Positions 1 to 64,000 of a stretch of 64,000 nt of DNA are shown piece after piece. The DNA comes from Croceicoccus naphthovorans (GTDB lineage: Bacteria; Pseudomonadota; Alphaproteobacteria; Sphingomonadales; Sphingomonadaceae), in the NCBI RefSeq assembly GCF_001028705.1, contig NZ_CP011770.1, forward strand, positions 2,359,501 to 2,423,500, read 5' to 3'. The translations under genes were made by a program, and so were the position numbers. The notes beneath the pieces are model-generated. The model saw only the letters and a program-made list of their open reading frames with translations. It searched no databases and was not told the origin of the DNA. Each line of letters opens with the position of its first letter. Positions within the stretch are counted from its first letter, which is position 1.

Positions 1-187
1 AGCCGATCGAGAGCGTTAAACGCGCGATTTGCCGCATCACCCACGCCCGGCGGCATCCGCATTTCACGGAAAGTCGGCTGTCCGCTCACCTCTGCCCACA
101 CCGCCCAGCCCATCAGGCCCGCAAGAGCAAGCGCCGGCAAGGCGATGACCGCAAGAATGACGCTGTTGCCGATAGCGGCCTCCAGCT
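1..187 (-). CDS. partial membrane protein, unrecognised (3' end outside window)
   Basis: An open minus-strand frame begins just after the fabG stop and runs off the left edge. It encodes a hydrophobic stretch rich in Ala, Leu, Val and Ile, ending in GLMGWAVWAEV and followed by a soluble tail, which looks like one N-terminal membrane segment. The start is unclear. An in-frame TAG lies directly upstream. The candidates are CTG at 187, TTG at 140 or a later ATG, and a GGAGG sequence sits near 179-185. It follows fabG by only a few bases, so it may be the last gene of that operon. I do not recognise the family. Confidence 0.45.
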
Positions 188-196
188 AACGATCCG

Positions 197-955
197 TCAA
201 ATCATCGCCATACCGCCGTTCACGTGCAGCGTCTGGCCGGTCACATAGCCCGCCTCTTTCGACGACAGGTAGGCAACCGCCGCGCCGATGTCCTGGCCCT
301 CGCCCATGCGGCCTGCGGGGATACGCTGGTTCAGCGCGTCTTTCTGCGCGTCGGGCAGAACGTCGGTCATCGCGGTGCGGATGAAGCCGGGGGCGACGCA
401 GTTCACGGTGACGTTGCGGCTGGCCAGTTCCTGCGCCAGCGATTTCGACAGGCCGACAAGACCCGACTTCGCCGCGGCGTAGTTCATCTGGCCGGGGTTG
501 CCGGTGGTGCCGACCACGCTGGTGATCGAAACGATCCGCCCGAACTTCGCCTTCATCATCGGGCGCGTCGCGGCGCGCATCAGGCGGAATGCGGCGGACA
601 GGTTGATGTCGATGACACTCTGCCAGTCATCGTCCTTCATCCGCATCATCAACCCGTCGCGGGTGATCCCGGCGTTGTTGACCAGGATATCCAGCTTGCC
701 CAGCGTATCGATCGCGGCGGGCACCAGTTCCTCGACCTGCACGGTGTCGGACAGGTTGCAGGTGATCTCGACGTGGTCGCCCCCGATATCCTCGTTCAGC
801 TGATCTCGAAAGGCGCGCAGCTTGTCTCCGTTCGATCCCGATAGAGCGATCCGCGCACCCTGCCGCGCCAGTGCGACGGCGATGGACGATCCGATCCCGC
901 CGCTCGCCCCGGTGACCAGTGCGGTCATGCCTTCCAGCGAAAACATCTTTTCCAT
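197..955 (-). CDS. fabG: 3-oxoacyl-[acyl-carrier-protein] reductase FabG
   Basis: NADPH-dependent reduction of 3-oxoacyl-ACP in the cytosolic type II fatty acid elongation cycle. The 252-residue protein is a classical short-chain dehydrogenase. The nucleotide-binding TGASGGIG is at residues 15-22, NNAG at 93-96, and the catalytic triad is Ser146, Tyr159 and Lys163, with the 13-residue Ser-Tyr spacing of the family. The C-terminal end GQTLHVNGGMAMI is typical of FabG. It lies 28 bp downstream of fabD on the same strand, which supports a fatty acid synthesis operon and makes FabG more likely than another SDR. Confidence 0.95.
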   Translation of the reverse strand: MEKMFSLEGMTALVTGASGGIGSSIAVALARQGARIALSGSNGDKLRAFRDQLNEDIGGDHVEITCNLSDTVQVEELVPAAIDTLGKLDILVNNAGITRDGLMMRMKDDDWQSVIDINLSAAFRLMRAATRPMMKAKFGRIVSITSVVGTTGNPGQMNYAAAKSGLVGLSKSLAQELASRNVTVNCVAPGFIRTAMTDVLPDAQKDALNQRIPAGRMGEGQDIGAAVAYLSSKEAGYVTGQTLHVNGGMAMI

Positions 956-983
956 CAGTACCCCCTCAGAGTTCCTTGGCCTC

Positions 984-1937
984 TCACAGCTCTTTAGCCA
1001 ATGCTTCGATGTCGTCCATCGTCACCACGCTGGTCACGACGGCATCGGGGAAAGAGCGCTTGATCATCGGGGCAAGCACTTTGCCCCCCAGTTCGACGAA
1101 TTGCGTAACGCCAACCGCGCCCATTGCGATGGCGCTTTCCCGCCAGCGGACGCGGCCGGTAACCTGTTCGACCAGCAACTTCTGCACTTCCGCCGGATCG
1201 GCAACGGGCTGCGCAGTGACGTTGGCGAAGACCGGCATGATCGGCGCCTGCGGCGGCGTGGCGGCCAGCGCGGCGGCCATCGCATCGGCGGCGGGTTGCA
1301 TCAGCGGGCAGTGGAACGGGGCCGAAACCGGCAGCTTCACCCCGCGCTTGATGCCGAAATCCTTGACCAGCGCAATGGCGCGATCGATGGCGGCGGCATG
1401 GCCCGACAATACGACCTGCGTCGGGTCGTTGTCGTTGGCGACGGTGCAGACCTGCTTCTCGCCGGTTTCGGGATCGGTCGCGGCGGCCTCTGCCAACTCG
1501 CCAGCCTTCTCGATATCCGCGCCCAGCAACGCACACATCGCGCCGACGCCCACCGGCACCGCCGCCTGCATTGCCTGTCCGCGCAGCTTCAGCAGCCGCG
1601 CCGTATCCGCCACCGAAAAGGCCCGCGCCGCACAAAGCGCGGTATATTCGCCAAGGCTGTGCCCGGCGACGTAATCGCCCTTTTCATGTAGCGAGACGCC
1701 GAATTCGCGGCCCAATACGCGCACGACTGCCATGGCATTGGCCATGATCGCGGGCTGCGCATTCTCGGTCAGGGTCAGCGCATCTTCCGGCCCTTCGGCC
1801 ATGATCGCCGACAGCTTCTGGCCCAGCGCATCGTCGACTTCCTCGAATACTTCGCGCGCGGCACCGCTGGCGGCGGCAAGGTCCACGCCCATGCCGACTT
1901 TCTGGCTGCCCTGTCCGGGGAATACGAATGCTCTCAT
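984..1937 (-). CDS. fabD: malonyl CoA-acyl carrier protein transacylase FabD
   Basis: Transfers malonyl groups from CoA to acyl carrier protein to supply fatty acid elongation. The 317-residue protein begins MRAFVFPGQGSQ, the family's N-terminal signature. It carries the nucleophile motif GHSLGEY at 92-98 (Ser94) and the catalytic His209 in SAPFHCPLM. Its length matches FabD of about 310 residues. It is the first gene of a fabD-fabG pair, with the LD-carboxypeptidase gene 29 bp upstream on the same strand. Confidence 0.96.
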   Translation of the reverse strand: MRAFVFPGQGSQKVGMGVDLAAASGAAREVFEEVDDALGQKLSAIMAEGPEDALTLTENAQPAIMANAMAVVRVLGREFGVSLHEKGDYVAGHSLGEYTALCAARAFSVADTARLLKLRGQAMQAAVPVGVGAMCALLGADIEKAGELAEAAATDPETGEKQVCTVANDNDPTQVVLSGHAAAIDRAIALVKDFGIKRGVKLPVSAPFHCPLMQPAADAMAAALAATPPQAPIMPVFANVTAQPVADPAEVQKLLVEQVTGRVRWRESAIAMGAVGVTQFVELGGKVLAPMIKRSFPDAVVTSVVTMDDIEALAKEL

Positions 1938-1966
1938 CGGGGGAACTCCTTATTATGGCTCGCGCG

Positions 1967-2824
1967 TTAGGCAGCGGCGGGCGCGCGCACAACCCCCAGC
2001 GGCAGGTTCCTGTCGGCAGAACCGAACGGCACGATGCGATTGGCGAAATCGTGCCCGATGTCGGCGGGGCCAAGGAAGGGGATCGCCATGCGCGCGCACC
2101 AGTCCTGCGCGATGGCGGTCGCGTCGCTGCCGAAAGGACGGTCGTTTTCCGGCACGTCGGATACGCGGCCCAGCCGCAGGCCCGCGACGTTCATGTGGCG
2201 CAGGACCGACGTTGTGTGGAACATCAGCCGGTCGACCGAATAAAGGTACTCGCTCACTTCCTCCACCATCACGACATGGCCGGTCAGGTCGGGCATCAGC
2301 CGCGTTCCCGCCAGCATGGCCAGCGTCGTCAGGTTGAACGCCACCGTGGGACGATTGTCGAGATGCGGCTCCAACGTTTCCGGATGGCCCGACAACCACG
2401 CCAGCACCCGCGCAATGGCATCGCCGCCGCCCTCTCGCTTGATGTCCAGAGGCATAGGGGCGTGGACGGGATGCCCGATCCCCGCCTTGTAGAGCGACCC
2501 CAGCAGATAGCCGCCGTCTGACGAGCCGAGGAATATCTTGTCGTCCGCCGCGCGCGACAGATAGGTCAGCGCCGGTTCGCAGATGCGGTTCGATCCGTAT
2601 CCGCCGCGCGCGAACCACACCGCGTCGATGGTCGGATCGTTGGCGCATTCCAGCAGCGCCTCCAGCCTCTGTTCGTCGGTGCCCGCAAAGTGCCCGGCCT
2701 CGGCAAAGCACTGATCGTGGAAGATCAGTTCAATGCCCGGATAATGCGAAGCGACATGCTCGACCGGCGCGACCAGTTCACGCGGGAGGGTTGCCGATGG
2801 GGCACAGATTGCAACGCGGACCAT
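1967..2824 (-). CDS. ldcA: LD-carboxypeptidase (peptidase family S66, LdcA-like)
   Basis: Predicted to remove the terminal D-Ala from muropeptide tetrapeptides during peptidoglycan recycling in the cytoplasm. The 285-residue product shows the S66 signatures: FARGGYGSNR near residues 71-80, the nucleophile in LGSSDGG (Ser102 by analogy with the GxSD motif), an acidic VMVEEVSEYLY segment, and DIGHDFANRIVPFG holding the probable catalytic His. I placed the start at the ATG at 2824, since longer frames would run into the divergent ligase gene that starts at 2892. A GTG two codons upstream is possible. Pairing with a Mur ligase supports a recycling role. Confidence 0.88.
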   Translation of the reverse strand: MVRVAICAPSATLPRELVAPVEHVASHYPGIELIFHDQCFAEAGHFAGTDEQRLEALLECANDPTIDAVWFARGGYGSNRICEPALTYLSRAADDKIFLGSSDGGYLLGSLYKAGIGHPVHAPMPLDIKREGGGDAIARVLAWLSGHPETLEPHLDNRPTVAFNLTTLAMLAGTRLMPDLTGHVVMVEEVSEYLYSVDRLMFHTTSVLRHMNVAGLRLGRVSDVPENDRPFGSDATAIAQDWCARMAIPFLGPADIGHDFANRIVPFGSADRNLPLGVVRAPAAA

Positions 2825-2891
2825 ATTCACAGTGCTATTCGCCGCGCCCGCGATTGCCAAGCGCGGTTGAAGGCAATAGCCACAGGCGGCA

Positions 2892-4340
2892 ATGACCGAC
2901 GCACCCTTTTCCCAATGCACCGACCTCTCTGGCCGCCCGTTCTTCTTCTGCGGGATCGGCGGATCGGGTATGCTCCCCCTCGCCTGCATCCTGAACGCGC
3001 GCGGGGCGATAATCGCCGGATCTGACCGCAGCCGCGATCAGGGGCGCAGCGCCGAAAAGTTCGCGTGGCTGGAACATCAGGGCATTGCGCTATTCCCGCA
3101 AGACGGCAGCGGCGTGACGAGCGGCGATCAGGTGTTGGTCGCCAGTGCCGCGATCGAGGACACCGTGCCCGAAGTGGCGCGGGCGAAAGAACTGGGCTGC
3201 CTGCGCGCCAGCCGGGCCGAACTGCTCTCCGCCCTGTTCAACGCCGCGCCGAAATCCATCGCCATCGGCGGGACCAGCGGCAAATCGACGGTCACGGGCA
3301 TGACCGGCTGGATCATGGACCGCGCGGGCACAGACCCCACGATCATGAACGGCGCGGTGATGAAGAATTTCGTCGCGCCCGACGTGCCCTTCGCTAGCGC
3401 GCGCGCCGGTCGCGGCGGAGTATTCGTTAGCGAAGTGGACGAGAGCGACGGGTCGATCGCGCTCTACCGCCCGAGCGTAGCGGTATTGCTCAACGTCACG
3501 CTCGACCACAAATCGATGGACGAATTGCGCGTTTTGTTCGGCGATTTCCTCGCCGCCAGCGAGGTTGCCGCGATCAACGCCGACGATCCGGAGGCGCTGG
3601 CCCTGCTGCCCCGCGCGAAACAGGCGCTGACCTTCGGGATCGACGAACCGCGCGCGCAGATCGGCGTGGTCCCCGGCTCCATCGCCGACGGACCGGTGCG
3701 ACAGGCCGCGACGGTGATCGACCGGCATGACGGCAGCGAATATCCGCTGCTGCTGAACGTACCGGGCCGCCACAACCTGTCGAATGCGCTGGCCGCGATT
3801 GCCGGGGCGGTTTGCGCGGGCGTGCCGGTGGGGGATGCGGTCGCGGCTCTGGGCACATTCGCGGGTCTGGCGCGGCGGTTCGACGTGCTCGGCACCAGCC
3901 CGTCGGGCATCGCGGTGATCGACGATTTCGGCCACAACCCCGACAAGGTCCGCGCCACCCTCCGCACACTGCGCACCCATCCGGGCCGCATCATCGCGTT
4001 CTTTCAGCCGCACGGATTTAGCCCCCTGCGGCAGATGGGCCGCGAACTGGCAGACGTCTTTGCCGAGGAGCTTCTGCCCGACGATCGCGTGATCCTGTGC
4101 GACCCGGTCTATTTTGGCGGAACAACGGACAAGAGCGTCGGCAGCGCCGAACTGTGCCAATGGATCGAGGACGCAGCCGGGGGCGGAGGCGTCGGGGCCG
4201 AACATATCCCTTCGCGCGAGGCCTGCGGCGACCGGATCGCGGAAATCGCCCTCCCCGGCGACCGCGTGGCGGTGATGGGCGCGCGAGACGATACGCTGAC
4301 GGTTTTTGCGAAAAGTGTGCTGGGGCGGCTCAGCGCCTAA
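2892..4340 (+). CDS. mpl: Mur ligase family protein, probably Mpl (murein peptide ligase)
   Basis: An ATP-dependent amide ligase that probably joins recycled tripeptide to UDP-N-acetylmuramate. MurC-like activity is the alternative. The 482-residue protein has the MurC-type N-terminal Rossmann motif CGIGGSGM at about residues 20-27, the P-loop GTSGKST at 127-133, a central [17 protein letters not shown] segment, the ligase motif [11 protein letters not shown], and a C-terminal domain with [14 protein letters not shown]. It is divergent from the LD-carboxypeptidase with 67 bp between starts. Both products act on the same recycled peptides, so I prefer Mpl. MurC itself normally sits in the dcw cluster, which is not in this window. 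Confidence 0.8.
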
Positions 4341-4465
4341 TCGTTACCCCGGACATGACCCGCGGTCCGAGGGCCTCCACCCACTTCCCCTTGCATTCCC
4401 CGCCCAATCCGCTATGCGCGCGGCTTCCCGTGCTGTCCGCAGGGGAATGCAGAAGGCCGGAGGGG

Positions 4466-4487
4466 CCTTGCACATCCGGTGCAAAGG
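4466..4487 (+). promoter_or_regulatory. hairpin in the rpsF leader, possible S6:S18 autoregulatory site
   Basis: CCTTGCAC and GTGCAAAGG pair around an ATCCG loop, about 38 bp upstream of the rpsF ATG. Another GC-rich stretch containing CCGG lies just before it. A leader structure with conserved CCG that binds the S6:S18 complex is known upstream of rpsF in many bacteria. Here the link is inferred from position and the loop CCG only. Confidence 0.35.
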
Positions 4488-4524
4488 TCAGCCGATCGGC
4501 AGTAAGTACAAGGACGCGAAACGC

Positions 4525-4881
4525 ATGCCGCTTTATGAGCATGTGTTCCTGGCGCGCCAGGACCTGAGCCAGTCTCAGGTCGACGCGCTTGCGAACACCG
4601 CAACAGAGATCGTCGAGGCGAACGAAGGCAAGGTCACCAAGATGGAGACCTGGGGCCTGAAGAACCTGGCCTACAAGATCGACCGCAACCGCAAGGCGCA
4701 CTTCGTCATGCTCAATATCGATGCCCCTGCCGGCGTCGTTGCAGAGCTGGAGCGCCAGACCCGCATCAACGAAGACGTCATCCGCTATATGACCATCAAG
4801 GTCGAAGAGCATGAGGAAGGCCAGTCGGTCATGATGCGCAAGAACGACCGCGAACGCCGCGGCCGCCGGGGAGATCGCTGA
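4525..4881 (+). CDS. rpsF: 30S ribosomal protein S6
   Basis: S6 binds 16S rRNA together with S18 in the platform of the small subunit. The 118-residue protein starts [16 protein letters not shown] and contains [13 protein letters not shown] and a basic C-terminal tail [14 protein letters not shown], all typical of alphaproteobacterial S6. The ATG at 4525 is chosen because homology begins there; the longer upstream reading frame is leader. The stop overlaps the rpsR start by one base (TGATG), and rplI follows, so this is the standard rpsF-rpsR-rplI operon. Confidence 0.97.
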
Positions 4882-5105
4882 TGGCCCGCCCGTTTTTCCG
4901 CCGCCGCAAATCCTGCCCGTTCTCGGCCAAGAATGCGCCCGCGATCGACTACAAGGACGTTCGCCTGCTTCAGGGCTTTATGTCCGAACGTGGCAAGATC
5001 GTGCCGAGCCGCATCACCGCCGTTTCCGCCAAGAAGCAGCGTGAGCTGTCCAAGGCGATCAAGCGCGCACGCCACATCGGCCTGCTGCCCTACATCGTCA
5101 AGTAA
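4881..5105 (+). CDS. rpsR: 30S ribosomal protein S18
   Basis: S18 pairs with S6 on 16S rRNA. The 74-residue basic protein contains [10 protein letters not shown] near the N terminus, then [24 protein letters not shown] and [22 protein letters not shown], the conserved S18 core. Its ATG shares a base with the rpsF stop, so translation is probably coupled. The stop is 11 bp before the rplI start. Length and motifs are normal for the family. Confidence 0.97.
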
Positions 5106-5116
5106 GGAGCGGACAC

Positions 5117-5722
5117 ATGGATATCATCCTGCTCGAACGCATCGAGAAGCTGGGCTCGATCGGTGACGTCGTCACCGTGAAGGACGGCTATGCCCGCAAC
5201 TACCTTCTTCCCGAGAAGAAGGCGCTGCGCGCCAACGAAACCAACAAGAAGGTCTTCGAAGCCAATCGTGACCGTCTTGAAGCCGAAAACGCCGAGCGTC
5301 GCACCGACGCGCAGGCTGCTGGCGAAAAGCTCGACGGTACCGAGATCACCCTGATCCGCGCCGCGTCGAACGCCGGTCAGCTTTATGGCTCGGTCAACGT
5401 CCGCGACGTGACCATCGCGCTGAAGGACAAGGGCTTCGACGTCGACAAGAAGCAGGTCATCATGGGCGCGCCCATCAAGACCATCGGCATGTTCGACGTG
5501 ACCGTTGCGCTTCACCCCGAAGTGCGCGTGACCATCAAGGCCAACGTCGCCCGCAGCGACGACGAAGCCGAACTGCAGAGCCAGGGCGTCGACGTTCTGG
5601 CCGCGATGTTCGAAGAAGAGTCGCAGGACAAGGGCGGCTTTACCGAGGCCTTCGATCCGAACGCCGAACCCGGCGAAATCGCGATCGAGGACGACGCGGC
5701 AGAGGGCGAGGAAGAGGCGTAA
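5117..5722 (+). CDS. rplI: 50S ribosomal protein L9
   Basis: L9 binds 23S rRNA near the L1 stalk. The 201-residue protein begins [21 protein letters not shown] and has the N-domain signature [19 protein letters not shown], followed by the long connecting helix and the C-terminal domain. It is longer than the roughly 150-residue E. coli protein because of an acidic C-terminal tail ([18 protein letters not shown]), a feature common in alphaproteobacteria. AAGGAG lies 7-8 bp upstream of the ATG. It is the last gene of the operon and a strong terminator follows. Confidence 0.97.
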
Positions 5723-5753
5723 GCCACTTCGCGCAATCGGCGCTGACGAATTC

Positions 5754-5787
5754 GGGCGCGGGCGGCATCTGCCACCCGCGCCCTTTT
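5754..5787 (+). terminator. rho-independent terminator of rpsF-rpsR-rplI
   Basis: GGGCGCGGG at 5754-5762 pairs perfectly with CCCGCGCCC at 5775-5783. An inner GGC/GCC pair encloses an ATCT loop, and TTTT follows at 5784-5787. It lies 32 bp after the rplI stop and directly abuts the stop of the convergent beta-barrel gene at 5792. Confidence 0.85.
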
Positions 5788-5791
5788 CGTA

Positions 5792-6907
5792 TCAGAACGT
5801 CTGGCTAAGCCCGACCGACAGGCGCCAGTCTTGCGGCAGTTGCACGCCGTTCAGGTCCTGATGCACCGGCAGCGCGAATTCCGCCGACAATTGCGGCGCG
5901 CGCTCACCCACCGGCAGCAGCCAGTTCGCGCCCAGCCCCACCGACACGGTATCGCCGCCATAGTTCTGCTGAAAATTCGCAGGTGAGGTATGCGCATGCG
6001 GCCCGTCGTAGTGGCCCAGCACCTGTCCTTCGTGCACATACTCGACCCGCGCGACCGCACCCAGCGACGCGCTCAGGCGATAGCTGGTCCATCCGCTGGC
6101 CTGAAACCGGTCGCCAAAGGAAAAGCCCGCATCGTTGAACTCTGCGGTGCGCCAGCGATAGGCCGCCTGCCCGCCCCAACCGACCGCGCCGGTAGTGCCC
6201 GATACGGTCAACGAAGGTTCGAGATCCCAGGTCCCGCTGCCCGGCTGCATACCGTAATGGACATAGGTCCCATCGGCGTTTTTCTTCTCGACCGATCCGG
6301 TCGGCACCCACAGCCCCAACGTCGCATGGGCGCGGAATGCATGGGTCTTGGCCAAGGTGTACGAGGCGGAAACCAGCGTATCGCCAAACCCTTCGGCCGC
6401 ATGCTCATGCACTTCGCCATAGCCAAGCGCCATGCCGTGATGGTGGTCCATTTCGCCTTCCATCGGCATGCCCGCCATCGGATCGATGCCCACCATCTCC
6501 ATGCGGTGCCACATGTAGTGCGGCATCACCATCAGCGTGACCTTGTCCGAAGGCGCGACCATCAGGTCGAGCATGATCATGTCCATCTCCATGGTCCTGG
6601 CCCGCGCACCATATCCGGCGGCCAGCACCTCTGCATCGGTCAGCGTATCGGTGCCCGCGACGTTCGCACCCGAATAGCGCCGCCGTTCGAAGCGCAGGCC
6701 GATCATCGCCTCGCCCCCGTCGTGCATATGGTCATGCATCAGGCCCGCGGTGGGATGCATCAGTGCGGTTTCGACGACGATGGGATCGCCTTCGCCCGCA
6801 TCGGCCACAGTTGAGGTTTCGGCCAAGGTTGCGGTTTCGGCCAGCGCAGCAGGCGCGGGCAAGGTGGCGAGCAGCGCACATGCGCCGCCCGTAATGTATT
6901 CTTTCAT
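5792..6907 (-). CDS. His/Met-rich outer-membrane beta-barrel protein, putative copper related
   Basis: The 371-residue protein has a signal-peptide-like N terminus (MKEYITGGACALLATLPAPAALAE). It is followed by a His- and Met-rich segment with GLMHDHMHDGG, METD-type acidic-Met runs and GEMDHHHGMALGYGEVHEH. The rest alternates short aromatic and polar strands, and it ends in ...LSVGLSQTF with a terminal Phe, as outer-membrane barrels do. The ATG at 6907 is preferred because the signal peptide starts there. The next gene upstream encodes a DUF2946 protein, a family often found beside copper genes. Copper binding or transport is inferred; the exact role is unknown. Confidence 0.7.
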   Translation of the reverse strand: MKEYITGGACALLATLPAPAALAETATLAETSTVADAGEGDPIVVETALMHPTAGLMHDHMHDGGEAMIGLRFERRRYSGANVAGTDTLTDAEVLAAGYGARARTMEMDMIMLDLMVAPSDKVTLMVMPHYMWHRMEMVGIDPMAGMPMEGEMDHHHGMALGYGEVHEHAAEGFGDTLVSASYTLAKTHAFRAHATLGLWVPTGSVEKKNADGTYVHYGMQPGSGTWDLEPSLTVSGTTGAVGWGGQAAYRWRTAEFNDAGFSFGDRFQASGWTSYRLSASLGAVARVEYVHEGQVLGHYDGPHAHTSPANFQQNYGGDTVSVGLGANWLLPVGERAPQLSAEFALPVHQDLNGVQLPQDWRLSVGLSQTF

Positions 6908-6969
6908 TGTCGAAATTTCCTGTCTGTATTCGCATTGGTCGGGCCGCAAGAAACGCAGCCCAGCATGGA

Positions 6970-7347
6970 TCAGACAGTCAGAGGTGGCCCCGTGGCCGGG
7001 GGTACGAACCAATAGTGCCGAGTGACCAGAACCTTGCCCGCAAGGCGCGGCTGAACCTCCTGCGCCGGGGCAACCGCGGAAACGGTCGGCACATCGGGCA
7101 TGGTCAATGCGGCATGGGCAAACCCGGCGAAGGCGCAAGGGGCCTGCTGCTTGGCGTGATCGTCGCTTTTCTTGGCGGGCAGCGGAATGCGCCACGTCGC
7201 GTCGGAATTACAGATATCGACGACGATGGAGCCGCCCTTTGCCTCGGCCATGTATCCGGCGGGCATGACCGCGCGCATGAACAGCGTAGCGACCAGCAAA
7301 AGCCAGACGCATGCCCCGGGGCGGTGAAGGCGAAGCGCACGTCGCAT
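6970..7347 (-). CDS. DUF2946 family protein
   Basis: A 125-residue protein with a basic N terminus, one hydrophobic segment (VWLLLVATLFMRAVMPAGYM), a periplasmic-looking middle with CNSDATWRIPLP and a CAFAGFAHAAL stretch, and the Pro-rich C-terminal end PPATGPPLTV. These are the recognisable features of DUF2946, which is found next to copper-responsive TonB receptors and barrels in Proteobacteria. It lies 62 bp upstream of the His/Met-rich barrel gene in the same orientation, so the two are likely co-expressed. Its molecular function is not established. Confidence 0.75.
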   Translation of the reverse strand: MRRALRLHRPGACVWLLLVATLFMRAVMPAGYMAEAKGGSIVVDICNSDATWRIPLPAKKSDDHAKQQAPCAFAGFAHAALTMPDVPTVSAVAPAQEVQPRLAGKVLVTRHYWFVPPATGPPLTV

Positions 7348-7523
7348 CGCCGCCGCCGTTAGGCTGGTTAGGAGGCCGCGCCAAGGGCCAAAATCGGGAT
7401 TTTCCTACAGGGTCGGTGCCGCTCTATGACGATGGGCATGACACTCCGAACGCCCGCCTTCCGTGTAATCGCCCCTATCGATCAAACCTGCAATTCTGAT
7501 CGATCGGATTTTCCAAAGCTGTG

Positions 7524-7541
7524 TGTCAACTTTGTCAACTT
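7524..7541. repeat. perfect 9-bp tandem repeat upstream of amn
   Basis: TGTCAACTT occurs twice back to back (7524-7532 and 7533-7541), 62 bp before the amn ATG. A nine-base period is close to one helical turn, so it could be a regulator site. The rest of the 255-bp gap between the DUF2946 gene and amn shows only an imperfect GATC-containing palindrome near 7475-7505 and no gene. Confidence 0.5.
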
Positions 7542-7602
7542 CCAGCGCGAAACCGCGTGCGCCGTCTTTGAAAAGTCGCGCAACAGGCGCTAACTCCTGT
7601 CC

Positions 7603-9042
7603 ATGAAAGACACCACGCAGATCCTGGCGGAACTGACCCGCATCTATGACGAGGCACGCGCCGCGCTGCGCACCGACCTGTTGGCCTTTGCCGCCGACGG
7701 CACCCGCCCCGCAGCCGAACGCCGCACCGACGGTACATATGCCTATCCCGAACTGCGCCTGAATTTCCGCGAGAGCGACGCCCCGCCCCCGGTATCGCGC
7801 GCTTTCGGACGGCTGACGCGGCCCGGCCAGTATGCGACCACGATCACCCGCCCGCGCCTGTTCGGGCCCTATCTGGCAGAGCAGCTCTCGCTGCTGATCG
7901 CGGACTACAATGTAGAAATCGACGTCGGTCGCTCGCGGCAGGAAATCCCGTTTCCCTATGTCGTCGACGGAGAGGCTGGCGCGGTTCTGGCCGGGGTCAG
8001 CCCGCTGGATCTGGCGCGCCATTTCCCGGCGACCGAGCTGTCGCTGATCGGCGACGAACTGGCCGACGGGATCGACATCGGGAAGGCTGGCGGAGCCATG
8101 CCCTTGTCACTGTTCGACGCGCTGCGCACCGATTTCAGCCTTGCCCGGCTGGAGCACTACACCGGCACCAATCCGGATCACTGCCAACGGTTCATCCTGT
8201 TCACCAACTATCACCGCTATGTCGACGAATTCGTGGACTGGGCGGGTGAACAGCTTGGAGACGGGCGATTTACGGCGTTGGCCGGAGCTGGTGGCCTGAT
8301 GCTGACCGAGAGGACCGAGAACGCGCGTGCGCGCCTGTCCGACACCGCGTGGCGGCGGCACCAGATGCCTGCCTACCACCTCGTCGCGCCAGACCGGACC
8401 GGGATCACACTGGTCAATATCGGCGTCGGGCCGTCGAACGCAAAGACGATTACCGACCACCTCGCGGTCCTGCGGCCAGAGGCGTGGTTGATGATCGGCC
8501 ACTGCGGTGGTTTGCGGCCCAGCCAGAAGATCGGCGATTACGTGCTGGCCCACGCCTATCTGCGCGACGATCACGTGCTGGATTCGGTGCTGCCACCTGA
8601 AATCCCCCTGCCCGCGATTGCGGAGGTGCAGCAGGCGCTGGCCGGGGCGGCGGAGGAGATCAGCGGCACCGCGGGCGCGGACCTGAAGCGGCGGATGCGG
8701 ACGGGCACGGTGGTGACGACAGACGACCGCAACTGGGAACTGCGCATCACCAAGACGGGGCATCGCCTGTCGCTGTCCCGCGCAGTTGGGATCGACATGG
8801 AAAGCGCCACCATCGCAGCGCAGGGGTATCGGTTCCGCGTGCCCTACGGGACGTTGCTCTGCGTTTCGGACAAACCGATCCACGGCGAGTTGAAGCTGCC
8901 GGGACAAGCGAACCGGTTCTATGAAGAGGCGATCGCCAGCCACTTGCAGATTGGCATCCGGTCCTGCGAATTACTGCGGGCCGAGGGTGAACGCCTGCAC
9001 AGCCGCAAGCTGCGCGCGTTCAACGAGCCGCCGTTTCGGTGA
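7603..9042 (+). CDS. amn: AMP nucleosidase
   Basis: Hydrolyses AMP to adenine and ribose 5-phosphate, adjusting purine pools. The 479-residue length matches Amn of about 480. The N-terminal regulatory domain contains RFSD-like FRESDAPPPVSRAFGRLTRPGQYATTITRP. The C-terminal nucleoside-phosphorylase-type domain contains NIGVGPSNAKTITDHLAVLRPEAWLMIGHCGGLR and the closing GIDMESATIAAQGYRFRVPYGTLLCVSDKP. The gene is alone in its orientation. The stop is one base from the stop of the convergent hydrolase gene. Confidence 0.94.
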   Translation: MKDTTQILAELTRIYDEARAALRTDLLAFAADGTRPAAERRTDGTYAYPELRLNFRESDAPPPVSRAFGRLTRPGQYATTITRPRLFGPYLAEQLSLLIADYNVEIDVGRSRQEIPFPYVVDGEAGAVLAGVSPLDLARHFPATELSLIGDELADGIDIGKAGGAMPLSLFDALRTDFSLARLEHYTGTNPDHCQRFILFTNYHRYVDEFVDWAGEQLGDGRFTALAGAGGLMLTERTENARARLSDTAWRRHQMPAYHLVAPDRTGITLVNIGVGPSNAKTITDHLAVLRPEAWLMIGHCGGLRPSQKIGDYVLAHAYLRDDHVLDSVLPPEIPLPAIAEVQQALAGAAEEISGTAGADLKRRMRTGTVVTTDDRNWELRITKTGHRLSLSRAVGIDMESATIAAQGYRFRVPYGTLLCVSDKPIHGELKLPGQANRFYEEAIASHLQIGIRSCELLRAEGERLHSRKLRAFNEPPFR

Positions 9043-9043
9043 C

Positions 9044-9792
9044 CTAGCGGGAGAGAAATTCGACCAAGGTTTCGCCCAGCGCGGGTTCGGACACACAACT
9101 CATGTGCGTACCGGGAATCTCGGCATAGGTGGCGTTGGGCAGCTTTTCGACCAGCGTCTGGGCCGAACCGTTGTCGTTGTCCTTCGCGCCATTGATGACT
9201 TTGGTCGGCATTGTCACCGCAGAAAGGTTGGAAAGGTCGGTGCCCGAAAGCGAGGTCAGGAGGGCGCGGGCGGCGGCGCGGTCGACTTTCTGGGTCTTCA
9301 TGAACGAAACCGCGAAGAACGCCGGATCGCCCATTCGGATATCATCGAACCGGTCGATGGCATCGACGAAGAACGCGATCCGCTTGTCCCAGCCGACCAG
9401 CCCTTCCCAGCCCATGCCGACGACTGCCAGCCGTTCCGGCTGCACGCCCGCCAGCACAGCGTTCAGCACCGTCCGAGCGCCAAGAGAGAAGCCGACGAGG
9501 TCGAAACCGCTCAACTGATAGTGCGCGATCACGTCCTTCAGATCGTCGACCAGCACCGCCGAAGAATACTCACCATGCGGAGCCTCAGACAGGCCATGCG
9601 CCCGCAGGTCGGGCATGATCACGTCGAACCCGGCATCGGCGACCTTCTGCGCCGTGCCGAACTTGATCCAGTTGACCTCCGCGCTGGAGAACAGCCCGTG
9701 CAGCATAACCACCGGCCGCCCCGCGCCAAGGCGGTGGACGGCCAGCTTCGTGCCGTCCACCGCCGTGACGTGTTCGAGGATCGGAGCGGTCA

Positions 9793-9793
<1 letters not shown>
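9044..9793 (-). CDS. alpha/beta hydrolase
   Basis: A 249-residue alpha/beta-fold hydrolase. It has the oxyanion region VVMLHGLFSS near the N terminus, a nucleophile elbow GFSLGA, an acid probably in the VINGAKDNDNG segment, and a catalytic His in GTHMSCVSEPAL. Its ATG at 9793 overlaps the asd stop as ATGA, so it is translationally coupled to asd. The substrate cannot be read from sequence. An esterase or lipase-like function is generic for the fold, and no link to lysine or threonine biosynthesis is evident. Confidence 0.85.
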
Positions 9794-10818
<1,025 letters not shown>

Positions 10819-10953
10819 TGCACTAACTCGCTGCCAATATTCGCGCGGAAACGCCCGCCTGATTGCGGACCCGCTAAGGGAGGGCTGCGGTTAGCCGCGA
10901 TAGGCGCAAACCGCAAGTGTTCGCAGGTGCAAAACGGCTATCCGTCGCCGCGA

Positions 10954-11952
10954 TCAGGGCGCCATACGCAATTCGCTTGCCTCGGCCAGGATCAGCATGA
11001 AACGATCCTGCGCATCGCGCCAGTGCCGGATCGGCGTCCAACCGCCCGCCAGCAGCAGGGCATTGGCGCTGCGCTTCGTATACTTGTGGCTGTTTTCGGT
11101 GTGGATCGTTTCACCCTTTTTCATCACGAAGCGTTGGTCGCAGACGGTAAAGGCCACGTCTCGCTCCGCCTCCAGATGCATCTCGATCCGGGCAATCTCG
11201 TCGTTCCAGATTGCGCGATGGGCGAATGATTCGACCGGCACCGTTCCATCCAGTTCGCGGTTGATCCGGTAGAGCAGGTTGAGATTGAAATCGGCAGTCA
11301 CGCCGCGCGCATCGTCATAGGCGGCCTCCAGCACGGCCGTTTCCTTCACCCGGTCCATCCCGATCAGCAGTTTGGCCGGGGCATCGGTTTTGTCGCATAG
11401 TGTTTCGCGCATTTCGCGCAGCATGTCGACGGCCGAGCGCGGAACCATGTTGCCGATGGTGGAGCCAGGAAAGAAACCGAGGCGCGGCGTCCCGGCGATG
11501 GCATCGGGCATCGTCACTTTGCGCATGAAATCCGCCTCTACCGGGCAGACGGGAAGGCCGGGGAACTTGGCGGAAAGCTGATCCGCCGAGGCGCGCAGAA
11601 ATTCGCCCGAAATATCGATTGGCACATAGGCAGCGGGCGCGATAGCCGCCAACAGCAGCGGGGTCTTGGCCGAACTGCCCGAACCGAACTCCACAACCGC
11701 GCTGCCCGGTCCGATCGCATCGGCGAAGGCGGCGGCATTGTCGCGCAGGATCTCTGTTTCGGCGCGGGTCGGGTAATATTCATCGAGGCCGGTTATGTCC
11801 TCGAAGAGTTGCGATCCGCGTTCGTCGTAAAACCACCGCGCGGGCACCGCCTTCTGACGCTGCGAAAGACCCTGCAGGACATCCCGGCGAAAGGCGCGGT
11901 CGATCCCGCTATCGTCCTCGTCGACGATCCGTACGGCTTCGGTCACTGGCAT
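10954..11952 (-). CDS. egtD: L-histidine N(alpha)-methyltransferase EgtD
   Basis: Converts histidine to hercynine with three SAM-dependent methylations, the first step of ergothioneine biosynthesis. The 332-residue protein carries the EgtD signature ARWFYDERGSQLFEDITGL at about 38-56, then DEYYPTRAE. Its SAM-binding region is VVEFGSGSSAKT, followed by GFFPGSTIGNM, and the C terminus has IHTENSHKYT. Its ATG lies 3 bp after the egtB stop, so egtB and egtD form a tight operon. No egtA, egtC or egtE homologue is in this window. Confidence 0.95.
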   Translation of the reverse strand: MPVTEAVRIVDEDDSGIDRAFRRDVLQGLSQRQKAVPARWFYDERGSQLFEDITGLDEYYPTRAETEILRDNAAAFADAIGPGSAVVEFGSGSSAKTPLLLAAIAPAAYVPIDISGEFLRASADQLSAKFPGLPVCPVEADFMRKVTMPDAIAGTPRLGFFPGSTIGNMVPRSAVDMLREMRETLCDKTDAPAKLLIGMDRVKETAVLEAAYDDARGVTADFNLNLLYRINRELDGTVPVESFAHRAIWNDEIARIEMHLEAERDVAFTVCDQRFVMKKGETIHTENSHKYTKRSANALLLAGGWTPIRHWRDAQDRFMLILAEASELRMAP

Positions 11953-11955
11953 TGG

Positions 11956-13197
11956 CTAAATATCCTTGGCGAGCCGCAGGCCGGTGAATTGCCAGCGCTG
12001 GTGCGGGTAGAAAAAATTGCGATAGCTCGCCCGCGAATGTCCGCGCGCAGTGGCGCAGGACGCCCCTTTCAGCACGAACTGGCCGGACATGAACTTACCG
12101 TTGTATTCGCCCACCGCACCCTCGGCAGGCCGAAAGCGGGGATATGGAAGATACGCGCTGCGCGTCCATTGCCAGCACGATCCAAACAGCGATGTGGTGG
12201 CGCGGGGCAGGATCGGTGCGGCTTGGTCGACCTGGTCGCCCTCAGCAGGGTCCCCCGCTGCGGCGATTGCTTCCCACTCGAACTCGGTCGGCAGGCGATG
12301 GCCCGCCCATGAGGCGAAGGCATCTGCTTCAAAGTACGAGATATGCGTGACCGGTGCATCGGGATCGCGCACCTGCCATCCGGCGTGGGTAAACTGTTCC
12401 TCGCCATGCCAGTACAGCGGCGCTTCGATACCCTCGCCCTGCACCCATGCCCATCCGTCGGACAGCCACAGCACAGCATTGCGATAGCCGCCATCGTCGA
12501 TGAACGCCTGCCAGTCGCGATTGGTGATGAGGCCCCGCGACAGCGCAAAGGGTTCGAGCAGGACGCGATGACGCGGGGCCTCGTTGTCGAAGGCAAACCC
12601 GTCGCCGTCATGCCCGATCAGCGCAATACCGCCCGGATGTTCGAACCATCCCGCCGCCTGCGCTTGGCGTGCGCGGACGACAGGCGCGAACATTGCGGGG
12701 CCCAGCGGGTTCTGGAATAGCGCGTGCTTGATGTCGGTCAGCAGCAATTCCTGATGCTGCTGCTCATGCGCAATGCCCAGCGCAATCAGGTCGGCGCAAT
12801 CCGCTCGGTCGAGTAGCGGCTCCATCGCTTCGCTGACGGCACGGCGATAGCCCAACACGTCGTCAAGCGTCGGGCGCGAAAGCATTCCGCGCGAAAAGCG
12901 GGCAATCCGCGCGCCTTCCGCCTCGTAATACGAGTTGAAAAGAAACGGGAATTGCTCATCATAGAGCGTGTAACCTGCCAGCCTGTCGCGCAGCAGGAAG
13001 GTTTCGAAAAACCACGTCGTATGCGCCAGATGCCACTTTGCGGGGCTCGCATCTTCCATCGACTGGATCGTGGCGTCGGCGTCCGACAGGGGGGCGGCCA
13101 ATGCCTCGCTCAGCGCGCGGGCGCGGCGGAACTGATCGGCAAAGGAAGCGGTCGGCGTATGGTCCGCGACCGTGCGGTGGGCATTCTCCATGCCCAC
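11956..13197 (-). CDS. egtB: ergothioneine biosynthesis sulfoxide synthase EgtB
   Basis: A non-heme iron enzyme joining a thiol donor to hercynine with oxygen. The N-terminal DinB-like domain carries WHLAHTTWFFETFLL (His56 or His59) and HEQQHQE at 144-150, giving the HxxxHxE iron-binding motif. The C-terminal formylglycine-generating-enzyme-like domain has NRDWQAFIDDGGY, ISYFEADAFASWAGHRLPTE and ending RNFFYPHQRWQFTGLRLA. At 413 residues it is full length. Whether the sulfur donor is gamma-glutamylcysteine or cysteine cannot be told from the sequence. egtD follows directly. Confidence 0.95.
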   Translation of the reverse strand: MGMENAHRTVADHTPTASFADQFRRARALSEALAAPLSDADATIQSMEDASPAKWHLAHTTWFFETFLLRDRLAGYTLYDEQFPFLFNSYYEAEGARIARFSRGMLSRPTLDDVLGYRRAVSEAMEPLLDRADCADLIALGIAHEQQHQELLLTDIKHALFQNPLGPAMFAPVVRARQAQAAGWFEHPGGIALIGHDGDGFAFDNEAPRHRVLLEPFALSRGLITNRDWQAFIDDGGYRNAVLWLSDGWAWVQGEGIEAPLYWHGEEQFTHAGWQVRDPDAPVTHISYFEADAFASWAGHRLPTEFEWEAIAAAGDPAEGDQVDQAAPILPRATTSLFGSCWQWTRSAYLPYPRFRPAEGAVGEYNGKFMSGQFVLKGASCATARGHSRASYRNFFYPHQRWQFTGLRLAKDI

Positions 13198-13264
13198 TTA
13201 ATGCACGAGATCGGTTACGGTTGCGCGTCGGGCCGAAATAAACCTCGGCGCAAGCCGCTGAATC

Positions 13265-14638
13265 TCAGGCCGCTTCCGCCTTCCGGCCCGCCGCTTCGAG
13301 GTTGAGTTCCTCGGCCAGCAGGAACGCCAGCTCGATCGACTGCGCCCCGTTCAGACGCGGATCGCAGTGGGTGCGATAGCGGTCGGACAATCCCTCGTCG
13401 GTGATCGCAACCGCGCCGCCAGTGCACTCGGTCACGTCCTGCCCGGTCATTTCGATATGGATACCGCCGGCATGGGTGCCCTCTGCGCGGTGGACCGCGA
13501 AGAAGCCCTTCACTTCCGACAGGATCCGCTCGAACGGACGGGTCTTCAGGCCCGAAGCCGCCTTGATCACGTTGCCGTGCATCGGGTCGCACGACCAGAC
13601 GACCGGGTGCCCTTCGCGTTTCACCGCACGAACCAGTGGGGCCAGCCCCGCCTCGACCTTATCGTGCCCGAAGCGGCTGATCAGCGTAATGCGACCCGCC
13701 TCGCGCCCCGGATTCAGCGTATCGAGCATCTTGAGCAGCGCGTCCGGTTCAAGGCTGGGCCCGCACTTCATGCCGATCGGATTGCCGACTCCGCGCAAGT
13801 ATTCGACATGCGCCGATCCCTCGAAACGGGTGCGGTCGCCGATCCACAGCATGTGCGCGCTGGTGTCGAACCAGTCGCCGGTCAGCGAATCGCGGCGCGT
13901 CATCGCCTGCTCGTACGGGAGCAGCAGCGCTTCGTGGCTGGTGTAGAAGCTGGTGCCCTGCAACTGCGGCACTTCCGCCGGGTTCACACCGCAGGCTTCC
14001 ATGAAGTCCAGCGCCTCGCCGATACGGTCGGCGGTCTGGGCGAAACGCTCACCCCAAGGGCTGCGACCGATGTGGTCCAGCGTCCACTGGTGGACCTGTC
14101 GCAGGTTGGCGTAGCCGCCGGTCGCGAATGCACGCAGCAGGTTCAGCGTCGCCGCTGCCTGGCTATACGCACGGACCATGCGTTCCGGGTCGGGCTGACG
14201 GCCCGCATCCTCGAAATTGATGTCGTTGATGTTGTCGCCGAAATAGCTCGGCAGCTCGACGTCGCCCTGCTTTTCGGTCGGAGCCGAACGCGGTTTGGCG
14301 AACTGGCCCGCCATGCGACCAACCTTCACGACCGGCTGCTTGCTGGCGAAAGTCATCACGACGGCCATCTGCAGAAGCACGCGGAACGTATCGCGGATGT
14401 TGTCGGGGTGGAATTCAGCAAAGCTTTCGGCGCAATCGCCGCCTTGCAGCAGGAAGCCGCGACCGTTTGCAACTTCGCCCAGATCGGCTTTCAGCGCACG
14501 CGCTTCACCGGCAAAGACCAGCGGCGGAAAGCTGCCCAGCTGCTTTTCGACAGAGGCCAAAGCGGCCTTGTCCGCATATTCCGGCAGGTGGCGTCCTTCA
14601 AAGGACTTCCAGCTCTCGGGGCTCCAGTTACTCGCCAC
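13265..14638 (-). CDS. class II 3-deoxy-7-phosphoheptulonate (DAHP) synthase
   Basis: First step of the shikimate pathway: phosphoenolpyruvate plus erythrose 4-phosphate gives DAHP. The 457-residue protein is of the plant-like class II type, with NWSPESWKS at the N terminus, [54 protein letters not shown] and [11 protein letters not shown] chose the GTG at 14638, because homology starts at ASNWSPESW and GGAGAG lies 6 bp upstream. egtB follows 67 bp downstream on the same strand. The 154 bp upstream of the start holds no gene and may carry the promoter. Confidence 0.95.
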
Positions 14639-14792
14639 GTTACGCTCTCCGCGTCTGATCGACTGAGCCGCCATTCCCGCCGGCGGCGCTCCAATAAAAG
14701 TCCGAAATGTCGGAATGGCCCAGCCCTTACGCCCGCGAACCTCTATTTGCAAAGGTTTCAGGCGCAAGGAATTGCGATCAGCGTGATCGGCT

Positions 14793-17708
14793 TCATTGAC
14801 CCTGCTCCTCCGGCACGATGGCGACTTCGAAAGACCGATCGTTGGCAAGGAACGTCTGAGCCAGCATCTGCATCGCCTCTGGCGTGGTCTTCGAATAGTC
14901 GTCGAGGATGGTCGGAACCGCCGACAGACGCGAAGGATCGCCCGCACTGCCCGCCAGTTCACGCAGCCAGAAGCCGTTGCCCGACGACGCCCGCATGATC
15001 AGCTGGCGCAGGGGTTCGGTCACGCGAGAGACTTCTTCTGCGGTGGGCGGCGTGGTGGCCAGATCGGCGGCGATCTTCTTCGATTCCTCAAAGAAAGCAG
15101 GCACCGCTTCGGGCTGAAGCTGCGCCATGGCGAGGATCATGCCGCCATCGCTGCGATCCAGCGGCCAGCGGGAGCCGACATTCGGGGCATAGCTGGCCCC
15201 TAGCCGTTCCCGCATCGCGTCGAACAGGCGGTTGTTGAAGATCTGCGACAGGATTTCGAGCTGGCGCGACACCTGAATGCCCTGACGTCCGCCCCCGGTC
15301 GGCCAACCGATTACCGCCGCCGCCTGATTGGCATCGCCGCGATGGGTCAAGAAAATCGGTTCGGCCGTCGGCGCGGGCACCTTCGACAAGTCCGCCTTTG
15401 GCGTTGTTGCCGAACGCGGGGCCAGCGCGCCAAACGTCTTGTTAACCGCCGCGATGGCGTCGGCACGCGGCACGTCGCCGAAAATCTCTACCTCTAACGC
15501 TCCGCTGGCAAGGATCGGCTCCCAAACCTTGCGGAACCCGGCCATGTCGGCGGCTTTCAACGCGGCTGGCGTCGGCGTTGCAAAGCGCGGGTCCTTGCCG
15601 CGCAGGATATATTCCAGATCGCGCTGCATCACGCCGTTCGGGCTGGTGGAATAGGTATCGTATCCCATCTCCAGCGCCGCCTTCGCGCGCAGCACCGGAT
15701 TCGCGTCCCAACGCGGTGTCGCCAACTTTGCGGCGAAGAGATAGAGCTGATCCTCAAGATCGGCGGCACGCGTTTCCGCGCCCATCACGAACTCGCCGTC
15801 CTCTATCGAGAAATCGAGGCCCATCTTGCGCCCGTTCGACACCTGATCGAGATCGTCCTGCGACAGCGGACCGATGCCCGTGCCCATCAGCGCGAATTCG
15901 CCCAACGCGATATAGGGCGCGTCGTCCTTGCCGAACGCCTCGTACCCATCGCCGAAACGCACGCGTACGCTGACGCGACCCGGTTCCGCATCGTTTGGCC
16001 AGATTAGCAACTTCGTGCCGTTGGACAGCGTGAGCCGCTCGACCTCCAGAATGCCAGTCGGCACCGCTTCGCTGACCGTCCCCGGTGTGCCCAGCGACGG
16101 CAGGTCGGCAAAGGAAATCGCCTTGGCCTGCACCCGGGCGGAAGCATCGGCCTGAACCGGCGCGACCATCGCGGCGCGGAAGGCGGCTTCGTCTGCCATG
16201 CTTGCCTGCGGCACGGTCATCACCCCGCGCAGGACGGGGCCGGTGAACAGGGCGCGCGTGTGCGACAGGATCGCATCGGGCGTGACCTTGCCGCGCATCC
16301 CGCTCAGCACTTTCAGCACCGTATCCGGAGCAGCCACGGTTTCGCGTATGTCGACCGCCTGTACCACGTTGTTGGCAAGGTCGGCGGCCTGCTGCACTTC
16401 CTGCGTTTCCACGCCCACGCGAAAGGCATTTTCGAACTCGGCGAATTCGCGCGCGATCTCGTCCTCGCCCGGTGGGTTGGCCAGCGCATCGGAGATCACC
16501 GCGCGCACGTCGGTCAGCGCGCCTTTCCAGTCATCGCCCAGCGGCGTGATCGAGACGAAGGTCGCATCGGTGGAACGGCTGACATCGTCCTGCCCGACTT
16601 GCGCCGCCAAATAGCTGCCGCCCGCCCGCGCCCGGTTTTCCAGACGGCGGTTGATGATCGCCATCGACAGCTGATTGGTCAGCAACCCTTCGTTATATTC
16701 GATCGTATCCGCGACCTTCTCCCACGGACGCAGGATCGCGTAGTTGATGCTGATCGGCAGGTCCGGCTCGTCCAGCACGGTCAACTTGTCTACCGGGGCC
16801 AGGGCACCCGCCGCCGCCTTGGCATTGGCACCAGGCACCGGATCGCCGAAATCGGGCGCGGGGGTCCACGCGCCCTTGCCCTTCCAGCCGCCGAAGTATT
16901 TCTCCAGCATCTGGACCATAACCGCCGGGGCGACATCGCCCGCAACGGTAATCACCGTGTTTTCTGGTCGGTACCAGCGGTTGTAGAACGCGCGAACATT
17001 CTGCTGATTGGCGGCGTTCAGCGTCTCTACCGTGCCGATGGGCGAACGCACCGCCAGCTTCATGCCGTTGAAATAGGTTTCGCGCGTCGCATCGGCCACG
17101 CGCTTGCCCGCGCCGCCCCGTTCGCGCATTTCGGCGAGCACGATCGGCACTTCGGTCCGCACACCCTTTTCGGTCAGCGTCGGTCCTTCGACCATGCCGG
17201 ACAGCAGCTTGAACGTCTCGTCCAGCTTCGTCGGGTTCATGTCGGGCACGTCCAGCTTGTAGACGGTGTGCGTCGGCGTGGTTTCGGCATTGGTGTCGCT
17301 GCCGAATGTCGCGCCAAGGTTTTCCCATTTCGGGATCGTCTCACCCTCTTTCAGGTAACGCGATTCCCGAAACAGCAGGTGTTCCAGCAAGTGGGCAAAG
17401 CCGCGCTCGCCATCCCGTTCGTGCAGCGAACCGGCGTCGATGCGGACGCGGATCGACAGCTGCTCCTGCGGCACTTCGTTGAAGCGAACGGCATAGCGCA
17501 ATCCGTTCGAAAGCTCTCCGAACTGCCATTCGGGATCGGGCGGCACATCGCTGCCGCGGTAAATCCACGGGCGGTCCGGTTCCACCTGCGGCCAATCGCG
17601 GGCGGCCTCTGCCGAAGGGGCGGGCTGCGCATAGGCGGGCGAGACGAGGAGAACGGCGAGGACCGCGGCCAGCGGCGCGGTGCGAAAAGTGCGGGTCATG
17701 CCCCGCAT
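14793..17708 (-). CDS. M16 family zinc metallopeptidase (pitrilysin-type), exported
   Basis: A 971-residue two-half M16 peptidase, probably periplasmic. It has a signal peptide (about residues 1-27, ending in SPAYAQP). The inverted zinc motif HLLEH is at 106-110 in the first half, and the acidic Glu downstream lies in the [16 protein letters not shown] region. The second half (about 560-971) is a degenerate copy with [29 protein letters not shown], typical of the inactive M16_C partner. Start alternatives are the ATG at 17708 or at 17699. It is divergent from the NifU-like gene with 116 bp between. The substrate is unknown. Confidence 0.92.
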
Positions 17709-17824
17709 ATATGGGGCGCAAGGGTGAAGCGCCAGTGAACATGGTCGTTATCGCGGTCCTCAGCGCACCATCAAGCAATCGAAATTGGCTTGAATGGCGG
17801 GCCAAGCGGCCTACATCGGCACCC

Positions 17825-18400
17825 ATGTTCATAGAGACCGAAACGACGCCCAATCCCGCCACCATGAAATTCCTGCCCGGACGGCAGGTGATGGCCGACG
17901 GCACGCGCGAATTTACAGACCCTGAGGCGGCGGAAATATCGCCGCTGGCTTCGGCGCTTTTCTCTCTCGGCGACGTGACGGGTGTATTCTATGGCTCCAG
18001 CTTCGTTTCGGTGACTGCCGCTCCGGGGTCGGACTGGCCGACGTTGAAACCGCAGGTCGTGGCCGTGCTGCTCGACCACTTCGTATCGGGCGCGCCGCTG
18101 TTCACCGGGGGCGATGCCGCGGGGATCGCGGTGCCGGATGAACTGGATGACATCGGCGACGATCCGGCGGACGCCGACGTGGTGGCGCAGATCAAGGACC
18201 TGATCGAAACGCGCGTTCGCCCTGCCGTGGCGGGTGACGGCGGTGACATCATCTATCGCGGTTTCCGTGAAGGGATCGTCTATTTGACGATGCAGGGCGC
18301 CTGTGCGGGCTGCCCGTCTTCTACCGCAACGCTGAAGCAAGGGATCGAGGGACTTTTGAAGCACTACGTTCCCGAAGTCGCGGAAGTGCGCGCCGCCTGA
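17825..18400 (+). CDS. NifU/Nfu-type Fe-S cluster scaffold or carrier protein
   Basis: A 191-residue protein with two domains. The N-terminal Nfu domain begins MFIETETTPNPATMKFLPG and the C-terminal NifU domain ends with AGDGGDIIYRGF and GACAGCPSSTATLKQGIE, which carries the CxxC pair that binds a bridging [4Fe-4S] cluster. This matches mitochondrial Nfu1 and its alphaproteobacterial homologues that deliver clusters to client enzymes. I set the start at the ATG at 17825, where the conserved N terminus begins. tsaB follows after 41 bp. The client proteins are not deducible here. Confidence 0.92.
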   Translation: MFIETETTPNPATMKFLPGRQVMADGTREFTDPEAAEISPLASALFSLGDVTGVFYGSSFVSVTAAPGSDWPTLKPQVVAVLLDHFVSGAPLFTGGDAAGIAVPDELDDIGDDPADADVVAQIKDLIETRVRPAVAGDGGDIIYRGFREGIVYLTMQGACAGCPSSTATLKQGIEGLLKHYVPEVAEVRAA

Positions 18401-18441
18401 GCCCAGCATGATCCTCCGCGTGTGATTGCTTTTCGACCGTC

Positions 18442-19071
18442 ATGACCATCCGCACGCTTGCCATCGATTGCGCCACCGCCGCCTGTTCGGTCGCCGTTTT
18501 TGAGGGCGAGAACCTGATCGCGGGCGAATGGGAATTGCTCGGCCGCGGTCATGCCGAGCGGCTGGTTCCGATGATCTCTGCCCTGCCACAACGCGGGCGG
18601 GCGGATCGCATCGCTGTGGCACTCGGCCCCGGCAGCTTTACCGGTATCCGCGTCGGATTGGCGGCGGCCAAGGCGCTCGCTCTGGCTTGGCGGGCGGAAC
18701 CGGTGGGCTATGCGACACCCGACTTGCTGGCGGCGCAGGCCCGCGCGGACCACGGCGCGATGCCGCTTGGCGTCGTGATGACCGGCGGACACGGAGAGTG
18801 GTTCGTCGCCGCCTACAATGCCGACGGATCGTGCGCGCAACCGGTACAGTCGCTCCGCCCCGAAGTGGCGGTTGCCGCGATCGATTGTGCATTGATCGTT
18901 GGAAGTGCGGCAGAGACGTTCGTCGCCCGGCGCGGTCACGGTACGGCGCAAAACATGCTGCCCGATGCCCGCAAGGTTATGGCGCTCTCTGACAATGCCT
19001 ACACCGCCGATGTCCGCCCGATCTACGGCCGCGCGCCAGACGCTGCCTTGCCAGCAGGCAAATCGCGATGA
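18442..19071 (+). CDS. tsaB: tRNA threonylcarbamoyladenosine biosynthesis protein TsaB
   Basis: Partner of TsaD in forming t6A at position 37 of ANN-decoding tRNAs. The 209-residue protein begins MTIRTLAIDCATAACSVAVF, the ASKHA ATPase-like N terminus, and has the conserved ALGPGSFTGIRVGLAAAKALA motif near residues 52-72. At about 210 residues it is within the TsaB range. Its stop overlaps the rimI start as ATGA, and the tsaB-rimI pairing is common in bacteria, which supports both assignments. Confidence 0.94.
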   Translation: MTIRTLAIDCATAACSVAVFEGENLIAGEWELLGRGHAERLVPMISALPQRGRADRIAVALGPGSFTGIRVGLAAAKALALAWRAEPVGYATPDLLAAQARADHGAMPLGVVMTGGHGEWFVAAYNADGSCAQPVQSLRPEVAVAAIDCALIVGSAAETFVARRGHGTAQNMLPDARKVMALSDNAYTADVRPIYGRAPDAALPAGKSR

Positions 19072-19541
19072 TGCCGACCCGCGCCGAGATCGCCGGTATC
19101 ATGTCGGTCATGCAATCGGCTTTCGACCCGGCCTATGGCGAAGCATGGAACGAAGCGCAGGTGACGTCCGCACTGCTGGTACCCGGCACGCGTTTCGCGC
19201 TGGCCGATGCGGCGGGGATCATCGGCCCGCCTTCCCCGTCAGTGCCCAGCGCGGGGTTCTACCTTTCACGCCAGACGCTGGACGAGGAGGAACTGCTGCT
19301 ACTCGCCGTCCTGCCCGAATATCGCAGATCCGGTTGTGCCACGCGGCTGTTCGAGCATCTGACCTGCGCTTGTCGCGATCGCGGTGTCGCGCGCCTGTTT
19401 CTGGAAATGCGGGCCGACAATACCGCGGCCCATTTTTACCAAAAGATGGGGTTTCAGCCGGTTGGGCTTCGCAAAGCCTATTATCGCGGGGCCGATGGCC
19501 AGTATCGCGATGCGCGTACACTGGCGCTCGACCTCGCCTGA
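19068..19541 (+). CDS. rimI: ribosomal protein S18-alanine N-acetyltransferase (RimI-like GNAT)
   Basis: A 157-residue GNAT acetyltransferase. The acetyl-CoA binding core is LLAVLPEYRRSGCATRLFEHL, followed by LFLEMRADNTAAHFYQKMGFQPVGLRKAYY. These are the A and B motifs expected of RimI. RimI acetylates the N-terminal Ala of S18, whose gene lies at 4.9 kb here. Position after tsaB, with an ATGA overlap, favours RimI over a generic GNAT, though substrate cannot be proven from sequence. Confidence 0.85.
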   Translation: MMPTRAEIAGIMSVMQSAFDPAYGEAWNEAQVTSALLVPGTRFALADAAGIIGPPSPSVPSAGFYLSRQTLDEEELLLLAVLPEYRRSGCATRLFEHLTCACRDRGVARLFLEMRADNTAAHFYQKMGFQPVGLRKAYYRGADGQYRDARTLALDLA

Positions 19542-19557
19542 TTTCGATTTCGATTTC
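19540..19557. repeat. GATTTC triple repeat
   Basis: Three tandem GATTTC units begin at the last bases of the rimI stop codon and extend into the 188-bp leader before mucR. The leader is more AT-rich than its surroundings and probably carries the mucR promoter. I see no clear -35/-10 pair. Confidence 0.5.
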
Positions 19558-19729
19558 ATAGTCCGCAAAACAGCGCAAAATCTGGCAAAAGGTGTGAACG
19601 TTTCGCTGGCCTTGTTATTTCGCAGTTGCAAGATTAAGGGCCGGTCAAGCCCGATGCGCCCCCAGTTTCTCGCACCCCCCCTTCGCATGATGGCGAGTAA
19701 CGCATCCGGCCAAAGACAAGAGGACTTCC

Positions 19730-20164
19730 ATGGACGAAGCCAAACCGGACATGACCGAAACGCTTATCACTCTCACGTCCGATATCGTCGCCGCGCACGT
19801 CAGCAACAACTCTGTCGATGTCGACCAGGTGCCGACGCTGATCAACAACATCTATGGCGCGCTCGCCGGACTTGGCGGCGTGCAGGCCGAACCGGAATCG
19901 CCGCCGGAGCCCGCCGTTTCGATCCGCTCTTCGGTTAAGCCCGATTACATCGTCTGCCTTGAAGACGGTAAAAAACTGAAAATGCTGAAGCGTCACCTGA
20001 TGACGCATTACAACATGACCCCGGAAGAGTATCGCGCGCGCTGGAACCTGCCCGCCGATTACCCGATGGTCGCCCCCAACTATGCAGAAAAGCGTCGCGA
20101 ACTGGCCAAGAAGATTGGCTTGGGTCGCAAGCCCGGCGCGCGCAAGGGTGCGAAAAAGGGCTGA
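19730..20164 (+). CDS. MucR/Ros family zinc-finger transcriptional regulator
   Basis: A 144-residue DNA-binding regulator of the alphaproteobacterial Ros/MucR family, which often controls exopolysaccharide, motility and cell-cycle genes and usually represses its own promoter. The prokaryotic zinc finger is Cys76-x2-Asp79-x9-His89-x3-His93 (CLEDGKKLKMLKRHLMTH), followed by the conserved NMTPEEYRARWNLPADYPMVAPNYAEKR block. The C terminus is a basic GRKPGARKGAKKG tail. The conserved N-terminal oligomerisation region (TLITLTSDIVAAHVSNN) is present. The AT-rich leader upstream would suit autoregulation. Confidence 0.93.
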   Translation: MDEAKPDMTETLITLTSDIVAAHVSNNSVDVDQVPTLINNIYGALAGLGGVQAEPESPPEPAVSIRSSVKPDYIVCLEDGKKLKMLKRHLMTHYNMTPEEYRARWNLPADYPMVAPNYAEKRRELAKKIGLGRKPGARKGAKKG

Positions 20165-20170
20165 GCAAAA

Positions 20171-20188
20171 CCGGTCAGGCGCGACCGG
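20171..20188 (+). terminator. weak inverted repeat after mucR
   Basis: CCGGTC at 20171-20176 and GACCGG at 20183-20188 enclose a six-base loop, seven bases after the mucR stop. There is no U tract, so termination is uncertain. Confidence 0.3.
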
Positions 20189-20262
20189 CAAAAGGTTGCG
20201 CACGCGGGAAGCCAGCCTATTATGGCCCCGGTAATTCCCATTAAGGGGCTCATTCCAATTGA

Positions 20263-20282
20263 GGGGCGGATTTTTCCGCCCC
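20263..20282 (+). other. perfect hairpin upstream of fur
   Basis: GGGGCGG at 20263-20269 pairs with CCGCCCC at 20276-20282 around an ATTTTT loop, 24 bases before the preferred fur GTG. It could end the mucR transcript or shape the fur leader. No U tract follows. Confidence 0.45.
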
Positions 20283-20306
20283 TTCAACACAGGTCCAGCT
20301 GAACGC

Positions 20307-20726
20307 GTGCCCAATCGCATCGACATCGAAGCCGTCTGCGCCGAACGCGGTCTGCGCATCACCGAACAGCGCCGCGTGATCGCGCGCGTCCTGTCCGATG
20401 CCGAGGATCATCCCGACGTCGAAAAGCTGCACGAACGCGCCTCTGCCATCGATCCGGGCATCTCGATCGCGACGGTGTACCGTACCGTCCGTCTGTTTGA
20501 AGAGGCGGGTATTCTCGACCGTCACGATTTCGGCGACGGCCGCGCCCGGTATGAGGCTGCGCCAGAGGCGCATCACGACCACCTGATCGATGTCGAAACC
20601 GGCAAAGTCGTGGAATTCGTCGATCCGGAACTGGAAGCGTTGCAGCGCCAGATTGCAGAGCGGCTGGGCTTTCGCCTCGTCGATCATCGCATGGAACTCT
20701 ACGGCGTCAGGCTGGAACGGGACTGA
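20307..20726 (+). CDS. fur: Fur family transcriptional regulator
   Basis: A metal-responsive repressor of the Fur superfamily. The 139-residue product has the winged helix with RITEQRRVIARVL and ISIATVYRTVRLFEEAGIL, then the metal site region YEAAPEAHHDHLIDVETGKVVEF. The CxxC structural zinc motifs of E. coli Fur are absent, as in many alphaproteobacterial Fur and Irr proteins. The GTG at 20307 is preferred. The longer TTG frame at 20259 would read through the GGGGCGG hairpin. Fur is most likely, but Irr-like or Mur-like metal specificity cannot be excluded. The acyltransferase gene follows 5 bp later. Confidence 0.88.
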   Translation: MPNRIDIEAVCAERGLRITEQRRVIARVLSDAEDHPDVEKLHERASAIDPGISIATVYRTVRLFEEAGILDRHDFGDGRARYEAAPEAHHDHLIDVETGKVVEFVDPELEALQRQIAERLGFRLVDHRMELYGVRLERD

Positions 20727-20731
20727 CCCCG

Positions 20732-21457
20732 ATGCGCCGCCTGCGGATCGCATACCGCATGGCCGCGCTTATCGTATGGCTGATCCTGTGCGTCGGCGCC
20801 TTTTACATCGCTGCCCCGTTCACGCGCCGCAATCCGGTGCCGCCGCGTTTTCTGGCGGGCGTGGCGACGATTGCGGGCGTACGGGTCAGGCGGATCGGTT
20901 CGATAAGCGCGCCCCGCGCAGTCCTGCTGGCCAATCACCTAAGCTGGCTCGATATTCCCCTGCTCGCCGGAACTACCGGATCGGTTTTCGTGGCGCACGA
21001 CGGGCTGGCTGGCAATCGCGCCCTGAAATGGCTGTGCGATATGAACGACACGGTGTTTATCGCCCGGTCGCGCCGGTCGACCGTTGCGCATCAGGTCGAT
21101 CAAGTTCGCGAGGCACTGGATGCGGCGCGGGTGCTGACCGTCTTTCCCGAAGGCACGACCAATGATGGAACCGCCCTGCTGCCGATAAAAAGCGCGCTGC
21201 TCTCTGCCCTCGACACGACCGATGCGGGCACGGCGATCCACCCGGTCGCCCTGTCCTACGGCGATGCCACGCAAGAGATCGCATGGGTGGGCAACGAACC
21301 GGGCGCCACGAATTTCTTCAACGTCCTTGGCCGCGGCAAGCCCATTGACGCTACCGTCACGATCCTGCCCGCATTGACGGGCGAGGCGCTGAACGGGCGC
21401 AAGGCCATTGCCGAAGCGACACGGGATGCGCTGACCAAGGCGATGGCAGGATGGTAA
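20732..21457 (+). CDS. 1-acyl-sn-glycerol-3-phosphate acyltransferase family protein (PlsC-like)
   Basis: A 241-residue membrane-associated acyltransferase. A hydrophobic N-terminal segment (about residues 9-28) precedes the catalytic HX4D motif in NHLSWLD (His69, Asp74) and the substrate motif FPEGTTNDGT. This is the PlsC fold used to make phosphatidic acid or to acylate related lipids such as ornithine lipids. It starts 5 bp after fur and overlaps the next gene by 7 bp, so all three may be co-transcribed. The acceptor lipid cannot be assigned. Confidence 0.88.
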   Translation: MRRLRIAYRMAALIVWLILCVGAFYIAAPFTRRNPVPPRFLAGVATIAGVRVRRIGSISAPRAVLLANHLSWLDIPLLAGTTGSVFVAHDGLAGNRALKWLCDMNDTVFIARSRRSTVAHQVDQVREALDAARVLTVFPEGTTNDGTALLPIKSALLSALDTTDAGTAIHPVALSYGDATQEIAWVGNEPGATNFFNVLGRGKPIDATVTILPALTGEALNGRKAIAEATRDALTKAMAGW

Positions 21458-22161
21458 CACGCATTGTGGGCGCGGACCTCGACCTGCTCACCCTGAACGG
21501 TCAGGATCAACCCCGCCATGTTGCCGACTTCGCGCTCGAAAATTGTGAGGTGATGGGCAACATGCTGGCCAGCGTCCACCCCGGCGAATGGCGCACGATC
21601 CGCAACTGCTCCGCCGTGAAGTGCATGCAGATGAATTGCTCGCTGGCGGGGACAGTGGTTGAGGACTGCCTGCTCGACACGATGGGTCAGAAGGGGCGCT
21701 CGTACCTGCAACTCGACGCTTGCGTGTTCATCCGAACCACGGTTCGGGGACGGATAACGACGACGCTATTCCGCTTTGACCCCCATCCGTTTCAGGATAC
21801 GACGACCGGTCCGAAATTCTCCGACCAGTGGCGCGACGAACTGGCGGCGCGCTATCGCGGTGTGGATTGGGCGCTCGACATCACGGAGGCCAAGTTCGCG
21901 TCGCTGACCAGCCTCGTCACCGTGCCCGGCCACCTCGTCCACTTCGCCCCCGAACGCGCCATCCGCATTCGCCGCGAGGGACTGACCGATGGCTGGCAAG
22001 AGCGCATGCCGATGATCATGCAGATCTGCTGCGAGGATTTCATCTTCGATTCCCCCTTTGACAGTTTCGTCGTCGCGCGTGGAGAGAAAAAGGCCGACCG
22101 CGAGAAATTCGCCGAATGGGCGGCGATCATGCGTGCAGAGGACTTTGCCGATCCGGCCTGA
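21451..22161 (+). CDS. unrecognised Cys-rich protein, possible beta-solenoid
   Basis: A 236-residue cytosolic-looking protein with no signal peptide. The first half has short repeating strands with regularly placed Cys and Asn: [46 protein letters not shown]. This resembles a short parallel beta-helix. The second half is different, with [21 protein letters not shown] and an [17 protein letters not shown] segment. The ATG overlaps the acyltransferase gene by 7 bp and miaB begins 20 bp after the stop. I do not recognise the family, and its position between a lipid acyltransferase and miaB gives no clear function. Confidence 0.75.
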
Positions 22162-22181
22162 TTGCGGTAAGGGCGCGCGAC

Positions 22182-23510
22182 ATGACCAAGGTTTCTATCC
22201 CCCGCACCTTTCGCGTAAAAAGCTTCGGCTGCCAGATGAACGTCTATGACGGCGAACGCATGGCCGAATTGCTGGGCGAACAGGGCATGGCCGCCGCCGA
22301 AGAAGGCGACGATGCCGACCTTGTCGTTCTGAACACCTGCCACATCCGCGAAAAGGCGGCAGAGAAAGTCTATTCCGACATCGGTCGCCTCAAACGCGAA
22401 GACGGCACCAGCCCGTTGATCGCCGTGGCCGGATGCGTCGCGCAGGCAGAGGGCGAAGAAATCATGGCCCGCGCCAAGGACGTGCGCATGGTCGTCGGCC
22501 CGCAGGCCTATCACCGGCTGCCCGACATGATCGACCGCGCCAGCAAGGGTGAGCGTGTGACCGACACCGACATGCCCGCCGACGCAAAGTTCGGCGCGCT
22601 GCCCGCCCGTCGCAAGCGTGCGCCCAGCGCATTCCTGACGGTGCAGGAAGGCTGCGACAAGTTCTGCACTTATTGCGTTGTGCCCTACACCCGCGGCGCA
22701 GAAATCAGCCGGCCCTTTGCTGATCTGATCGAAGAAGCCCGCCGCCTTGTCTACCAAGGTGCGCGCGAAATAACGCTGCTGGGCCAGAACGTGAATGCCT
22801 GGGATGGAGAGGACGCCAAGGGCCGCAAGATCGGCCTTGATGGCTTGGTCCGCGAACTTGCCGCGCTGCCCGATCTGGCGCGCATTCGTTACACCACCAG
22901 CCACCCCAATGACATGTCCGACGCGCTGATCGCCGCGCATGGTGAGGTCGACAAGCTGATGCCTTACCTGCATCTGCCCGTGCAGTCGGGCAGCGACCGC
23001 GTGCTGGCGGCGATGAACCGCAGCCATACCGCAGAGAGCTATATCCGCCTGATCGAACGGGTGCGCGAAGCGCGGCCTGACATCGCGATCAGCGGCGATT
23101 TTATTGTCGGATTTCCGGGTGAGAGCGAGCAGGACTTTGCCGACACGCTCTCCATCGTCGACACCATTGGCTATGCTGCTGCATTCAGCTTCAAGTACTC
23201 ACCCCGCCCCGGCACCCCCGCCGCGACCATGGAAGACCAGATCACGCGCGAGGTGATGGACGACCGGCTGCAACGGCTTCAGGCCGCGCTGACCCGCGAC
23301 AGCCACGCCTTCAACCGCGCGACCGTGGGCAGGACCTGCGACGTGCTGGTCGAACGGACCGGACGGCGCGAGGGACAGTGGCTGGGCAAGACCCCATGGC
23401 TGCAATCGGCCTATTTCACGGGCGACCATGCCGTCGGCGATCTGGTGCGGGTCGAACTGATGGACGCCAACCCGAACTCGCTGTCGGCGCGGGTGCTGCA
23501 ACTGGCTTAA
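22182..23510 (+). CDS. miaB: tRNA-2-methylthio-N6-dimethylallyladenosine synthase MiaB
   Basis: A radical SAM methylthiotransferase acting on i6A37 of tRNA. The 442-residue protein has an N-terminal UPF0004 domain with [24 protein letters not shown] and VAGCVAQ, whose three Cys bind the auxiliary cluster. The radical SAM motif [15 protein letters not shown] comes next, then a C-terminal TRAM domain ([20 protein letters not shown]). I chose the ATG at 22182, where the conserved N terminus begins. It heads the miaB-lipoprotein-phoH-ybeY-corC series. Confidence 0.96.
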
Positions 23511-23564
23511 TCGCCTTAACATCGGGGCAATTCATGCTTGCCCGAATCGATTGCGCCGCCAAGA

Positions 23565-24494
23565 ATGCGCCGCATGGGGATGGGTCTACGCAACGCACTG
23601 ATCGCATTGGCGAATATCGCCGCGCTTGCTTTGTCCGGATGCGGCGGGGAGATGCCGGCGCAAGCGGATGAGGACGTGCCGGTCGCGGCGCCGAGCGCCG
23701 AGCCGGAGGACGAGACGCCCTCGCCCAATGTCGCGGTCGGCAATCTGGCCCCGGGTTTCGCGCCCATTGCCTTCGACCTTGCCGGATCGAGCTGGCTGGT
23801 CGTCGCCATCGACGGAAAGCCGCTTTCCGACCGCTATTCCGACCTTGCCACCGTCCATTTCACCGATACGATGATCTATTGGCAGGCGTGCAACCACCAC
23901 GAAGGGCTTTACGTTGATACCGGCCCCAGCTTTGCGCTGGGCCGCATCACGGCGACACTGGTGGCCTGCCCTGCGCAAAGCCCCGATGCCGAGCTGGCAC
24001 AAGTGCTGGGCGGTCGCCCGCTGATCGCCAGCAATGCAGAGGGTAAGCTGATGCTGGCCCTAAAAGGCCGCACGCTGACGCTTTCGCAGATCGATTCGCG
24101 CTACAAGAACGTCGCCGCCCCGCCGCTGGAGGCTGGACCGTTCCGCATCATGCTGGCCGACGGCGGTTCGCGTCCGCCGGTGCTGTCGTTCAAGGGTAAC
24201 AACTTCTCGGTCTGGATGGACTGTCCCGCCGCGATCCACGGCAAGGCGCGGGTTTCGAACGGACAGATGCGGACGAGCGATATTGCGGTGACGACCAGCT
24301 GCGACAGCTATCGCCCCACCGCAATCCGGTCTTTCGGCACGTTCCTTTCGCAGCCGCTTTCCATCGCGCGCGGGCCGAACGGCGAATTGCTGCTGACCGA
24401 CGGGATAACCGTCATGCATGGTCAGCAATGCTATCCCGATGCTTCGCCCTGCAACTATGCGACGAAACCGGCGGAAAAGGCGCCCGGTACATGA
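23565..24494 (+). CDS. META-domain-like lipoprotein
   Basis: A predicted lipoprotein of 309 residues. After a short signal sequence (LANIAALALSGC) the lipobox Cys is followed by an acidic linker (about residues 30-60). Two later modules each resemble META/DUF306 folds: LAGSSWLVVAIDGKPL with a central Cys in YWQACNHHEG, and a second copy around RIMLADGGSRPPVLSFKGNN. The nearby ATGs at 23574 and 23580 are alternative starts. It sits between miaB and phoH, which are often adjacent in other Proteobacteria, so it looks like a lineage-specific insertion. The function is unknown. Confidence 0.7.
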   Translation: MRRMGMGLRNALIALANIAALALSGCGGEMPAQADEDVPVAAPSAEPEDETPSPNVAVGNLAPGFAPIAFDLAGSSWLVVAIDGKPLSDRYSDLATVHFTDTMIYWQACNHHEGLYVDTGPSFALGRITATLVACPAQSPDAELAQVLGGRPLIASNAEGKLMLALKGRTLTLSQIDSRYKNVAAPPLEAGPFRIMLADGGSRPPVLSFKGNNFSVWMDCPAAIHGKARVSNGQMRTSDIAVTTSCDSYRPTAIRSFGTFLSQPLSIARGPNGELLLTDGITVMHGQQCYPDASPCNYATKPAEKAPGT

Positions 24495-24647
24495 CCCCCA
24501 AATGGTTGAGCATAGTGCATAGTCGCGTCCCAACCCCTTGTGCGGGTGCGTGGCAGTCTTATTCTCTAGGATAGCGATAACGAGTCGGGCGTTGCGAAGC
24601 GTGACGGCCGACCCCCTTGAAGAAGGAACATTCGTGGGGAACACCAA

Positions 24648-25691
24648 GTGAGCCGCAAGCCCTCTCGCATCCCGGTCGCCATCCCCGAAGACGAATCGCC
24701 AATCCATGCGCCACGCGGCAATGGCCGCGCCAGAACTGAGCTCGCGTTTGAAGACGCGGACGTGCTGGGCGCGCTGTTTGGCCAGTTCGACGCCAACCTC
24801 GTCCACATCGAAAACCGCCTTGGCGTCTATATCTCCGCACGGGGCAACCGCGTACAGATCGAAGGGCCGGAGGAAGCCGTCGCCCGCGCCCGCGAGGTGC
24901 TGACCGGCATGCACACCCGGCTGGGACAGGGGCAAGAGCTGGATCAGGGCGCGGTCGAATCGCTGATCGCGATGAGCAACGAGCCGACGCTGGAAGGCAT
25001 CATCACCGGCGATTCCAAGCGCCCGCCGATCATGATCCGCACCCGCAAGAAAACGATCGTGCCGCGCTCCGCCGCGCAGATCGACTATATGCAGGCGCTG
25101 ACCAGCAACGAGATCATCTTCGCGCTCGGCCCGGCGGGTACGGGCAAGACCTACCTCGCCGTCGCACAAGCGGTGGCGCAGCTGATCACCGGCAGTGTGC
25201 AGCGCCTGATCCTCTCGCGTCCGGCGGTCGAGGCGGGGGAGCGTATCGGATTCCTGCCCGGCGACATGAAGGAAAAGGTCGACCCCTATCTGCGCCCGCT
25301 TTACGATGCGCTCTACGATTGTCTGCCCGCCGAACAGGTCGAACGCCGCATCGCCAGCGGAGAGATCGAGATCGCGCCGATCGCCTTCATGCGCGGTCGT
25401 ACGCTGGGCGATGCCTTTGTGATTCTGGACGAGGCGCAGAACACCACCACTGCGCAGATGAAGATGTTCCTGACCCGATTCGGTCAGAACAGCCGCATGG
25501 TCGTGTGCGGAGACCCGCTTCAGGTCGACATTCCGGGCGGCGATTCGCACTCCGGTCTGGCCGATGCTGTGCGCCGGTTGGAGGGAATCGAAGGAATCGC
25601 CGTTTCGCGATTCACCGCCGCCGACGTCGTGCGGCATCCAATCGTCGGTCGGATCGTCGATGCTTATGAGGGCCCCCAAGCCCAAAAATGA
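24648..25691 (+). CDS. PhoH-like ATPase
   Basis: A cytosolic P-loop ATPase of the PhoH/YbeZ family, thought to act with YbeY in RNA metabolism. The 347-residue protein starts at GTG 24648. A KH-like segment (about 45-75, IENRLGVYISARGNRVQIEG) precedes the ATPase domain with Walker A GPAGTGKT at 161-168 and Walker B VILDEAQNTT. The 153-bp gap upstream contains no gene. Its stop is the first of three ATGA overlaps leading into ybeY. Confidence 0.94.
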   Translation: MSRKPSRIPVAIPEDESPIHAPRGNGRARTELAFEDADVLGALFGQFDANLVHIENRLGVYISARGNRVQIEGPEEAVARAREVLTGMHTRLGQGQELDQGAVESLIAMSNEPTLEGIITGDSKRPPIMIRTRKKTIVPRSAAQIDYMQALTSNEIIFALGPAGTGKTYLAVAQAVAQLITGSVQRLILSRPAVEAGERIGFLPGDMKEKVDPYLRPLYDALYDCLPAEQVERRIASGEIEIAPIAFMRGRTLGDAFVILDEAQNTTTAQMKMFLTRFGQNSRMVVCGDPLQVDIPGGDSHSGLADAVRRLEGIEGIAVSRFTAADVVRHPIVGRIVDAYEGPQAQK

Positions 25692-25722
25692 CTGCTCAGA
25701 AATGACTGCCCGCAAATGACCG
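25686..25722 (+). repeat. 14-nt tandem repeat forming two 5-codon micro-ORFs between phoH and ybeY
   Basis: The unit AAATGACTGCYCRS begins at 25686, 25700 and 25714, with the third copy partial. The phoH stop TGA (25689-25691) overlaps an ATG at 25688 that reads MTAQK and stops at 25703-25705. That stop overlaps an ATG at 25702 that reads MTARK and stops at 25717-25719. The last stop overlaps the ybeY ATG at 25716. Each junction is an ATGA. Confidence 0.9.
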
Positions 25723-26228
25723 TGCCGACATTGGAAATCGACATCGACCCGGTGTGGGGCGAAGATGTCGATTGGGACGCCCTGAGCACCCGGACCGCAG
25801 GGGCCGCAGCGGCCGAAGCGCCTGAACTTGCGCGTGCCAACATGCTGATAAGCGTGGTTTTCAGCGACGATGACGACGTTCACGCGCTTAATCGAGAATG
25901 GCGCGACAAGGACAAGCCGACCAACGTTCTGAGCTTTCCGATGCTGTCGCGCGAAGAGGTCGAGGCACTGTCGGATCAGCCCGCATTGCCGGTCATGCTG
26001 GGCGATATCGTGCTTGCGAAAGGGGTCTGCGCGCGCGAGGCGGAAGAAAAATCTGTTGCACTTGCGAACCATGCGACCCATTTGCTGGTCCACGGATTGC
26101 TTCATCTCGCCGGTTACGACCACGAGACGGGCGACGCCGATGCCGAAATCATGGAGGCGCTGGAAGTGCGCATCCTGGCCAGGCTAGGCATTGCGGACCC
26201 ATACGGGGATCGCCACCAACCTGTTTAG
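25716..26228 (+). CDS. ybeY: endoribonuclease YbeY (rRNA maturation factor)
   Basis: A zinc metalloprotein involved in 16S rRNA 3'-end maturation and ribosome quality control. The 170-residue protein has NREWRDKDKPTNVLSFP and the HxxxHxxxxxH zinc site at His126, His130 and His136 (HGLLHLAGYDH), with an LGDIVLA motif in between. Its ATG sits at the last of three ATGA junctions after phoH, so its translation probably depends on ribosomes finishing phoH. corC follows 17 bp downstream. Confidence 0.95.
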   Translation: MTVPTLEIDIDPVWGEDVDWDALSTRTAGAAAAEAPELARANMLISVVFSDDDDVHALNREWRDKDKPTNVLSFPMLSREEVEALSDQPALPVMLGDIVLAKGVCAREAEEKSVALANHATHLLVHGLLHLAGYDHETGDADAEIMEALEVRILARLGIADPYGDRHQPV

Positions 26229-26245
26229 GAGTGTAGAGGCCGACC

Positions 26246-27199
26246 ATGCCGGACGGCAGCCAGTACGAAGATCCACGCGACCCGGAGCCTGAGCGACGGG
26301 GGCAGGAGAAACACCTGCTGTGGAACCGCATCCGCACCTTCTTCGATGCGAGCGAGGGGGATCAGTCCCTGCGCGCCCAGATCGAGGAGGTTATCGACGA
26401 GCACGAAGAGGAAGAGCAGCGCGACGGCCTGCCGCCCGAAGAAGGCGATCTTTCGCCGACCGAGCGCCAGATGCTGCGCAACCTCCTCCATTTCAGCGAA
26501 CATGACGCCGACGACGTTGCGATTCCGCGCGGCGAGATCATCGCCCTAGACCGCAGCGCCAGCTGGGACGAACTGGTCGCGACTTTTGCCGAACACGGCC
26601 ATTCGCGCATGCCGGTCTATTCCGAATCGCTCGATCACGTGATCGGGATGATGCACATCAAGGATATCTTCCCCTTCCTCGCGCTCGATAAAGAACCGCC
26701 GGCGGACTGGACGCGCCTGATGCGTCAGCCGCTCTATGTGCCTCAGGCGCGCGGGGCGCTGGACGTTCTGGCAGACATGCGCGCGCGCCGGGTGCACCTT
26801 GCCATCGTGCTGGACGAATATTCGGGCACTGACGGCATCATCACCATCGAAGACCTAGTCGAGGAAATTGTCGGCGAGATCGAGGATGAGCACGACGATG
26901 CCCCGGTCGATTTGCTGGTGCCCATCGACGAGGGCATGTGGGACGCCGATGCGCGAACCGAGCTGGACGAAGTGGCCCGCCGCGTCGATCCGCGCCTTGC
27001 CGACGTGGAAGAGGCGGTCGACACGCTGGGCGGCCTTGCCTTCGTGCTGGCCGAACGCGTGCCGGTGGTGGGCGAAATCCTGCCGCATGACAGCGGCTGG
27101 AAGCTGGAAGTAATCGCCGGGAACGAGCGGCACGTCGAACGATTGCGGCTGCACCCCCCTTCGGGGGCCAGAGACCATCAGGCAGAGGAAGCCGCCTGA
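26246..27199 (+). CDS. CBS-domain protein, CorC/HlyC family (YbeX-like)
   Basis: A 317-residue soluble protein with an acidic N terminus (VIDEHEEEEQRDGLPPEEG). Two CBS domains follow, with DVAIPRGEIIALDRSASWDELVATFAEHGHSRMPVY and AIVLDEYSGTDGIITIEDLVEEIVGEIEDEHD. A C-terminal CorC_HlyC domain then covers VEEAVDTLGGLAFVLAERVPVVGE. The family is linked to Mg/Co efflux or to ribosome assembly in the ybeY operon. Its last base overlaps the LysR gene (TGATG). In many Proteobacteria lnt follows here, but not in this window. Confidence 0.92.
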   Translation: MPDGSQYEDPRDPEPERRGQEKHLLWNRIRTFFDASEGDQSLRAQIEEVIDEHEEEEQRDGLPPEEGDLSPTERQMLRNLLHFSEHDADDVAIPRGEIIALDRSASWDELVATFAEHGHSRMPVYSESLDHVIGMMHIKDIFPFLALDKEPPADWTRLMRQPLYVPQARGALDVLADMRARRVHLAIVLDEYSGTDGIITIEDLVEEIVGEIEDEHDDAPVDLLVPIDEGMWDADARTELDEVARRVDPRLADVEEAVDTLGGLAFVLAERVPVVGEILPHDSGWKLEVIAGNERHVERLRLHPPSGARDHQAEEAA

Positions 27200-28083
27200 T
27201 GACGCCGCGCCGCCTCCCTCCGCTACGCTCTCTCGAAGCCTTCGTCCGCATCGCCCGTCTCGGCTCTGCAAAATCTGCGGCAGAGGAACTGGCCATCAGC
27301 CCGTCCGCCCTGTCCCGCCGGGTCAGCGCGCTTGAAGACTTTACCGGCAAAAAGCTGTTCAACCGCAAGCATCAGGCCATGGTGCTCACCGCGGACGGCA
27401 CCGACTTGTTCGAAGCCGTTGCCCCTGCGCTGGACGAACTGGCCGATCGCATCTGGCAGAACATGGGCGACAGCAAGATCATGCGCCTGCGCCTTGGCGT
27501 GATGCCGCTGTTCGGCGGGCAAAGGCTGGTGCCGCGCCTGCCCGAACTGCGCCGCCTTTACCCCGCGTTGCACATCGATATCGATTCGTCGTCGCACCCC
27601 ATCCCGAAACTGGGCGATACGCTGGATGCGGCGATCACCCTATCGGATGAGCCGGACGACAAGCTGCATTGCGTGCGGCTGGATCACAACAAGGTCCACG
27701 CCATCGCATCGCGCGCCGTGGCCGAACAGATGGGGCCGACCCCCAATCCCGAACTATTGGCGCGGCAGAGCTATCTGCTCCATTCGGAAATGATGAAAAG
27801 CTTCGAAGCGTGGCGCAAGGCGACCGGGCTGGACGCGCGATACGATCCGACGGTCGATCACTACGACAGCGGTCCTCTATTGCTTGAAGCTGCGGCGCAG
27901 GGGCTGGGCATCGCGATCATGCATGGCGATCATATCAGCCGTTCGAACGACGATCGCATCGCGACGCTGTTCGATCTGCAGGTCGAAAGCCCATACAGTT
28001 ACTGGTTCGTCTGCAAGCCCCGCGCGCTGGAGAGCCGACCGGTGCGCCTGTTCCACGATTGGCTGGTCGGCGCGCAGCTTTAA
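27199..28083 (+). CDS. LysR family transcriptional regulator (GcvA-like)
   Basis: A 294-residue LysR-type regulator. The N-terminal helix-turn-helix reads RLPPLRSLEAFVRIARLGSA, then AAEELAISPSALSRRVSALEDFTGKKLFNRKHQ, which is the GcvA-like subtype. The C-terminal effector domain spans about residues 93-290. It shares one base with the corC stop and is therefore probably expressed with the miaB-phoH-ybeY-corC series. No obvious divergent target gene is adjacent. Its stop TAA shares TTAA with the stop of the convergent lipase gene. Confidence 0.88.
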   Translation: MTPRRLPPLRSLEAFVRIARLGSAKSAAEELAISPSALSRRVSALEDFTGKKLFNRKHQAMVLTADGTDLFEAVAPALDELADRIWQNMGDSKIMRLRLGVMPLFGGQRLVPRLPELRRLYPALHIDIDSSSHPIPKLGDTLDAAITLSDEPDDKLHCVRLDHNKVHAIASRAVAEQMGPTPNPELLARQSYLLHSEMMKSFEAWRKATGLDARYDPTVDHYDSGPLLLEAAAQGLGIAIMHGDHISRSNDDRIATLFDLQVESPYSYWFVCKPRALESRPVRLFHDWLVGAQL

Positions 28084-28970
28084 CCGCCGCCAGCCGCCAT
28101 CGTCGCCCCTTGCGCGGGCGGTGGTTCCAGTTCGTTGCGTAGCGCGGAACGCTTCGCCGCCGGATCGTCGAGAGCCGCGACCCACGTCAGGCAATCGGCC
28201 AGTCGGCGCATGTAATGGTTTGCAATGGGATTGGCCGAAGTCTGGCAATCGATGGCATAGCCATCCCACTCCGGGTCTGACGAAAAGGCGCGCACCCACC
28301 CGGCAATCTCCCCCGACTCCGCGATGGACACGTGGACCGGGCGCGACCAGTCTTCCGGCTTGGTCAGCGCGTTGCCCGATGCATTCGGATTGAACAGATA
28401 GCTGGACAGCGTTTCCGGCAGCGCCCCGTCTTCGCGCGCGACTTTCTTCAACACATGATCGGCAATCCGCCCGCCCAGCGAGTGCCCGGCCACGGTGATC
28501 GGCACATCGGCATAGCCCGCCCTATCCATCGCATCGCGCACCATGCGATAGATCGCCACCCCGCGCGGCCCCTGTCGGCCCAGCAGCGTGCCGTGCCACC
28601 AGTCTTTCGGGCCCTCGGTTCCGCGATAGACCAGCACGACTTCGGACAGGCGGTCGTCCGCGTCGAAACGGTCGAAGATGGTATAGGCGAACCCGTAGCG
28701 GTCGTTCGCAGCGGCGTAACGCTCTTTCAGCTCTTCGGGCAGGACATAGGGCCGGTCGAGGTACTTGTCGCTCGTCTCCGCCTCTTCCCAATACGCGTTC
28801 TGAGCCAACTGCGCATATTCCCACGAAGCGTCGGCCACCCGCCGCGCATCGGGGCACCATCCCCCCGGGCCGGCACAACCGTGGCCGAGCCGGGTGATGT
28901 CATGGCTGCACGCGCCGAGCGACAGGAGGGCCGCAAGCGCAACCCCCTCCCGGCGCAGCAGATCAGGCAA
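28080..28970 (-). CDS. predicted lipoprotein with lipase-like alpha/beta fold
   Basis: A 296-residue protein with a lipoprotein signal (REGVALAALLSLGAC lipobox) and a class 3 lipase-like core. EVVLVYRGTEGPKDWWHG holds the oxyanion strand, and TVAGHSLGGRIADHVL holds the nucleophile Ser in GHSLGG. I prefer the TTG at 28970 because it gives a 21-residue signal peptide and sits on the ppiB stop. The GTG at 29012 would extend it into ppiB. The substrate is unknown. The stop is shared in TTAA with the LysR gene. Confidence 0.78.
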   Translation of the reverse strand: MPDLLRREGVALAALLSLGACSHDITRLGHGCAGPGGWCPDARRVADASWEYAQLAQNAYWEEAETSDKYLDRPYVLPEELKERYAAANDRYGFAYTIFDRFDADDRLSEVVLVYRGTEGPKDWWHGTLLGRQGPRGVAIYRMVRDAMDRAGYADVPITVAGHSLGGRIADHVLKKVAREDGALPETLSSYLFNPNASGNALTKPEDWSRPVHVSIAESGEIAGWVRAFSSDPEWDGYAIDCQTSANPIANHYMRRLADCLTWVAALDDPAAKRSALRNELEPPPAQGATMAAGGG

Positions 28971-29427
28971 CAGTGGCCTTGACGATCTTGCCGGGCTCAC
29001 GCGGCGGTTCACCCTTGGGCAACGCGTCGATCACGTCCATGCCGTCTTCGACCTCGCCCCAGACAGTGTACTGGCGATCGAGGAAACGCGCATCGTCAAA
29101 GCAGATGAAGAACTGCGAATTCGCGCTGTGCGGGGCGCTGGTGCGCGCCATGGAACAGACGCCGCGGGTGTGCGGGTGATCGTTGAACTCTGCCTGCAGG
29201 TCGGGTTTGTCCGAACCGCCCATGCCGGTGCCGTTCGGGCAGCCGCCCTGGGCCATAAAGCCGGGGATCACGCGGTGAAACTTCACACCGTCGTAGAAAC
29301 CTTCGCCGGCCAGTTCCTTGATGCGGGCAACGTGGCCCGGCGCGATTTCGGGCAAGAGCTTGATCACGACGTCCTTGGGCGTGCCGTCGCCGGTGTCGAT
29401 GGAAAGGGTCAGTTTTTCGTCGGCCAT
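28963..29427 (-). CDS. peptidyl-prolyl cis-trans isomerase, cyclophilin type
   Basis: A cytosolic cyclophilin of 154 residues with no signal peptide. The motifs are YDGVKFHRVIPGFMAQGG (catalytic Arg in FHRV), GVCSMARTSAPHSANSQFFICF and YTVWGEVEDGMDVIDAL. It would catalyse proline isomerisation during folding. The gene heads a two-gene unit with the lipoprotein lipase, whose likely start overlaps its stop. Confidence 0.94.
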   Translation of the reverse strand: MADEKLTLSIDTGDGTPKDVVIKLLPEIAPGHVARIKELAGEGFYDGVKFHRVIPGFMAQGGCPNGTGMGGSDKPDLQAEFNDHPHTRGVCSMARTSAPHSANSQFFICFDDARFLDRQYTVWGEVEDGMDVIDALPKGEPPREPGKIVKATVA

Positions 29428-29545
29428 GAAAGCTCCGTCTCGTCACATCTGTCCGCGCAGACCCGCGCGGGTTCTTCGTCGCGCCGGATATAAGGGCTGA
29501 TCGCGCAAAGTCATCCCCGCAGCGTGCACAGGCTTCTCCCCGAAC

Positions 29546-29622
29546 TTGCGCACAGGTTGGCCCACCGCTCTGCCGGATTGCTCCACCGGCTTCTCCACAG
29601 CCCTGCCCACAGTTTGCCCACA
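29546..29622 (+). promoter_or_regulatory. cluster of DnaA-box-like sites upstream of mgtE
   Basis: In the 296-bp gap between divergent ppiB and mgtE lie four 9-mers close to the DnaA box TTATCCACA: TTGCGCACA (29546-29554), TTCTCCACA (29591-29599), CTGCCCACA (29603-29611) and TTGCCCACA (29614-29622). The last three are spaced 11-12 bp. Weaker matches (TTGGCCCACC, TTGCTCCACC) lie between. TTCTCCACA has one mismatch. No AT-rich unwinding element is obvious. Confidence 0.4.
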
Positions 29623-29723
29623 ATTGCGACGAAGCTGCCTTCCCCATTGCTTTTGCAGCGCAGCATCCTAGTAACCGGCACCGGCCCGACGGCCATTTCC
29701 CACGCGCACGAACAGGACGGGGC

Positions 29724-31169
29724 ATGACAAACCGCGAAGACCCGACCCTGCTGGAAGAACGCCGCCCCGAAGACGAAGTGGGCGAAGAAGACGTGCGCGA
29801 GGCCGAGATCGAGCATCTCGACGAGGACGACCGCCTGACGCGCGAATTCGTCGAGGCCGTACGCGACGCGGTGTACGAAGGCGACGAGGAGCGCGTGCAG
29901 GAGCTGGTCGAACCGCTCCACCCCGCCGACATCGCCGACCTTGTCGAACTTGTCCCGGCAGAGGAACGCCCCGCGCTGGGCAAGGCCATCGCCGAACTGA
30001 TGACCGGCGAGGTCATTTCCGAACTGAACGAACACGTCCGCGACGAACTGTTCGAAGACCTGTCCGCCGACGCGGTTGCGCAAATCGCCGAGCAGATGGA
30101 GACCGACGACGCGGTCGCCATGATCGAGGACATGGAGGAGGCCGAGCAGCGCGCCGTCCTTGCCGAGCTCGATCCCGAAGACCGCGCCGCGATCGAGGAT
30201 GCGCTGTCCTTCCCCGAGGAATCGGCGGGTCGCCTGATGCAGCGCGATCTGGTCGCGGTGCCCGAGCACATCACCGTCGGCAACCTGATCGATTACCTGC
30301 GCGACAATGCCGACCTGACGACCGAGTTCTGGGAAGTCTTCGTCGTCGATCCCGCGCATCGTCCGGTAGGCACCTGCCAGCTTTCGTGGATCCTGCGCAC
30401 CCCGCGCAGCGTGCCCATTGCCGACGTGATGAAGCGCGACCAGACGCTGATCCCGGCAACCATGGATCAGGAAGAAGTCGCGCTGCGCTTCCAGAAATAC
30501 GCGCTGATCTCCGCCGCCGTCGTCGATGCCGGGGGCCGCTTGATCGGCCAGATCACCGCCGACGACATCGTCCACATCATTCAGGAAGAAGCGGGCGAGG
30601 ACGCCCTGCTGATGTCCGGCGCGGGCGAGGGCGACATCAACCAGCCAATCCGGCAGTCCTATTCGGAACGCGTGCGCTGGCTGATCGCCAACCTTGGTAC
30701 GGCGTTGATCGCATCGCTGATCATCGCGATGTTCGGGGCGGCCATCGAAAAGCTGGTCGCGCTGGCCGTGCTCATGCCCATTGTCGCCTCGATCGGCGGA
30801 AATGCCGGTACGCAGACGATGGCGGTTGCGGTGCGCGCGCTAGCTATGAATCAGCTGACGCAATCCAATACCGTGCGCGTGTTGTGGCGCGAAATGCGCG
30901 TGGCAATGCTGAACGGCGTGACGGTTGCGGCGCTGATCGGCGGGGCAACGGCGTTTATCTTCCAGCCGATGCTGGGCGTGGTCATCGCTGTAGCCGTCGT
31001 CATCAACATCATCACCGCGGGCCTTGCGGGCGTGGCGGTGCCCGTGATCTTTGACCGTCTGGATCAGGACCCGGCGGTGGCATCCTCGGTCTTCGTCACG
31101 ATGATCACCGATTCGATGGGCTTCTTCGCCTTCCTCGGCCTTGCCGTCGCGTCGGGGCTGGTCAGTTAG
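29724..31169 (+). CDS. mgtE: magnesium transporter MgtE
   Basis: An inner-membrane Mg2+ channel. The 481-residue protein has an acidic N-terminal regulatory domain (about residues 20-150, with LHPADIADLVELVPAEERPALG). Two CBS domains follow (VAVPEHITVGNLIDYLRDN and KRDQTLIPATMDQEEVALRFQKY). Five membrane helices lie between about residue 325 and the end, with the pore signature PIVASIGGNAGTQTMAVAVRALA. This layout is complete for MgtE. The DnaA-box-like cluster lies about 100 bp upstream. A DUF1489 gene follows 23 bp downstream. Confidence 0.96.
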   Translation: MTNREDPTLLEERRPEDEVGEEDVREAEIEHLDEDDRLTREFVEAVRDAVYEGDEERVQELVEPLHPADIADLVELVPAEERPALGKAIAELMTGEVISELNEHVRDELFEDLSADAVAQIAEQMETDDAVAMIEDMEEAEQRAVLAELDPEDRAAIEDALSFPEESAGRLMQRDLVAVPEHITVGNLIDYLRDNADLTTEFWEVFVVDPAHRPVGTCQLSWILRTPRSVPIADVMKRDQTLIPATMDQEEVALRFQKYALISAAVVDAGGRLIGQITADDIVHIIQEEAGEDALLMSGAGEGDINQPIRQSYSERVRWLIANLGTALIASLIIAMFGAAIEKLVALAVLMPIVASIGGNAGTQTMAVAVRALAMNQLTQSNTVRVLWREMRVAMLNGVTVAALIGGATAFIFQPMLGVVIAVAVVINIITAGLAGVAVPVIFDRLDQDPAVASSVFVTMITDSMGFFAFLGLAVASGLVS

Positions 31170-31192
31170 CGATTGCTTCCCATATCGGTCGC

Positions 31193-31597
31193 ATGGTTGA
31201 TGCCGGGCCACTCCACCTGACCAAGATCGCATTCGGCGCGAAAAGCTATGCCGATATCGAGCAATGGTTCGCCGGTCGCCGCAGCCCGTCGCTGACGACG
31301 CGGTATTGCCCGAAACGGGTCGAGGAACTGGAAGGCGGATCGCTGTTCTGGATCCACGAACACGCCATCGTCGCGCGCAGCCCGATCATCGGGTTCGAGC
31401 AGATGGAGAACGGACGCTGGCTGATCCAGCTCGAACCCCGCCTGATCCGGGTGCACAGCCGCCCGAAACGCGCGCATCAGGGCTGGCGATATCTGAAGCA
31501 CGAAGACGCCCCGCCCGATCTTGGCGAAGGCGAGGATACCGGCGACGTGCTGCCCGGCCGCCTGCTGGGCAAATTGTCAAAGCTGGGGCTGGTCTAG
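31193..31597 (+). CDS. DUF1489 family protein
   Basis: A 134-residue protein of the alphaproteobacterial DUF1489 family, recognisable by HLTKIAFGAKSYADIEQWF, YCPKRVEELEGGSLFWIHEH and GWRYLKHEDAPPDL. It is predicted to be soluble, and its function is unknown. The stop TAG overlaps the nudC stop on the other strand within a shared CTAG palindrome. It lies just downstream of mgtE and may share its transcript. Confidence 0.85.
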   Translation: MVDAGPLHLTKIAFGAKSYADIEQWFAGRRSPSLTTRYCPKRVEELEGGSLFWIHEHAIVARSPIIGFEQMENGRWLIQLEPRLIRVHSRPKRAHQGWRYLKHEDAPPDLGEGEDTGDVLPGRLLGKLSKLGLV

Positions 31598-32484
31598 TTC
31601 CCGTCAAGCCAGTCGCGGATCAGGCGATGCGCGATTGCATAGCGCGGGGGCGGCAAGAACAAACCGTCGCGCCCTGACATCACATCGCGTACTTGCGCCT
31701 CGGTAAACCAGCGCGCGTCTTCCAGTTCGGTCTTGTCGACGACGATGCGTTCGTGAAACGTCACGGCCGCGCAACCGATCATCAGTTGCGAGGGCATCGG
31801 CCAAGCCTGACTGGCGCGATAACGGACTTGCGCGATGGGCAGTCCCGCCTCTTCCAGCACTTCGCGCCGCACCGCCTCTTCGATGGTTTCCCCCGGCTCG
31901 ACAAATCCCGCCAACGCCGAATAGCGCCCCTCGGGCCAGCCCAGCCCTCGGCCCAGCAGCAGGCGGCGCTCGCCCTTCTCGGTCCGGTTCTCCACCGTCA
32001 TTATCGTCACCGGATCGGTACGCGGGAAATGCTGCGCACCGCAGGCGTCGTTCAGGCATCCACGCTGCCAGCCGCCCTTGACTGGCACGGTGTGCGATCC
32101 GCACTGCGCACAGAACCGATGCCGCGCATGCCAGTCGACAAGGCTGCGCGCGCAGGCATAAATCGGCACCTGGCTATCGTGCAGCGCGGTAATCGTCCGC
32201 ATGAATCCTTCGCGTCCCACCCCGGTCGGACGCTTGGGCACCGCGGCGAAACAACCCCGATCACCGTCGATGCCAAGGAACACCAGTTCCGCATCCGGCT
32301 CCGCATCTGCCAGCGATCCCCAGACCAGTCCGCCCTCCGCGTCGATCTGCGGGTCCAGCCCGTTCAGCAGGAGCAGCCGCGCGCGCATGCCCGAATAGTC
32401 GGCCAGCGCCTCCGGATCGCTGCGAACGTGGTCCGCGCGGTCGATATTGACGATGGGCGCGCGCCGTGTGTCGAAATCTGCCAT
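31594..32484 (-). CDS. nudC: NAD(H) pyrophosphatase NudC (Nudix)
   Basis: Hydrolyses NADH, and NAD caps on RNA in characterised homologues. The 296-residue protein has an N-terminal domain, a zinc ribbon (CAQCGSHTVPVKGGWQRGC, then a Cys in LNDACGAQHFPR), and the Nudix box GFVEPGETIEEAVRREVLEE. It also has SQAWPMPSQLM, the NudC-specific SQPWPFPxS motif in slightly changed form. All four zinc Cys are present. mutY lies 65 bp upstream in the same direction. Confidence 0.94.
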   Translation of the reverse strand: MADFDTRRAPIVNIDRADHVRSDPEALADYSGMRARLLLLNGLDPQIDAEGGLVWGSLADAEPDAELVFLGIDGDRGCFAAVPKRPTGVGREGFMRTITALHDSQVPIYACARSLVDWHARHRFCAQCGSHTVPVKGGWQRGCLNDACGAQHFPRTDPVTIMTVENRTEKGERRLLLGRGLGWPEGRYSALAGFVEPGETIEEAVRREVLEEAGLPIAQVRYRASQAWPMPSQLMIGCAAVTFHERIVVDKTELEDARWFTEAQVRDVMSGRDGLFLPPPRYAIAHRLIRDWLDGN

Positions 32485-32549
32485 GCCGTGAAAAGTCTCC
32501 TCGTGGCCCTTGGCTTAAGTCGCCATGCCCTTGCTGGCAATCGCCCCGC

Positions 32550-33596
32550 TCATCCGCGCAGGACAAGTTGTGCCGCGCGCAGGAAAAGGGTCGGCAGGCC
32601 CGCCTCGGCCTCGACGCGGTCGATAGGCCACCATTCACCTTTCGGGTGCGATCCCTGCGCTGTCAGGCGCCGCACCTGCATTTCCAGCGTGAAATGGGTA
32701 AATCCGTGCCGCACCGTGCCTTCAACATGCTGCCAATCGCCATCCAGAGGTGGCTCGCCATCTCCGTCGGCACGTGCCGACCAGCCATCGTCGGGCAAAG
32801 CGCGCATGCCCGCCAGCATCCCTTTGCCGGGGCGAGTCACGAGCAGGACGTGGCCGTCGCGCTCGACCCAGAACGCGGTGCCCTGCCGCACGGGCTTGGC
32901 CTTTTTCGGCGTTTTGGCAGGCAGATTCTCGGCAATTCCCTCGGCCCGCGCCACACAGAGATCGGACAATGGGCACAAAAGGCATTTCGGATCGCGCACC
33001 GTGCAAATGCCAGAACCTAGGTCCATCATCGCCTGCGCGAAGTCACCCGCGCGCCGGTCTGGCGTAATTTCGTCGGCCGCCGCCCGGATCGAGGGTTTCG
33101 CCGCTGGCAAAGGTTCGCGGATCGCGAAGAGCCGCGCCACGACCCGCTCGACATTGGCATCGACGACGACCGCGCGCCGGTCGAACGCAATCGCCGCGAT
33201 CGCGGCGGCGGTATAGGCACCCACGCCCGGCAATTCGCGCAAGCCCTCTTCGGTATCCGGGAAAGCCCCGCCTCCATCGGCCACCGTCCGGGCACAGGCG
33301 ATCAGGTTGCGAGCGCGGGCGTAATACCCCAGCCCCGCCCACGCCGATAAAACCTCGGCGTCATCCTCCGCCGCCAGCGCCTGAAGTGTAGGCCAGCGTT
33401 CGGTGAACTTCGCGAAATAAGGCCCAACCGCCGCCACGGTCGTCTGTTGCAGCATGATTTCCGACAGCCAGACGCGATAGGGATCGGGCGCTTCGCCACT
33501 TCCCGGCGGGGTCCGCCACGGCAGGGTGCGAGCATGGCGGTCGTACCAGGCCAACAGCCTGTCCCCCACTTCGCCGATCTTGCCGCTGGCCACCAC
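32550..33596 (-). CDS. mutY: A/G-specific adenine glycosylase MutY
   Basis: Removes adenine opposite 8-oxoguanine. The 348-residue protein has LAWYDRHARTLPWR, the catalytic Glu in WLSEIMLQQT, helix-hairpin-helix LPGVGAYTAAAIAAIAF and the catalytic Asp in VVDANVERVVARLF. The [4Fe-4S] ligands are in CTVRDPKCLLCPLSDLC (C-x6-C-x2-C-x5-C), followed by a C-terminal Nudix-like domain. The start is the weak point. I chose the GTG at 33596, leaving 15 bp to the divergent dciA start at 33612, so the promoters would have to overlap the coding ends. A slightly later GTG is possible. Confidence 0.93.
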   Translation of the reverse strand: MVASGKIGEVGDRLLAWYDRHARTLPWRTPPGSGEAPDPYRVWLSEIMLQQTTVAAVGPYFAKFTERWPTLQALAAEDDAEVLSAWAGLGYYARARNLIACARTVADGGGAFPDTEEGLRELPGVGAYTAAAIAAIAFDRRAVVVDANVERVVARLFAIREPLPAAKPSIRAAADEITPDRRAGDFAQAMMDLGSGICTVRDPKCLLCPLSDLCVARAEGIAENLPAKTPKKAKPVRQGTAFWVERDGHVLLVTRPGKGMLAGMRALPDDGWSARADGDGEPPLDGDWQHVEGTVRHGFTHFTLEMQVRRLTAQGSHPKGEWWPIDRVEAEAGLPTLFLRAAQLVLRG

Positions 33597-33611
33597 ACCG
33601 GCGCCTATGGC

Positions 33612-34172
33612 ATGGCCACCGGCGTGATGGGAAGCGACTCTAAAAAAGCGACGGGAAAGAAGGCGGCGAAAAAAGCGCCAAAGCCATACGAACGCCCGCG
33701 CGGCGGCGAAGCAAAGGCAATTGCGGATTTGATGCCGCAAGTCGGACGCACCGCGTTCCGCCGCTTCGGCTTCGTGCAGTCGAGCGTCGTTACCCGCTGG
33801 GCCGAGATCGTCGGACCGCACCATGCCAAGGTGTCCGCCCCCGAATCGATCCGCTTTCCGCCGGGCGAAAAGTCAGAAGGCACCCTGAACCTAGTCGTCC
33901 TGCCCGCCCATGCCCCGCTGATCCAGCACGTCCTGCCCGAGATCATGGAGAGGGTGAATCGCTTCTTCGGATATCGTGCAGTGGCCAAGGTGAAGATGCG
34001 GCAAGGGCAGGTTCAGCCTCCGCGTGCTGAAACCCGCGCAAAATCGCCACCGTCGCTAAAGCCGATTCCGATGGAACTCGGCGATTCGCTTCGCGACATC
34101 GGCGATCCGGAACTGCGGACGGTGCTCGAATCGCTGGCCCGGTCGCTCGGTGGGACGAAGACAGGGGAATGA
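33612..34172 (+). CDS. dciA: DciA family protein (DUF721), predicted helicase loader
   Basis: DciA assists loading of the replicative helicase DnaB in bacteria that lack DnaC/DnaI. The 186-residue protein has a Lys-rich N-terminal stretch (KKATGKKAAKKAPKPYERP) and then the DUF721 core IADLMPQVGRTAFRRFGF and VTRWAEIVGPHHAKVSAPES. A nucleic-acid-binding KH-like segment includes LNLVVLPAHAPLIQHVLPEIMERVNRFFGY. The ATG at 33627 is an equally good start. It overlaps the DsbA-like gene as ATGA. The mutY-dciA-dsbA-smc order is common in alphaproteobacteria. Confidence 0.85.
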   Translation: MATGVMGSDSKKATGKKAAKKAPKPYERPRGGEAKAIADLMPQVGRTAFRRFGFVQSSVVTRWAEIVGPHHAKVSAPESIRFPPGEKSEGTLNLVVLPAHAPLIQHVLPEIMERVNRFFGYRAVAKVKMRQGQVQPPRAETRAKSPPSLKPIPMELGDSLRDIGDPELRTVLESLARSLGGTKTGE

Positions 34173-34876
34173 TCGTGCGTGTGAGCCTTTCAGCAATAGC
34201 GAAACCGATTCGCGTCGGCGCGGCGATTTTGCTCGCCGGAATGGCCTTTGCGACGCCCGCTTCCGCCGAATCTCCGCTGGTCGTGAAGAAAACCGAACCC
34301 GGCGTGCACCGCATGGGTGGCCCGCAGGCAGAGGTCACGCTGACCGAATACGTCAGCTACACCTGTCCCCACTGCGCCCATTTCGAGGCGGACTCGGGCG
34401 ATGCCCTGCGGCTGGTCTATGTCGGCTCCGGGCGCATGGCGCTGGAAGTGCGGCACCTCGTCCGCGACCCAGTGGACCTGACCGCCGCGATGTTGACCAA
34501 CTGCGGACCCGTGGGCCGGTTCGACCGCAATCACGTGATGTTCATGCGATCTCAAAAAGAGTGGCTGGGCAAAATCCAGTCGGCCAGTCAGGCACAGAAA
34601 AACCGTTATGCCACAGGCCCTTACTCGACTCGCCGCCAAGCCATCGCACGCGATGCGGGCTTCTATGAAATGATGCTGAAGCGCGGCTATTCGCGCACCG
34701 ATATCGACAAGTGCCTTGCCGACGAAACGCTGGCCCGCAAGCTGAGCGAAATGACGATGTCGTACACGAAAGACAGGGGGGTGACCGGCACGCCCAGTTT
34801 CGAGATCAACGGCGTCCTGCTGGCCGGAACGCATGACTGGGACAGCCTGAAACCGCAGCTCGACGTGCGATTCTGA
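34169..34876 (+). CDS. periplasmic DsbA-like thiol:disulfide protein
   Basis: A 235-residue exported thioredoxin-fold protein. The signal peptide is about residues 1-33 (ending ATPASAE). The active site CPHC lies in YVSYTCPHCAHFEADSG, and the cis-Pro loop is VTGTPSFEINGVL. It is the DsbA or DsbG-like type with a helical insertion and extra Cys (TNCGPVG, DKCLADE). It is coupled to dciA by ATGA. A second DsbA-like lipoprotein follows, after a hairpin at 34905-34925. Confidence 0.9.
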   Translation: MIVRVSLSAIAKPIRVGAAILLAGMAFATPASAESPLVVKKTEPGVHRMGGPQAEVTLTEYVSYTCPHCAHFEADSGDALRLVYVGSGRMALEVRHLVRDPVDLTAAMLTNCGPVGRFDRNHVMFMRSQKEWLGKIQSASQAQKNRYATGPYSTRRQAIARDAGFYEMMLKRGYSRTDIDKCLADETLARKLSEMTMSYTKDRGVTGTPSFEINGVLLAGTHDWDSLKPQLDVRF

Positions 34877-34904
34877 CGCCCGGTCCGCCCGCCCCTGACA
34901 AAAT

Positions 34905-34925
34905 CGCGGCTGTGCAAAAGCCGCG
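34905..34925 (+). terminator. hairpin between the two DsbA-like genes
   Basis: CGCGGCT at 34905-34911 pairs with AGCCGCG at 34919-34925 across a seven-base loop, 29 bases after the first DsbA-like stop. No U tract follows. It may act as an attenuator or partial terminator. Confidence 0.35.
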
Positions 34926-34989
34926 CGCCACTCTCCCCGCCAGCCCTCGCGCTGGTTAGCCTCCCCTTTCCCAGGAGTTTATTGTCACC

Positions 34990-35745
34990 ATGAACCGTGC
35001 CGCCCGCCGCCTTTCCCTCGCTCTCTTCGCCGCCCCGTTGGCGCTGGCGCTGTCCGCCTGCGGGTCGGACGATACCGCTGGCGAAGGCGCATCCGGCGAT
35101 CCTGTCGCCGAAGTCGCCGCGCCAGAGGGCACGCAGTGGGCCGACATGATGACCAAGACCGATGAAGGCGGCTATCTGATGGGCAACCCCGATGCCCCGA
35201 TCAAGCTGGTCGAATTCGGTGCTCTCTCTTGCTCGCACTGCGCGGATTTCGCCGCCGATTCGTTCGAGACGCTGCGCGACGAATACGTGAACAGTGGCCG
35301 GGTCAGCTTCGAGCTGCGCCTGTTCATGCTGAACAGCTTCGACATTCCCGCCGCGCTGCTGGCGACCTGTTCGACGGACGAGGCGGTCATTCCGCTGGCC
35401 GAACAGTTCTGGGGCGCACAGCGTTCTTTCTTCGAAAAAGGCCAGGCCGCCGGACAGGCTGCCTATGACCAGATCAACAACCTGCCCCCGGAACAGCGTT
35501 TCGCCGCAGTGGCCGACGTTTACGGCATGACCGATTTCTTTGCCGCACGCGGAATTGCGCGCGATCAGGCGAACCAGTGCCTGTCTAACGACACCAAGGC
35601 GAGCGAGCTGGCCGCCCAGACGCAAAGCGCGTCGCAAACCTATGAAGTTACCGGCACGCCGACGTTCCTGATCAACAACCGCAATATCGGATCGATGGGT
35701 TGGGAAGCCCTGGAGGCCGAATTGCAGAAAGCCGGCGCCCGGTAA
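34990..35745 (+). CDS. DsbA-like thioredoxin-fold lipoprotein
   Basis: A 251-residue predicted lipoprotein. The signal peptide ends in the lipobox LALSACGS and is followed by an acidic linker. The thioredoxin fold has the active site CSHC in FGALSCSHCADFAADSF and cis-Pro in VTGTPTFLINNRN. It resembles its upstream neighbour in fold and spacing, but not closely in sequence, which suggests an old duplication with the second copy anchored to the membrane. Its stop codon lies inside a strong hairpin before smc. Confidence 0.88.
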   Translation: MNRAARRLSLALFAAPLALALSACGSDDTAGEGASGDPVAEVAAPEGTQWADMMTKTDEGGYLMGNPDAPIKLVEFGALSCSHCADFAADSFETLRDEYVNSGRVSFELRLFMLNSFDIPAALLATCSTDEAVIPLAEQFWGAQRSFFEKGQAAGQAAYDQINNLPPEQRFAAVADVYGMTDFFAARGIARDQANQCLSNDTKASELAAQTQSASQTYEVTGTPTFLINNRNIGSMGWEALEAELQKAGAR

Positions 35746-35763
35746 TGCCCGGGCGCAACCGGC
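35731..35763 (+). terminator. hairpin spanning the DsbA-like stop codon, before smc
   Basis: GCGCCCGG at 35735-35742 pairs with CCGGGCGC at 35749-35756 across a TAATGC loop that contains the stop codon. Outer GCCG and CGGC arms extend the stem to 35731 and 35763. No U tract follows, so attenuation rather than full termination is likely. Confidence 0.4.
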
Positions 35764-35782
35764 GCTTGCCCCATAGGAGGGC

Positions 35783-38700
35783 ATGATGCGGTTTCGCCGG
35801 CTGCGCCTTTCCGGATTCAAGAGTTTCGTCGAACCGGCGGACTTGCTGATAGAGCCGGGCCTGACCGGCGTGGTCGGCCCCAACGGTTGCGGCAAGTCCA
35901 ACCTGCTGGAAGCGATCCGCTGGGTCATGGGCGAATCCAGCCCCAAATCCATGCGCGGCGCGGGCATGGAAGACGTGATATTTGCGGGCGCCGCCAGCCG
36001 CCCGGCCCGCAGCTTTGCCGAAGTCGTGCTTTCCACCGAAACCGATGCCGGGCAGGAGATGGAAGTCACCCGCCGCATCGAACGCGGCGCGGGCAGCGCC
36101 TATCGCCTGAACGGGCGCGACGTGCGCGCAAAAGACATCTCGCTGATGTTCGCCGATGCCGCCACCGGCGCGCATAGCCCGGCTCTGGTCAGCCAAGGCC
36201 GAATCGCCGCAGTCATTGCCGCAAAGCCGGTCGAACGCCGCGCCATGCTGGAAGACGCGGCAGGCATTTCTGGGCTCCACGTTCGTCGCAAGGATGCCGA
36301 GCAGAAGCTGCGCGCGACGGAGGCCAATCTCGCGCGGCTTGACGATATCCTGTCGCAACTCGACAGCCGGATCGGCTCCTTACGGCGTCAGGCCAAGGCG
36401 GCGGAAAAATACAAGGACCTGTCCGCCCAGATCCGCACGGCAGAGTCGCGGGTCCTCTATGCCCGCTGGCGCGAAGCCGCCGCAGCCGCCGATGCCGCTC
36501 GGGCCGAGGCGAAACGGGCCGAGGCCGCGGTTGCCGATGCGCAAAGCCGCACCAATGCGGCGCAAGGCCAGCAGCGTGTATCCGCCGAAACGCTGGCCAA
36601 AGCGCGCGAGGAAATGGCAGACCGCCGCGACGACCTGCACGCACAGGCCAACATGCTGGCGGTGCTGACCGGCAAGCTGGAAGCGGCAGAGGAAAAGCTG
36701 GCCGATCTCGACCGTCAGCGCGCACGACTCGATTCCGACGAGGGCGATGCCAACCGCACCACCCGCGACGCGGCAGAGGCGCTCTCGCGGCTGGAGCGTG
36801 AGGTGAAGGAGGCGGAGAAACGCCTTGCCGCCGAAGAGGCGAGCCGCCCAGAGCGTGTGGCGAGGCAGGAAAGGGCCGAGCAGGAGCAGCGCAAGGGCGA
36901 ACTGGCGCTGGCGCAGGCCACGGCGGAACTCGCGCGGGTAGAGGCCGACTGGCGCGTTGCCGATGCGGCGGTGACGCAGGCGCGCGGCACATTGGCACGG
37001 CTGGAACAGGAAATGAGCCAGCGTGAGGCGCAGGGCGCGGCGCTGGGCGATGCGCGCGAACTGGATCTGGCACTGACCAATGCGCAGGCGCGGTGCGGCA
37101 AGGCGGAAGCGGCTGTCGGTTCCGCGCGTGAGGCGCTGGACGCGGCACGAGCAGAGCGTGAGACGATGTCACTCCGGCGCGATGAAGCGTCGAGCGCCTT
37201 GTCCGCCGCGAAAGCCGAATTGGCGGGCGTGGAGCGCGAGCACGACGCGCTGGAGCGCGACCGGCGTGCCCGCGAAAAGGCCGATAAGGGCAACAAGGGC
37301 CGCACGCGCGCCATCGACGCGGTGAAGGCGGAACCGGGTTACGAACGCGCGCTCGCCGCCGTGCTGGGCCGCGATGCCGCCGCGCCGTTGGGTCCGCCCG
37401 AGACAGGGCAGGACGGACGCTATTGGACCGGGGCCGAGGCTCCGAAGGCGGTAGCCGACAGCATCGCCGCCCATGTGCGCGACGCGCCTGCGGAACTGAC
37501 CGCGCGGCTTGCTATGGTCCGCATTGCTGAAAGCGACGACGGGCAAGCTCTGACCCCCGGCGAATGGCTGGTCACACGCGGCGGGGCCTTGCGTCGGTGG
37601 GATGGGTTCGTTGCCCGCGGCGAAGGCGCGGCGGAAGCGGCTCGGCTGGAAGCGGCGAACCGGCTGGAAGCGCTGGCCGAACAACTCCCGGCTCTGCGCG
37701 CGGCAGTTGAGGATGCCGAGAGTGCCGTCGCCGATGCCAACGCCGCGCTGTCCGATGCAACCGACGCGCGCATCGCGGCCGAACGCGCGGTCAACACGGC
37801 GTCGGAAGAGGAGCGCGCCGCCCTGCGCGCCCGCGATCAGGCCGAGAATGCGGTCGAACGCCATAGCCGCGCGCGCGAAGAACTGGCCGAACGGCTGGAG
37901 GAAATCCACGAACGCCTCGCCGCCGCGCAGCAGGAGGCCATGATGGCTGAGGAACGTCGCCGCGGCCTGCCCGATCCGTCGGCGCAGCAGGCCGCGCTCG
38001 ATACCGCGCGTGCGCGCAACGATGCCGCGAAGACCGCGCTGCAATCTGCGATGGCAGAACTCGCCGCGCTGGATCAGGGGCTGGCCGTCGGGCGGGAGCG
38101 GACCAAGTCGTTGCAGTCCGACATGAAGGGCTGGCAGGCCCGCGCCGGGGATGCGGCGAAACGACTGGCCGACATGACGCGTCGCCGCGAAGAGATCGAG
38201 GAAGAGCGCGCGATCACCGCCGCCCGGCCCGAGGCGCTGCTGCGCGAGATTGAAATGGCCGAAAAGGCCCGCGACCGCCTGTCGGAAGAACTGGGCGAGG
38301 CCGAGAAGGTGTTCACCAGTGCCGAAGCCGCCGGGCGCGAGGCCGACGCCTTGTTCGCCGCCGCCAACGAAGCGCTGGCGAACGCCCGCGAAGCCCGTGC
38401 CGGGTCCACCGCGCGTGCCGAGAACGAAGAAGCCCGCCGCAGCGAGTTCGCACGCACCTCCGGCGAACGCTTCCACTGCCCGCCTCCGATCCTGCCTGAA
38501 CGGCTGGATTTCGCGTCAGATAGCGTCGCCCACGCCGATGCCGAGGGTGAGGAGATGGACCGCCTCACCGCCAGCCGCGAACGGCTTGGCCCGGTCAACC
38601 TCGTCGCCGCAGACGAACTGGCAGAGGCGGAACAGGAACACGGGTCGGGCCTTGCAGAGCAGGAAGAACTGGCCGAGGCGGTCAACCGCCTGCGCGGATC

Positions 38701-39211
38701 GATCGGCGCGCTGAACCGTGAGGGCCGCGAACGCCTGCGCGCCGCATTCGAAGCGGTCGACACCCATTTCCAGAGCCTTTTCACCACGCTATTCGGGGGC
38801 GGACAGGCGCACCTTGCCCTGATCGACAGCGACGATCCGCTGGAAGCAGGTCTGGAGATATACGCCCAGCCGCCGGGCAAGAAGCTGCAATCGTTGACCC
38901 TGTTGTCGGGCGGCGAACAGGCGCTGACCGCCGTGGCGCTGATCTTCGCGCTGTTCCTGACCAACCCGGCCCCGATCTGCGTTCTGGACGAAGTCGACGC
39001 ACCGCTGGACGATGCCAATATCGAACGGTTCTGCGACCTGCTCGACGCTATGATCAAGCAGACCGAGACCCGCTATTTGATCGTAACCCACAATGCCGTG
39101 ACGATGAGCCGGATGCACCGCCTGTTCGGTGTGACGATGGTCGAACAGGGCGTTTCGCGCCTTGTCAGCGTCGATCTGGGAGCGGCCGAGGACTTGCTCG
39201 CCGCCGAGTAA
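35783..39211 (+). CDS. smc: chromosome segregation protein SMC
   Basis: The condensin ATPase that organises and resolves sister chromosomes. The 1142-residue protein has Walker A GPNGCGKS at 32-39 and two long coiled coils rich in Ala, Glu and Arg. A central hinge (about 515-610) has ALAAVLGRDAAAPLG. The C-terminal ATPase has LTLLSGGEQALTAVAL and Walker B PICVLDEVDAPLDDANIERF. AGGAGG at 35775-35780 is better spaced for the second ATG (35786) than for the first. It is the last gene before convergent ubiA, whose stop is adjacent. Confidence 0.97.
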   Translation: MMRFRRLRLSGFKSFVEPADLLIEPGLTGVVGPNGCGKSNLLEAIRWVMGESSPKSMRGAGMEDVIFAGAASRPARSFAEVVLSTETDAGQEMEVTRRIERGAGSAYRLNGRDVRAKDISLMFADAATGAHSPALVSQGRIAAVIAAKPVERRAMLEDAAGISGLHVRRKDAEQKLRATEANLARLDDILSQLDSRIGSLRRQAKAAEKYKDLSAQIRTAESRVLYARWREAAAAADAARAEAKRAEAAVADAQSRTNAAQGQQRVSAETLAKAREEMADRRDDLHAQANMLAVLTGKLEAAEEKLADLDRQRARLDSDEGDANRTTRDAAEALSRLEREVKEAEKRLAAEEASRPERVARQERAEQEQRKGELALAQATAELARVEADWRVADAAVTQARGTLARLEQEMSQREAQGAALGDARELDLALTNAQARCGKAEAAVGSAREALDAARAERETMSLRRDEASSALSAAKAELAGVEREHDALERDRRAREKADKGNKGRTRAIDAVKAEPGYERALAAVLGRDAAAPLGPPETGQDGRYWTGAEAPKAVADSIAAHVRDAPAELTARLAMVRIAESDDGQALTPGEWLVTRGGALRRWDGFVARGEGAAEAARLEAANRLEALAEQLPALRAAVEDAESAVADANAALSDATDARIAAERAVNTASEEERAALRARDQAENAVERHSRAREELAERLEEIHERLAAAQQEAMMAEERRRGLPDPSAQQAALDTARARNDAAKTALQSAMAELAALDQGLAVGRERTKSLQSDMKGWQARAGDAAKRLADMTRRREEIEEERAITAARPEALLREIEMAEKARDRLSEELGEAEKVFTSAEAAGREADALFAAANEALANAREARAGSTARAENEEARRSEFARTSGERFHCPPPILPERLDFASDSVAHADAEGEEMDRLTASRERLGPVNLVAADELAEAEQEHGSGLAEQEELAEAVNRLRGSIGALNREGRERLRAAFEAVDTHFQSLFTTLFGGGQAHLALIDSDDPLEAGLEIYAQPPGKKLQSLTLLSGGEQALTAVALIFALFLTNPAPICVLDEVDAPLDDANIERFCDLLDAMIKQTETRYLIVTHNAVTMSRMHRLFGVTMVEQGVSRLVSVDLGAAEDLLAAE

Positions 39212-40120
39212 TCAGACCCCGGCGGTGCCAACGACCAGACAGGCCAGCGCCATTAACAGCCCGGCCGCTCGGTTCGAACGGAAACGTGCCAGTGCGTTTT
39301 CACCGTCTTCGGTATCGAGCGTCGCGACCTGCCAAGACAGGTGCAGCGCCACCGGGACCAGTGCGATCAGCGCCAACCAGTCGCCGCGCAAAAGCCAGAC
39401 CGCGGCGATCCACGCCGCCACCGCCAGCATGTAAAACACCGCCACGCCGCCGCGCACATGATTGCCAAGAGCGCGCGCGCTGGATCGCACGCCGACCAGC
39501 GCGTCGTCCTCCCGGTCTTGAAGCGCGTAGATCGTATCGTAGCCGATGCACCAGAAGATCGACCCGGCATAGAGCGCGGCCAGAACCGGCCAGTTCGCAT
39601 TGCCGACCTCTACCCAGCCGACCAGCGCGCCCCATGTGAATACCAAGCCGAGCCACGCCTGCGGCCACCAGGTGATGCGCTTCATCATCGGATAGGCCGC
39701 AACCAGAAAGAGGCTGGCCAGCGCCACGGCTTGCGCCTGCCAGCGCAGCTGAAGCAATACGACCAGACCGACCGCACAGAGCGACAAGAGCCACACCCAC
39801 GCCGCCCTCAGCGATACCGCACCGCTGGCCAACGGGCGGGCCGCAGTGCGCGCCACTTGCCGATCAAGATCGCGGTCGAGAATGTCGTTATAGACGCACC
39901 CCGCCCCGCGCATCGCGATGCTGCCCACCAAGAGCCACAGCACCAACCCCCAGCGGTCCGCTCCGCCTGCCAGCCACACACCCCATGCGCAGGGCCAGAA
40001 CAATAGCCACCAGCCGATGGGCCGGTCGAACCGGGCCAGCAGGGCATAGGGCCGCAGGCTCGCGGGCAAGCGCCCGACAAGGCCCTTGTATTGCGTATCG
40101 GGGACGATCGCTTCGTTCAT
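39212..40120 (-). CDS. ubiA: 4-hydroxybenzoate polyprenyltransferase UbiA
   Basis: Prenylates 4-hydroxybenzoate in ubiquinone synthesis at the inner membrane. The 302-residue protein has about nine membrane segments. The first Asp-rich motif is NDILDRDLDRQVARTAARPLA and the second, which binds Mg-pyrophosphate, is YDTIYALQDREDD. The N terminus RPYALLARFDRPIGWWLLFWPC is typical of UbiA. Its start is 86 bp from the divergent methyltransferase gene, and its stop abuts the smc stop. Confidence 0.95.
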   Translation of the reverse strand: MNEAIVPDTQYKGLVGRLPASLRPYALLARFDRPIGWWLLFWPCAWGVWLAGGADRWGLVLWLLVGSIAMRGAGCVYNDILDRDLDRQVARTAARPLASGAVSLRAAWVWLLSLCAVGLVVLLQLRWQAQAVALASLFLVAAYPMMKRITWWPQAWLGLVFTWGALVGWVEVGNANWPVLAALYAGSIFWCIGYDTIYALQDREDDALVGVRSSARALGNHVRGGVAVFYMLAVAAWIAAVWLLRGDWLALIALVPVALHLSWQVATLDTEDGENALARFRSNRAAGLLMALACLVVGTAGV

Positions 40121-40206
40121 GAGTTGGCTTTAGGCGCGGGGACCGCGCATTGCCAGATGCAGCCGGGCTGGCATGGCGGAGAGGCCGTGCTAGAGACCGG
40201 CGCGTT

Positions 40207-40980
40207 ATGAACGTGCTGGAACACAATAGAGAGGCGTGGAACGCGCAAGTGGCCGATGGCGATCGCTGGACGATCCCGGTCGACGGCGAAACCATCGCGC
40301 GGGCGCGCAGGGGCGAGTGGTCGGTGATCCTGACCCCGGTCAAGCCGGTGCCGCGCGACTGGTTCGGCGAAATCGCGGGCCGCGACGTGCTGGGCCTCGC
40401 CTCTGGCGGCGGGCAGCAGGTGCCGGTGCTGGCGGCGGCTGGTGCGCGGGTTGTTAGTTTTGACGCATCGGATGCGCAACTGGCGCAGGATCGGCTGGTG
40501 GCAGAGCGCGAGGGGCTGAAAATCCGCACCGTGCAGGGCTTCATGCACGACCTGTCGGCGTTTGCGGATGAGAGCTTCGACCTGATTTTCCACCCCTGCT
40601 CCAACTGTTTCGCCCCGGAAATCCTGCCGGTGTGGCGCGAATGCGCGCGGGTGTTGCGCCCCGGCGGCGCCCTGCTGGCCGGGTTCAACAATCCAGTGAA
40701 TTTCCTGTTCGACTGGCGCGCGCTCAACGAAGGCAAGCTGGTCGTGCGGCACGCGCTGCCCTACAGCCATCTCGATCTGCTGGAGCATGAGCGCGAGGAG
40801 TTGCTGCGCGAATGCCCGACGGTCGAATTCAGCCATACGCTGAGCGACCAGATCGGCGGACAACTGGCGGCGGGCCTGCACCTGACCGCCATGTTCGAGG
40901 ATAACTGGGGCACCCCCGATCCCATCGCCGATCACTACGATCCCTTCATCGCTACCCGCGCGATCAAGCCGCTGCGATGA
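40207..40980 (+). CDS. class I SAM-dependent methyltransferase
   Basis: A 257-residue class I methyltransferase with the SAM-binding glycine loop VLGLASGGGQQVPVLAAAGA and the following acidic strand VVSFDASDAQL. A catalytic-region segment FDLIFHPCSNCFAPEI comes later. The ATG at 40207 (MNVLEHNREAWNAQ) is preferred over the longer upstream frame, since homology to the family begins there. It is coupled to rsmE by an ATGA overlap. The substrate is unknown. A small-molecule or tRNA target is equally possible. Confidence 0.82.
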   Translation: MNVLEHNREAWNAQVADGDRWTIPVDGETIARARRGEWSVILTPVKPVPRDWFGEIAGRDVLGLASGGGQQVPVLAAAGARVVSFDASDAQLAQDRLVAEREGLKIRTVQGFMHDLSAFADESFDLIFHPCSNCFAPEILPVWRECARVLRPGGALLAGFNNPVNFLFDWRALNEGKLVVRHALPYSHLDLLEHEREELLRECPTVEFSHTLSDQIGGQLAAGLHLTAMFEDNWGTPDPIADHYDPFIATRAIKPLR

Positions 40981-41753
40981 GCGCGACCCCCGCATGGCCG
41001 CCGCGTAGCGCGCCGCGCCTTTTCGTCAAAGGCGAACTGGCCGCCGGGCAGCAGCGCGCGATCGAAGGGCCGCAGGCGCACTACCTTGGCCGCGTGATGC
41101 GCGTGGGCGAAGGCGACGCGGTGATCCTGTGCGACAATTTCAGCGGTGAGTGGGCCGCGCGGGTCGTAACCGCGGGGAAGCGCGAGGTCGTGCTCGAGAT
41201 CGCGGATCACCTCCGGCCGCGCGAGGATGTGCCCGACTTCACGCTCTGCCCCGCGCTGTTGAAAAAGCCGCGCTTCGATCAGGTTCTGGAGAAGGCAACC
41301 GAACTGGGCGTCGCAAAAATCCGTCCGGTCATCACCCGCCGCTGCGTGGCCGATGCGCTGAATATGGACCGCGCCCGAACGGTCATCACCGAAGCGGCGG
41401 AGCAATGCTCCCGCACGGCACTGCCCGAACTGTTCGAACCCCAGCCGCTGGCGCAATTTCTGCGCGAATGGCCCGAGGATGCGGTGTTGTGGTTCGCCGA
41501 CGAGCAAGGACCAGAGGACGACACCGTCCCGCCCGCCGCCACCGCCTTTGCCGAACGCTGGCCACCGGCGGGCTTGCTGATCGGCCCCGAAGGCGGGTTC
41601 GACGATGCCGAGCGCGATCTGGTGCGCGATCATCTTCAGGCCCGCCCCGTATCGCTCGGCCCACGCATCCTGCGCGCCGAAACCGCTGCGATTGCCGCGA
41701 CCGCGGTGTGGATGGCGGCAATGGGCGACTGGACCGGCAGCGCCGAGACCTAA
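40977..41753 (+). CDS. rsmE: 16S rRNA (uracil(1498)-N(3))-methyltransferase RsmE
   Basis: A SPOUT-fold methyltransferase that makes m3U1498 in 16S rRNA. The 258-residue protein has an N-terminal PUA-like domain with HYLGRVMRVGEGDAVILCD. The C-terminal knot has LLIGPEGGFDDAERD and SLGPRILRAETAAIAATAV, the diagnostic RsmE motifs. Its ATG overlaps the stop of the preceding methyltransferase, and gshA begins 43 bp downstream, so the three may form one operon. Confidence 0.95.
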   Translation: MSATPAWPPRSAPRLFVKGELAAGQQRAIEGPQAHYLGRVMRVGEGDAVILCDNFSGEWAARVVTAGKREVVLEIADHLRPREDVPDFTLCPALLKKPRFDQVLEKATELGVAKIRPVITRRCVADALNMDRARTVITEAAEQCSRTALPELFEPQPLAQFLREWPEDAVLWFADEQGPEDDTVPPAATAFAERWPPAGLLIGPEGGFDDAERDLVRDHLQARPVSLGPRILRAETAAIAATAVWMAAMGDWTGSAET

Positions 41754-41796
41754 AATAAATCTGGCGCGGCACGCCGCCGAACACTACTTGCGCGGC

Positions 41797-43185
41797 ATGA
41801 GCACGCGCACCCTTTCCAGCAAGGACGATCCAGTCATCGAAAGCCGCGACGACCTGATCCGGCCGATGCAAAAAGGCGAAAAGCCCGCCAGCCAGTGGCG
41901 CATCGGCACCGAGCATGAGAAGTTCGTCTACGCCAAGAACGACTTTCACGCGCCCAGCTATGACGAACCCGGCGGCATTCGCGACATCCTGATGGCGATG
42001 ACCGAGTTCGGCTGGTCACCGGTGGAAGAGAACGGCCCAGATGGAAAAAGAAACGTCATTGCCATGTCCGGGCCGGACGGCACGGTCAGCCTTGAACCGG
42101 CAGGACAACTGGAACTGTCCGGGGCACCGCTGGTGAACATTCACCAAACTTGCGCGGAAACCGGGCGGCACCTGACGCAGGTCAAGGCCATTGGCGAGAA
42201 ATTCGGGATCGGCTTCATCGGCGCGGGCATGTGGCCCGACAAGACCCGTGCCGAACTGCCGATGATGCCCAAGGGCCGCTATGGCATCATGAGCAATTAC
42301 ATGCCCAAGGTCGGCAATCTCGGGCTCGACATGATGCTGCGCACCTGCACGATCCAGGTGAATCTCGACTATCAGAGCGAGGCGGACATGGCGCAAAAAT
42401 TCCGCGTCGGCCTTGCGCTGCAACCGCTGGCCACCGCGCTGTTCGCCAATTCACCGTTTACAGAGGGCAAGCCCAATGGCTTTCTCTCTTTCCGCAGCCA
42501 CATCTGGTCCGACACCGATCCCGACCGCACCGGCATGCTGCCTTTCGTGTTCGAGGATGGCTTCGGATACGAACGCTATGTCGACTACATGCTCGACGTG
42601 CCGATGTATTTCGTGTTCCGCGACGGCAAATATATTGACGCGGCGGGCCAGTCGTTCCGTGATTTCCTGCGGGGCGAATTGCCCGCCCTGCCGGGCGAAC
42701 TGCCGACCGCCAGCGATTGGCAGGATCACCTCTCAACCGCCTTCCCGGAGGTACGCCTGAAAAGCTTCCTCGAAATGCGTGGGGCCGATGGCGGCCCATG
42801 GAACCGGATTTGCGCGCTGCCCGCGCTGTGGGTCGGGCTGCTCTACGATCAGACCGCGCTCGATGCGGCGTGGGACTTGGTCAAGGACTGGGACATGGCG
42901 GGCCGCGAAATGCTGCGCGACAGTGTGCCAAAGCTTGGCCTGAAGGCACCGATCCCCGGAGGCGGAACGTTGCAGGATATCGCGGGCGAAGTGTTGAAGA
43001 TCGCGCGTTCGGGCCTTGCCGCGCGCGGCGAACTCAACTCGGTAGGCGACGACGAAACCGGATTCCTCGCGCCGCTACAGGACATCGTGGCCAGCGGACG
43101 GACCCCGGCAGAGGTCTGCCTGGACCACTATTACAAGGACTGGGACGAAGACGTTACCGGTCTCTATGCGTTGAAGAGCTTCTGA
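41797..43185 (+). CDS. gshA: glutamate-cysteine ligase
   Basis: First step of glutathione synthesis. The 462-residue protein is of the plant/alphaproteobacterial type (GCS2), with RIGTEHEKFVYAKND, GTVSLEPAGQLELSGAPL, NLGLDMMLRTCTIQVNLDY and LARGEL-type RGELNSVGDDE. I chose the ATG at 41797, as the shared N terminus begins there. Its product gamma-glutamylcysteine is also a possible sulfur donor to EgtB, encoded 30 kb away. The stop codon lies in the left arm of an inverted repeat shared with bamB. Confidence 0.93.
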   Translation: MSTRTLSSKDDPVIESRDDLIRPMQKGEKPASQWRIGTEHEKFVYAKNDFHAPSYDEPGGIRDILMAMTEFGWSPVEENGPDGKRNVIAMSGPDGTVSLEPAGQLELSGAPLVNIHQTCAETGRHLTQVKAIGEKFGIGFIGAGMWPDKTRAELPMMPKGRYGIMSNYMPKVGNLGLDMMLRTCTIQVNLDYQSEADMAQKFRVGLALQPLATALFANSPFTEGKPNGFLSFRSHIWSDTDPDRTGMLPFVFEDGFGYERYVDYMLDVPMYFVFRDGKYIDAAGQSFRDFLRGELPALPGELPTASDWQDHLSTAFPEVRLKSFLEMRGADGGPWNRICALPALWVGLLYDQTALDAAWDLVKDWDMAGREMLRDSVPKLGLKAPIPGGGTLQDIAGEVLKIARSGLAARGELNSVGDDETGFLAPLQDIVASGRTPAEVCLDHYYKDWDEDVTGLYALKSF

Positions 43186-43303
43186 ACTGGTTCAGGCCGG
43201 AGCGAGTATGGCGCTGGCCGGGAACCGGCGCACAGCGTACTTGAGTACGTGAGCGCCGGAAGCGCAGGACAGCGCCTTTCGCAGCCCGGCATAGACCAGT
43301 TCA
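43183..43303. repeat. long imperfect inverted repeat between convergent gshA and bamB
   Basis: The left arm TGAACTGGTTCAGGCCGG starts at the gshA stop. The right arm, read on the other strand, TGAACTGGTCTATGCCGG, starts at the bamB stop. Inside, GGCGCTG and an inner CCGGCGC/GCGCCGG stem surround a core with GTACTTGAGTAC. The whole can form a large hairpin on either strand and probably ends both transcripts. Similar palindromes are scattered in sphingomonad genomes as far as I recall. Confidence 0.7.
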
Positions 43304-44659
43304 GCGCCAGGCAGTGATCTTGCCGCTGTCGTCCAGCACGTAGAGCGTGTTGTTCGCCACGATCGGCGCAAGGCTGATCGCTTCGTCGAGATCGGCGAAA
43401 GGCGTGGCCACCCCGCTTGTGGCATCGACCGCGTAGACATCGCCTTCGGTATTCGTGACCCACAGGCGACCGCCCGCCAGCACCGGGCCGGACCAGAACA
43501 GTTCGTCCTTTTCCTTCTTCTCGTTCCGATACTTGGGCAGGTCGGCGATCCACCGCACCTTGCCGGTGGCACGCGCAATCGCCATCAGCTTGGCATCGTC
43601 GGTGATGACGAACAGCCAGTTGCCGCCGACCGCCGGGGTCGAAATGCCAGCGAGGTTCAATTCCCAGACGCGTTGGCCGGTGACGAGCTCGTAGGCCGCC
43701 ATGCGACCGCCCTGCCCCAACGCATAGACGTTGCCGCCATCGATGATCGGATCGGCATCGATATCGGTCAGAATGCCGACCGACGTGCTGATGCTGGTCC
43801 GCGCCAAAGCATCGGCCCAGAGATTACGTCCGTTTTCATAGCGGTAGGCGATCAGCTCGCCAGAGCTGAACCCGGCGATCACCGTGCCCTGGCCCGCTGC
43901 GGGAGAGGCCACGCCGAACAGGCCCGATTGGCCCTGCGAACCGGCCTCGGTCCACTGCACGGATCCATCCGCCAGATCGAGCGAGATTACCTGGTTGTCC
44001 TGCGTCATCACATAGAGCGCGCCGAACGCGATCGTCGGCGCACCGCGCAGCGGGCCGGCGGGCTTCACGCTCCACACCTCCGCCCCGGTCGCGGCGTCCA
44101 GTGCGGCGACCTGGCCGACGCCTGTCGTCACATAGACCTTGCCGCCTTCATAGCTGGCGCCGCCGCCGAAGACCGAGGACGAACCATCGCCCTTGACCTC
44201 AAGCGAGTGCTGCCAGACGCGCGCGCCGCTCTGCGCATCGAATGCGTGGACGACGCCATCGGTGTCGAACACGAACAGCCGCCCCTCACCCACGACGGGC
44301 GCGGCGGCAAGGCGTTGCTTGCTGCTCGACCCGGCGATGGACGCGGTCCACGCGCGAACGGGGCTGGCCGCCAGAGAGAGGTGGCCATAGCTTTTCGAAG
44401 CCGAACCGCCAGCCTGCGCCCACTCTGCATTCACCTGCTGCGCGGGCAAAGTCACGGCTACACCGGCCAACGCGGGATCGACCTTTGCACCGGTCTCGAT
44501 CTTGGACAGGATCGGCATGCGTTCGCCCAGCGTCGGGGTTTTTTCCGGGCCATCGCCCTTCAACGCGCCGCAACCGGCCAATGCCGTCGCCAGTGCCGCC
44601 ACGGCAAGGGTGCGGCGCGCGAAACGGCCGGTAGTACGGGAAATGGTCATGCTCTTCAT
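43301..44659 (-). CDS. bamB: outer membrane assembly lipoprotein BamB
   Basis: A beta-propeller subunit of the BAM complex that inserts outer-membrane proteins. The signal peptide ends in the lipobox ATALAGC. Eight PQQ-like blades follow, with repeats of the VFDTDGVVHAFDAQSGARVW and YVTTGVGQVAALDAATGAEVW type. The ATG at 44659 (MKSMTISRTTGRFARR) is preferred for its AGGGAG site. The ATG at 44674, overlapping the upstream stop as ATGA, is the alternative. It follows a YfgM-like gene, as yfgM and bamB do in enterobacteria. der is missing here. Confidence 0.92.
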   Translation of the reverse strand: MKSMTISRTTGRFARRTLAVAALATALAGCGALKGDGPEKTPTLGERMPILSKIETGAKVDPALAGVAVTLPAQQVNAEWAQAGGSASKSYGHLSLAASPVRAWTASIAGSSSKQRLAAAPVVGEGRLFVFDTDGVVHAFDAQSGARVWQHSLEVKGDGSSSVFGGGASYEGGKVYVTTGVGQVAALDAATGAEVWSVKPAGPLRGAPTIAFGALYVMTQDNQVISLDLADGSVQWTEAGSQGQSGLFGVASPAAGQGTVIAGFSSGELIAYRYENGRNLWADALARTSISTSVGILTDIDADPIIDGGNVYALGQGGRMAAYELVTGQRVWELNLAGISTPAVGGNWLFVITDDAKLMAIARATGKVRWIADLPKYRNEKKEKDELFWSGPVLAGGRLWVTNTEGDVYAVDATSGVATPFADLDEAISLAPIVANNTLYVLDDSGKITAWR

Positions 44660-44670
44660 CAAGCTCCCTC

Positions 44671-45456
44671 TCATCCGCCCGGCTGCTGACGGGCAGCGCT
44701 GTTGCGGCGGATCTGTTCCATGATTTCGTCGACATCGTCGATCGCGTCGGTGCCCATCAGGCCCGCGATCTGGCGGGCGCGGGCGCGCAACGTGTCGGGC
44801 GCGTTCTCATCGCGCGAAATTTCGGCAAACAAGGGCCCGGCCAGTTCCGGCTTGCCCTGTTCGATATAGGCCATCGCCACCATCTCTGCCGCGCTGGCAA
44901 AGAACGGACCACCAGGCGCGGCCAGAGGCTTCAGCTTGGCGATCACATCGGCAGGCTTCATGGTATCGTATTGCAGCGAGACCAGCCGCAACGTCGCCAG
45001 ATCGCGCATCGGCTGCGGCGCATCGGCATCGTCGATAACTTCCTGATAAAGCTTGGCCGCATCCTCGGGCTTGTCCTGCCCCTGCGCGATACCAGCTTCC
45101 AGCAGCTTTGCCGGAACGCGGAAACCCGCGATTTCGCTATCGGTCAGCGGCGCGAACTTTTCGCGCGCGGCATCGGGCTGGTTCGCCTCCAGCCTGTCGA
45201 GCGCCAGCGTCATTTCGACGGCCTGATCCTCTGCCTTGCCCGTACGGTCGGCATCCCACCACAGATATCCGCCCAGCCCGCCAAGGCCCAGCACCAACAG
45301 GATCGCGACGGGAATGCCGAACCGCTTCGCGGCACCGCGCATCTCGTCCTGACGAACCGCCTCGTCGACTTCGCGCATGAAAACGTCTTGCCGGGCAGCT
45401 TCCTGCTGGGCGGATTTGTCGGCGGGATTTGCGGGATTGGTGGGGCGAAGCGCCAA
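44671..45456 (-). CDS. YfgM-like membrane-anchored tetratricopeptide protein
   Basis: A 261-residue protein with one membrane segment (about 47-67, PVAILLVLGLGGLGGYLWW). Tetratricopeptide-like helices follow, with LYQEVIDDADAPQPMRDLATLRLV and MAYIEQGKPELAGPLFAEI. This is the YfgM layout, an ancillary SecYEG translocon protein that shields client proteins. The start is TTG 45456 with AAAGG upstream. The stop overlaps the bamB start region, matching the conserved pairing with bamB. Confidence 0.85.
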   Translation of the reverse strand: MALRPTNPANPADKSAQQEAARQDVFMREVDEAVRQDEMRGAAKRFGIPVAILLVLGLGGLGGYLWWDADRTGKAEDQAVEMTLALDRLEANQPDAAREKFAPLTDSEIAGFRVPAKLLEAGIAQGQDKPEDAAKLYQEVIDDADAPQPMRDLATLRLVSLQYDTMKPADVIAKLKPLAAPGGPFFASAAEMVAMAYIEQGKPELAGPLFAEISRDENAPDTLRARARQIAGLMGTDAIDDVDEIMEQIRRNSAARQQPGG

Positions 45457-45496
45457 GGAACGGCCTTTCCGGCTGAAACAAGCTGAAGAAACGAAG

Positions 45497-45539
45497 GCGG
45501 TTTAGGGGCGGAATTGCCCCATTTCAACGGCCAAACCGC
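45497..45539 (-). terminator. nested hairpin between the glycosyltransferase and yfgM-bamB genes
   Basis: GCGGTTT (45497-45503) pairs with AAACCGC (45533-45539), and inside them GGGGC (45505-45509) pairs with GCCCC (45516-45520). It lies after the glycosyltransferase stop on the minus strand and before the yfgM start, so it may separate the two units. Confidence 0.45.
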
Positions 45540-45604
45540 TATTGCACGCGGCCATCCACCGCCGATCAAGCAGAACGCCGGTGAACCGTGGATGAAACAT
45601 CGGT

Positions 45605-46732
45605 TTAGCGGTCGCTCAGCGAATCGCGCCCGATGGCCCCGGCGAGCAAAGTCAGATGCTCTCCCGGATCGCTGCGCGCGGCGGCGAAGGCGGCGTTGGC
45701 AGTGCCCGCCGCCTCCAACAGCGCGGGCTTCAAGGTAACCCTGTCGACCCACGGACCGAGCGTTCCCAGCGCATCGGGATCGATCCGCCAATCGGCATTT
45801 TCCCGCGGCATCAATTCGGCCAGTCCCGCCGACCCCACCGCAACCAGCGGCACGCCTGCCGCCATCACCGCGGGCAGGTCGGGCGGGACGCGCCCGTCGC
45901 GCGCGTCCAGCACGGCAAGATCGAACAACCCCGCGACCACCCCCGGCCCATGCAGACGAGCGGTGACGTGGAGGCGATCCTCGAAGCCCTCGGCCTCTAC
46001 GCGCTTCATCAGGGCATCGGTTTGCTCGGCGGGGCCGACTGCAACCAGGTGCCAATCGCTCTCCAATCGGGCGATTGCGGGCAACAGGTCGTCGGCCAGG
46101 GTCAGCGCATCGGCGGCGCGCATCCCGATCCACTTTTCGCCCTTGCGCTTCATCATGCGCGGGATCGCGTCGGGTTTGGGCGCGGATTTGGGCGCAGGCG
46201 GGAACAGCGGCGGCAGAATATGCAGGTTCGCGCCCTTCACCTGCCAGTCGTTGGCGATGGACCGCGCCGCGGCCTGCGTCGGCGCAACCACCACCGGCGT
46301 GCGCGCCATGCCCAGCTTATGCCGAAAGCGCGCCCACCACCCGGCGGGCACTTCGCCATAACCATCGTGATAGTGCACCAGCGGCGGCAGCTTCAGCCCC
46401 TGCCCGAACAGCGTGTGCCCCATCGTCGCGGGAAAAGCATGGTCGCCATGGGTAACGACCAGTTCATAGCCCTTCATCACCCGCGCCATCCGGTTCATCG
46501 GGCCGGGACCGGCGCGCGGCGTCAGCGGCGGGAATTGCGGGCGGTGGAGTTGCAGAAACGAAGCCGTGCCGTCATCGGCATGCGTGCCATGGTTCTCGAC
46601 ATTGTCGGGCAGCGCGCGGACCAGGGTCCCGCTCCACGGCGCGCGATCGAGATCGATGCCGATGTGCAGCACCTTGCGCACGCGGTGGACGCGGATCGGC
46701 TTTTTCGCCTTTGCTTTCGTATTGCCAGCCAT
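45605..46732 (-). CDS. glycosyltransferase family protein
   Basis: A 375-residue protein with two Rossmann-like halves as in GT-B glycosyltransferases. The N-terminal half has VLHIGIDLDRAPWSGTLVRAL, LVVTHGDHAFPATMGH and VHYHDGYGE. The C-terminal half has WHLVAVGPAEQTDALMKRVEAEGFEDRL and a sugar-nucleotide-like region PAVMAAGVPLVAVGSAGLAELM, which holds the usual acidic motif position. The N terminus is Lys-rich. Neither donor nor acceptor can be assigned. It is alone between yfgM-bamB and an alpha/beta hydrolase, so it is not in a polysaccharide cluster. Confidence 0.72.
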   Translation of the reverse strand: MAGNTKAKAKKPIRVHRVRKVLHIGIDLDRAPWSGTLVRALPDNVENHGTHADDGTASFLQLHRPQFPPLTPRAGPGPMNRMARVMKGYELVVTHGDHAFPATMGHTLFGQGLKLPPLVHYHDGYGEVPAGWWARFRHKLGMARTPVVVAPTQAAARSIANDWQVKGANLHILPPLFPPAPKSAPKPDAIPRMMKRKGEKWIGMRAADALTLADDLLPAIARLESDWHLVAVGPAEQTDALMKRVEAEGFEDRLHVTARLHGPGVVAGLFDLAVLDARDGRVPPDLPAVMAAGVPLVAVGSAGLAELMPRENADWRIDPDALGTLGPWVDRVTLKPALLEAAGTANAAFAAARSDPGEHLTLLAGAIGRDSLSDR

Positions 46733-46744
46733 TGCGGCCGGGCC

Positions 46745-47686
46745 TTAGCCGCCCGCGCGGCCACTGGAAAGCGGTTGCTCGATCAGCCGTTCGTTCAACA
46801 GGTGCTCTATCGCCTGCATCACCTCCGGCTCGGCCAGTGTCGGCAGGTGGCCGGTGCCGGGTACGGTCACAAGCTCGATGTTCGACATCCGGCCCTGCAT
46901 TTCGCGCGCTACCGTGTCGGACAGAATGTCGGAATTCTCCCCGCGCACGACCACCAGCGGATAGCGCGCCATCGTCTCGAACGCGGGCCACAGGTCCAGC
47001 CCCGCCGCCTCGTCCACGGCATCGGCGAAGCCTTCGCCGATGCGCATGTCGTAATCGAACGTGATGCGCCCGTTGTTGCCCAGCACCATCACGCGCTTGG
47101 CCTCTGCCAGCCAGTCGATCACGCCCCAGTCAGGATGGATCGCCCCGTGATTTTCCTGAAGCGAACGCGCCGCATGCATCCACGTGGGAAAGCTGCGCTG
47201 TTGCCCGACATAATCGGCGATCCGCTCCAGCCCCGCCTTCTCGATCTTCGGGCCGACATCGTTCAACACCGCCCCGGCGATCAGCGCGGGGCGCGACATG
47301 GCGATAGTCATCGTCACCAACCCGCCCAGCGAACTGCCGATAAAGGCCGCGCGGTCCAGCCCCGCCTGATCCATCAGCGCGATCACGTCCTGCGCGTATT
47401 GCAGCGGCTGATAGGTCGCGGCATCCTTGGCGAAATCGCTATCGCCCCGTCCGCGCAGATCGACGCAGATCACGCGGCGATGCTGCGACAGGTGAGAGGC
47501 AAGCCCAGCGAAATCGCGGGCATTGCGAGTAAGCCCGGGTATGCAGATCACCGGCAGCAGGTCCGCCCCATCCGGCCCGGAATAGTCACGATAGTGCAGG
47601 CTCAGCCCGTCCTCGCTTTGCCAGCTACGGTCGTGCCAATCCTGCCCAATCATGGTCTGTCCGGCAACAGCCGGGTTCGCATTCAT
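46745..47686 (-). CDS. alpha/beta hydrolase
   Basis: A 313-residue hydrolase with the HG-type oxyanion segment VICIPGLTRNARDF, then DLRGRGDSDFAKDAATYQPLQY. The nucleophile is in GSSLGGLVTMTIAMSRP, the acid is in the VRGENSDILSD region, and His is in GTGHLPTLAEPEV. The start is the ATG at 47686; the ATG at 47653 is an alternative. It lies divergent from selO with 66 bp between. The substrate is unknown; haloalkane or ester hydrolysis are typical of this branch. Confidence 0.85.
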   Translation of the reverse strand: MNANPAVAGQTMIGQDWHDRSWQSEDGLSLHYRDYSGPDGADLLPVICIPGLTRNARDFAGLASHLSQHRRVICVDLRGRGDSDFAKDAATYQPLQYAQDVIALMDQAGLDRAAFIGSSLGGLVTMTIAMSRPALIAGAVLNDVGPKIEKAGLERIADYVGQQRSFPTWMHAARSLQENHGAIHPDWGVIDWLAEAKRVMVLGNNGRITFDYDMRIGEGFADAVDEAAGLDLWPAFETMARYPLVVVRGENSDILSDTVAREMQGRMSNIELVTVPGTGHLPTLAEPEVMQAIEHLLNERLIEQPLSSGRAGG

Positions 47687-47752
47687 CGTCGTCTTGCCCC
47701 CTGAAACCGATCGCGGCTTGCACCGCGCGCGTCGCATCCCCACTATCGCCAG

Positions 47753-49165
47753 ATGCGCGGCGAACCGCAACCTTCCCCCTACCGGCCCGACACGCCGATC
47801 GAACGGATTGCCGATTGGATCGCCGATCCGGTCGCGGCGGCCGATTTCCCGCAGACGATCCTCCGTTTCCGCAACGACCGATGGGACAAGGCGGTCGGGC
47901 TGGACGAAATGAGCGAAACCGAATGGATCGGCCATTTCGGACGGTTTCAGGCGTTGCCCGAAAACCTGCCCCAGCCGCTGGCGCTGCGCTATCACGGGCA
48001 CCAGTTTCGCAATTACAACCCCGACATCGGCGACGGGCGCGGGTTTCTGTTCGCCCAGATGCGCGACGGGGCGGATCGCCTGCTGGACCTTGGCACCAAG
48101 GGTTCGGGACAAACGCCGTACAGCCGGTTCGGCGACGGACGGCTTACGCTGAAAGGCGCGGTTCGCGAGATTCTGGCCACCGAGATGCTGGAGGCGCTGG
48201 GCGTCAACACCTCGAAGACCTTCTCGGTCATCGAGACCGGCGAACAACTGGACCGCAATGACGAGCCTTCGCCGACCCGCTCTGCCGTGATGGTCCGCCT
48301 GAGCCACGGGCATATCCGCATCGGCAGCTTTCAGCGGCTGGCTGCGCTGGGCGAGACCGAGAACCTTGCCGCCTTGGTCGGCTATGCGCTGGCGCAATAT
48401 CCCGGCCCGCCGCCGCCCGAAGACGCGCCCGAACGCGACCTGCCGCCGGTGCGGTTGCTGCATCTGGTGGTCGAGCGGATGGCTGACCTTGCCGCGTCTT
48501 ACGTATCTGCGGGATTCGTGCATGGCGTGCTCAACACCGACAACATGAACGTGTCGGGCGAGAGTTTCGATTATGGCCCGTGGCGCTGGCTACCCAGTTG
48601 GCAACCGGGTTTCACCGCCGCCTATTTCGATCATTCGGGCCTCTACGCGTTCGGCCGACAGGCAGAGGCGATCCACTGGAACTGCGCACAACTGGCGATT
48701 GCGCTACGCCCGATCTGCGAGGCACCGCCGCTGGTCGCCGCGCTGGAGCGATTTCCGGACCTGTTCACCGCGAACGTCGCACGGCGGTTCGCGTGGCGAC
48801 TGGGATGTACCAGGGCCAGTACCGAGCAGGCCGAGGCGCTGGTCGGTCCGGCCGAGGAGGCCCTGTCGCAAAGCGAGATGCAACCCGACGCGCTCTTCTT
48901 TGCCGCGCGGACCGGCACACTGCCCGCCGGTAAAGCGACCGACGCCTTTGCCGAGCTGGTCGCCGATTGCCCATGGCCCGACAACGGCCACGCCTATTGG
49001 TCCGACTCGGAACCACAATCGATGCTGATCGAAGAGGTCGAGGCGATCTGGGCCGCGATCGATCGCGATGACGACTGGTCGCCGCTGAACGCCAAGGTCG
49101 CCGCCCTGCGCCGCATGGGAGAGGCGCATGGCCCAGCCCCGATTCCCGCCGGTCATCCGGCCTGA
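47753..49165 (+). CDS. selO: protein adenylyltransferase SelO (YdiU/UPF0061 family)
   Basis: A pseudokinase that AMPylates proteins in redox homeostasis. The 470-residue protein has LRYHGHQFRNYNPDIGDGRG, LGTKGSGQTPYSRFGDGRLT, the ATP-binding GAVREILATEMLEALG, and the metal loop GVLNTDNMNVSGESFDYGP, all SelO signatures. The length matches E. coli YdiU, about 480. The C terminus ends in PIPAGHPA and lacks the conserved terminal Cys/Sec that E. coli and mitochondrial SelO use for redox control. Confidence 0.93.
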   Translation: MRGEPQPSPYRPDTPIERIADWIADPVAAADFPQTILRFRNDRWDKAVGLDEMSETEWIGHFGRFQALPENLPQPLALRYHGHQFRNYNPDIGDGRGFLFAQMRDGADRLLDLGTKGSGQTPYSRFGDGRLTLKGAVREILATEMLEALGVNTSKTFSVIETGEQLDRNDEPSPTRSAVMVRLSHGHIRIGSFQRLAALGETENLAALVGYALAQYPGPPPPEDAPERDLPPVRLLHLVVERMADLAASYVSAGFVHGVLNTDNMNVSGESFDYGPWRWLPSWQPGFTAAYFDHSGLYAFGRQAEAIHWNCAQLAIALRPICEAPPLVAALERFPDLFTANVARRFAWRLGCTRASTEQAEALVGPAEEALSQSEMQPDALFFAARTGTLPAGKATDAFAELVADCPWPDNGHAYWSDSEPQSMLIEEVEAIWAAIDRDDDWSPLNAKVAALRRMGEAHGPAPIPAGHPA

Positions 49166-49235
49166 GGCGGTTTCAATTGCAACCGATCGCGCCTAGATCG
49201 GTGTCAGACCGTCTTGACAAGAGGAAGGGCCGGAC

Positions 49236-50642
49236 ATGGCCGAAATGCTGATCTCCCGCGAACCCGCGACCGGCGCCGAATTCTGGCGCGGCGAACATGG
49301 CGATGTCGATGCCGCGCTGAGCCGTGCCCGCGCCGCCTTTCCCGCATGGGCCGCCCGTCCCCTGGCGGAACGTGCAGCGCTGCTCGAACGGTTCGCCGAA
49401 CTGGTGAAGGAACAGGGCGATAATCTAGCCACGCTTATCGCACGCGAAACCGGCAAGCCGTTGTGGGAAGCGAAAACCGAAGTCGCCGCCGTCGCGGGCA
49501 AGGTCGCGATTTCGATCCGCGCCCATGGCGAACGCACCGGAGAACGCGTCGACGATGCCCCCGGCGGACGCAGCGCGCTGCGCCACAAGCCGCATGGTGT
49601 GATGGCGGTGCTCGGTCCCTATAACTTCCCGGCGCACTTGCCGAACGGGCACATGGTCCCGGCACTGCTGGCGGGCAATGTCTGCGTATTCAAACCGTCG
49701 GAAAAGACACCTGCCGTGGGCGAGGCGCTGGTGGCGCTATACCATCAGGCAGGCATGCCCAAGGACGTCGTGCAGTGCCTGATCGGCGCCGTGAACGAAG
49801 GGCGCGCGCTGACATCCGATCCCCGGATCGACGGCGTGCTGTTCACCGGATCGTCGACGACCGGCGTCGCCATCGGAAAGGCTCTGGCCGAGCGTCCCGG
49901 CGTGATCTGCGCACTGGAAATGGGCGGTAACAACCCGCTGGTGATCTGGGACACGCCCCGCATGGCCGACGCCGCCGCCATCGTCGTGCAATCCGCCTAC
50001 ACCACCGCCGGGCAACGCTGCACCGCCGCGCGGCGGTTGATCGTGAAGCATAGCGTGGCCGATGCGCTGCTGGCCGAACTGCTCCCCCTGATCGACCGAA
50101 TCCGCGTGGGCGCACCATTCGACGATCCGCAGCCCTACATGGGTCCGGTGATCGACAACGACGCCGCCGACGGGCTGGAGCGGGGCTATGCGCAACTGCT
50201 GGAAAAGGGCGCGACAGTTTTGCGCCCACTGAAACAGCCCGATCCGACACTGCCTTTCCTGACGCCCGCCATCGTCGAGGTCACTGGCCTGGCCGACCTG
50301 CCCGACCGCGAACTGTTCGGACCCCTCCTGCAACTGACCCGCGTGTCCGATCTCGACACTGCGATCGCGGCTGCCAACGACACCGACTATGGCCTTTCCG
50401 CATCGTTCGTCGGCGGGACGGAGGACGAATGGCAGCGCTTCTGGCGCGAATCGCGGGCCGGGATCGTCAATCGCAACCGGCCCACCAATGGCGCGTCGTC
50501 CGCCGCTCCGTTCGGGGGCACCGGCCTGTCGGGCAATCACCGGCCCGGTGCGTTCTATGCTGCTGACTATTGCGCCTATCCGGTTGCATCGGCAGAGGGC
50601 GACGAACCCGAAGCGACGATCGCCACCGGCCTGAAAGACTGA
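49236..50642 (+). CDS. astD: aldehyde dehydrogenase, succinylglutamate-semialdehyde type (AstD-like)
   Basis: A 468-residue NAD(P)-dependent dehydrogenase. The substrate class is suggested by MAVLGPYNFPAHLPNGHMVPALLAGN and by LEMGGNNPL (active-site Glu). The catalytic Cys is in TTAGQRCTAARRL, and the C terminus has NRNRPTNGASSAAPFGGTGLSGNHRPGAFYAADYCAYPVAS. These match AstD of the arginine succinyltransferase pathway, which oxidises succinylglutamate semialdehyde. No other ast gene is in this window, so a related aldehyde remains possible. Confidence 0.88.
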   Translation: MAEMLISREPATGAEFWRGEHGDVDAALSRARAAFPAWAARPLAERAALLERFAELVKEQGDNLATLIARETGKPLWEAKTEVAAVAGKVAISIRAHGERTGERVDDAPGGRSALRHKPHGVMAVLGPYNFPAHLPNGHMVPALLAGNVCVFKPSEKTPAVGEALVALYHQAGMPKDVVQCLIGAVNEGRALTSDPRIDGVLFTGSSTTGVAIGKALAERPGVICALEMGGNNPLVIWDTPRMADAAAIVVQSAYTTAGQRCTAARRLIVKHSVADALLAELLPLIDRIRVGAPFDDPQPYMGPVIDNDAADGLERGYAQLLEKGATVLRPLKQPDPTLPFLTPAIVEVTGLADLPDRELFGPLLQLTRVSDLDTAIAAANDTDYGLSASFVGGTEDEWQRFWRESRAGIVNRNRPTNGASSAAPFGGTGLSGNHRPGAFYAADYCAYPVASAEGDEPEATIATGLKD

Positions 50643-50651
50643 CCCGACCCA

Positions 50652-51557
50652 ATGACCCAAACCGCCAGCGCCCCGCACCGGGGCGGATTGCCCTTTGCAC
50701 TGGGTGCCTATTTCCTGTGGGGCGTGCTGCCGCTCTATCTGGTCCTGCTGAACGCGGTGAACCCGTATCGGCTGGTGGCGTGGCGCGTGCTGTGGACGGT
50801 GCCGATCTGCTTCGTCGTGCTGGTCGCGATGCGCAAACTGGGCAGCGTTACGACGGCATTGCGCGATCGACGGGCGGTGTTCATGCTGTTGGTCAGCGCG
50901 GTGCTGATCTCGATCAACTGGGTCGTCTACATCGTCGCAGTGCAGGCCGGGCATTTCTATGCGGCCAGCCTTGGTTATTACATCAACCCGCTGGTTAATG
51001 TGCTGCTCGGCACGGTTTTCCTGAAAGAGCGCCTCTCGCGGTTGCAGTGGATTGCCGTTGCGGTGGCCGCCGCCGGGATCGCGGTGCTGGTGGTGGAGGC
51101 TACGGCAAGCCTTGCGATCAGCCTGACGCTGCCACTGTCCTTCGCGCTCTACGGCTTGGTGCGCAAAAAGGTCGCGGTCGATTCCTTGCCCGGTTTGACG
51201 GTTGAGGCGCTGTTGCTGGCCATCCCCGCCGCCTTGCTCTTGCTGATCGTGCCCGAAGGCCCGGCGGATTTCGGGTATAGCCTGAATGTGTCGCTTCTGC
51301 TGATCGGCGCGGGCGGGATGACGGCGGTGCCGCTGCTGCTGTTCGCGGTGGCGGCGCGGCGGATGACCTATTCGGCGCTGGGCTTCGTGCAGTTCCTTGC
51401 GCCGTCGATGGTCTTCCTGCTCGGCCTGTTCTGGTTTGGCGAAGAGCTCAAGGCGGCGCAACTGTTCTGCTTCGTCCTGATCTGGACGGCAGTCGTGCTG
51501 TTCTGCGTCGATATCGTTGCGCGCGGGCGCAAGCGGCGCCCGGTGGATCCGATCTAG
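50652..51557 (+). CDS. rarD: RarD-type EamA family permease
   Basis: A 301-residue inner-membrane protein with ten hydrophobic segments in two EamA repeats. It starts with FALGAYFLWGVLPLYLVLL and contains NPYRLVAWRVLWTVPICFVVL, SINWVVYIVAVQAGHFYAASLGYYINPLVN and a C-terminal RMTYSALGFVQFLAPSMVFL, the conserved RarD features. It follows astD by 9 bp and may share its transcript. The transported solute is unknown. The stop is 12 bp from the convergent dihydroorotase homologue's stop. Confidence 0.92.
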   Translation: MTQTASAPHRGGLPFALGAYFLWGVLPLYLVLLNAVNPYRLVAWRVLWTVPICFVVLVAMRKLGSVTTALRDRRAVFMLLVSAVLISINWVVYIVAVQAGHFYAASLGYYINPLVNVLLGTVFLKERLSRLQWIAVAVAAAGIAVLVVEATASLAISLTLPLSFALYGLVRKKVAVDSLPGLTVEALLLAIPAALLLLIVPEGPADFGYSLNVSLLLIGAGGMTAVPLLLFAVAARRMTYSALGFVQFLAPSMVFLLGLFWFGEELKAAQLFCFVLIWTAVVLFCVDIVARGRKRRPVDPI

Positions 51558-51569
51558 GCCCGATCCGGT

Positions 51570-52898
51570 CTAAAGCGCGCCCGCAAAGCGCAAGGGTTCG
51601 CCTTGCGCCGCTTCGCCAAGCTGCCCGTCCCACATCGCGGTGTGTCCGCGAATGATCGTGCCCACGACCCGACCCTTCAGTTCCATGCCCGTGAATGGCG
51701 ACCAGCCGCAGCGCGAGGCGAGCCATTCATCGGTAACGGTGAAATTGCCCTTGCGATCGACGATGGTGAAATCGGCGTCGTATCCGGCAGCGATGCGCCC
51801 TTTGCCGACCAGCCCGAAAATGCGCTGCACGCCAGAACTGGTCATGTCGATCAGCCGCTCCAGCGTCATACGCCCTTCCAGCACGTGGTTCAGCATCAGC
51901 GGCAACAAAGTCTGCACGCCCGGCATTCCGCTGGGGCTGTTCGGATAGGGCTTGGCCTTTTCCTCCGCCGTGTGCGGCGCATGGTCCGATCCGATCACGT
52001 CGGGCACACCCTGCTGCAGCCAGTGCCACAGCCCGTCGACGTGCGCCTTGCTGCGGATCGGCGGGTTCATCTGCGCGTGAGAGCCAAGACGCGGATAGGC
52101 GTCCTCTGCGTTCAGGGTCAGGTGCTGCGGCGTAACTTCGCAGGTCGCTACATCGCGGTGCTGCGAAATGACCTCCAGCTCTGCCGGTGTGGTCACGTGC
52201 AGAATATGGATCGGCCGCTTCGCCTCTCGCGCAAGACGCAGGATGCGGCGGGTGGCGAGCATGGCGGATTCGTCGTCGCGCCACACCGGATGGCTCGACG
52301 GATCGTTCTCTACGCGCAGGTCCTTGCGCGCGTTCATCCGCTCCTCGTCCTCGGCATGGATGGCCACGCGGCGGCGGCCCGAAGCCAGCACGCGGGCAAG
52401 TTTCTCGTCCTCTGCAACCAGCAGGCTGCCGGTACTGGCCCCCATGAATATCTTCACGCCAGCGGTGCCGGGAATACGCTCCAGCTCGGCAAGGTTTTCG
52501 GCATTTTCCGCCGTCGCGCCGACGTAGAACGCATGATCGCACCACATTCGGTGATGCGCGCGCTTCAGCTTGTCATGCACGCGATCTGCGGTGTCGGTAT
52601 TCGGATTGGTGTTCGGCATCTCGAACACGGCGGTAATCCCGCCCAGCACCGCCGCGCGGCTGCCGCTTTCAAGGTCTTCCTTGTGCTCCAGACCCGGTTC
52701 GCGAAAGTGAACCTGGCTGTCGATCACGCCCGGCAATACGTCCAGCCCGGTCACGTCCACCTTGCGAATACCGGGATAATGCCCAACTCCCACAATACGG
52801 CCATTGGCCACGGCGACATCGGCTTGCACGGAACCTGACGGCGTGTGGACGGTGCCACCGCTCAGGACCCACTCGGGGGTGATGGGCGTTTCGGTCAT
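51570..52898 (-). CDS. pyrC: dihydroorotase homologue with altered metal motif
   Basis: An amidohydrolase of 442 residues most like dihydroorotase of the large, type I class, which closes carbamoyl-aspartate to dihydroorotate. Present are PGVIDSQVHFREPG, the Lys-bearing strand GVKIFMGASTGSLL, His motifs AIHAEDEERM and HILHVTTPAEL, and the final metal Asp in IGSDHAPHTAEEK. The usual D-x-H-x-H has become D60-x-Q62-x-H64, so one zinc ligand is missing. The start is the ATG at 52898. It could be a working variant or a non-catalytic partner. Confidence 0.87.
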   Translation of the reverse strand: MTETPITPEWVLSGGTVHTPSGSVQADVAVANGRIVGVGHYPGIRKVDVTGLDVLPGVIDSQVHFREPGLEHKEDLESGSRAAVLGGITAVFEMPNTNPNTDTADRVHDKLKRAHHRMWCDHAFYVGATAENAENLAELERIPGTAGVKIFMGASTGSLLVAEDEKLARVLASGRRRVAIHAEDEERMNARKDLRVENDPSSHPVWRDDESAMLATRRILRLAREAKRPIHILHVTTPAELEVISQHRDVATCEVTPQHLTLNAEDAYPRLGSHAQMNPPIRSKAHVDGLWHWLQQGVPDVIGSDHAPHTAEEKAKPYPNSPSGMPGVQTLLPLMLNHVLEGRMTLERLIDMTSSGVQRIFGLVGKGRIAAGYDADFTIVDRKGNFTVTDEWLASRCGWSPFTGMELKGRVVGTIIRGHTAMWDGQLGEAAQGEPLRFAGAL

Positions 52899-52982
52899 GG
52901 CGCATGCTCTACGCGGCAAGGCCCGGTTTGGCAAAGGGGTCCGACAGGGCTTTATGAAACGGAAATGGGAAACGGATCGGAT

Positions 52983-53750
52983 ATGAATGAAACCGGCAAT
53001 GCATCGCGCCTTTGCGACAGGGCGGTGATCCGGCTTTCGGGCGCGGAAGGCGGTGGCGGGGAAGACGTCGCGGCGTTCCTGCAGGGCCTTGTCACCAACG
53101 ATGTCACCGGCATCCTTCCGGTCTGGTCCGCATTGCTCAGCCCACAGGGCAAGGCGCTGTTCGATTTCTTCGTCTGGCCCGCGCAAGACGCGATGCTGAT
53201 CGATTGCGAAGCCGCCCATGCCGATGAACTGGTCCGAAAGCTGTCGCTTTATCGCCTGCGCCGCCCGATCCAGATTGCGGTCGACCCGTCGGTTGCGGTC
53301 CACTGGCACGGTCATCGTGGCGACGGCGGCTCCGACGATCCGCGCCTTGCGGCCATCGGCCAGCGATGGCTGGCGGCGGTCGTTCCCTCCGACGAAGCAG
53401 ACTGCGCCGACGCCGCCTATCGCGCACATCGGCTCGAACTGGGCGTGCCTGAGGGGCGCGAGGAACTGGGTTTCGACAAGCTGCTCTGGCTCGAATGCAA
53501 CGCCGTCGAACTGCACGGCGTCAGCTTCAAGAAGGGCTGCTTCATCGGGCAGGAAAACACCGCCCGGATGAACTGGCGCCAGAAGGTGAACCGGCGGCTG
53601 GCAGTCGTGCCATTGTCAAAGTCCGATCCGGCGCGGCAACAGGTCGCCTATCCCGATCTGGACGTCGCGGTCGACCATCTGCGCATCGCCGATGCCGATC
53701 CATCGCTGTTTCCCGCATGGCTCGGCCCCGTAGGCCAGCCGCAGGACTAA
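52983..53750 (+). CDS. ygfZ: folate-binding protein YgfZ (GcvT-like)
   Basis: A 255-residue tetrahydrofolate-binding protein with roles in Fe-S protein maturation, of the family that includes mitochondrial Iba57. It has the N-terminal FLQGLVTNDVTGILPVWSALLSPQGKALFDFFVW segment, and the diagnostic KKGCFIGQENTARM near residue 190, where KGCxxGQE is strictly conserved. Its stop overlaps the tetR stop on the other strand by 4 bp (CTAA). The dihydroorotase homologue's start is 84 bp away in the opposite direction. Confidence 0.93.
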   Translation: MNETGNASRLCDRAVIRLSGAEGGGGEDVAAFLQGLVTNDVTGILPVWSALLSPQGKALFDFFVWPAQDAMLIDCEAAHADELVRKLSLYRLRRPIQIAVDPSVAVHWHGHRGDGGSDDPRLAAIGQRWLAAVVPSDEADCADAAYRAHRLELGVPEGREELGFDKLLWLECNAVELHGVSFKKGCFIGQENTARMNWRQKVNRRLAVVPLSKSDPARQQVAYPDLDVAVDHLRIADADPSLFPAWLGPVGQPQD

Positions 53751-54352
53751 CGGACGGACGCTTCCTCTTTCGCTTGCTCATTTCGGGGCAAGAGGTCGCG
53801 CAATTGGCGCGACGCCATCTCGCGCACATGTTCGCGGCGGAAGTCGAGCGACTGGGCCAGCGCCCCGCCGATCATCGCATCGCCCAGCGCCTGCAAGACC
53901 AACGACATCGTCGCCTCGCGCACGCGTTGCCAATCCTCACCCTCCGGCCCGATCTTGTCGACCAGATCGTGGATCGCTTCGAAAATCGGGTCGAGCGCGT
54001 CTTCGTTGCCCGACAGGGTCATCCAGCTGGCCAGCGCCCCCGCGCCTTCCTTGCCAAAGGCGTCGAACACCAGATCGACGACATCGCGTGCACTGCCAAG
54101 CCCGGCACGGCGCGCCTGAACCGCCTCGCCAATGGTTTCGCAGATGGTGGAGCCCAGATGCCCGGCCAGCGCCTTTTGCAATCCCGCAGCGCTGCCGAAA
54201 TGGTGTAGGACGTTGGAATGTGTACGCCCCATTCGCGCCGCCACGGCCTTCAAAGTCACCGCCTGCGGGCCGCTTTCGATCAGCAGTTCACGCGCGGCGG
54301 CCAACGCGACGCGGCGGCTGTCTTCCGGGTTGAGACGCTTCCTTGTTGACAT
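53747..54352 (-). CDS. TetR/AcrR family transcriptional regulator
   Basis: A 201-residue regulator. The N-terminal helix-turn-helix is RRVALAAARELLIESGPQAV and TLKAVAARMGRTHSNVLHHFGSAAGLQKAL. The C-terminal ligand domain (about 60-200) is helical and variable. It is divergent from a predicted metal-dependent hydrolase gene. The palindrome TGACA-N4-TGTCA at 54347-54360 covers its start codon (54350-54352), so it is probably autoregulated and also controls the neighbour. The inducer is unknown. Confidence 0.9.
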   Translation of the reverse strand: MSTRKRLNPEDSRRVALAAARELLIESGPQAVTLKAVAARMGRTHSNVLHHFGSAAGLQKALAGHLGSTICETIGEAVQARRAGLGSARDVVDLVFDAFGKEGAGALASWMTLSGNEDALDPIFEAIHDLVDKIGPEGEDWQRVREATMSLVLQALGDAMIGGALAQSLDFRREHVREMASRQLRDLLPRNEQAKEEASVR

Positions 54353-54360
54353 ACCTGTCA
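54347..54360. promoter_or_regulatory. palindromic operator candidate over the tetR start
   Basis: TGACA (54347-54351) and TGTCA (54356-54360) form a perfect inverted repeat with a TACC spacer. It overlaps the ATG of the TetR gene and lies 24 bp upstream of the preferred ATG of the divergent hydrolase. This is the position and symmetry expected of a TetR-family operator. Confidence 0.6.
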
Positions 54361-54384
54361 GTTAACTCCACCCTCATATTTGCG

Positions 54385-55248
54385 ATGTTGCGTAGCACAA
54401 TCAAACGGTCGCCGCTACTTGCTGCGCGAAATGCTGCATGCGCGAATGCTGCACGCCCAAAGCTTATCGTGCGTGACAGGCGCTTTGATCGAACAAAAAC
54501 AACGCGTCGCTGGTGGTTGAATAATGACCCTTATGCGACAGCGATCTTCAATTCGCTATCGATAAGCTTTCCGCGCGGCGAGGCATTCTTCATCGAATCG
54601 GTCCGTGCCTTTCGCGACGATGCGCCGGATCAGCTAGCGGCCCAGATTCGCGCTTTTGCGGGGCAGGAAGTCAACCACAGCCGAGAGCATCTGGCCTTCA
54701 ATCGGGCGGTGTCGGCTGCCGGATACCAATTGGCCCACCTCGACTCCGTCGTTGCCGAAGTACTGGCCGAAGCGCGCGACAGGCCGCCCATCGCCAACCT
54801 TGCCGCGACGATGGCGCTCGAACATTTTACCGCCATGTTCGCACATGTCCTGCTGAGCGATCCGCGCCAACTGGCCGGGGCCGATCCGGAAATGACCGCC
54901 TTGTGGCGCTGGCATTCGACCGAAGAGATCGAACATAAGGCCGTCGCCTATGACACGTGGTTGCACGCGACGCGCGACTGGCCGCGCGGCAAACGCTGGC
55001 GGATCAAGGCAATCACCATGCTCATCGCATCGCGCAAATTCGTGACGCTGCGCTATCGCGGCGCGATCGAGTTGCTGCGGCAAGACGGGATCACCGGCTG
55101 GCGCGCGCACCGGGGCGTGTTGCGCTACGTCTGGTTGTCACCCGGCCCGCTGCGCAAGATCGTACCGCACTGGCTCGCCTATTTCCTGCCGGGTTTCCAC
55201 CCGTGGAATCGTGACGACAGCGCCCTGATCGAACAGGCGTCGGACTAG
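54385..55248 (+). CDS. predicted metal-dependent hydrolase (PF10118-like)
   Basis: A 287-residue helical protein. Family features are NDPYATAIFNSLSISFPRGEAFFIE, FAGQEVNHSREHLAFNR, TMALEHFTAMFAHVLL and LWRWHSTEEIEHKAVAYDTW, which together hold Glu and His residues arranged like a ferritin-type di-metal site. I recognise the metal-dependent hydrolase family, but no substrate is established. The ATG at 54385 is preferred over 54343, which would overlap the tetR gene. The stop shares CTAG with the next convergent gene. Confidence 0.82.
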   Translation: MLRSTIKRSPLLAARNAACANAARPKLIVRDRRFDRTKTTRRWWLNNDPYATAIFNSLSISFPRGEAFFIESVRAFRDDAPDQLAAQIRAFAGQEVNHSREHLAFNRAVSAAGYQLAHLDSVVAEVLAEARDRPPIANLAATMALEHFTAMFAHVLLSDPRQLAGADPEMTALWRWHSTEEIEHKAVAYDTWLHATRDWPRGKRWRIKAITMLIASRKFVTLRYRGAIELLRQDGITGWRAHRGVLRYVWLSPGPLRKIVPHWLAYFLPGFHPWNRDDSALIEQASD

Positions 55249-55595
55249 GCGGCGACCAGCACCGGCGGAAGCGCATTTGGCGGCGGCAATTGCGCAGCCA
55301 GTAGCGCCAGCGAATCCTCCGCCTCTGCAAACAGACCAAGATGCCGCCACGACGGTGCCAGCCACAGGCGCGGCTGCCACTCATGGCGCGCGGCCTCGAA
55401 TCCCGCCGTGCCGATCACCTTCGCACCATGTGCATCAGGCCCCCTCACACCAGGCATAGTCACGACCAGCCCGCCGACTGGGCTATCGCTCGCCCGCAGA
55501 GGATCGTGCCGCGACGGCACGGCCAGTCGCGCCAGCGTGGCCCGGTCTTCGGGCCATGCGGGGCGGACGAACAGGTTCTCGCTACGAATGAACAC
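55245..55595 (-). CDS. short GNAT-like protein
   Basis: A 116-residue protein from a GTG at 55595 with AAGGAG six bases upstream. The first half VRPAWPEDRATLARLAVP resembles the N-terminal strand and helix of GNAT acetyltransferases, and GTAGFEAARHEWQPRLWLAP resembles the central strand pair. The second half lacks a clear acetyl-CoA loop (QxxGxG/A). It is either a truncated GNAT or a small diverged family. The stop shares CTAG with the preceding hydrolase gene. Confidence 0.6.
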   Translation of the reverse strand: MFIRSENLFVRPAWPEDRATLARLAVPSRHDPLRASDSPVGGLVVTMPGVRGPDAHGAKVIGTAGFEAARHEWQPRLWLAPSWRHLGLFAEAEDSLALLAAQLPPPNALPPVLVAA

Positions 55596-55709
55596 GTCAC
55601 TCTCCTTGGCGCACCGCCGCACCCTATGGCACGAAAGCGTTGCAGGTTCGTGGCAGGCCCGGTCCGAATTATTCCGCCCCGGATTCTGCCAATTGCGGGA
55701 GAGCAAATG

Positions 55710-55743
55710 AAAAAGGGAGACGGGCTGTGGCCCCTCTCCCTTT
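55710..55743 (-). terminator. rho-independent terminator of rplU-rpmA
   Basis: AAAGGGAG (55712-55719) pairs with CTCCCTTT (55736-55743), with GGGC/GCCC inside. Read on the minus strand the stem is followed by a run of T (AAAAA at 55710-55714 on the plus strand). A second hairpin (GGGCC/GGCCC, about 55768-55790) lies between it and the rpmA stop. The gap 55596-55804 has no gene. Confidence 0.7.
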
Positions 55744-55804
55744 CTGGCCGGTCAGAAGGACCGGCGGGGCCATCCCATCGGGACGGCCCTGTATCGACCG
55801 TCCG

Positions 55805-56074
55805 TTATTCCGCGGCTTCCGCCATCGCGTCTACCGACACGAACTTGCGGCCAAGCTTGCCGTCGTGAAAGCGCACGCGACCGTCGGTCAGCGCGAACAG
55901 CGTGTGATCGCGGCCAATGCCGACGTTGCTGCCCGGATAGAACTTCGTGCCGCGCTGGCGGACGAGGATGTTGCCACCGATGACCGCTTCGCCACCGAAC
56001 TTCTTTACGCCAAGGCGGCGGCCGATCGAATCGCGACCGTTGCGCGACGAACCGCCTGCTTTTTTATGTGCCAT
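55805..56074 (-). CDS. rpmA: 50S ribosomal protein L27
   Basis: A basic 89-residue protein with [42 protein letters not shown] and [10 protein letters not shown], the full L27 signature. Its N-terminal tail reaches the peptidyl transferase centre. It follows rplU by 30 bp on the same strand, the conserved rplU-rpmA pair. No N-terminal cleavage extension, as seen in some Firmicutes, is present. A terminator follows at 55710-55743. Confidence 0.97.
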
Positions 56075-56104
56075 GGTCTTCTACTCCGAATCTGCTCAGG
56101 CGGC

Positions 56105-56458
56105 TCAGGCCGCGTCTTCCGTCTTGTCTTCGGCCTTCTTCTTCGGCGCGGCCTTCTTGGCTGCTCCGACCGAAGTGATGCGCAGCAGGGTCATCTGCTG
56201 GCGGTGGCCGTTCTTGCGACGATAGTTGTGGCGGCGGCGCTTTTTGAAAACGATCACCTTTTCCGACTTCGCCTGGGCGATGATCTCGGCCGAAACCGTA
56301 ACCTTGCTGGCGTCTTCCAGCTTGTCGCCTTCTCCGGCAAGCAGGATGTCGCCCAGCGTGATCGTGTCGCCGGCTTCACCCGCCAGCTTCTCGACCGCGA
56401 TCTTGTCTCCTTCGGCAACGCGATACTGCTTGCCGCCCGTGCGCACGATTGCGAACAT
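56105..56458 (-). CDS. rplU: 50S ribosomal protein L21
   Basis: A 117-residue protein with [25 protein letters not shown], the L21 N terminus, and [22 protein letters not shown], the RNA-binding segment. It has a C-terminal Ala/Lys-rich extension ([14 protein letters not shown]) beyond the roughly 103-residue E. coli protein, common in alphaproteobacteria. It heads the rplU-rpmA operon. The 242-bp gap upstream (56459-56700) contains no gene and should hold the promoter. Confidence 0.97.
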
Positions 56459-56700
56459 TGTTCACCTGTCTGTTCTGCCGCGATGCCACGACCCGACGAC
56501 GTTGCGCCGATGTTGTATCCGTGCCGATCTGCGGACGATTATCCCGACAGGGCGCGAAAACGCACCCATGTCGAATGGAGCGCTGCCCGTTAATCGAGAA
56601 GCCCCGCGCTGTCAACGCGCGATTGCCCAATGCGGGCCGATCACGCGCGACACGCAAAGTGGGTGCTGGCAGCACGAATGCAAGCTGCTATGCGGGATAG

Positions 56701-57216
56701 ATGGTTCGCATCCAAGCCCTGATCGCCCCCGCCGCGTTATTCGCTCTATCGGCCTGCGCTTCCGACACATCGCGCTATCCGTCGCTGGCGATTCGCGATG
56801 CGGAGCGGATGAGCGGCAGCGCCGCCCCCGCGGAACCCGACGTGACGCCGCCACCAGTGCCCGCACAGCCGCCCGCCGATCTGGCCGGTCGCCTTGCTGC
56901 GATTGCCGATGCCGCGTCTAAATCGCACGCCACCTTCACCGAACGCGCCAGGATCGCCCGCGCCAAGGCGACCCGCGCCGAACCCGGCACGCTGGCGTGG
57001 TCCGATGCAGAGGTCGCACTATCCAGCCTCGAATCCGCGCGTAGCGATACGATGTTCGCGCTGGCCGATCTCGATTCGATGCTAGCCACCGGCGCGGTCG
57101 ATCAGGCCGAGACCGGGGTTCCGGCGGGTCTGCCGCAGATCTTGGAATTGCGCGATCGGGTAGCGGGATTGGTCGCCGCAGAGGACGCGGTGCTGGCCGA
57201 AGTCCGCGGCCGCTAG
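56701..57216 (+). CDS. small predicted lipoprotein
   Basis: A 171-residue protein with a lipoprotein signal (APAALFALSACAS). A Pro-rich linker (PDVTPPPVPAQPPADL) follows, then a C-terminal helical domain rich in Ala (AAIADAASKSHATFTERARIARAKATRA). I do not recognise the family. It stands alone, with rplU divergent upstream and convergent moaE downstream. Two hairpins separate it from moaE. Confidence 0.7.
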   Translation: MVRIQALIAPAALFALSACASDTSRYPSLAIRDAERMSGSAAPAEPDVTPPPVPAQPPADLAGRLAAIADAASKSHATFTERARIARAKATRAEPGTLAWSDAEVALSSLESARSDTMFALADLDSMLATGAVDQAETGVPAGLPQILELRDRVAGLVAAEDAVLAEVRGR

Positions 57217-57227
57217 TGCGGCTTCTA

Positions 57228-57317
57228 ATCAGGTGGGAGCACCTGATGCATCGGAAAACGCGGCAAAACACAACTTAGAGCGGCGGATCTGATGCGATCA
57301 GGACGGAACCCGCTCTA
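57228..57317. repeat. paired-hairpin element between the lipoprotein gene and moaE
   Basis: The first hairpin is ATCAGGTG (57228-57235), loop GGAG, CACCTGAT (57240-57247). The second, larger one is TAGAGCG (57276-57282) with CGCTCTA (57311-57317), holding an inner CTGAT/ATCAG stem around GCG. The last arm contains the moaE stop codon (57315-57317). The element probably ends both convergent genes. Similar AGAGCG-bounded palindromes occur in other alphaproteobacteria as far as I recall. Confidence 0.65.
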
Positions 57318-57773
57318 GGGTACGTCTGCCCAGCGCGACAGGTCTTCGTGATCGACGCTGCGCGGTTCGATCCATGCCCAGCCATCGGCGGTCTTCTCCC
57401 GCTTCCAGAACCAGGCCTTGCTCTTCAGGTGATCCATCAGGAAATCCGCCGCCTGGAACGAATCTCGCCGATGCCGCGCGGCACAAGCGACCAGTACGAT
57501 GGGATCGCCCGGCACCATCACGCCGACGCGGTGAATCACCAGCACACCAAGCAGCGGCCAGCGCGCCTCTGCCCGCATGGCAAGGTTTTCCATCCCCGGC
57601 AGGGTCAGCGGGCCGAAATGGCGCAGCTCCAGCGCCTCGACCGGATCGCCCGCCTCTGCCCGGACTTGGCCGGTAAAGCTGACAATTCCGCCTGCTTCCT
57701 CACGCCCTTGCGAAAAGCGGCGCAGTTCCTCGTGCGGATCGAACGCCTCGAACGCAAGGCGGACAGTGCGCAT
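57315..57773 (-). CDS. moaE: molybdopterin synthase catalytic subunit MoaE
   Basis: The large subunit that transfers sulfur from MoaD to precursor Z. The 152-residue protein has GGIVSFTGQVRAE, LELRHFGPLTLPGMENLA, VIHRVGVMVPGDPIVLVACAARHRRDSFQAADFLMDHLKSKAWFWK and EPRSVDH near the end, the MoaE signatures including the Lys of KSKAWFWK. Its start shares one base with the moaD stop. It is the last gene of the moaA-moaD-moaE set, and its stop lies in a hairpin element. Confidence 0.95.
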   Translation of the reverse strand: MRTVRLAFEAFDPHEELRRFSQGREEAGGIVSFTGQVRAEAGDPVEALELRHFGPLTLPGMENLAMRAEARWPLLGVLVIHRVGVMVPGDPIVLVACAARHRRDSFQAADFLMDHLKSKAWFWKREKTADGWAWIEPRSVDHEDLSRWADVP

Positions 57774-58015
57774 CAGCCGCCGCTGACCGGAGGCAGGAAG
57801 GCGAGTTCGTTGCCGTTCGCCGCACGCAAGGCGGCCTGCTCCACCAGTTCGCCATTCAGTGCCACGCGCACTTCGGGCGCGCAGATCGCCACCGCAAGTT
57901 CGGGCTTAAGCCGTTCGGCAATCTCGGCCAAAGTCGCGGGTGCGGCCATGTCGAGCGCCACGCTCTCCTCACCAGCAACGTCTTCGAGCCGGCCCAGAAA
58001 CAATAGCGTCAGCAT
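57773..58015 (-). CDS. moaD: molybdopterin synthase sulfur carrier subunit MoaD
   Basis: An 80-residue ubiquitin-like protein beginning [15 protein letters not shown] and ending in the Gly-Gly tail (FLPPVSGG) that becomes the thiocarboxylate sulfur donor. Length and ending match MoaD. It overlaps moaA upstream and moaE downstream, each by one base, so the three are translationally coupled. MoeB or an equivalent activator is not in this window. Confidence 0.95.
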   Translation of the reverse strand: MLTLLFLGRLEDVAGEESVALDMAAPATLAEIAERLKPELAVAICAPEVRVALNGELVEQAALRAANGNELAFLPPVSGG

Positions 58016-59046
58016 CAGCCGCCCGTGACGGACATATGGCGCGGCAGCGCGGGGGCCTCACCCTTTTCGCGAATTGCGAAGTGATGGCGTTCGGGCTTGA
58101 TCGCCATCGCCAGGTTCAGCGCGGCGGACAGCGCGGTGTCGGGATCGGGCGAACGCACGGCGGCGCGCAGGTCCACCTGCTCACGACCGCCAAGGCAGGC
58201 GTAGAGTTGACCGGTCGCGGTCACGCGTACCCGGTTGCACCCTTCGCAGAAATTCCCGGTCAGCGGCGTGATGAAACCCAACCGCCCGCCGGTTTCGGCA
58301 ACATCGACATAACGCGCAGGTCCGCCGCTGGTGTGCCCATTCGCGGTCAGCGTCCAGCGTTTCTCCAGTTCATCGCGCACGGCGGTCAACGGCAGGTAAT
58401 GGTCGATGCGGTCGCCATCAACCTCGCCCAGCGGCATGACCTCGATCAGGGTCACATCGTGCCCTTCGCCATGCGCCCATGCGATCAGGTCGGGCAGTTC
58501 GCCCTCGTTCACACCCTTCAGCGCGACGGCGTTGATCTTGACCTTCAGCCCGGCCTCTTTCGCGGCGGCGATCCCGTTCAGCACGTCGGTCAGCCGGTCG
58601 CGGCGCGAGAGTTCGGCAAACCGCGCCGGGTCCAGCGTATCGAGCGAGACATTGATCCGCCGCACGCCCGATGCGCGCAAATCGTCGGCAAATTCGGTCA
58701 GCCGCGTGCCGTTGGTGGTCAGCGTCAGTTCTTCCAGATGCCCCTGTCCGTCGTTGGCGCCGACCTTGCGACCCAGCGCGCGCACCAGATCCATCATGTC
58801 ACGCCGCACCAACGGTTCGCCGCCGGTCAAACGGATCTTGGTCACGCCGCGCTCTATGAAGGCAAGCGAGATGCGATGCAGTTCTTCCAGCGTCAGCACC
58901 TCGGCGCGCGGCAGGAACTGCATCCGCTCGGGCATGCAATACTGGCACCGCAAGTCGCAGCGATCCGTCACCGACAGGCGCAGATAGCTGACGCGGCGCT
59001 GAAAACCGTCGACGAGCAAGGATGGTGTTGATGTCATGTGCCGCAA
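58015..59046 (-). CDS. moaA: GTP 3',8-cyclase MoaA
   Basis: A radical SAM enzyme for the first step of molybdenum cofactor biosynthesis. The 343-residue protein has the radical SAM Cys30-x3-Cys34-x2-Cys37 ([15 protein letters not shown]), GGEPLVRRD, and the C-terminal second-cluster region [22 protein letters not shown]. It ends in Gly-Gly (MSVTGG), the catalytic tail. The ATG at 59037 is an alternative start. It begins 11 bp after the SDR-like gene's stop in the same direction. Confidence 0.96.
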
Positions 59047-59056
59047 TCGTGCCAGA

Positions 59057-59377
59057 TCAACCGGCGATGAGCAATTGCCCTGTCACGCCTTCGTTGGCGG
59101 AGAGGAACGCGATGGTGGCTTCCATCTTCGCATCGTGGGCGCCGGACGCGGGCGCAACGGCATTCACCCGCAGTGGCGCATATTTGCGGGCCAATGCGCC
59201 GATGGCCTCTTTCCGCCAGCGATGCGGCTTTTCCTCGGCATGGTCGAACCGGACGGTCACCGATTCGCCGTCCCCCAGTGCAGCCTCTATCGCTGGCAGG
59301 AATTCGACATGAAAGCGCGTGGCCGCGGCCAGCGGATCCGCGCCGCCAAGCCAAACCTGAACCACGCGGCACGCCAT
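59057..59377 (-). CDS. truncated short-chain dehydrogenase-like protein
   Basis: A 106-residue protein coupled to folB (ATGA overlap at 59375-59379). The C-terminal half reads like the end of an [24 protein letters not shown] followed by [20 protein letters not shown], which matches the RVNAVAPG and TGQ.L segments. The N-terminal Rossmann motif TGxxxGIG and the YxxxK motif are absent, so it cannot work as a normal SDR. It could be a decayed pteridine reductase, since folate genes often sit beside one, or a small stable family. The function is unknown. Confidence 0.7.
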
Positions 59378-59748
59378 CAGCGGCGGTTCCGGACCAGCGT
59401 GATGCCGATCTTCTCATCCGCCTCGGCAATGGCCAGCTTCACGATCTTCACCGATACGCGGCGCACCTTGTCGTCCTGGAGGAACAGCGTTTCGCAGATG
59501 TGATCCGCCACCGCCTCGATCAGCTTGAAATGCACACCTTTAGGAAGTGCCTCGGTCGCGGCGAACTTCAGGTCCATGTAGTTCTTGCTGGCCGATAGCG
59601 GCGTATCGGCGTCGAACCGGTCGGCCACAACGTAATCGACAGCGATGGAAATGCGCAGGGGCTGCGGCTTGCCGGTCTCTTCCGAATAGATCCCGGTCAG
59701 CACGTCGACGACCATATCGTCGAACTCAAGAGTCAGGCTGTCGGTCAT
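59377..59748 (-). CDS. folB: dihydroneopterin aldolase FolB
   Basis: Splits dihydroneopterin in folate biosynthesis. The 123-residue protein has LEFDDMVVDVLTGIYSEETGKPQPLRISI and a YMDLKFAATEALPKGVHFKLIEAVADHICETLF segment with the conserved Lys and Glu. VRRVSVKIVKLAIAEADEKIGITL is close to its C terminus. It overlaps the rRNA methyltransferase-like gene upstream and the SDR-like gene downstream, each through an ATGA junction. No folK or folP is nearby. Confidence 0.9.
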   Translation of the reverse strand: MTDSLTLEFDDMVVDVLTGIYSEETGKPQPLRISIAVDYVVADRFDADTPLSASKNYMDLKFAATEALPKGVHFKLIEAVADHICETLFLQDDKVRRVSVKIVKLAIAEADEKIGITLVRNRR

Positions 59749-60644
59749 GCTGCGGTTCCACTGTTGACCCAGCGCGCGAAAATCGCGGTGGGCAGGATGC
59801 GGGGATTAGCGCCCTCTTCCCGCACCGCAAGTTCGCCGTGTTCGATCCGGCCCGGCAGACTCTCGAACTTTTCGGCGAGCAAGCCCGCGAGGCTGAGCGA
59901 GCTCATCCGCACCGCATAGGCAGTCAGGAAAAGGAAGCGCGAGTTGCCGTCGAGCAACTGGCGGCAGTCACCGACCAGGCCGGGCAGCCCCTCTTCGATG
60001 CGCCAGACCTCTCCGCCCGGTCCCCGCCCGAATTTCGGCGGGTCGAGGATGATGCCGTCATAGCGCCGCTCGCGCCGCACCTCTCGCGCCGTGAACTTGA
60101 CCGCATCGTCGATCAGCCAGCGGATCGGCGCGTCTTCCATACCGGACAGCGCAGCATTCTCTCGCGCCTGTGCCACCGATTTCTTGCTGGCATCGACGTG
60201 CGTCACCCGGCCTCTGCGGGCGAGGCTGAGACTGCCGACGCCGGTATAGCCGAACAGGTTGAGCGATTGCGGATCGTCCAGCCCGGCAAGCTGCGCATCC
60301 ATCCAGCTCCACACCGGCGCCATGTCGGGGAAGAAGCCAAGATGCCGGAATGGCGTACACTGCGCAGTGAAATTCACCTCGTTCCAGCCAAGCGGCCAGC
60401 CTTCGCGCGGCACTGCGTTGTCGAAATGCCAGCGCCCACCGCCATCCTCGTCGCTGGCGGGAATGAATTCCCCGTCAGCACGCCAGTCGGACAGGCGCGG
60501 CGACCACATCGCCTGCGGTTCGGGACGGATGAAGCGATAGGGGCCGTAGGCCTCCAGCTTGCGCCCTTCACCGCTGTCAAGCAGCCGATATCCGTCCCAG
60601 CCCTCGCCGGTAAGCAGGATCGGGGTCTCGACCAGCGCGGCCAT
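59745..60644 (-). CDS. class I SAM-dependent methyltransferase, RlmI/RlmK-like
   Basis: A 299-residue methyltransferase. The SAM loop is LNLFGYTGVGSLSLARRGRVTHVDASKKSVAQARENAALSG, and the catalytic motif is IILDPPKFGRGPGGEVW, the DPPK type seen in 23S rRNA m5C methyltransferases such as RlmI. The N-terminal PUA domain of RlmI is missing; instead there is a shorter segment with YRLLDSGEGRKLEAYG. It overlaps folB as ATGA and lies 2 bp after the thrC stop. The target nucleotide is not known. Confidence 0.85.
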   Translation of the reverse strand: MAALVETPILLTGEGWDGYRLLDSGEGRKLEAYGPYRFIRPEPQAMWSPRLSDWRADGEFIPASDEDGGGRWHFDNAVPREGWPLGWNEVNFTAQCTPFRHLGFFPDMAPVWSWMDAQLAGLDDPQSLNLFGYTGVGSLSLARRGRVTHVDASKKSVAQARENAALSGMEDAPIRWLIDDAVKFTAREVRRERRYDGIILDPPKFGRGPGGEVWRIEEGLPGLVGDCRQLLDGNSRFLFLTAYAVRMSSLSLAGLLAEKFESLPGRIEHGELAVREEGANPRILPTAIFARWVNSGTAA

Positions 60645-60646
60645 GT

Positions 60647-62053
60647 TTACAGCGGGCTTTCGGTCGCCCGTCCCGCGACATAGGCCGCGACCGCCTCGTA
60701 CGTGCCGTCCAGCTCGTCGTAGCGTTCTTCGCGTTCGAACAAGTCGCCCACGCGCGGCGGCAATGCCGGCGTTTCGCCGATGGCCTTCTCAACCGCCGGA
60801 GCGAACTTGGCGGGATGCGCAGTAGCCAGCGTCACCATCGGTACGCCAGCGGGCAATTTCGTGTTCAGCGCCGCGTGCAGGCCGATCGCGGTGTGCGGAT
60901 CGATCACCTCGGCGCAATTGTCCCATGCCCAGCGCATCGCGTCGGCAGTCTGCGCGGCGTCGGCGCGGGCCGAAGTGAACAGCGCCGCCGCCCCGTCGCG
61001 CTGAGCATTGGTCAGCTGCATCGCCTTCGACGCTTCGAACCCGCGCATCTGGTCGGCCAGCGCGATCCCGTCGCGCCCGCCCGCATCGAACAGCAGGCGT
61101 TCGAAGTTCGACGACACCTGAATATCCATCGATGGCGCATCGGTCGGCGTGACGCCATGCGCCGAATAGTCGCCGGTCGAGAGCGCCCGGTGCAGGATGT
61201 CATTGACGTTGGTGGCAACGACCAGCTTCTCGATCGGCAGGCCCATTTTGGCCGCGACGTACCCGGCGAAGACATCGCCGAAGTTCCCGGTCGGCACGCT
61301 GAAGGCGACCTTGCGAGCGGGCGCGCCGAGTTGCACGGCGGCGGCGAAGTAATAGACCACTTGCGCCATCAGGCGGGCCCAGTTGATCGAGTTCACCGCG
61401 CTGATGCGGAACCGGTCGGTCATCGCGGTGTCCGCAAACATCCGCTTCACCATCGCCTGCGCATCGTCGAAGCTGGCATCCTTGACGGCGATATTATGGA
61501 CGTTCGGCGCGATCACGCTGGTCATCTGGCGGCGCTGCACATCGGACACGCGGCCCTTGGGGTGCAGCATGAAGATGTCGATCTTATCCCGCCCCGCCAC
61601 GGCGTCGATCGCGGCGCTGCCGGTGTCGCCACTGGTCGCACCGACGATCGTCAGATGCTGGCCGCTGTCCTTCAGGAATTCCTCGAACAACAGGCCGAGC
61701 AATTGTAGCGCCACATCTTTGAACGCCAGCGTCGGGCCGTGGAACAGTTCGAGCAGCCACTGCGTCTCATCGAACTGCTTCAACGGCGTCACCGCCTTGT
61801 GCGCGAAACGGCCGTAGGCTTGTGTCGTCAGTTCGAGCAGACGGTCCGGCGCAATCGAAGCACCGACGAACGGCTGCATGACTTTCGCCGCCAGTTCGGC
61901 ATAGGGCAAACCGGCCATCGCCGCGATCTCGTCGGCGGAAAAGCTCGGCCAGCTACGCGGCACGTAGAGCCCGCCATCGCCCGCCAGCCCAGCCAGCGTT
62001 ACTCCGCGAAAATCGAGCGCCGGTGCGCTACCCCGTGTCGAAACATAGTCCAT
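60647..62053 (-). CDS. thrC: threonine synthase
   Basis: Converts phosphohomoserine to threonine with pyridoxal phosphate. The 468-residue protein has MDYVSTRGSAPALDFRGVTL, the PLP Lys in LFHGPTLAFKDVALQ, VGATSGDTGSAAIDA and SVPTGNFGDVFAGYVAAKMGLPI. Its length fits the longer fold-type II enzymes of Proteobacteria and yeast. I chose the ATG at 62053, where the conserved N terminus begins. SURF1 lies 11 bp upstream on the same strand. Confidence 0.96.
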   Translation of the reverse strand: MDYVSTRGSAPALDFRGVTLAGLAGDGGLYVPRSWPSFSADEIAAMAGLPYAELAAKVMQPFVGASIAPDRLLELTTQAYGRFAHKAVTPLKQFDETQWLLELFHGPTLAFKDVALQLLGLLFEEFLKDSGQHLTIVGATSGDTGSAAIDAVAGRDKIDIFMLHPKGRVSDVQRRQMTSVIAPNVHNIAVKDASFDDAQAMVKRMFADTAMTDRFRISAVNSINWARLMAQVVYYFAAAVQLGAPARKVAFSVPTGNFGDVFAGYVAAKMGLPIEKLVVATNVNDILHRALSTGDYSAHGVTPTDAPSMDIQVSSNFERLLFDAGGRDGIALADQMRGFEASKAMQLTNAQRDGAAALFTSARADAAQTADAMRWAWDNCAEVIDPHTAIGLHAALNTKLPAGVPMVTLATAHPAKFAPAVEKAIGETPALPPRVGDLFEREERYDELDGTYEAVAAYVAGRATESPL

Positions 62054-62064
62054 GGCCCGCGCGC

Positions 62065-62670
62065 CTAGTCCGCCTTGTGCCCCTGCGCAACCCGTCGCCG
62101 CAGCGCGATGCCATAGATGATCAGCGCGGTGCCTGCGAAGAAGAACCACTGCATGGCATAGGCGAAGTGGTTGTTGGGTATGTCGCGCGGATCGGGGGCG
62201 GCATTCGCCTCCAGCCCGGCGAGCGGCGGATCGGCCACAAGGCGCAGCGAATCGCCATAGGGTGCGATGCGGCCCTTGGCGCTGCCGCCACTGAACGTGA
62301 TTGGCTCGGGACTGCGGCTCCACCCCAACTGGATCGCCGCCGGATCGGCATTTGGTGTCATGCAGGAAACGATGTGCACCCAGCCCGATTCCCCCTCTGC
62401 GTTACGTCCGGCGATCCCGTTCAATTTCACATCGGTTGCGCATGTGACCGAGGAGCGGCGAAAGTACGCCGTTTCAAAACGGTCAGCATCGGTCGGCCAT
62501 GCGATGGGCGTGTCGTTATCCAGCGCCGCGGCGTACTGCGTCAGCAACGCCTCTTTCCAGTGCAGCCGTTGCAATTGCCACACGCCCAGCCCGATCATCG
62601 TCGCAACCGCAGCGATGACCACGATGGTCGCGACCACGGGAATCCGGCGTTTCGCCTGAATGGTGCTCAC
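62065..62670 (-). CDS. SURF1 family protein (cytochrome oxidase assembly)
   Basis: An inner-membrane assembly factor for the aa3 cytochrome c oxidase. The 201-residue protein has an N-terminal membrane helix (VVATIVVIAAVATMIGLGVWQL) and a C-terminal one (FAYAMQWFFFAGTALIIYGIAL). Between them WVHIVSCMTPN and the PNNHFAYAMQW ending are SURF1 features. It overlaps the DUF983 gene by 4 bp and sits in the ctaE operon, as expected. thrC follows. Confidence 0.92.
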   Translation of the reverse strand: MSTIQAKRRIPVVATIVVIAAVATMIGLGVWQLQRLHWKEALLTQYAAALDNDTPIAWPTDADRFETAYFRRSSVTCATDVKLNGIAGRNAEGESGWVHIVSCMTPNADPAAIQLGWSRSPEPITFSGGSAKGRIAPYGDSLRLVADPPLAGLEANAAPDPRDIPNNHFAYAMQWFFFAGTALIIYGIALRRRVAQGHKAD

Positions 62671-63110
62671 TGGTCGGCGCGGGGATCGTCGCGGCGCGTG
62701 CCGTCGGTTTCCAGGCTGCCCGCCTCATAGGCATCGCGCCGGTATTCGACGATCAGCAGAGCGCCCTTGGCGATGCGCAGGCCGTATACGACCATCGCCG
62801 CGGTCAGCGGCACCCAGATAAGGGCATGAACCCAGAAAGGCGGATGCACCGCCTGATCGAACAGGATCGCAAAAAGCGCCAGCACCGCACCGATGGCCAG
62901 CGTCAGGAATGCCGCCGGACCGTCACCGACGTTGAACCGCGCATAGTTCAGACCGCATTGGCCGCACTTGTCGGCGAAGTTGACCAACCCTGCGAACATC
63001 GTGCGAGAGCCGCAGCGCGGGCATTTCCCTAGCGCAGCGGCCTTCATTACCGAGGCGGCGGCGGGCACCTCTGGCAGGCCCCCGCCTTCCCTTTCCGGCG
63101 TATCGCTCAT
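62667..63110 (-). CDS. DUF983 family membrane protein
   Basis: A 147-residue protein with a zinc ribbon (KCPRCGSRTMF and DKCGQCGLNYARF) and two membrane segments (FLTLAIGAVLALFAILF and WVHALIWVPLTAAMVVYG). This is the DUF983 layout typical of ctaE operons in alphaproteobacteria. I chose the ATG at 63110; a TTG lies at 63113. It is between ctaE and SURF1, so a role in oxidase assembly is inferred. Confidence 0.9.
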   Translation of the reverse strand: MSDTPEREGGGLPEVPAAASVMKAAALGKCPRCGSRTMFAGLVNFADKCGQCGLNYARFNVGDGPAAFLTLAIGAVLALFAILFDQAVHPPFWVHALIWVPLTAAMVVYGLRIAKGALLIVEYRRDAYEAGSLETDGTRRDDPRADQ

Positions 63111-63125
63111 CAATGTCCAGACATC

Positions 63126-63947
63126 TTAGTGGATGGGGGCACCCGCGCTGCCCCAGATGTAGATCGAGACGAAGAGGAACAACCACACGACGTCGACGAA
63201 ATGCCAGTACCAGGCCGAAGCCTCGAAACCGAAGTGCTGCTTCGGCGTGAAGTCGCCCTTGTAGGTGCGGATCAGGCACACGATCAGCATGATCGTACCG
63301 ACGATGACGTGGAAACCGTGGAAGCCGGTCGCCATGTAGAATGCCGAGCCATAGGTGTTCTCACCAAAGGGGAACGGCGCGTGGATATATTCGTAAGCCT
63401 GGATCGAGCTGAACAGCAGGCCCAGCAGGATCGTCGCCCAAAGGCCCTTCTTCAGGCCGTCGCGATCCCCGTGGATCAGCGAGTGGTGCGCCCACGTAAC
63501 CGTTGTGCCCGAGCAGAGCAGGATCAGCGTGTTGAGCAGCGGCAGGTCCCACGGATCCATGACCGCTTCGATCGCCTTGGGCGGGAACTGCCCGCCGACA
63601 ACTTCGGAAATGGCCGAAGGGAACAGCGAGAAATCGAAGAAAGCCCAAAACCAGCCGACAAAGAACATCACTTCCGAAGCGATGAACAGGATCATGCCGT
63701 ACCGCTGGTGCAGCTGCACCACCGGGGTGTGATCGCCCGCACGCGCTTCCTTGATGATGTTCGAGAACCAGCTGAACATCGAGATCAGCACGCCAAGCAG
63801 ACCCGCGATCAACAGGTATGTGCCGAACGGATAGTCGTGCATGTACAGCGCAAGACCAGAGGTCATCACCAGCGCCGAAAGCGACGTGATGAACGGCCAG
63901 GGATCGGTCGGCAGAATGTGATAATCGTGGTTCTTCGCACCGGCCAT
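63126..63947 (-). CDS. ctaE: cytochrome c oxidase subunit III
   Basis: A core subunit of the aa3-type oxidase in the inner membrane. The 273-residue protein has seven hydrophobic segments. It starts MAGAKNHDYHILPTDPWPF and includes RAGDHTPVVQLHQRYGMILFIASEVMFFVGWFWAFF and YMATGFHGFHVIVGTIMLIVC, subunit III signatures. It ends ...VDVVWLFLFVSIYIWG. It is first in the minus-strand run here, but ctaC, ctaD and ctaB are expected further upstream, beyond the right edge. Confidence 0.96.
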   Translation of the reverse strand: MAGAKNHDYHILPTDPWPFITSLSALVMTSGLALYMHDYPFGTYLLIAGLLGVLISMFSWFSNIIKEARAGDHTPVVQLHQRYGMILFIASEVMFFVGWFWAFFDFSLFPSAISEVVGGQFPPKAIEAVMDPWDLPLLNTLILLCSGTTVTWAHHSLIHGDRDGLKKGLWATILLGLLFSSIQAYEYIHAPFPFGENTYGSAFYMATGFHGFHVIVGTIMLIVCLIRTYKGDFTPKQHFGFEASAWYWHFVDVVWLFLFVSIYIWGSAGAPIH

Positions 63948-63982
63948 CGGTCTTGGTCCCCTGAAAGTCAGCCTTGTTGCAA

Positions 63983-64000
63983 CGGGGTCTGGACGCCCCG
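63983..64000 (-). other. hairpin upstream of ctaE at the window edge
   Basis: CGGGG at 63983-63987 and CCCCG at 63996-64000 can pair around TCTGGACG. It lies about 36 bp before the ctaE start and is cut by the window end. It could be the terminator of the next upstream gene or part of the ctaE leader. I cannot tell which. Confidence 0.3.

Follow-up and report, generated by a model that had tools for sequence, protein, structure and literature searches.

Chained five-codon micro-ORFs between phoH and ybeY of Croceicoccus naphthovorans, and similar ATGA relays at gene junctions of its family

The window analyzed here, a 64,000-nucleotide stretch of the Croceicoccus naphthovorans genome (contig NZ_CP011770.1), carries phoH and ybeY in succession on the forward strand, together with the short repeat that joins them. 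phoH, as given in the ORF list (24648..25691), codes for a PhoH-like ATPase (Pfam PF02562, E 1e-90) and begins at the first GTG of its ORF; ybeY (25716..26228) is 170 codons long and codes for the endoribonuclease/rRNA maturation factor (PF02130, E 3e-32). From position 25680 onward the junction reads GCCCAAAAATGACTGCTCAGAAATGACTGCCCGCAAATGACCGTG. The letters and a repeat finder agree on a 14-nt unit, with one copy at 25686..25699 (AAATGACTGCTCAG), a second at 25700..25713 (AAATGACTGCCCGC) that is identical to the first in 11 of 14 positions, and a partial third at 25714..25723 that reaches into ybeY. The repeat finder reports all three, 14 nt apart from start to start, and, comparing over 24 nt, puts the second and third at 79% and 71% identity to the first.

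Each copy contributes an ATGA, at 25688, 25702, and 25716, and these link the phoH stop to ybeY through two micro-ORFs of five codons. phoH ends in CAA AAA TGA, with its stop (25689-25691) inside the first ATGA; the ATG of that motif opens micro-ORF 1 (25688..25705; MTAQK, stop at 25703-25705), whose stop overlaps the start of micro-ORF 2 (25702..25719; MTARK, stop at 25717-25719), which in turn closes on the ybeY ATG. All three junctions are thus stop/start overlaps of the kind, ATGA or TGATG, that marks gene pairs coupled by termination-reinitiation. The initial annotation had described this relay, and the sequence, the ORF list, and the repeat finder all bear its geometry out; its argument that an extra copy alters neither protein, 14 not being a multiple of three, is likewise supported. 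Since 14 is 2 mod 3, every new copy forms a closed five-codon micro-ORF whose stop overlaps the next start, and any tandem duplication of an ATGA junction that has this length modulo three and is free of in-frame stops makes such a chain automatically, so that the three overlaps are not three independent coincidences. The TGA at 25689 also closes the ybeY frame, and the ybeY start therefore necessarily lies downstream of it; in each of the 14 genus genomes, C. naphthovorans included, the alignment with ybeY begins at query residue 1. Elsewhere in the window, at 27197-27201, an ORF at 26246-27199 and another beginning at 27199, which from their translations we take to be CorC-like and of LysR type, respectively, share a single base in a TGATG.

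Shine-Dalgarno signals at the junction are very weak. The nearest Shine-Dalgarno-like stretch of the junction, GAGGG at 25668..25672, lies within phoH codons and 15 nt from the ATG at 25688, and the duplex energies with the anti-Shine-Dalgarno sequence before the ATGs at 25688, 25702, and 25716 are -2.1, +0.7, and -0.1 kcal/mol, values that rule out a Shine-Dalgarno sequence in each unit. Weak pairing extends to other relays: in 25 of them the mean energy before relay-internal and gene-start ATGs is -3.2, weaker than the -4.2 of 1511 ATG starts in a genus sample, and 32% of relay ATGs reach -4.5 compared with 48% of the sample starts. Negligible pairing fits a dependence on ribosomes arriving from upstream, and it fits weak initiation in general equally well. 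It also fits a reading in which successive AUGs, in a region with almost no Shine-Dalgarno signal, would catch ribosomes and raise ybeY initiation independently of phoH; we consider this highly improbable, on the evidence of the wider survey described below. We note separately that a -1 slippage at CAA AAA TGA could fuse MTAQK to PhoH; the corresponding sites in copies 2 and 3 lack the matching letter, which makes a full chain of slips unlikely.

The phoH-ybeY junction was compared across 14 Croceicoccus genomes (G000 being that of the window), all of which have ybeY. Two relatives (G007 and G001) have a plain ATGA between the genes; in G006 a TGATG leads into one five-codon micro-ORF (MTFPR) and then an ATGA, and in G008 and G002 a TGATG leads to an in-frame start 15 nt upstream. 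Together with G000, these are six genomes in which every stop overlaps the next start all the way from phoH to ybeY, at distances of -1, 16, 17, or 27 nt, where the count runs from the stop's first base to the start of ybeY. G011 has a TGA directly before the ATG and an 8-codon ORF that ends on ybeY. In the remaining seven no chain spans the gap, which on the same count is 8 nt (G003, G010, and G013), 27 nt (G009 and G004), 29 nt (G012), and 50 nt (G005); a relay is evidently not required at a distance of 27 nt, which G009 and G004 share with the window. The initial annotation looked to an alignment of this junction for variation in copy number; it does reveal two plain ATGA relatives and a number of copies that varies, but the double relay itself is in G000 only (1 of 14), and its conservation at this junction is rejected.

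The search was widened to 80 ybeY loci, from which 22 without a phoH match were dropped and 58 were examined alongside the 14 genus loci (72 in all). None of these 58 further loci has a double ATGA relay between phoH and ybeY; one (L045) has a single five-codon ORF followed by the ATG, and two (L001 and L049) have longer chains that use GTG or TTG starts. At two loci (L061 and L079) ybeY has an in-frame ATG 5 nt ahead of the phoH stop, immediately behind a GAGG or GAGGG made by phoH codons. The exact YbeY sequence falls in a cluster with one member sequence, and no second strain of the species was found there. Trees do not place the window consistently: in a protein tree of PhoH plus YbeY, G000 falls beside the other five chain-keeping genomes with a support of 0.45, and in the corresponding DNA tree it is split from those five with 0.97.

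A simple history for the junction is suggested by its length. The phoH end is at a common position in G000, G001, and G007, and in G000 ybeY lies exactly 28 nt farther away, a difference consistent with two 14-nt duplications. The ancestral junction would then have been a plain ATGA overlap of phoH and ybeY, and the 14-nt unit containing that ATGA would have been duplicated twice in tandem. With its ATG left unused, an inserted unit would leave a gap of about 13 nt; use of that ATG restores the overlap, and a period of 14 would therefore be tolerable and one of 13 less so, as is observed on the family scale. A ribosome leaving phoH could step from phoH to MTAQK, MTARK, and ybeY with no untranslated gap to cross, and such additions may survive, or decay only slowly, since the junction grows while the downstream gene stays coupled. 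Reinitiation is reported to be strongly distance dependent and to fall as the gap grows, and a gap of 38 nt reduced it by 80 to 90% or abolished it in E. coli, with shorter gaps varying between gene pairs (PMC10666635, in the portion available); the accessible part of a recent review describes the spacing data as conflicting and the reinitiation mechanism as not firmly established (PMC12548453). We somewhat favor this reading, in which tandem duplication of a stop/start overlap is kept or tolerated for added lengths of 2 mod 3, preserving termination-reinitiation coupling.

Similar arrays occur elsewhere in the genus. In the 14 genus genomes the pattern ATGA-N10-ATGA-N10-ATGA matches 9 times, at 8 places, and the reversed-pattern control does not match at all. 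All earlier ATGs open five-codon ORFs at all 8 places, and at 7 of them an ORF of 92 to 348 codons begins with the last ATG. Other periods are scarcer, with 3 matches each at 17 nt and 11 nt, 5 at 13 nt, and 6 at 16 nt (controls of 1, 0, 0, and 1, respectively), and the one among them that is clearly tandem and placed at a gene start is the 11-nt array at the ruvC start of G009. The count for 14 thus exceeds even those for 11 and 17, an excess that the frame rule does not explain. At about position 1501 of L105 in G001 (reverse strand), an open frame of 469 codons and an ORF of 258 codons are separated by a double relay with a period of 17, which forms two 6-codon ORFs.

Three of the eight period-14 places are starts of ruvC, the family being assigned from the G003 copy. 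G003 has three five-codon micro-ORFs upstream of ruvC, G010 and G012 have two, and G004 and G011 have one; G009 has two 4-codon micro-ORFs at a spacing of 11, and G001 has two 4-codon micro-ORFs chained by TGATG. At least one ATG micro-ORF therefore ends on the ruvC start in 8 of the 14 genomes, counting G007, in which an 11-codon ORF (containing an internal ATG) ends on a GTGA start; none does so in the other six. The two or three chained 4- or 5-codon micro-ORFs of G003, G010, G009, and G012 (L122, L124, L127, and L134) resemble the first codons of ruvC. Turnover is fast, as the RuvC proteins of G010 and G013 are 96% identical to that of G003 yet their genes have 2 and 0 micro-ORFs compared with 3. 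Copy number thus differs between species at both the phoH-ybeY and ruvC junctions, in keeping with the idea of the initial annotation that copies can be gained or lost. Its further suggestion, that the unit copies set the number of ribosomes reaching ybeY and that gain or loss of a copy adjusts YbeY, draws on this same variation in ruvC micro-ORF number between species; there is, however, no common trend in copy number, and sequence alone cannot separate tuning from tolerance, and we hold such a role to be improbable. There are ruvC arrays that do not abut the gene upstream, an arrangement that would suit initiation from clustered AUGs.

On the family scale, the period-14 triple has 79 matches in 52 of 249 genomes, compared with 14 matches in 10 for the reversed control, and the period-13 triple has 34 matches in 29 of the 249, compared with 1. 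The matches listed resolve into 64 distinct arrays for period 14, with both registers of three 7-nt repeats counted, and 32 for period 13. When ORFs down to a length of 100 codons are considered, 19 of the 64 period-14 arrays and none of the 32 period-13 arrays run from the end of an upstream ORF at the first copy to the start of a downstream ORF at the last; a minimum of 150 codons gives 17 and 0. Counting a stop anywhere before a start by the same ORF-length criterion gives 26 of 64 and 3 of 32 (Fisher P 0.002), whereas stop and start share a copy in 5 period-14 and 10 period-13 arrays. This ORF-length count includes the case in the window (L098), and also L415, whose upstream frame is not coding-like. 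A codon-usage criterion for both gene ends, trained on the genus sample and missing the upstream gene of L098, identifies 24 of 64 period-14 arrays (16 first-to-last, 7 second-to-last, and 1 in the same copy) and 4 of 32 period-13 arrays, all in the same copy. The contrast between frames rests on this one pair of periods, and the array counts include kin: L258, L263, and L453 share one junction type, and L422, L458, and L460, counted as separate arrays, have starts of similar length, with two of the proteins reading alike.

By chance, about 0.08 double relays with the stop first and the start last are expected per fixed spacing in the 249 family genomes, a figure derived from an imperfect gene list and assuming the junction values of the genus and a 3.2-Mb genome for the whole family. 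The double-relay layout therefore recurs at family gene junctions more often than chance allows. Duplication is one source, as 8 of the 16 arrays marked as abutting both genes have at least 7 of 10 equal spacer letters. The contrast between periods is left unexplained by AUGs that capture ribosomes without regard to phoH, and that model does not require what 19 arrays show, a beginning placed precisely on the stop of the frame upstream. Three family genomes contain longer 7-nt ATGA repeats (ATGAGGG in L281, ATGACGG in L416, and ATGACAC in L417), and the last ATG of one register in L281 opens 189 codons without coding-like codon usage.

The genes joined by these arrays are varied. A Kinase-PPPase gene is followed by Maf in three genera, identified by Pfam for both genes in L258, by Pfam for Maf in L263, and by its N terminus and alignment in L453; the three ATGAs are at identical positions in all three, with spacers that mostly differ. 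Within each genus, the relay is in one of four sampled species (G085, G115, and G131), and it would appear either to arise repeatedly or to be often lost. Pfam further identifies PdxJ followed by AcpS (L451), a LigT-type phosphoesterase (L412), and glycerol-3-phosphate dehydrogenase (L279), and gave no match for the downstream ORFs of L418 and L097. We take other junctions, from reading of their sequences, to involve RNase PH/RdgB (L413), endonuclease III (L095), and release factor 1 (L278).

A serious but less probable alternative is that these are ordinary short tandem duplications arising by neutral slippage, with the micro-ORFs being by-products that are hardly translated and ybeY being initiated on its own. 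The restriction of the double relay to 1 of 14 genus genomes is as expected from such a process, and so is the behavior of single relays. In a genus sample of 2.4 Mb from six genomes, with 2033 genes called and an imperfect gene list that lacks ybeY itself, relays of one or more steps lie between 12 of 476 close co-directional gene pairs; shuffles have a mean of 11.3, and 91 of 200 reach 12, such that a general excess of single relays between genes is rejected. With the same gene list, upstream ATGs in the relay frame are slightly commoner in ATGA-start genes (104 in 578) than in other ATG-start genes (145 in 933), and the idea that micro-ORFs are in general overrepresented ahead of ATGA starts is also rejected; tandem copies lie over 3 of about 2030 starts, with 1 and 6 in chimeric controls. 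The excess is confined to repeated, evenly spaced arrays.

Two further observations are in keeping with slippage. Among the arrays listed from viral contigs, relays number 8 of 282 for periods 11, 14, and 17 and 2 of 198 for periods 13 and 16, with no clear effect of frame; these counts are to be read as fractions only and leave out arrays within 200 nt of the end of a stretch and the shared loci L341, L586, and L589. Similar arrays are also found behind genes with no gene start after them: in L259, L406, and L408, period-14 arrays of 3 to 5 copies begin at the stop of a coding-like frame and lead into no gene, providing a counterexample to a purely start-linked role. What slippage does not account for is the difference between 0 of 32 period-13 and 19 of 64 period-14 stop-to-start arrays, since it should not tell 13 from 14, nor does it predict that three genera should have the relay at the Maf junction. 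On these grounds duplication filtered by frame remains the reading that we prefer, and such relays probably keep neighboring genes linked in translation.

Spacer divergence speaks at most weakly for selection. Identity is 5 of 10 or lower in 8 of 19 arrays (family arrays and three genus arrays, using the first spacer pair of longer arrays and leaving out L453; L280 is scored as 3 by its first pair and is 8 by its second). Neutral decay predicts such values in 17 to 31% of arrays with six or four free sites and in 59 to 70% with one, and the binomial P is 0.004 if the rate is 15% and 0.18 if it is 30%. Divergence thus exceeds neutral decay at most weakly and in a model-dependent manner, as slippage would have it; with one free site there is no excess, and selection on the ATGAs is not established. 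The stronger proposal, in which five-codon ATGA-linked chains are a maintained translational device of sphingomonads, with local relays, duplications filtered by frame, ATGAs that outlast their spacers, and a copy number that sets ribosome flow into core genes (ybeY, ruvC, maf, and acpS), is an unlikely one.

Among known systems, close relatives are gene pairs coupled by termination-reinitiation at ATGA or TGATG overlaps, for which coupling is reported to need an overlap or a very short gap (PMC6728339 and PMC10666635, in the text available). The phoH-ybeY junction shares the ATGA overlap and differs in having two five-codon ORFs between the genes and three overlaps in a row, with coupling here being predicted. 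The closest precedent appears to be the mycobacterial MIRUs, repeats that carry an internal ORF coupled through a -4-nt overlap and that reportedly can be inserted with little effect on expression (PMC12548453, in its accessible part). On this account, the remark in the initial annotation that it knew of no description of such a relay was too strong. MIRU units of 77 bp and 53 bp are given in the available parts of PMC2453075 and PMC4213456, and both lengths are, by our arithmetic, 2 mod 3. Intergenic location, an internal ORF at a -4-nt overlap, and a variable copy number are common to the two, and MTAQK and MTARK are, like the MIRU ORF, small repeat ORFs that overlap the neighboring stop and start. 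The unit here is 14 nt rather than 53 or 77 bp, however, and MIRUs are one dispersed family that is said to appear mobile, whereas junctions of the phoH-ybeY type each seem to build their own 14-nt unit locally.

Dispersal was not seen in 400 kb of the same genome or in 199 family genomes. On one strand of that 400 kb the single unit has 2 exact matches, which are the junction copies, and 4 with one mismatch, and the three-copy array with up to 3 mismatches has one match, in 1 of the 199 family genomes (four of which are of this genus); these searches rule out a dispersed element as far as they extend. A further comparison is the leader minigene mg2 of axe-txe, which has 2 codons and ends 15 nt before txe (PMC8708949, in the portion available): it too is a very short upstream ORF that changes translation of the next gene in cis and for which distance matters, but unlike the phoH-ybeY units it is neither a repeat nor an ATGA chain. 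A literature search mostly outside subscription papers gave, among the matches listed, no recognized account of five-codon ATGA chains with a 14-nt period, and what is new would be micro-relays built locally where a stop and a start overlap.

Provided that such relays do preserve coupling, a gene junction can lengthen by increments of 2 mod 3 and leave the operon coupled. This would provide a test, from sequence only, of whether reinitiation is under selection, and the varying junctions, with their 0 to 3 reinitiation steps, would serve as natural constructs from which the loss per step could be measured. Start prediction is ambiguous at these junctions, and ORFs of five codons, far below annotation limits, may be translated.
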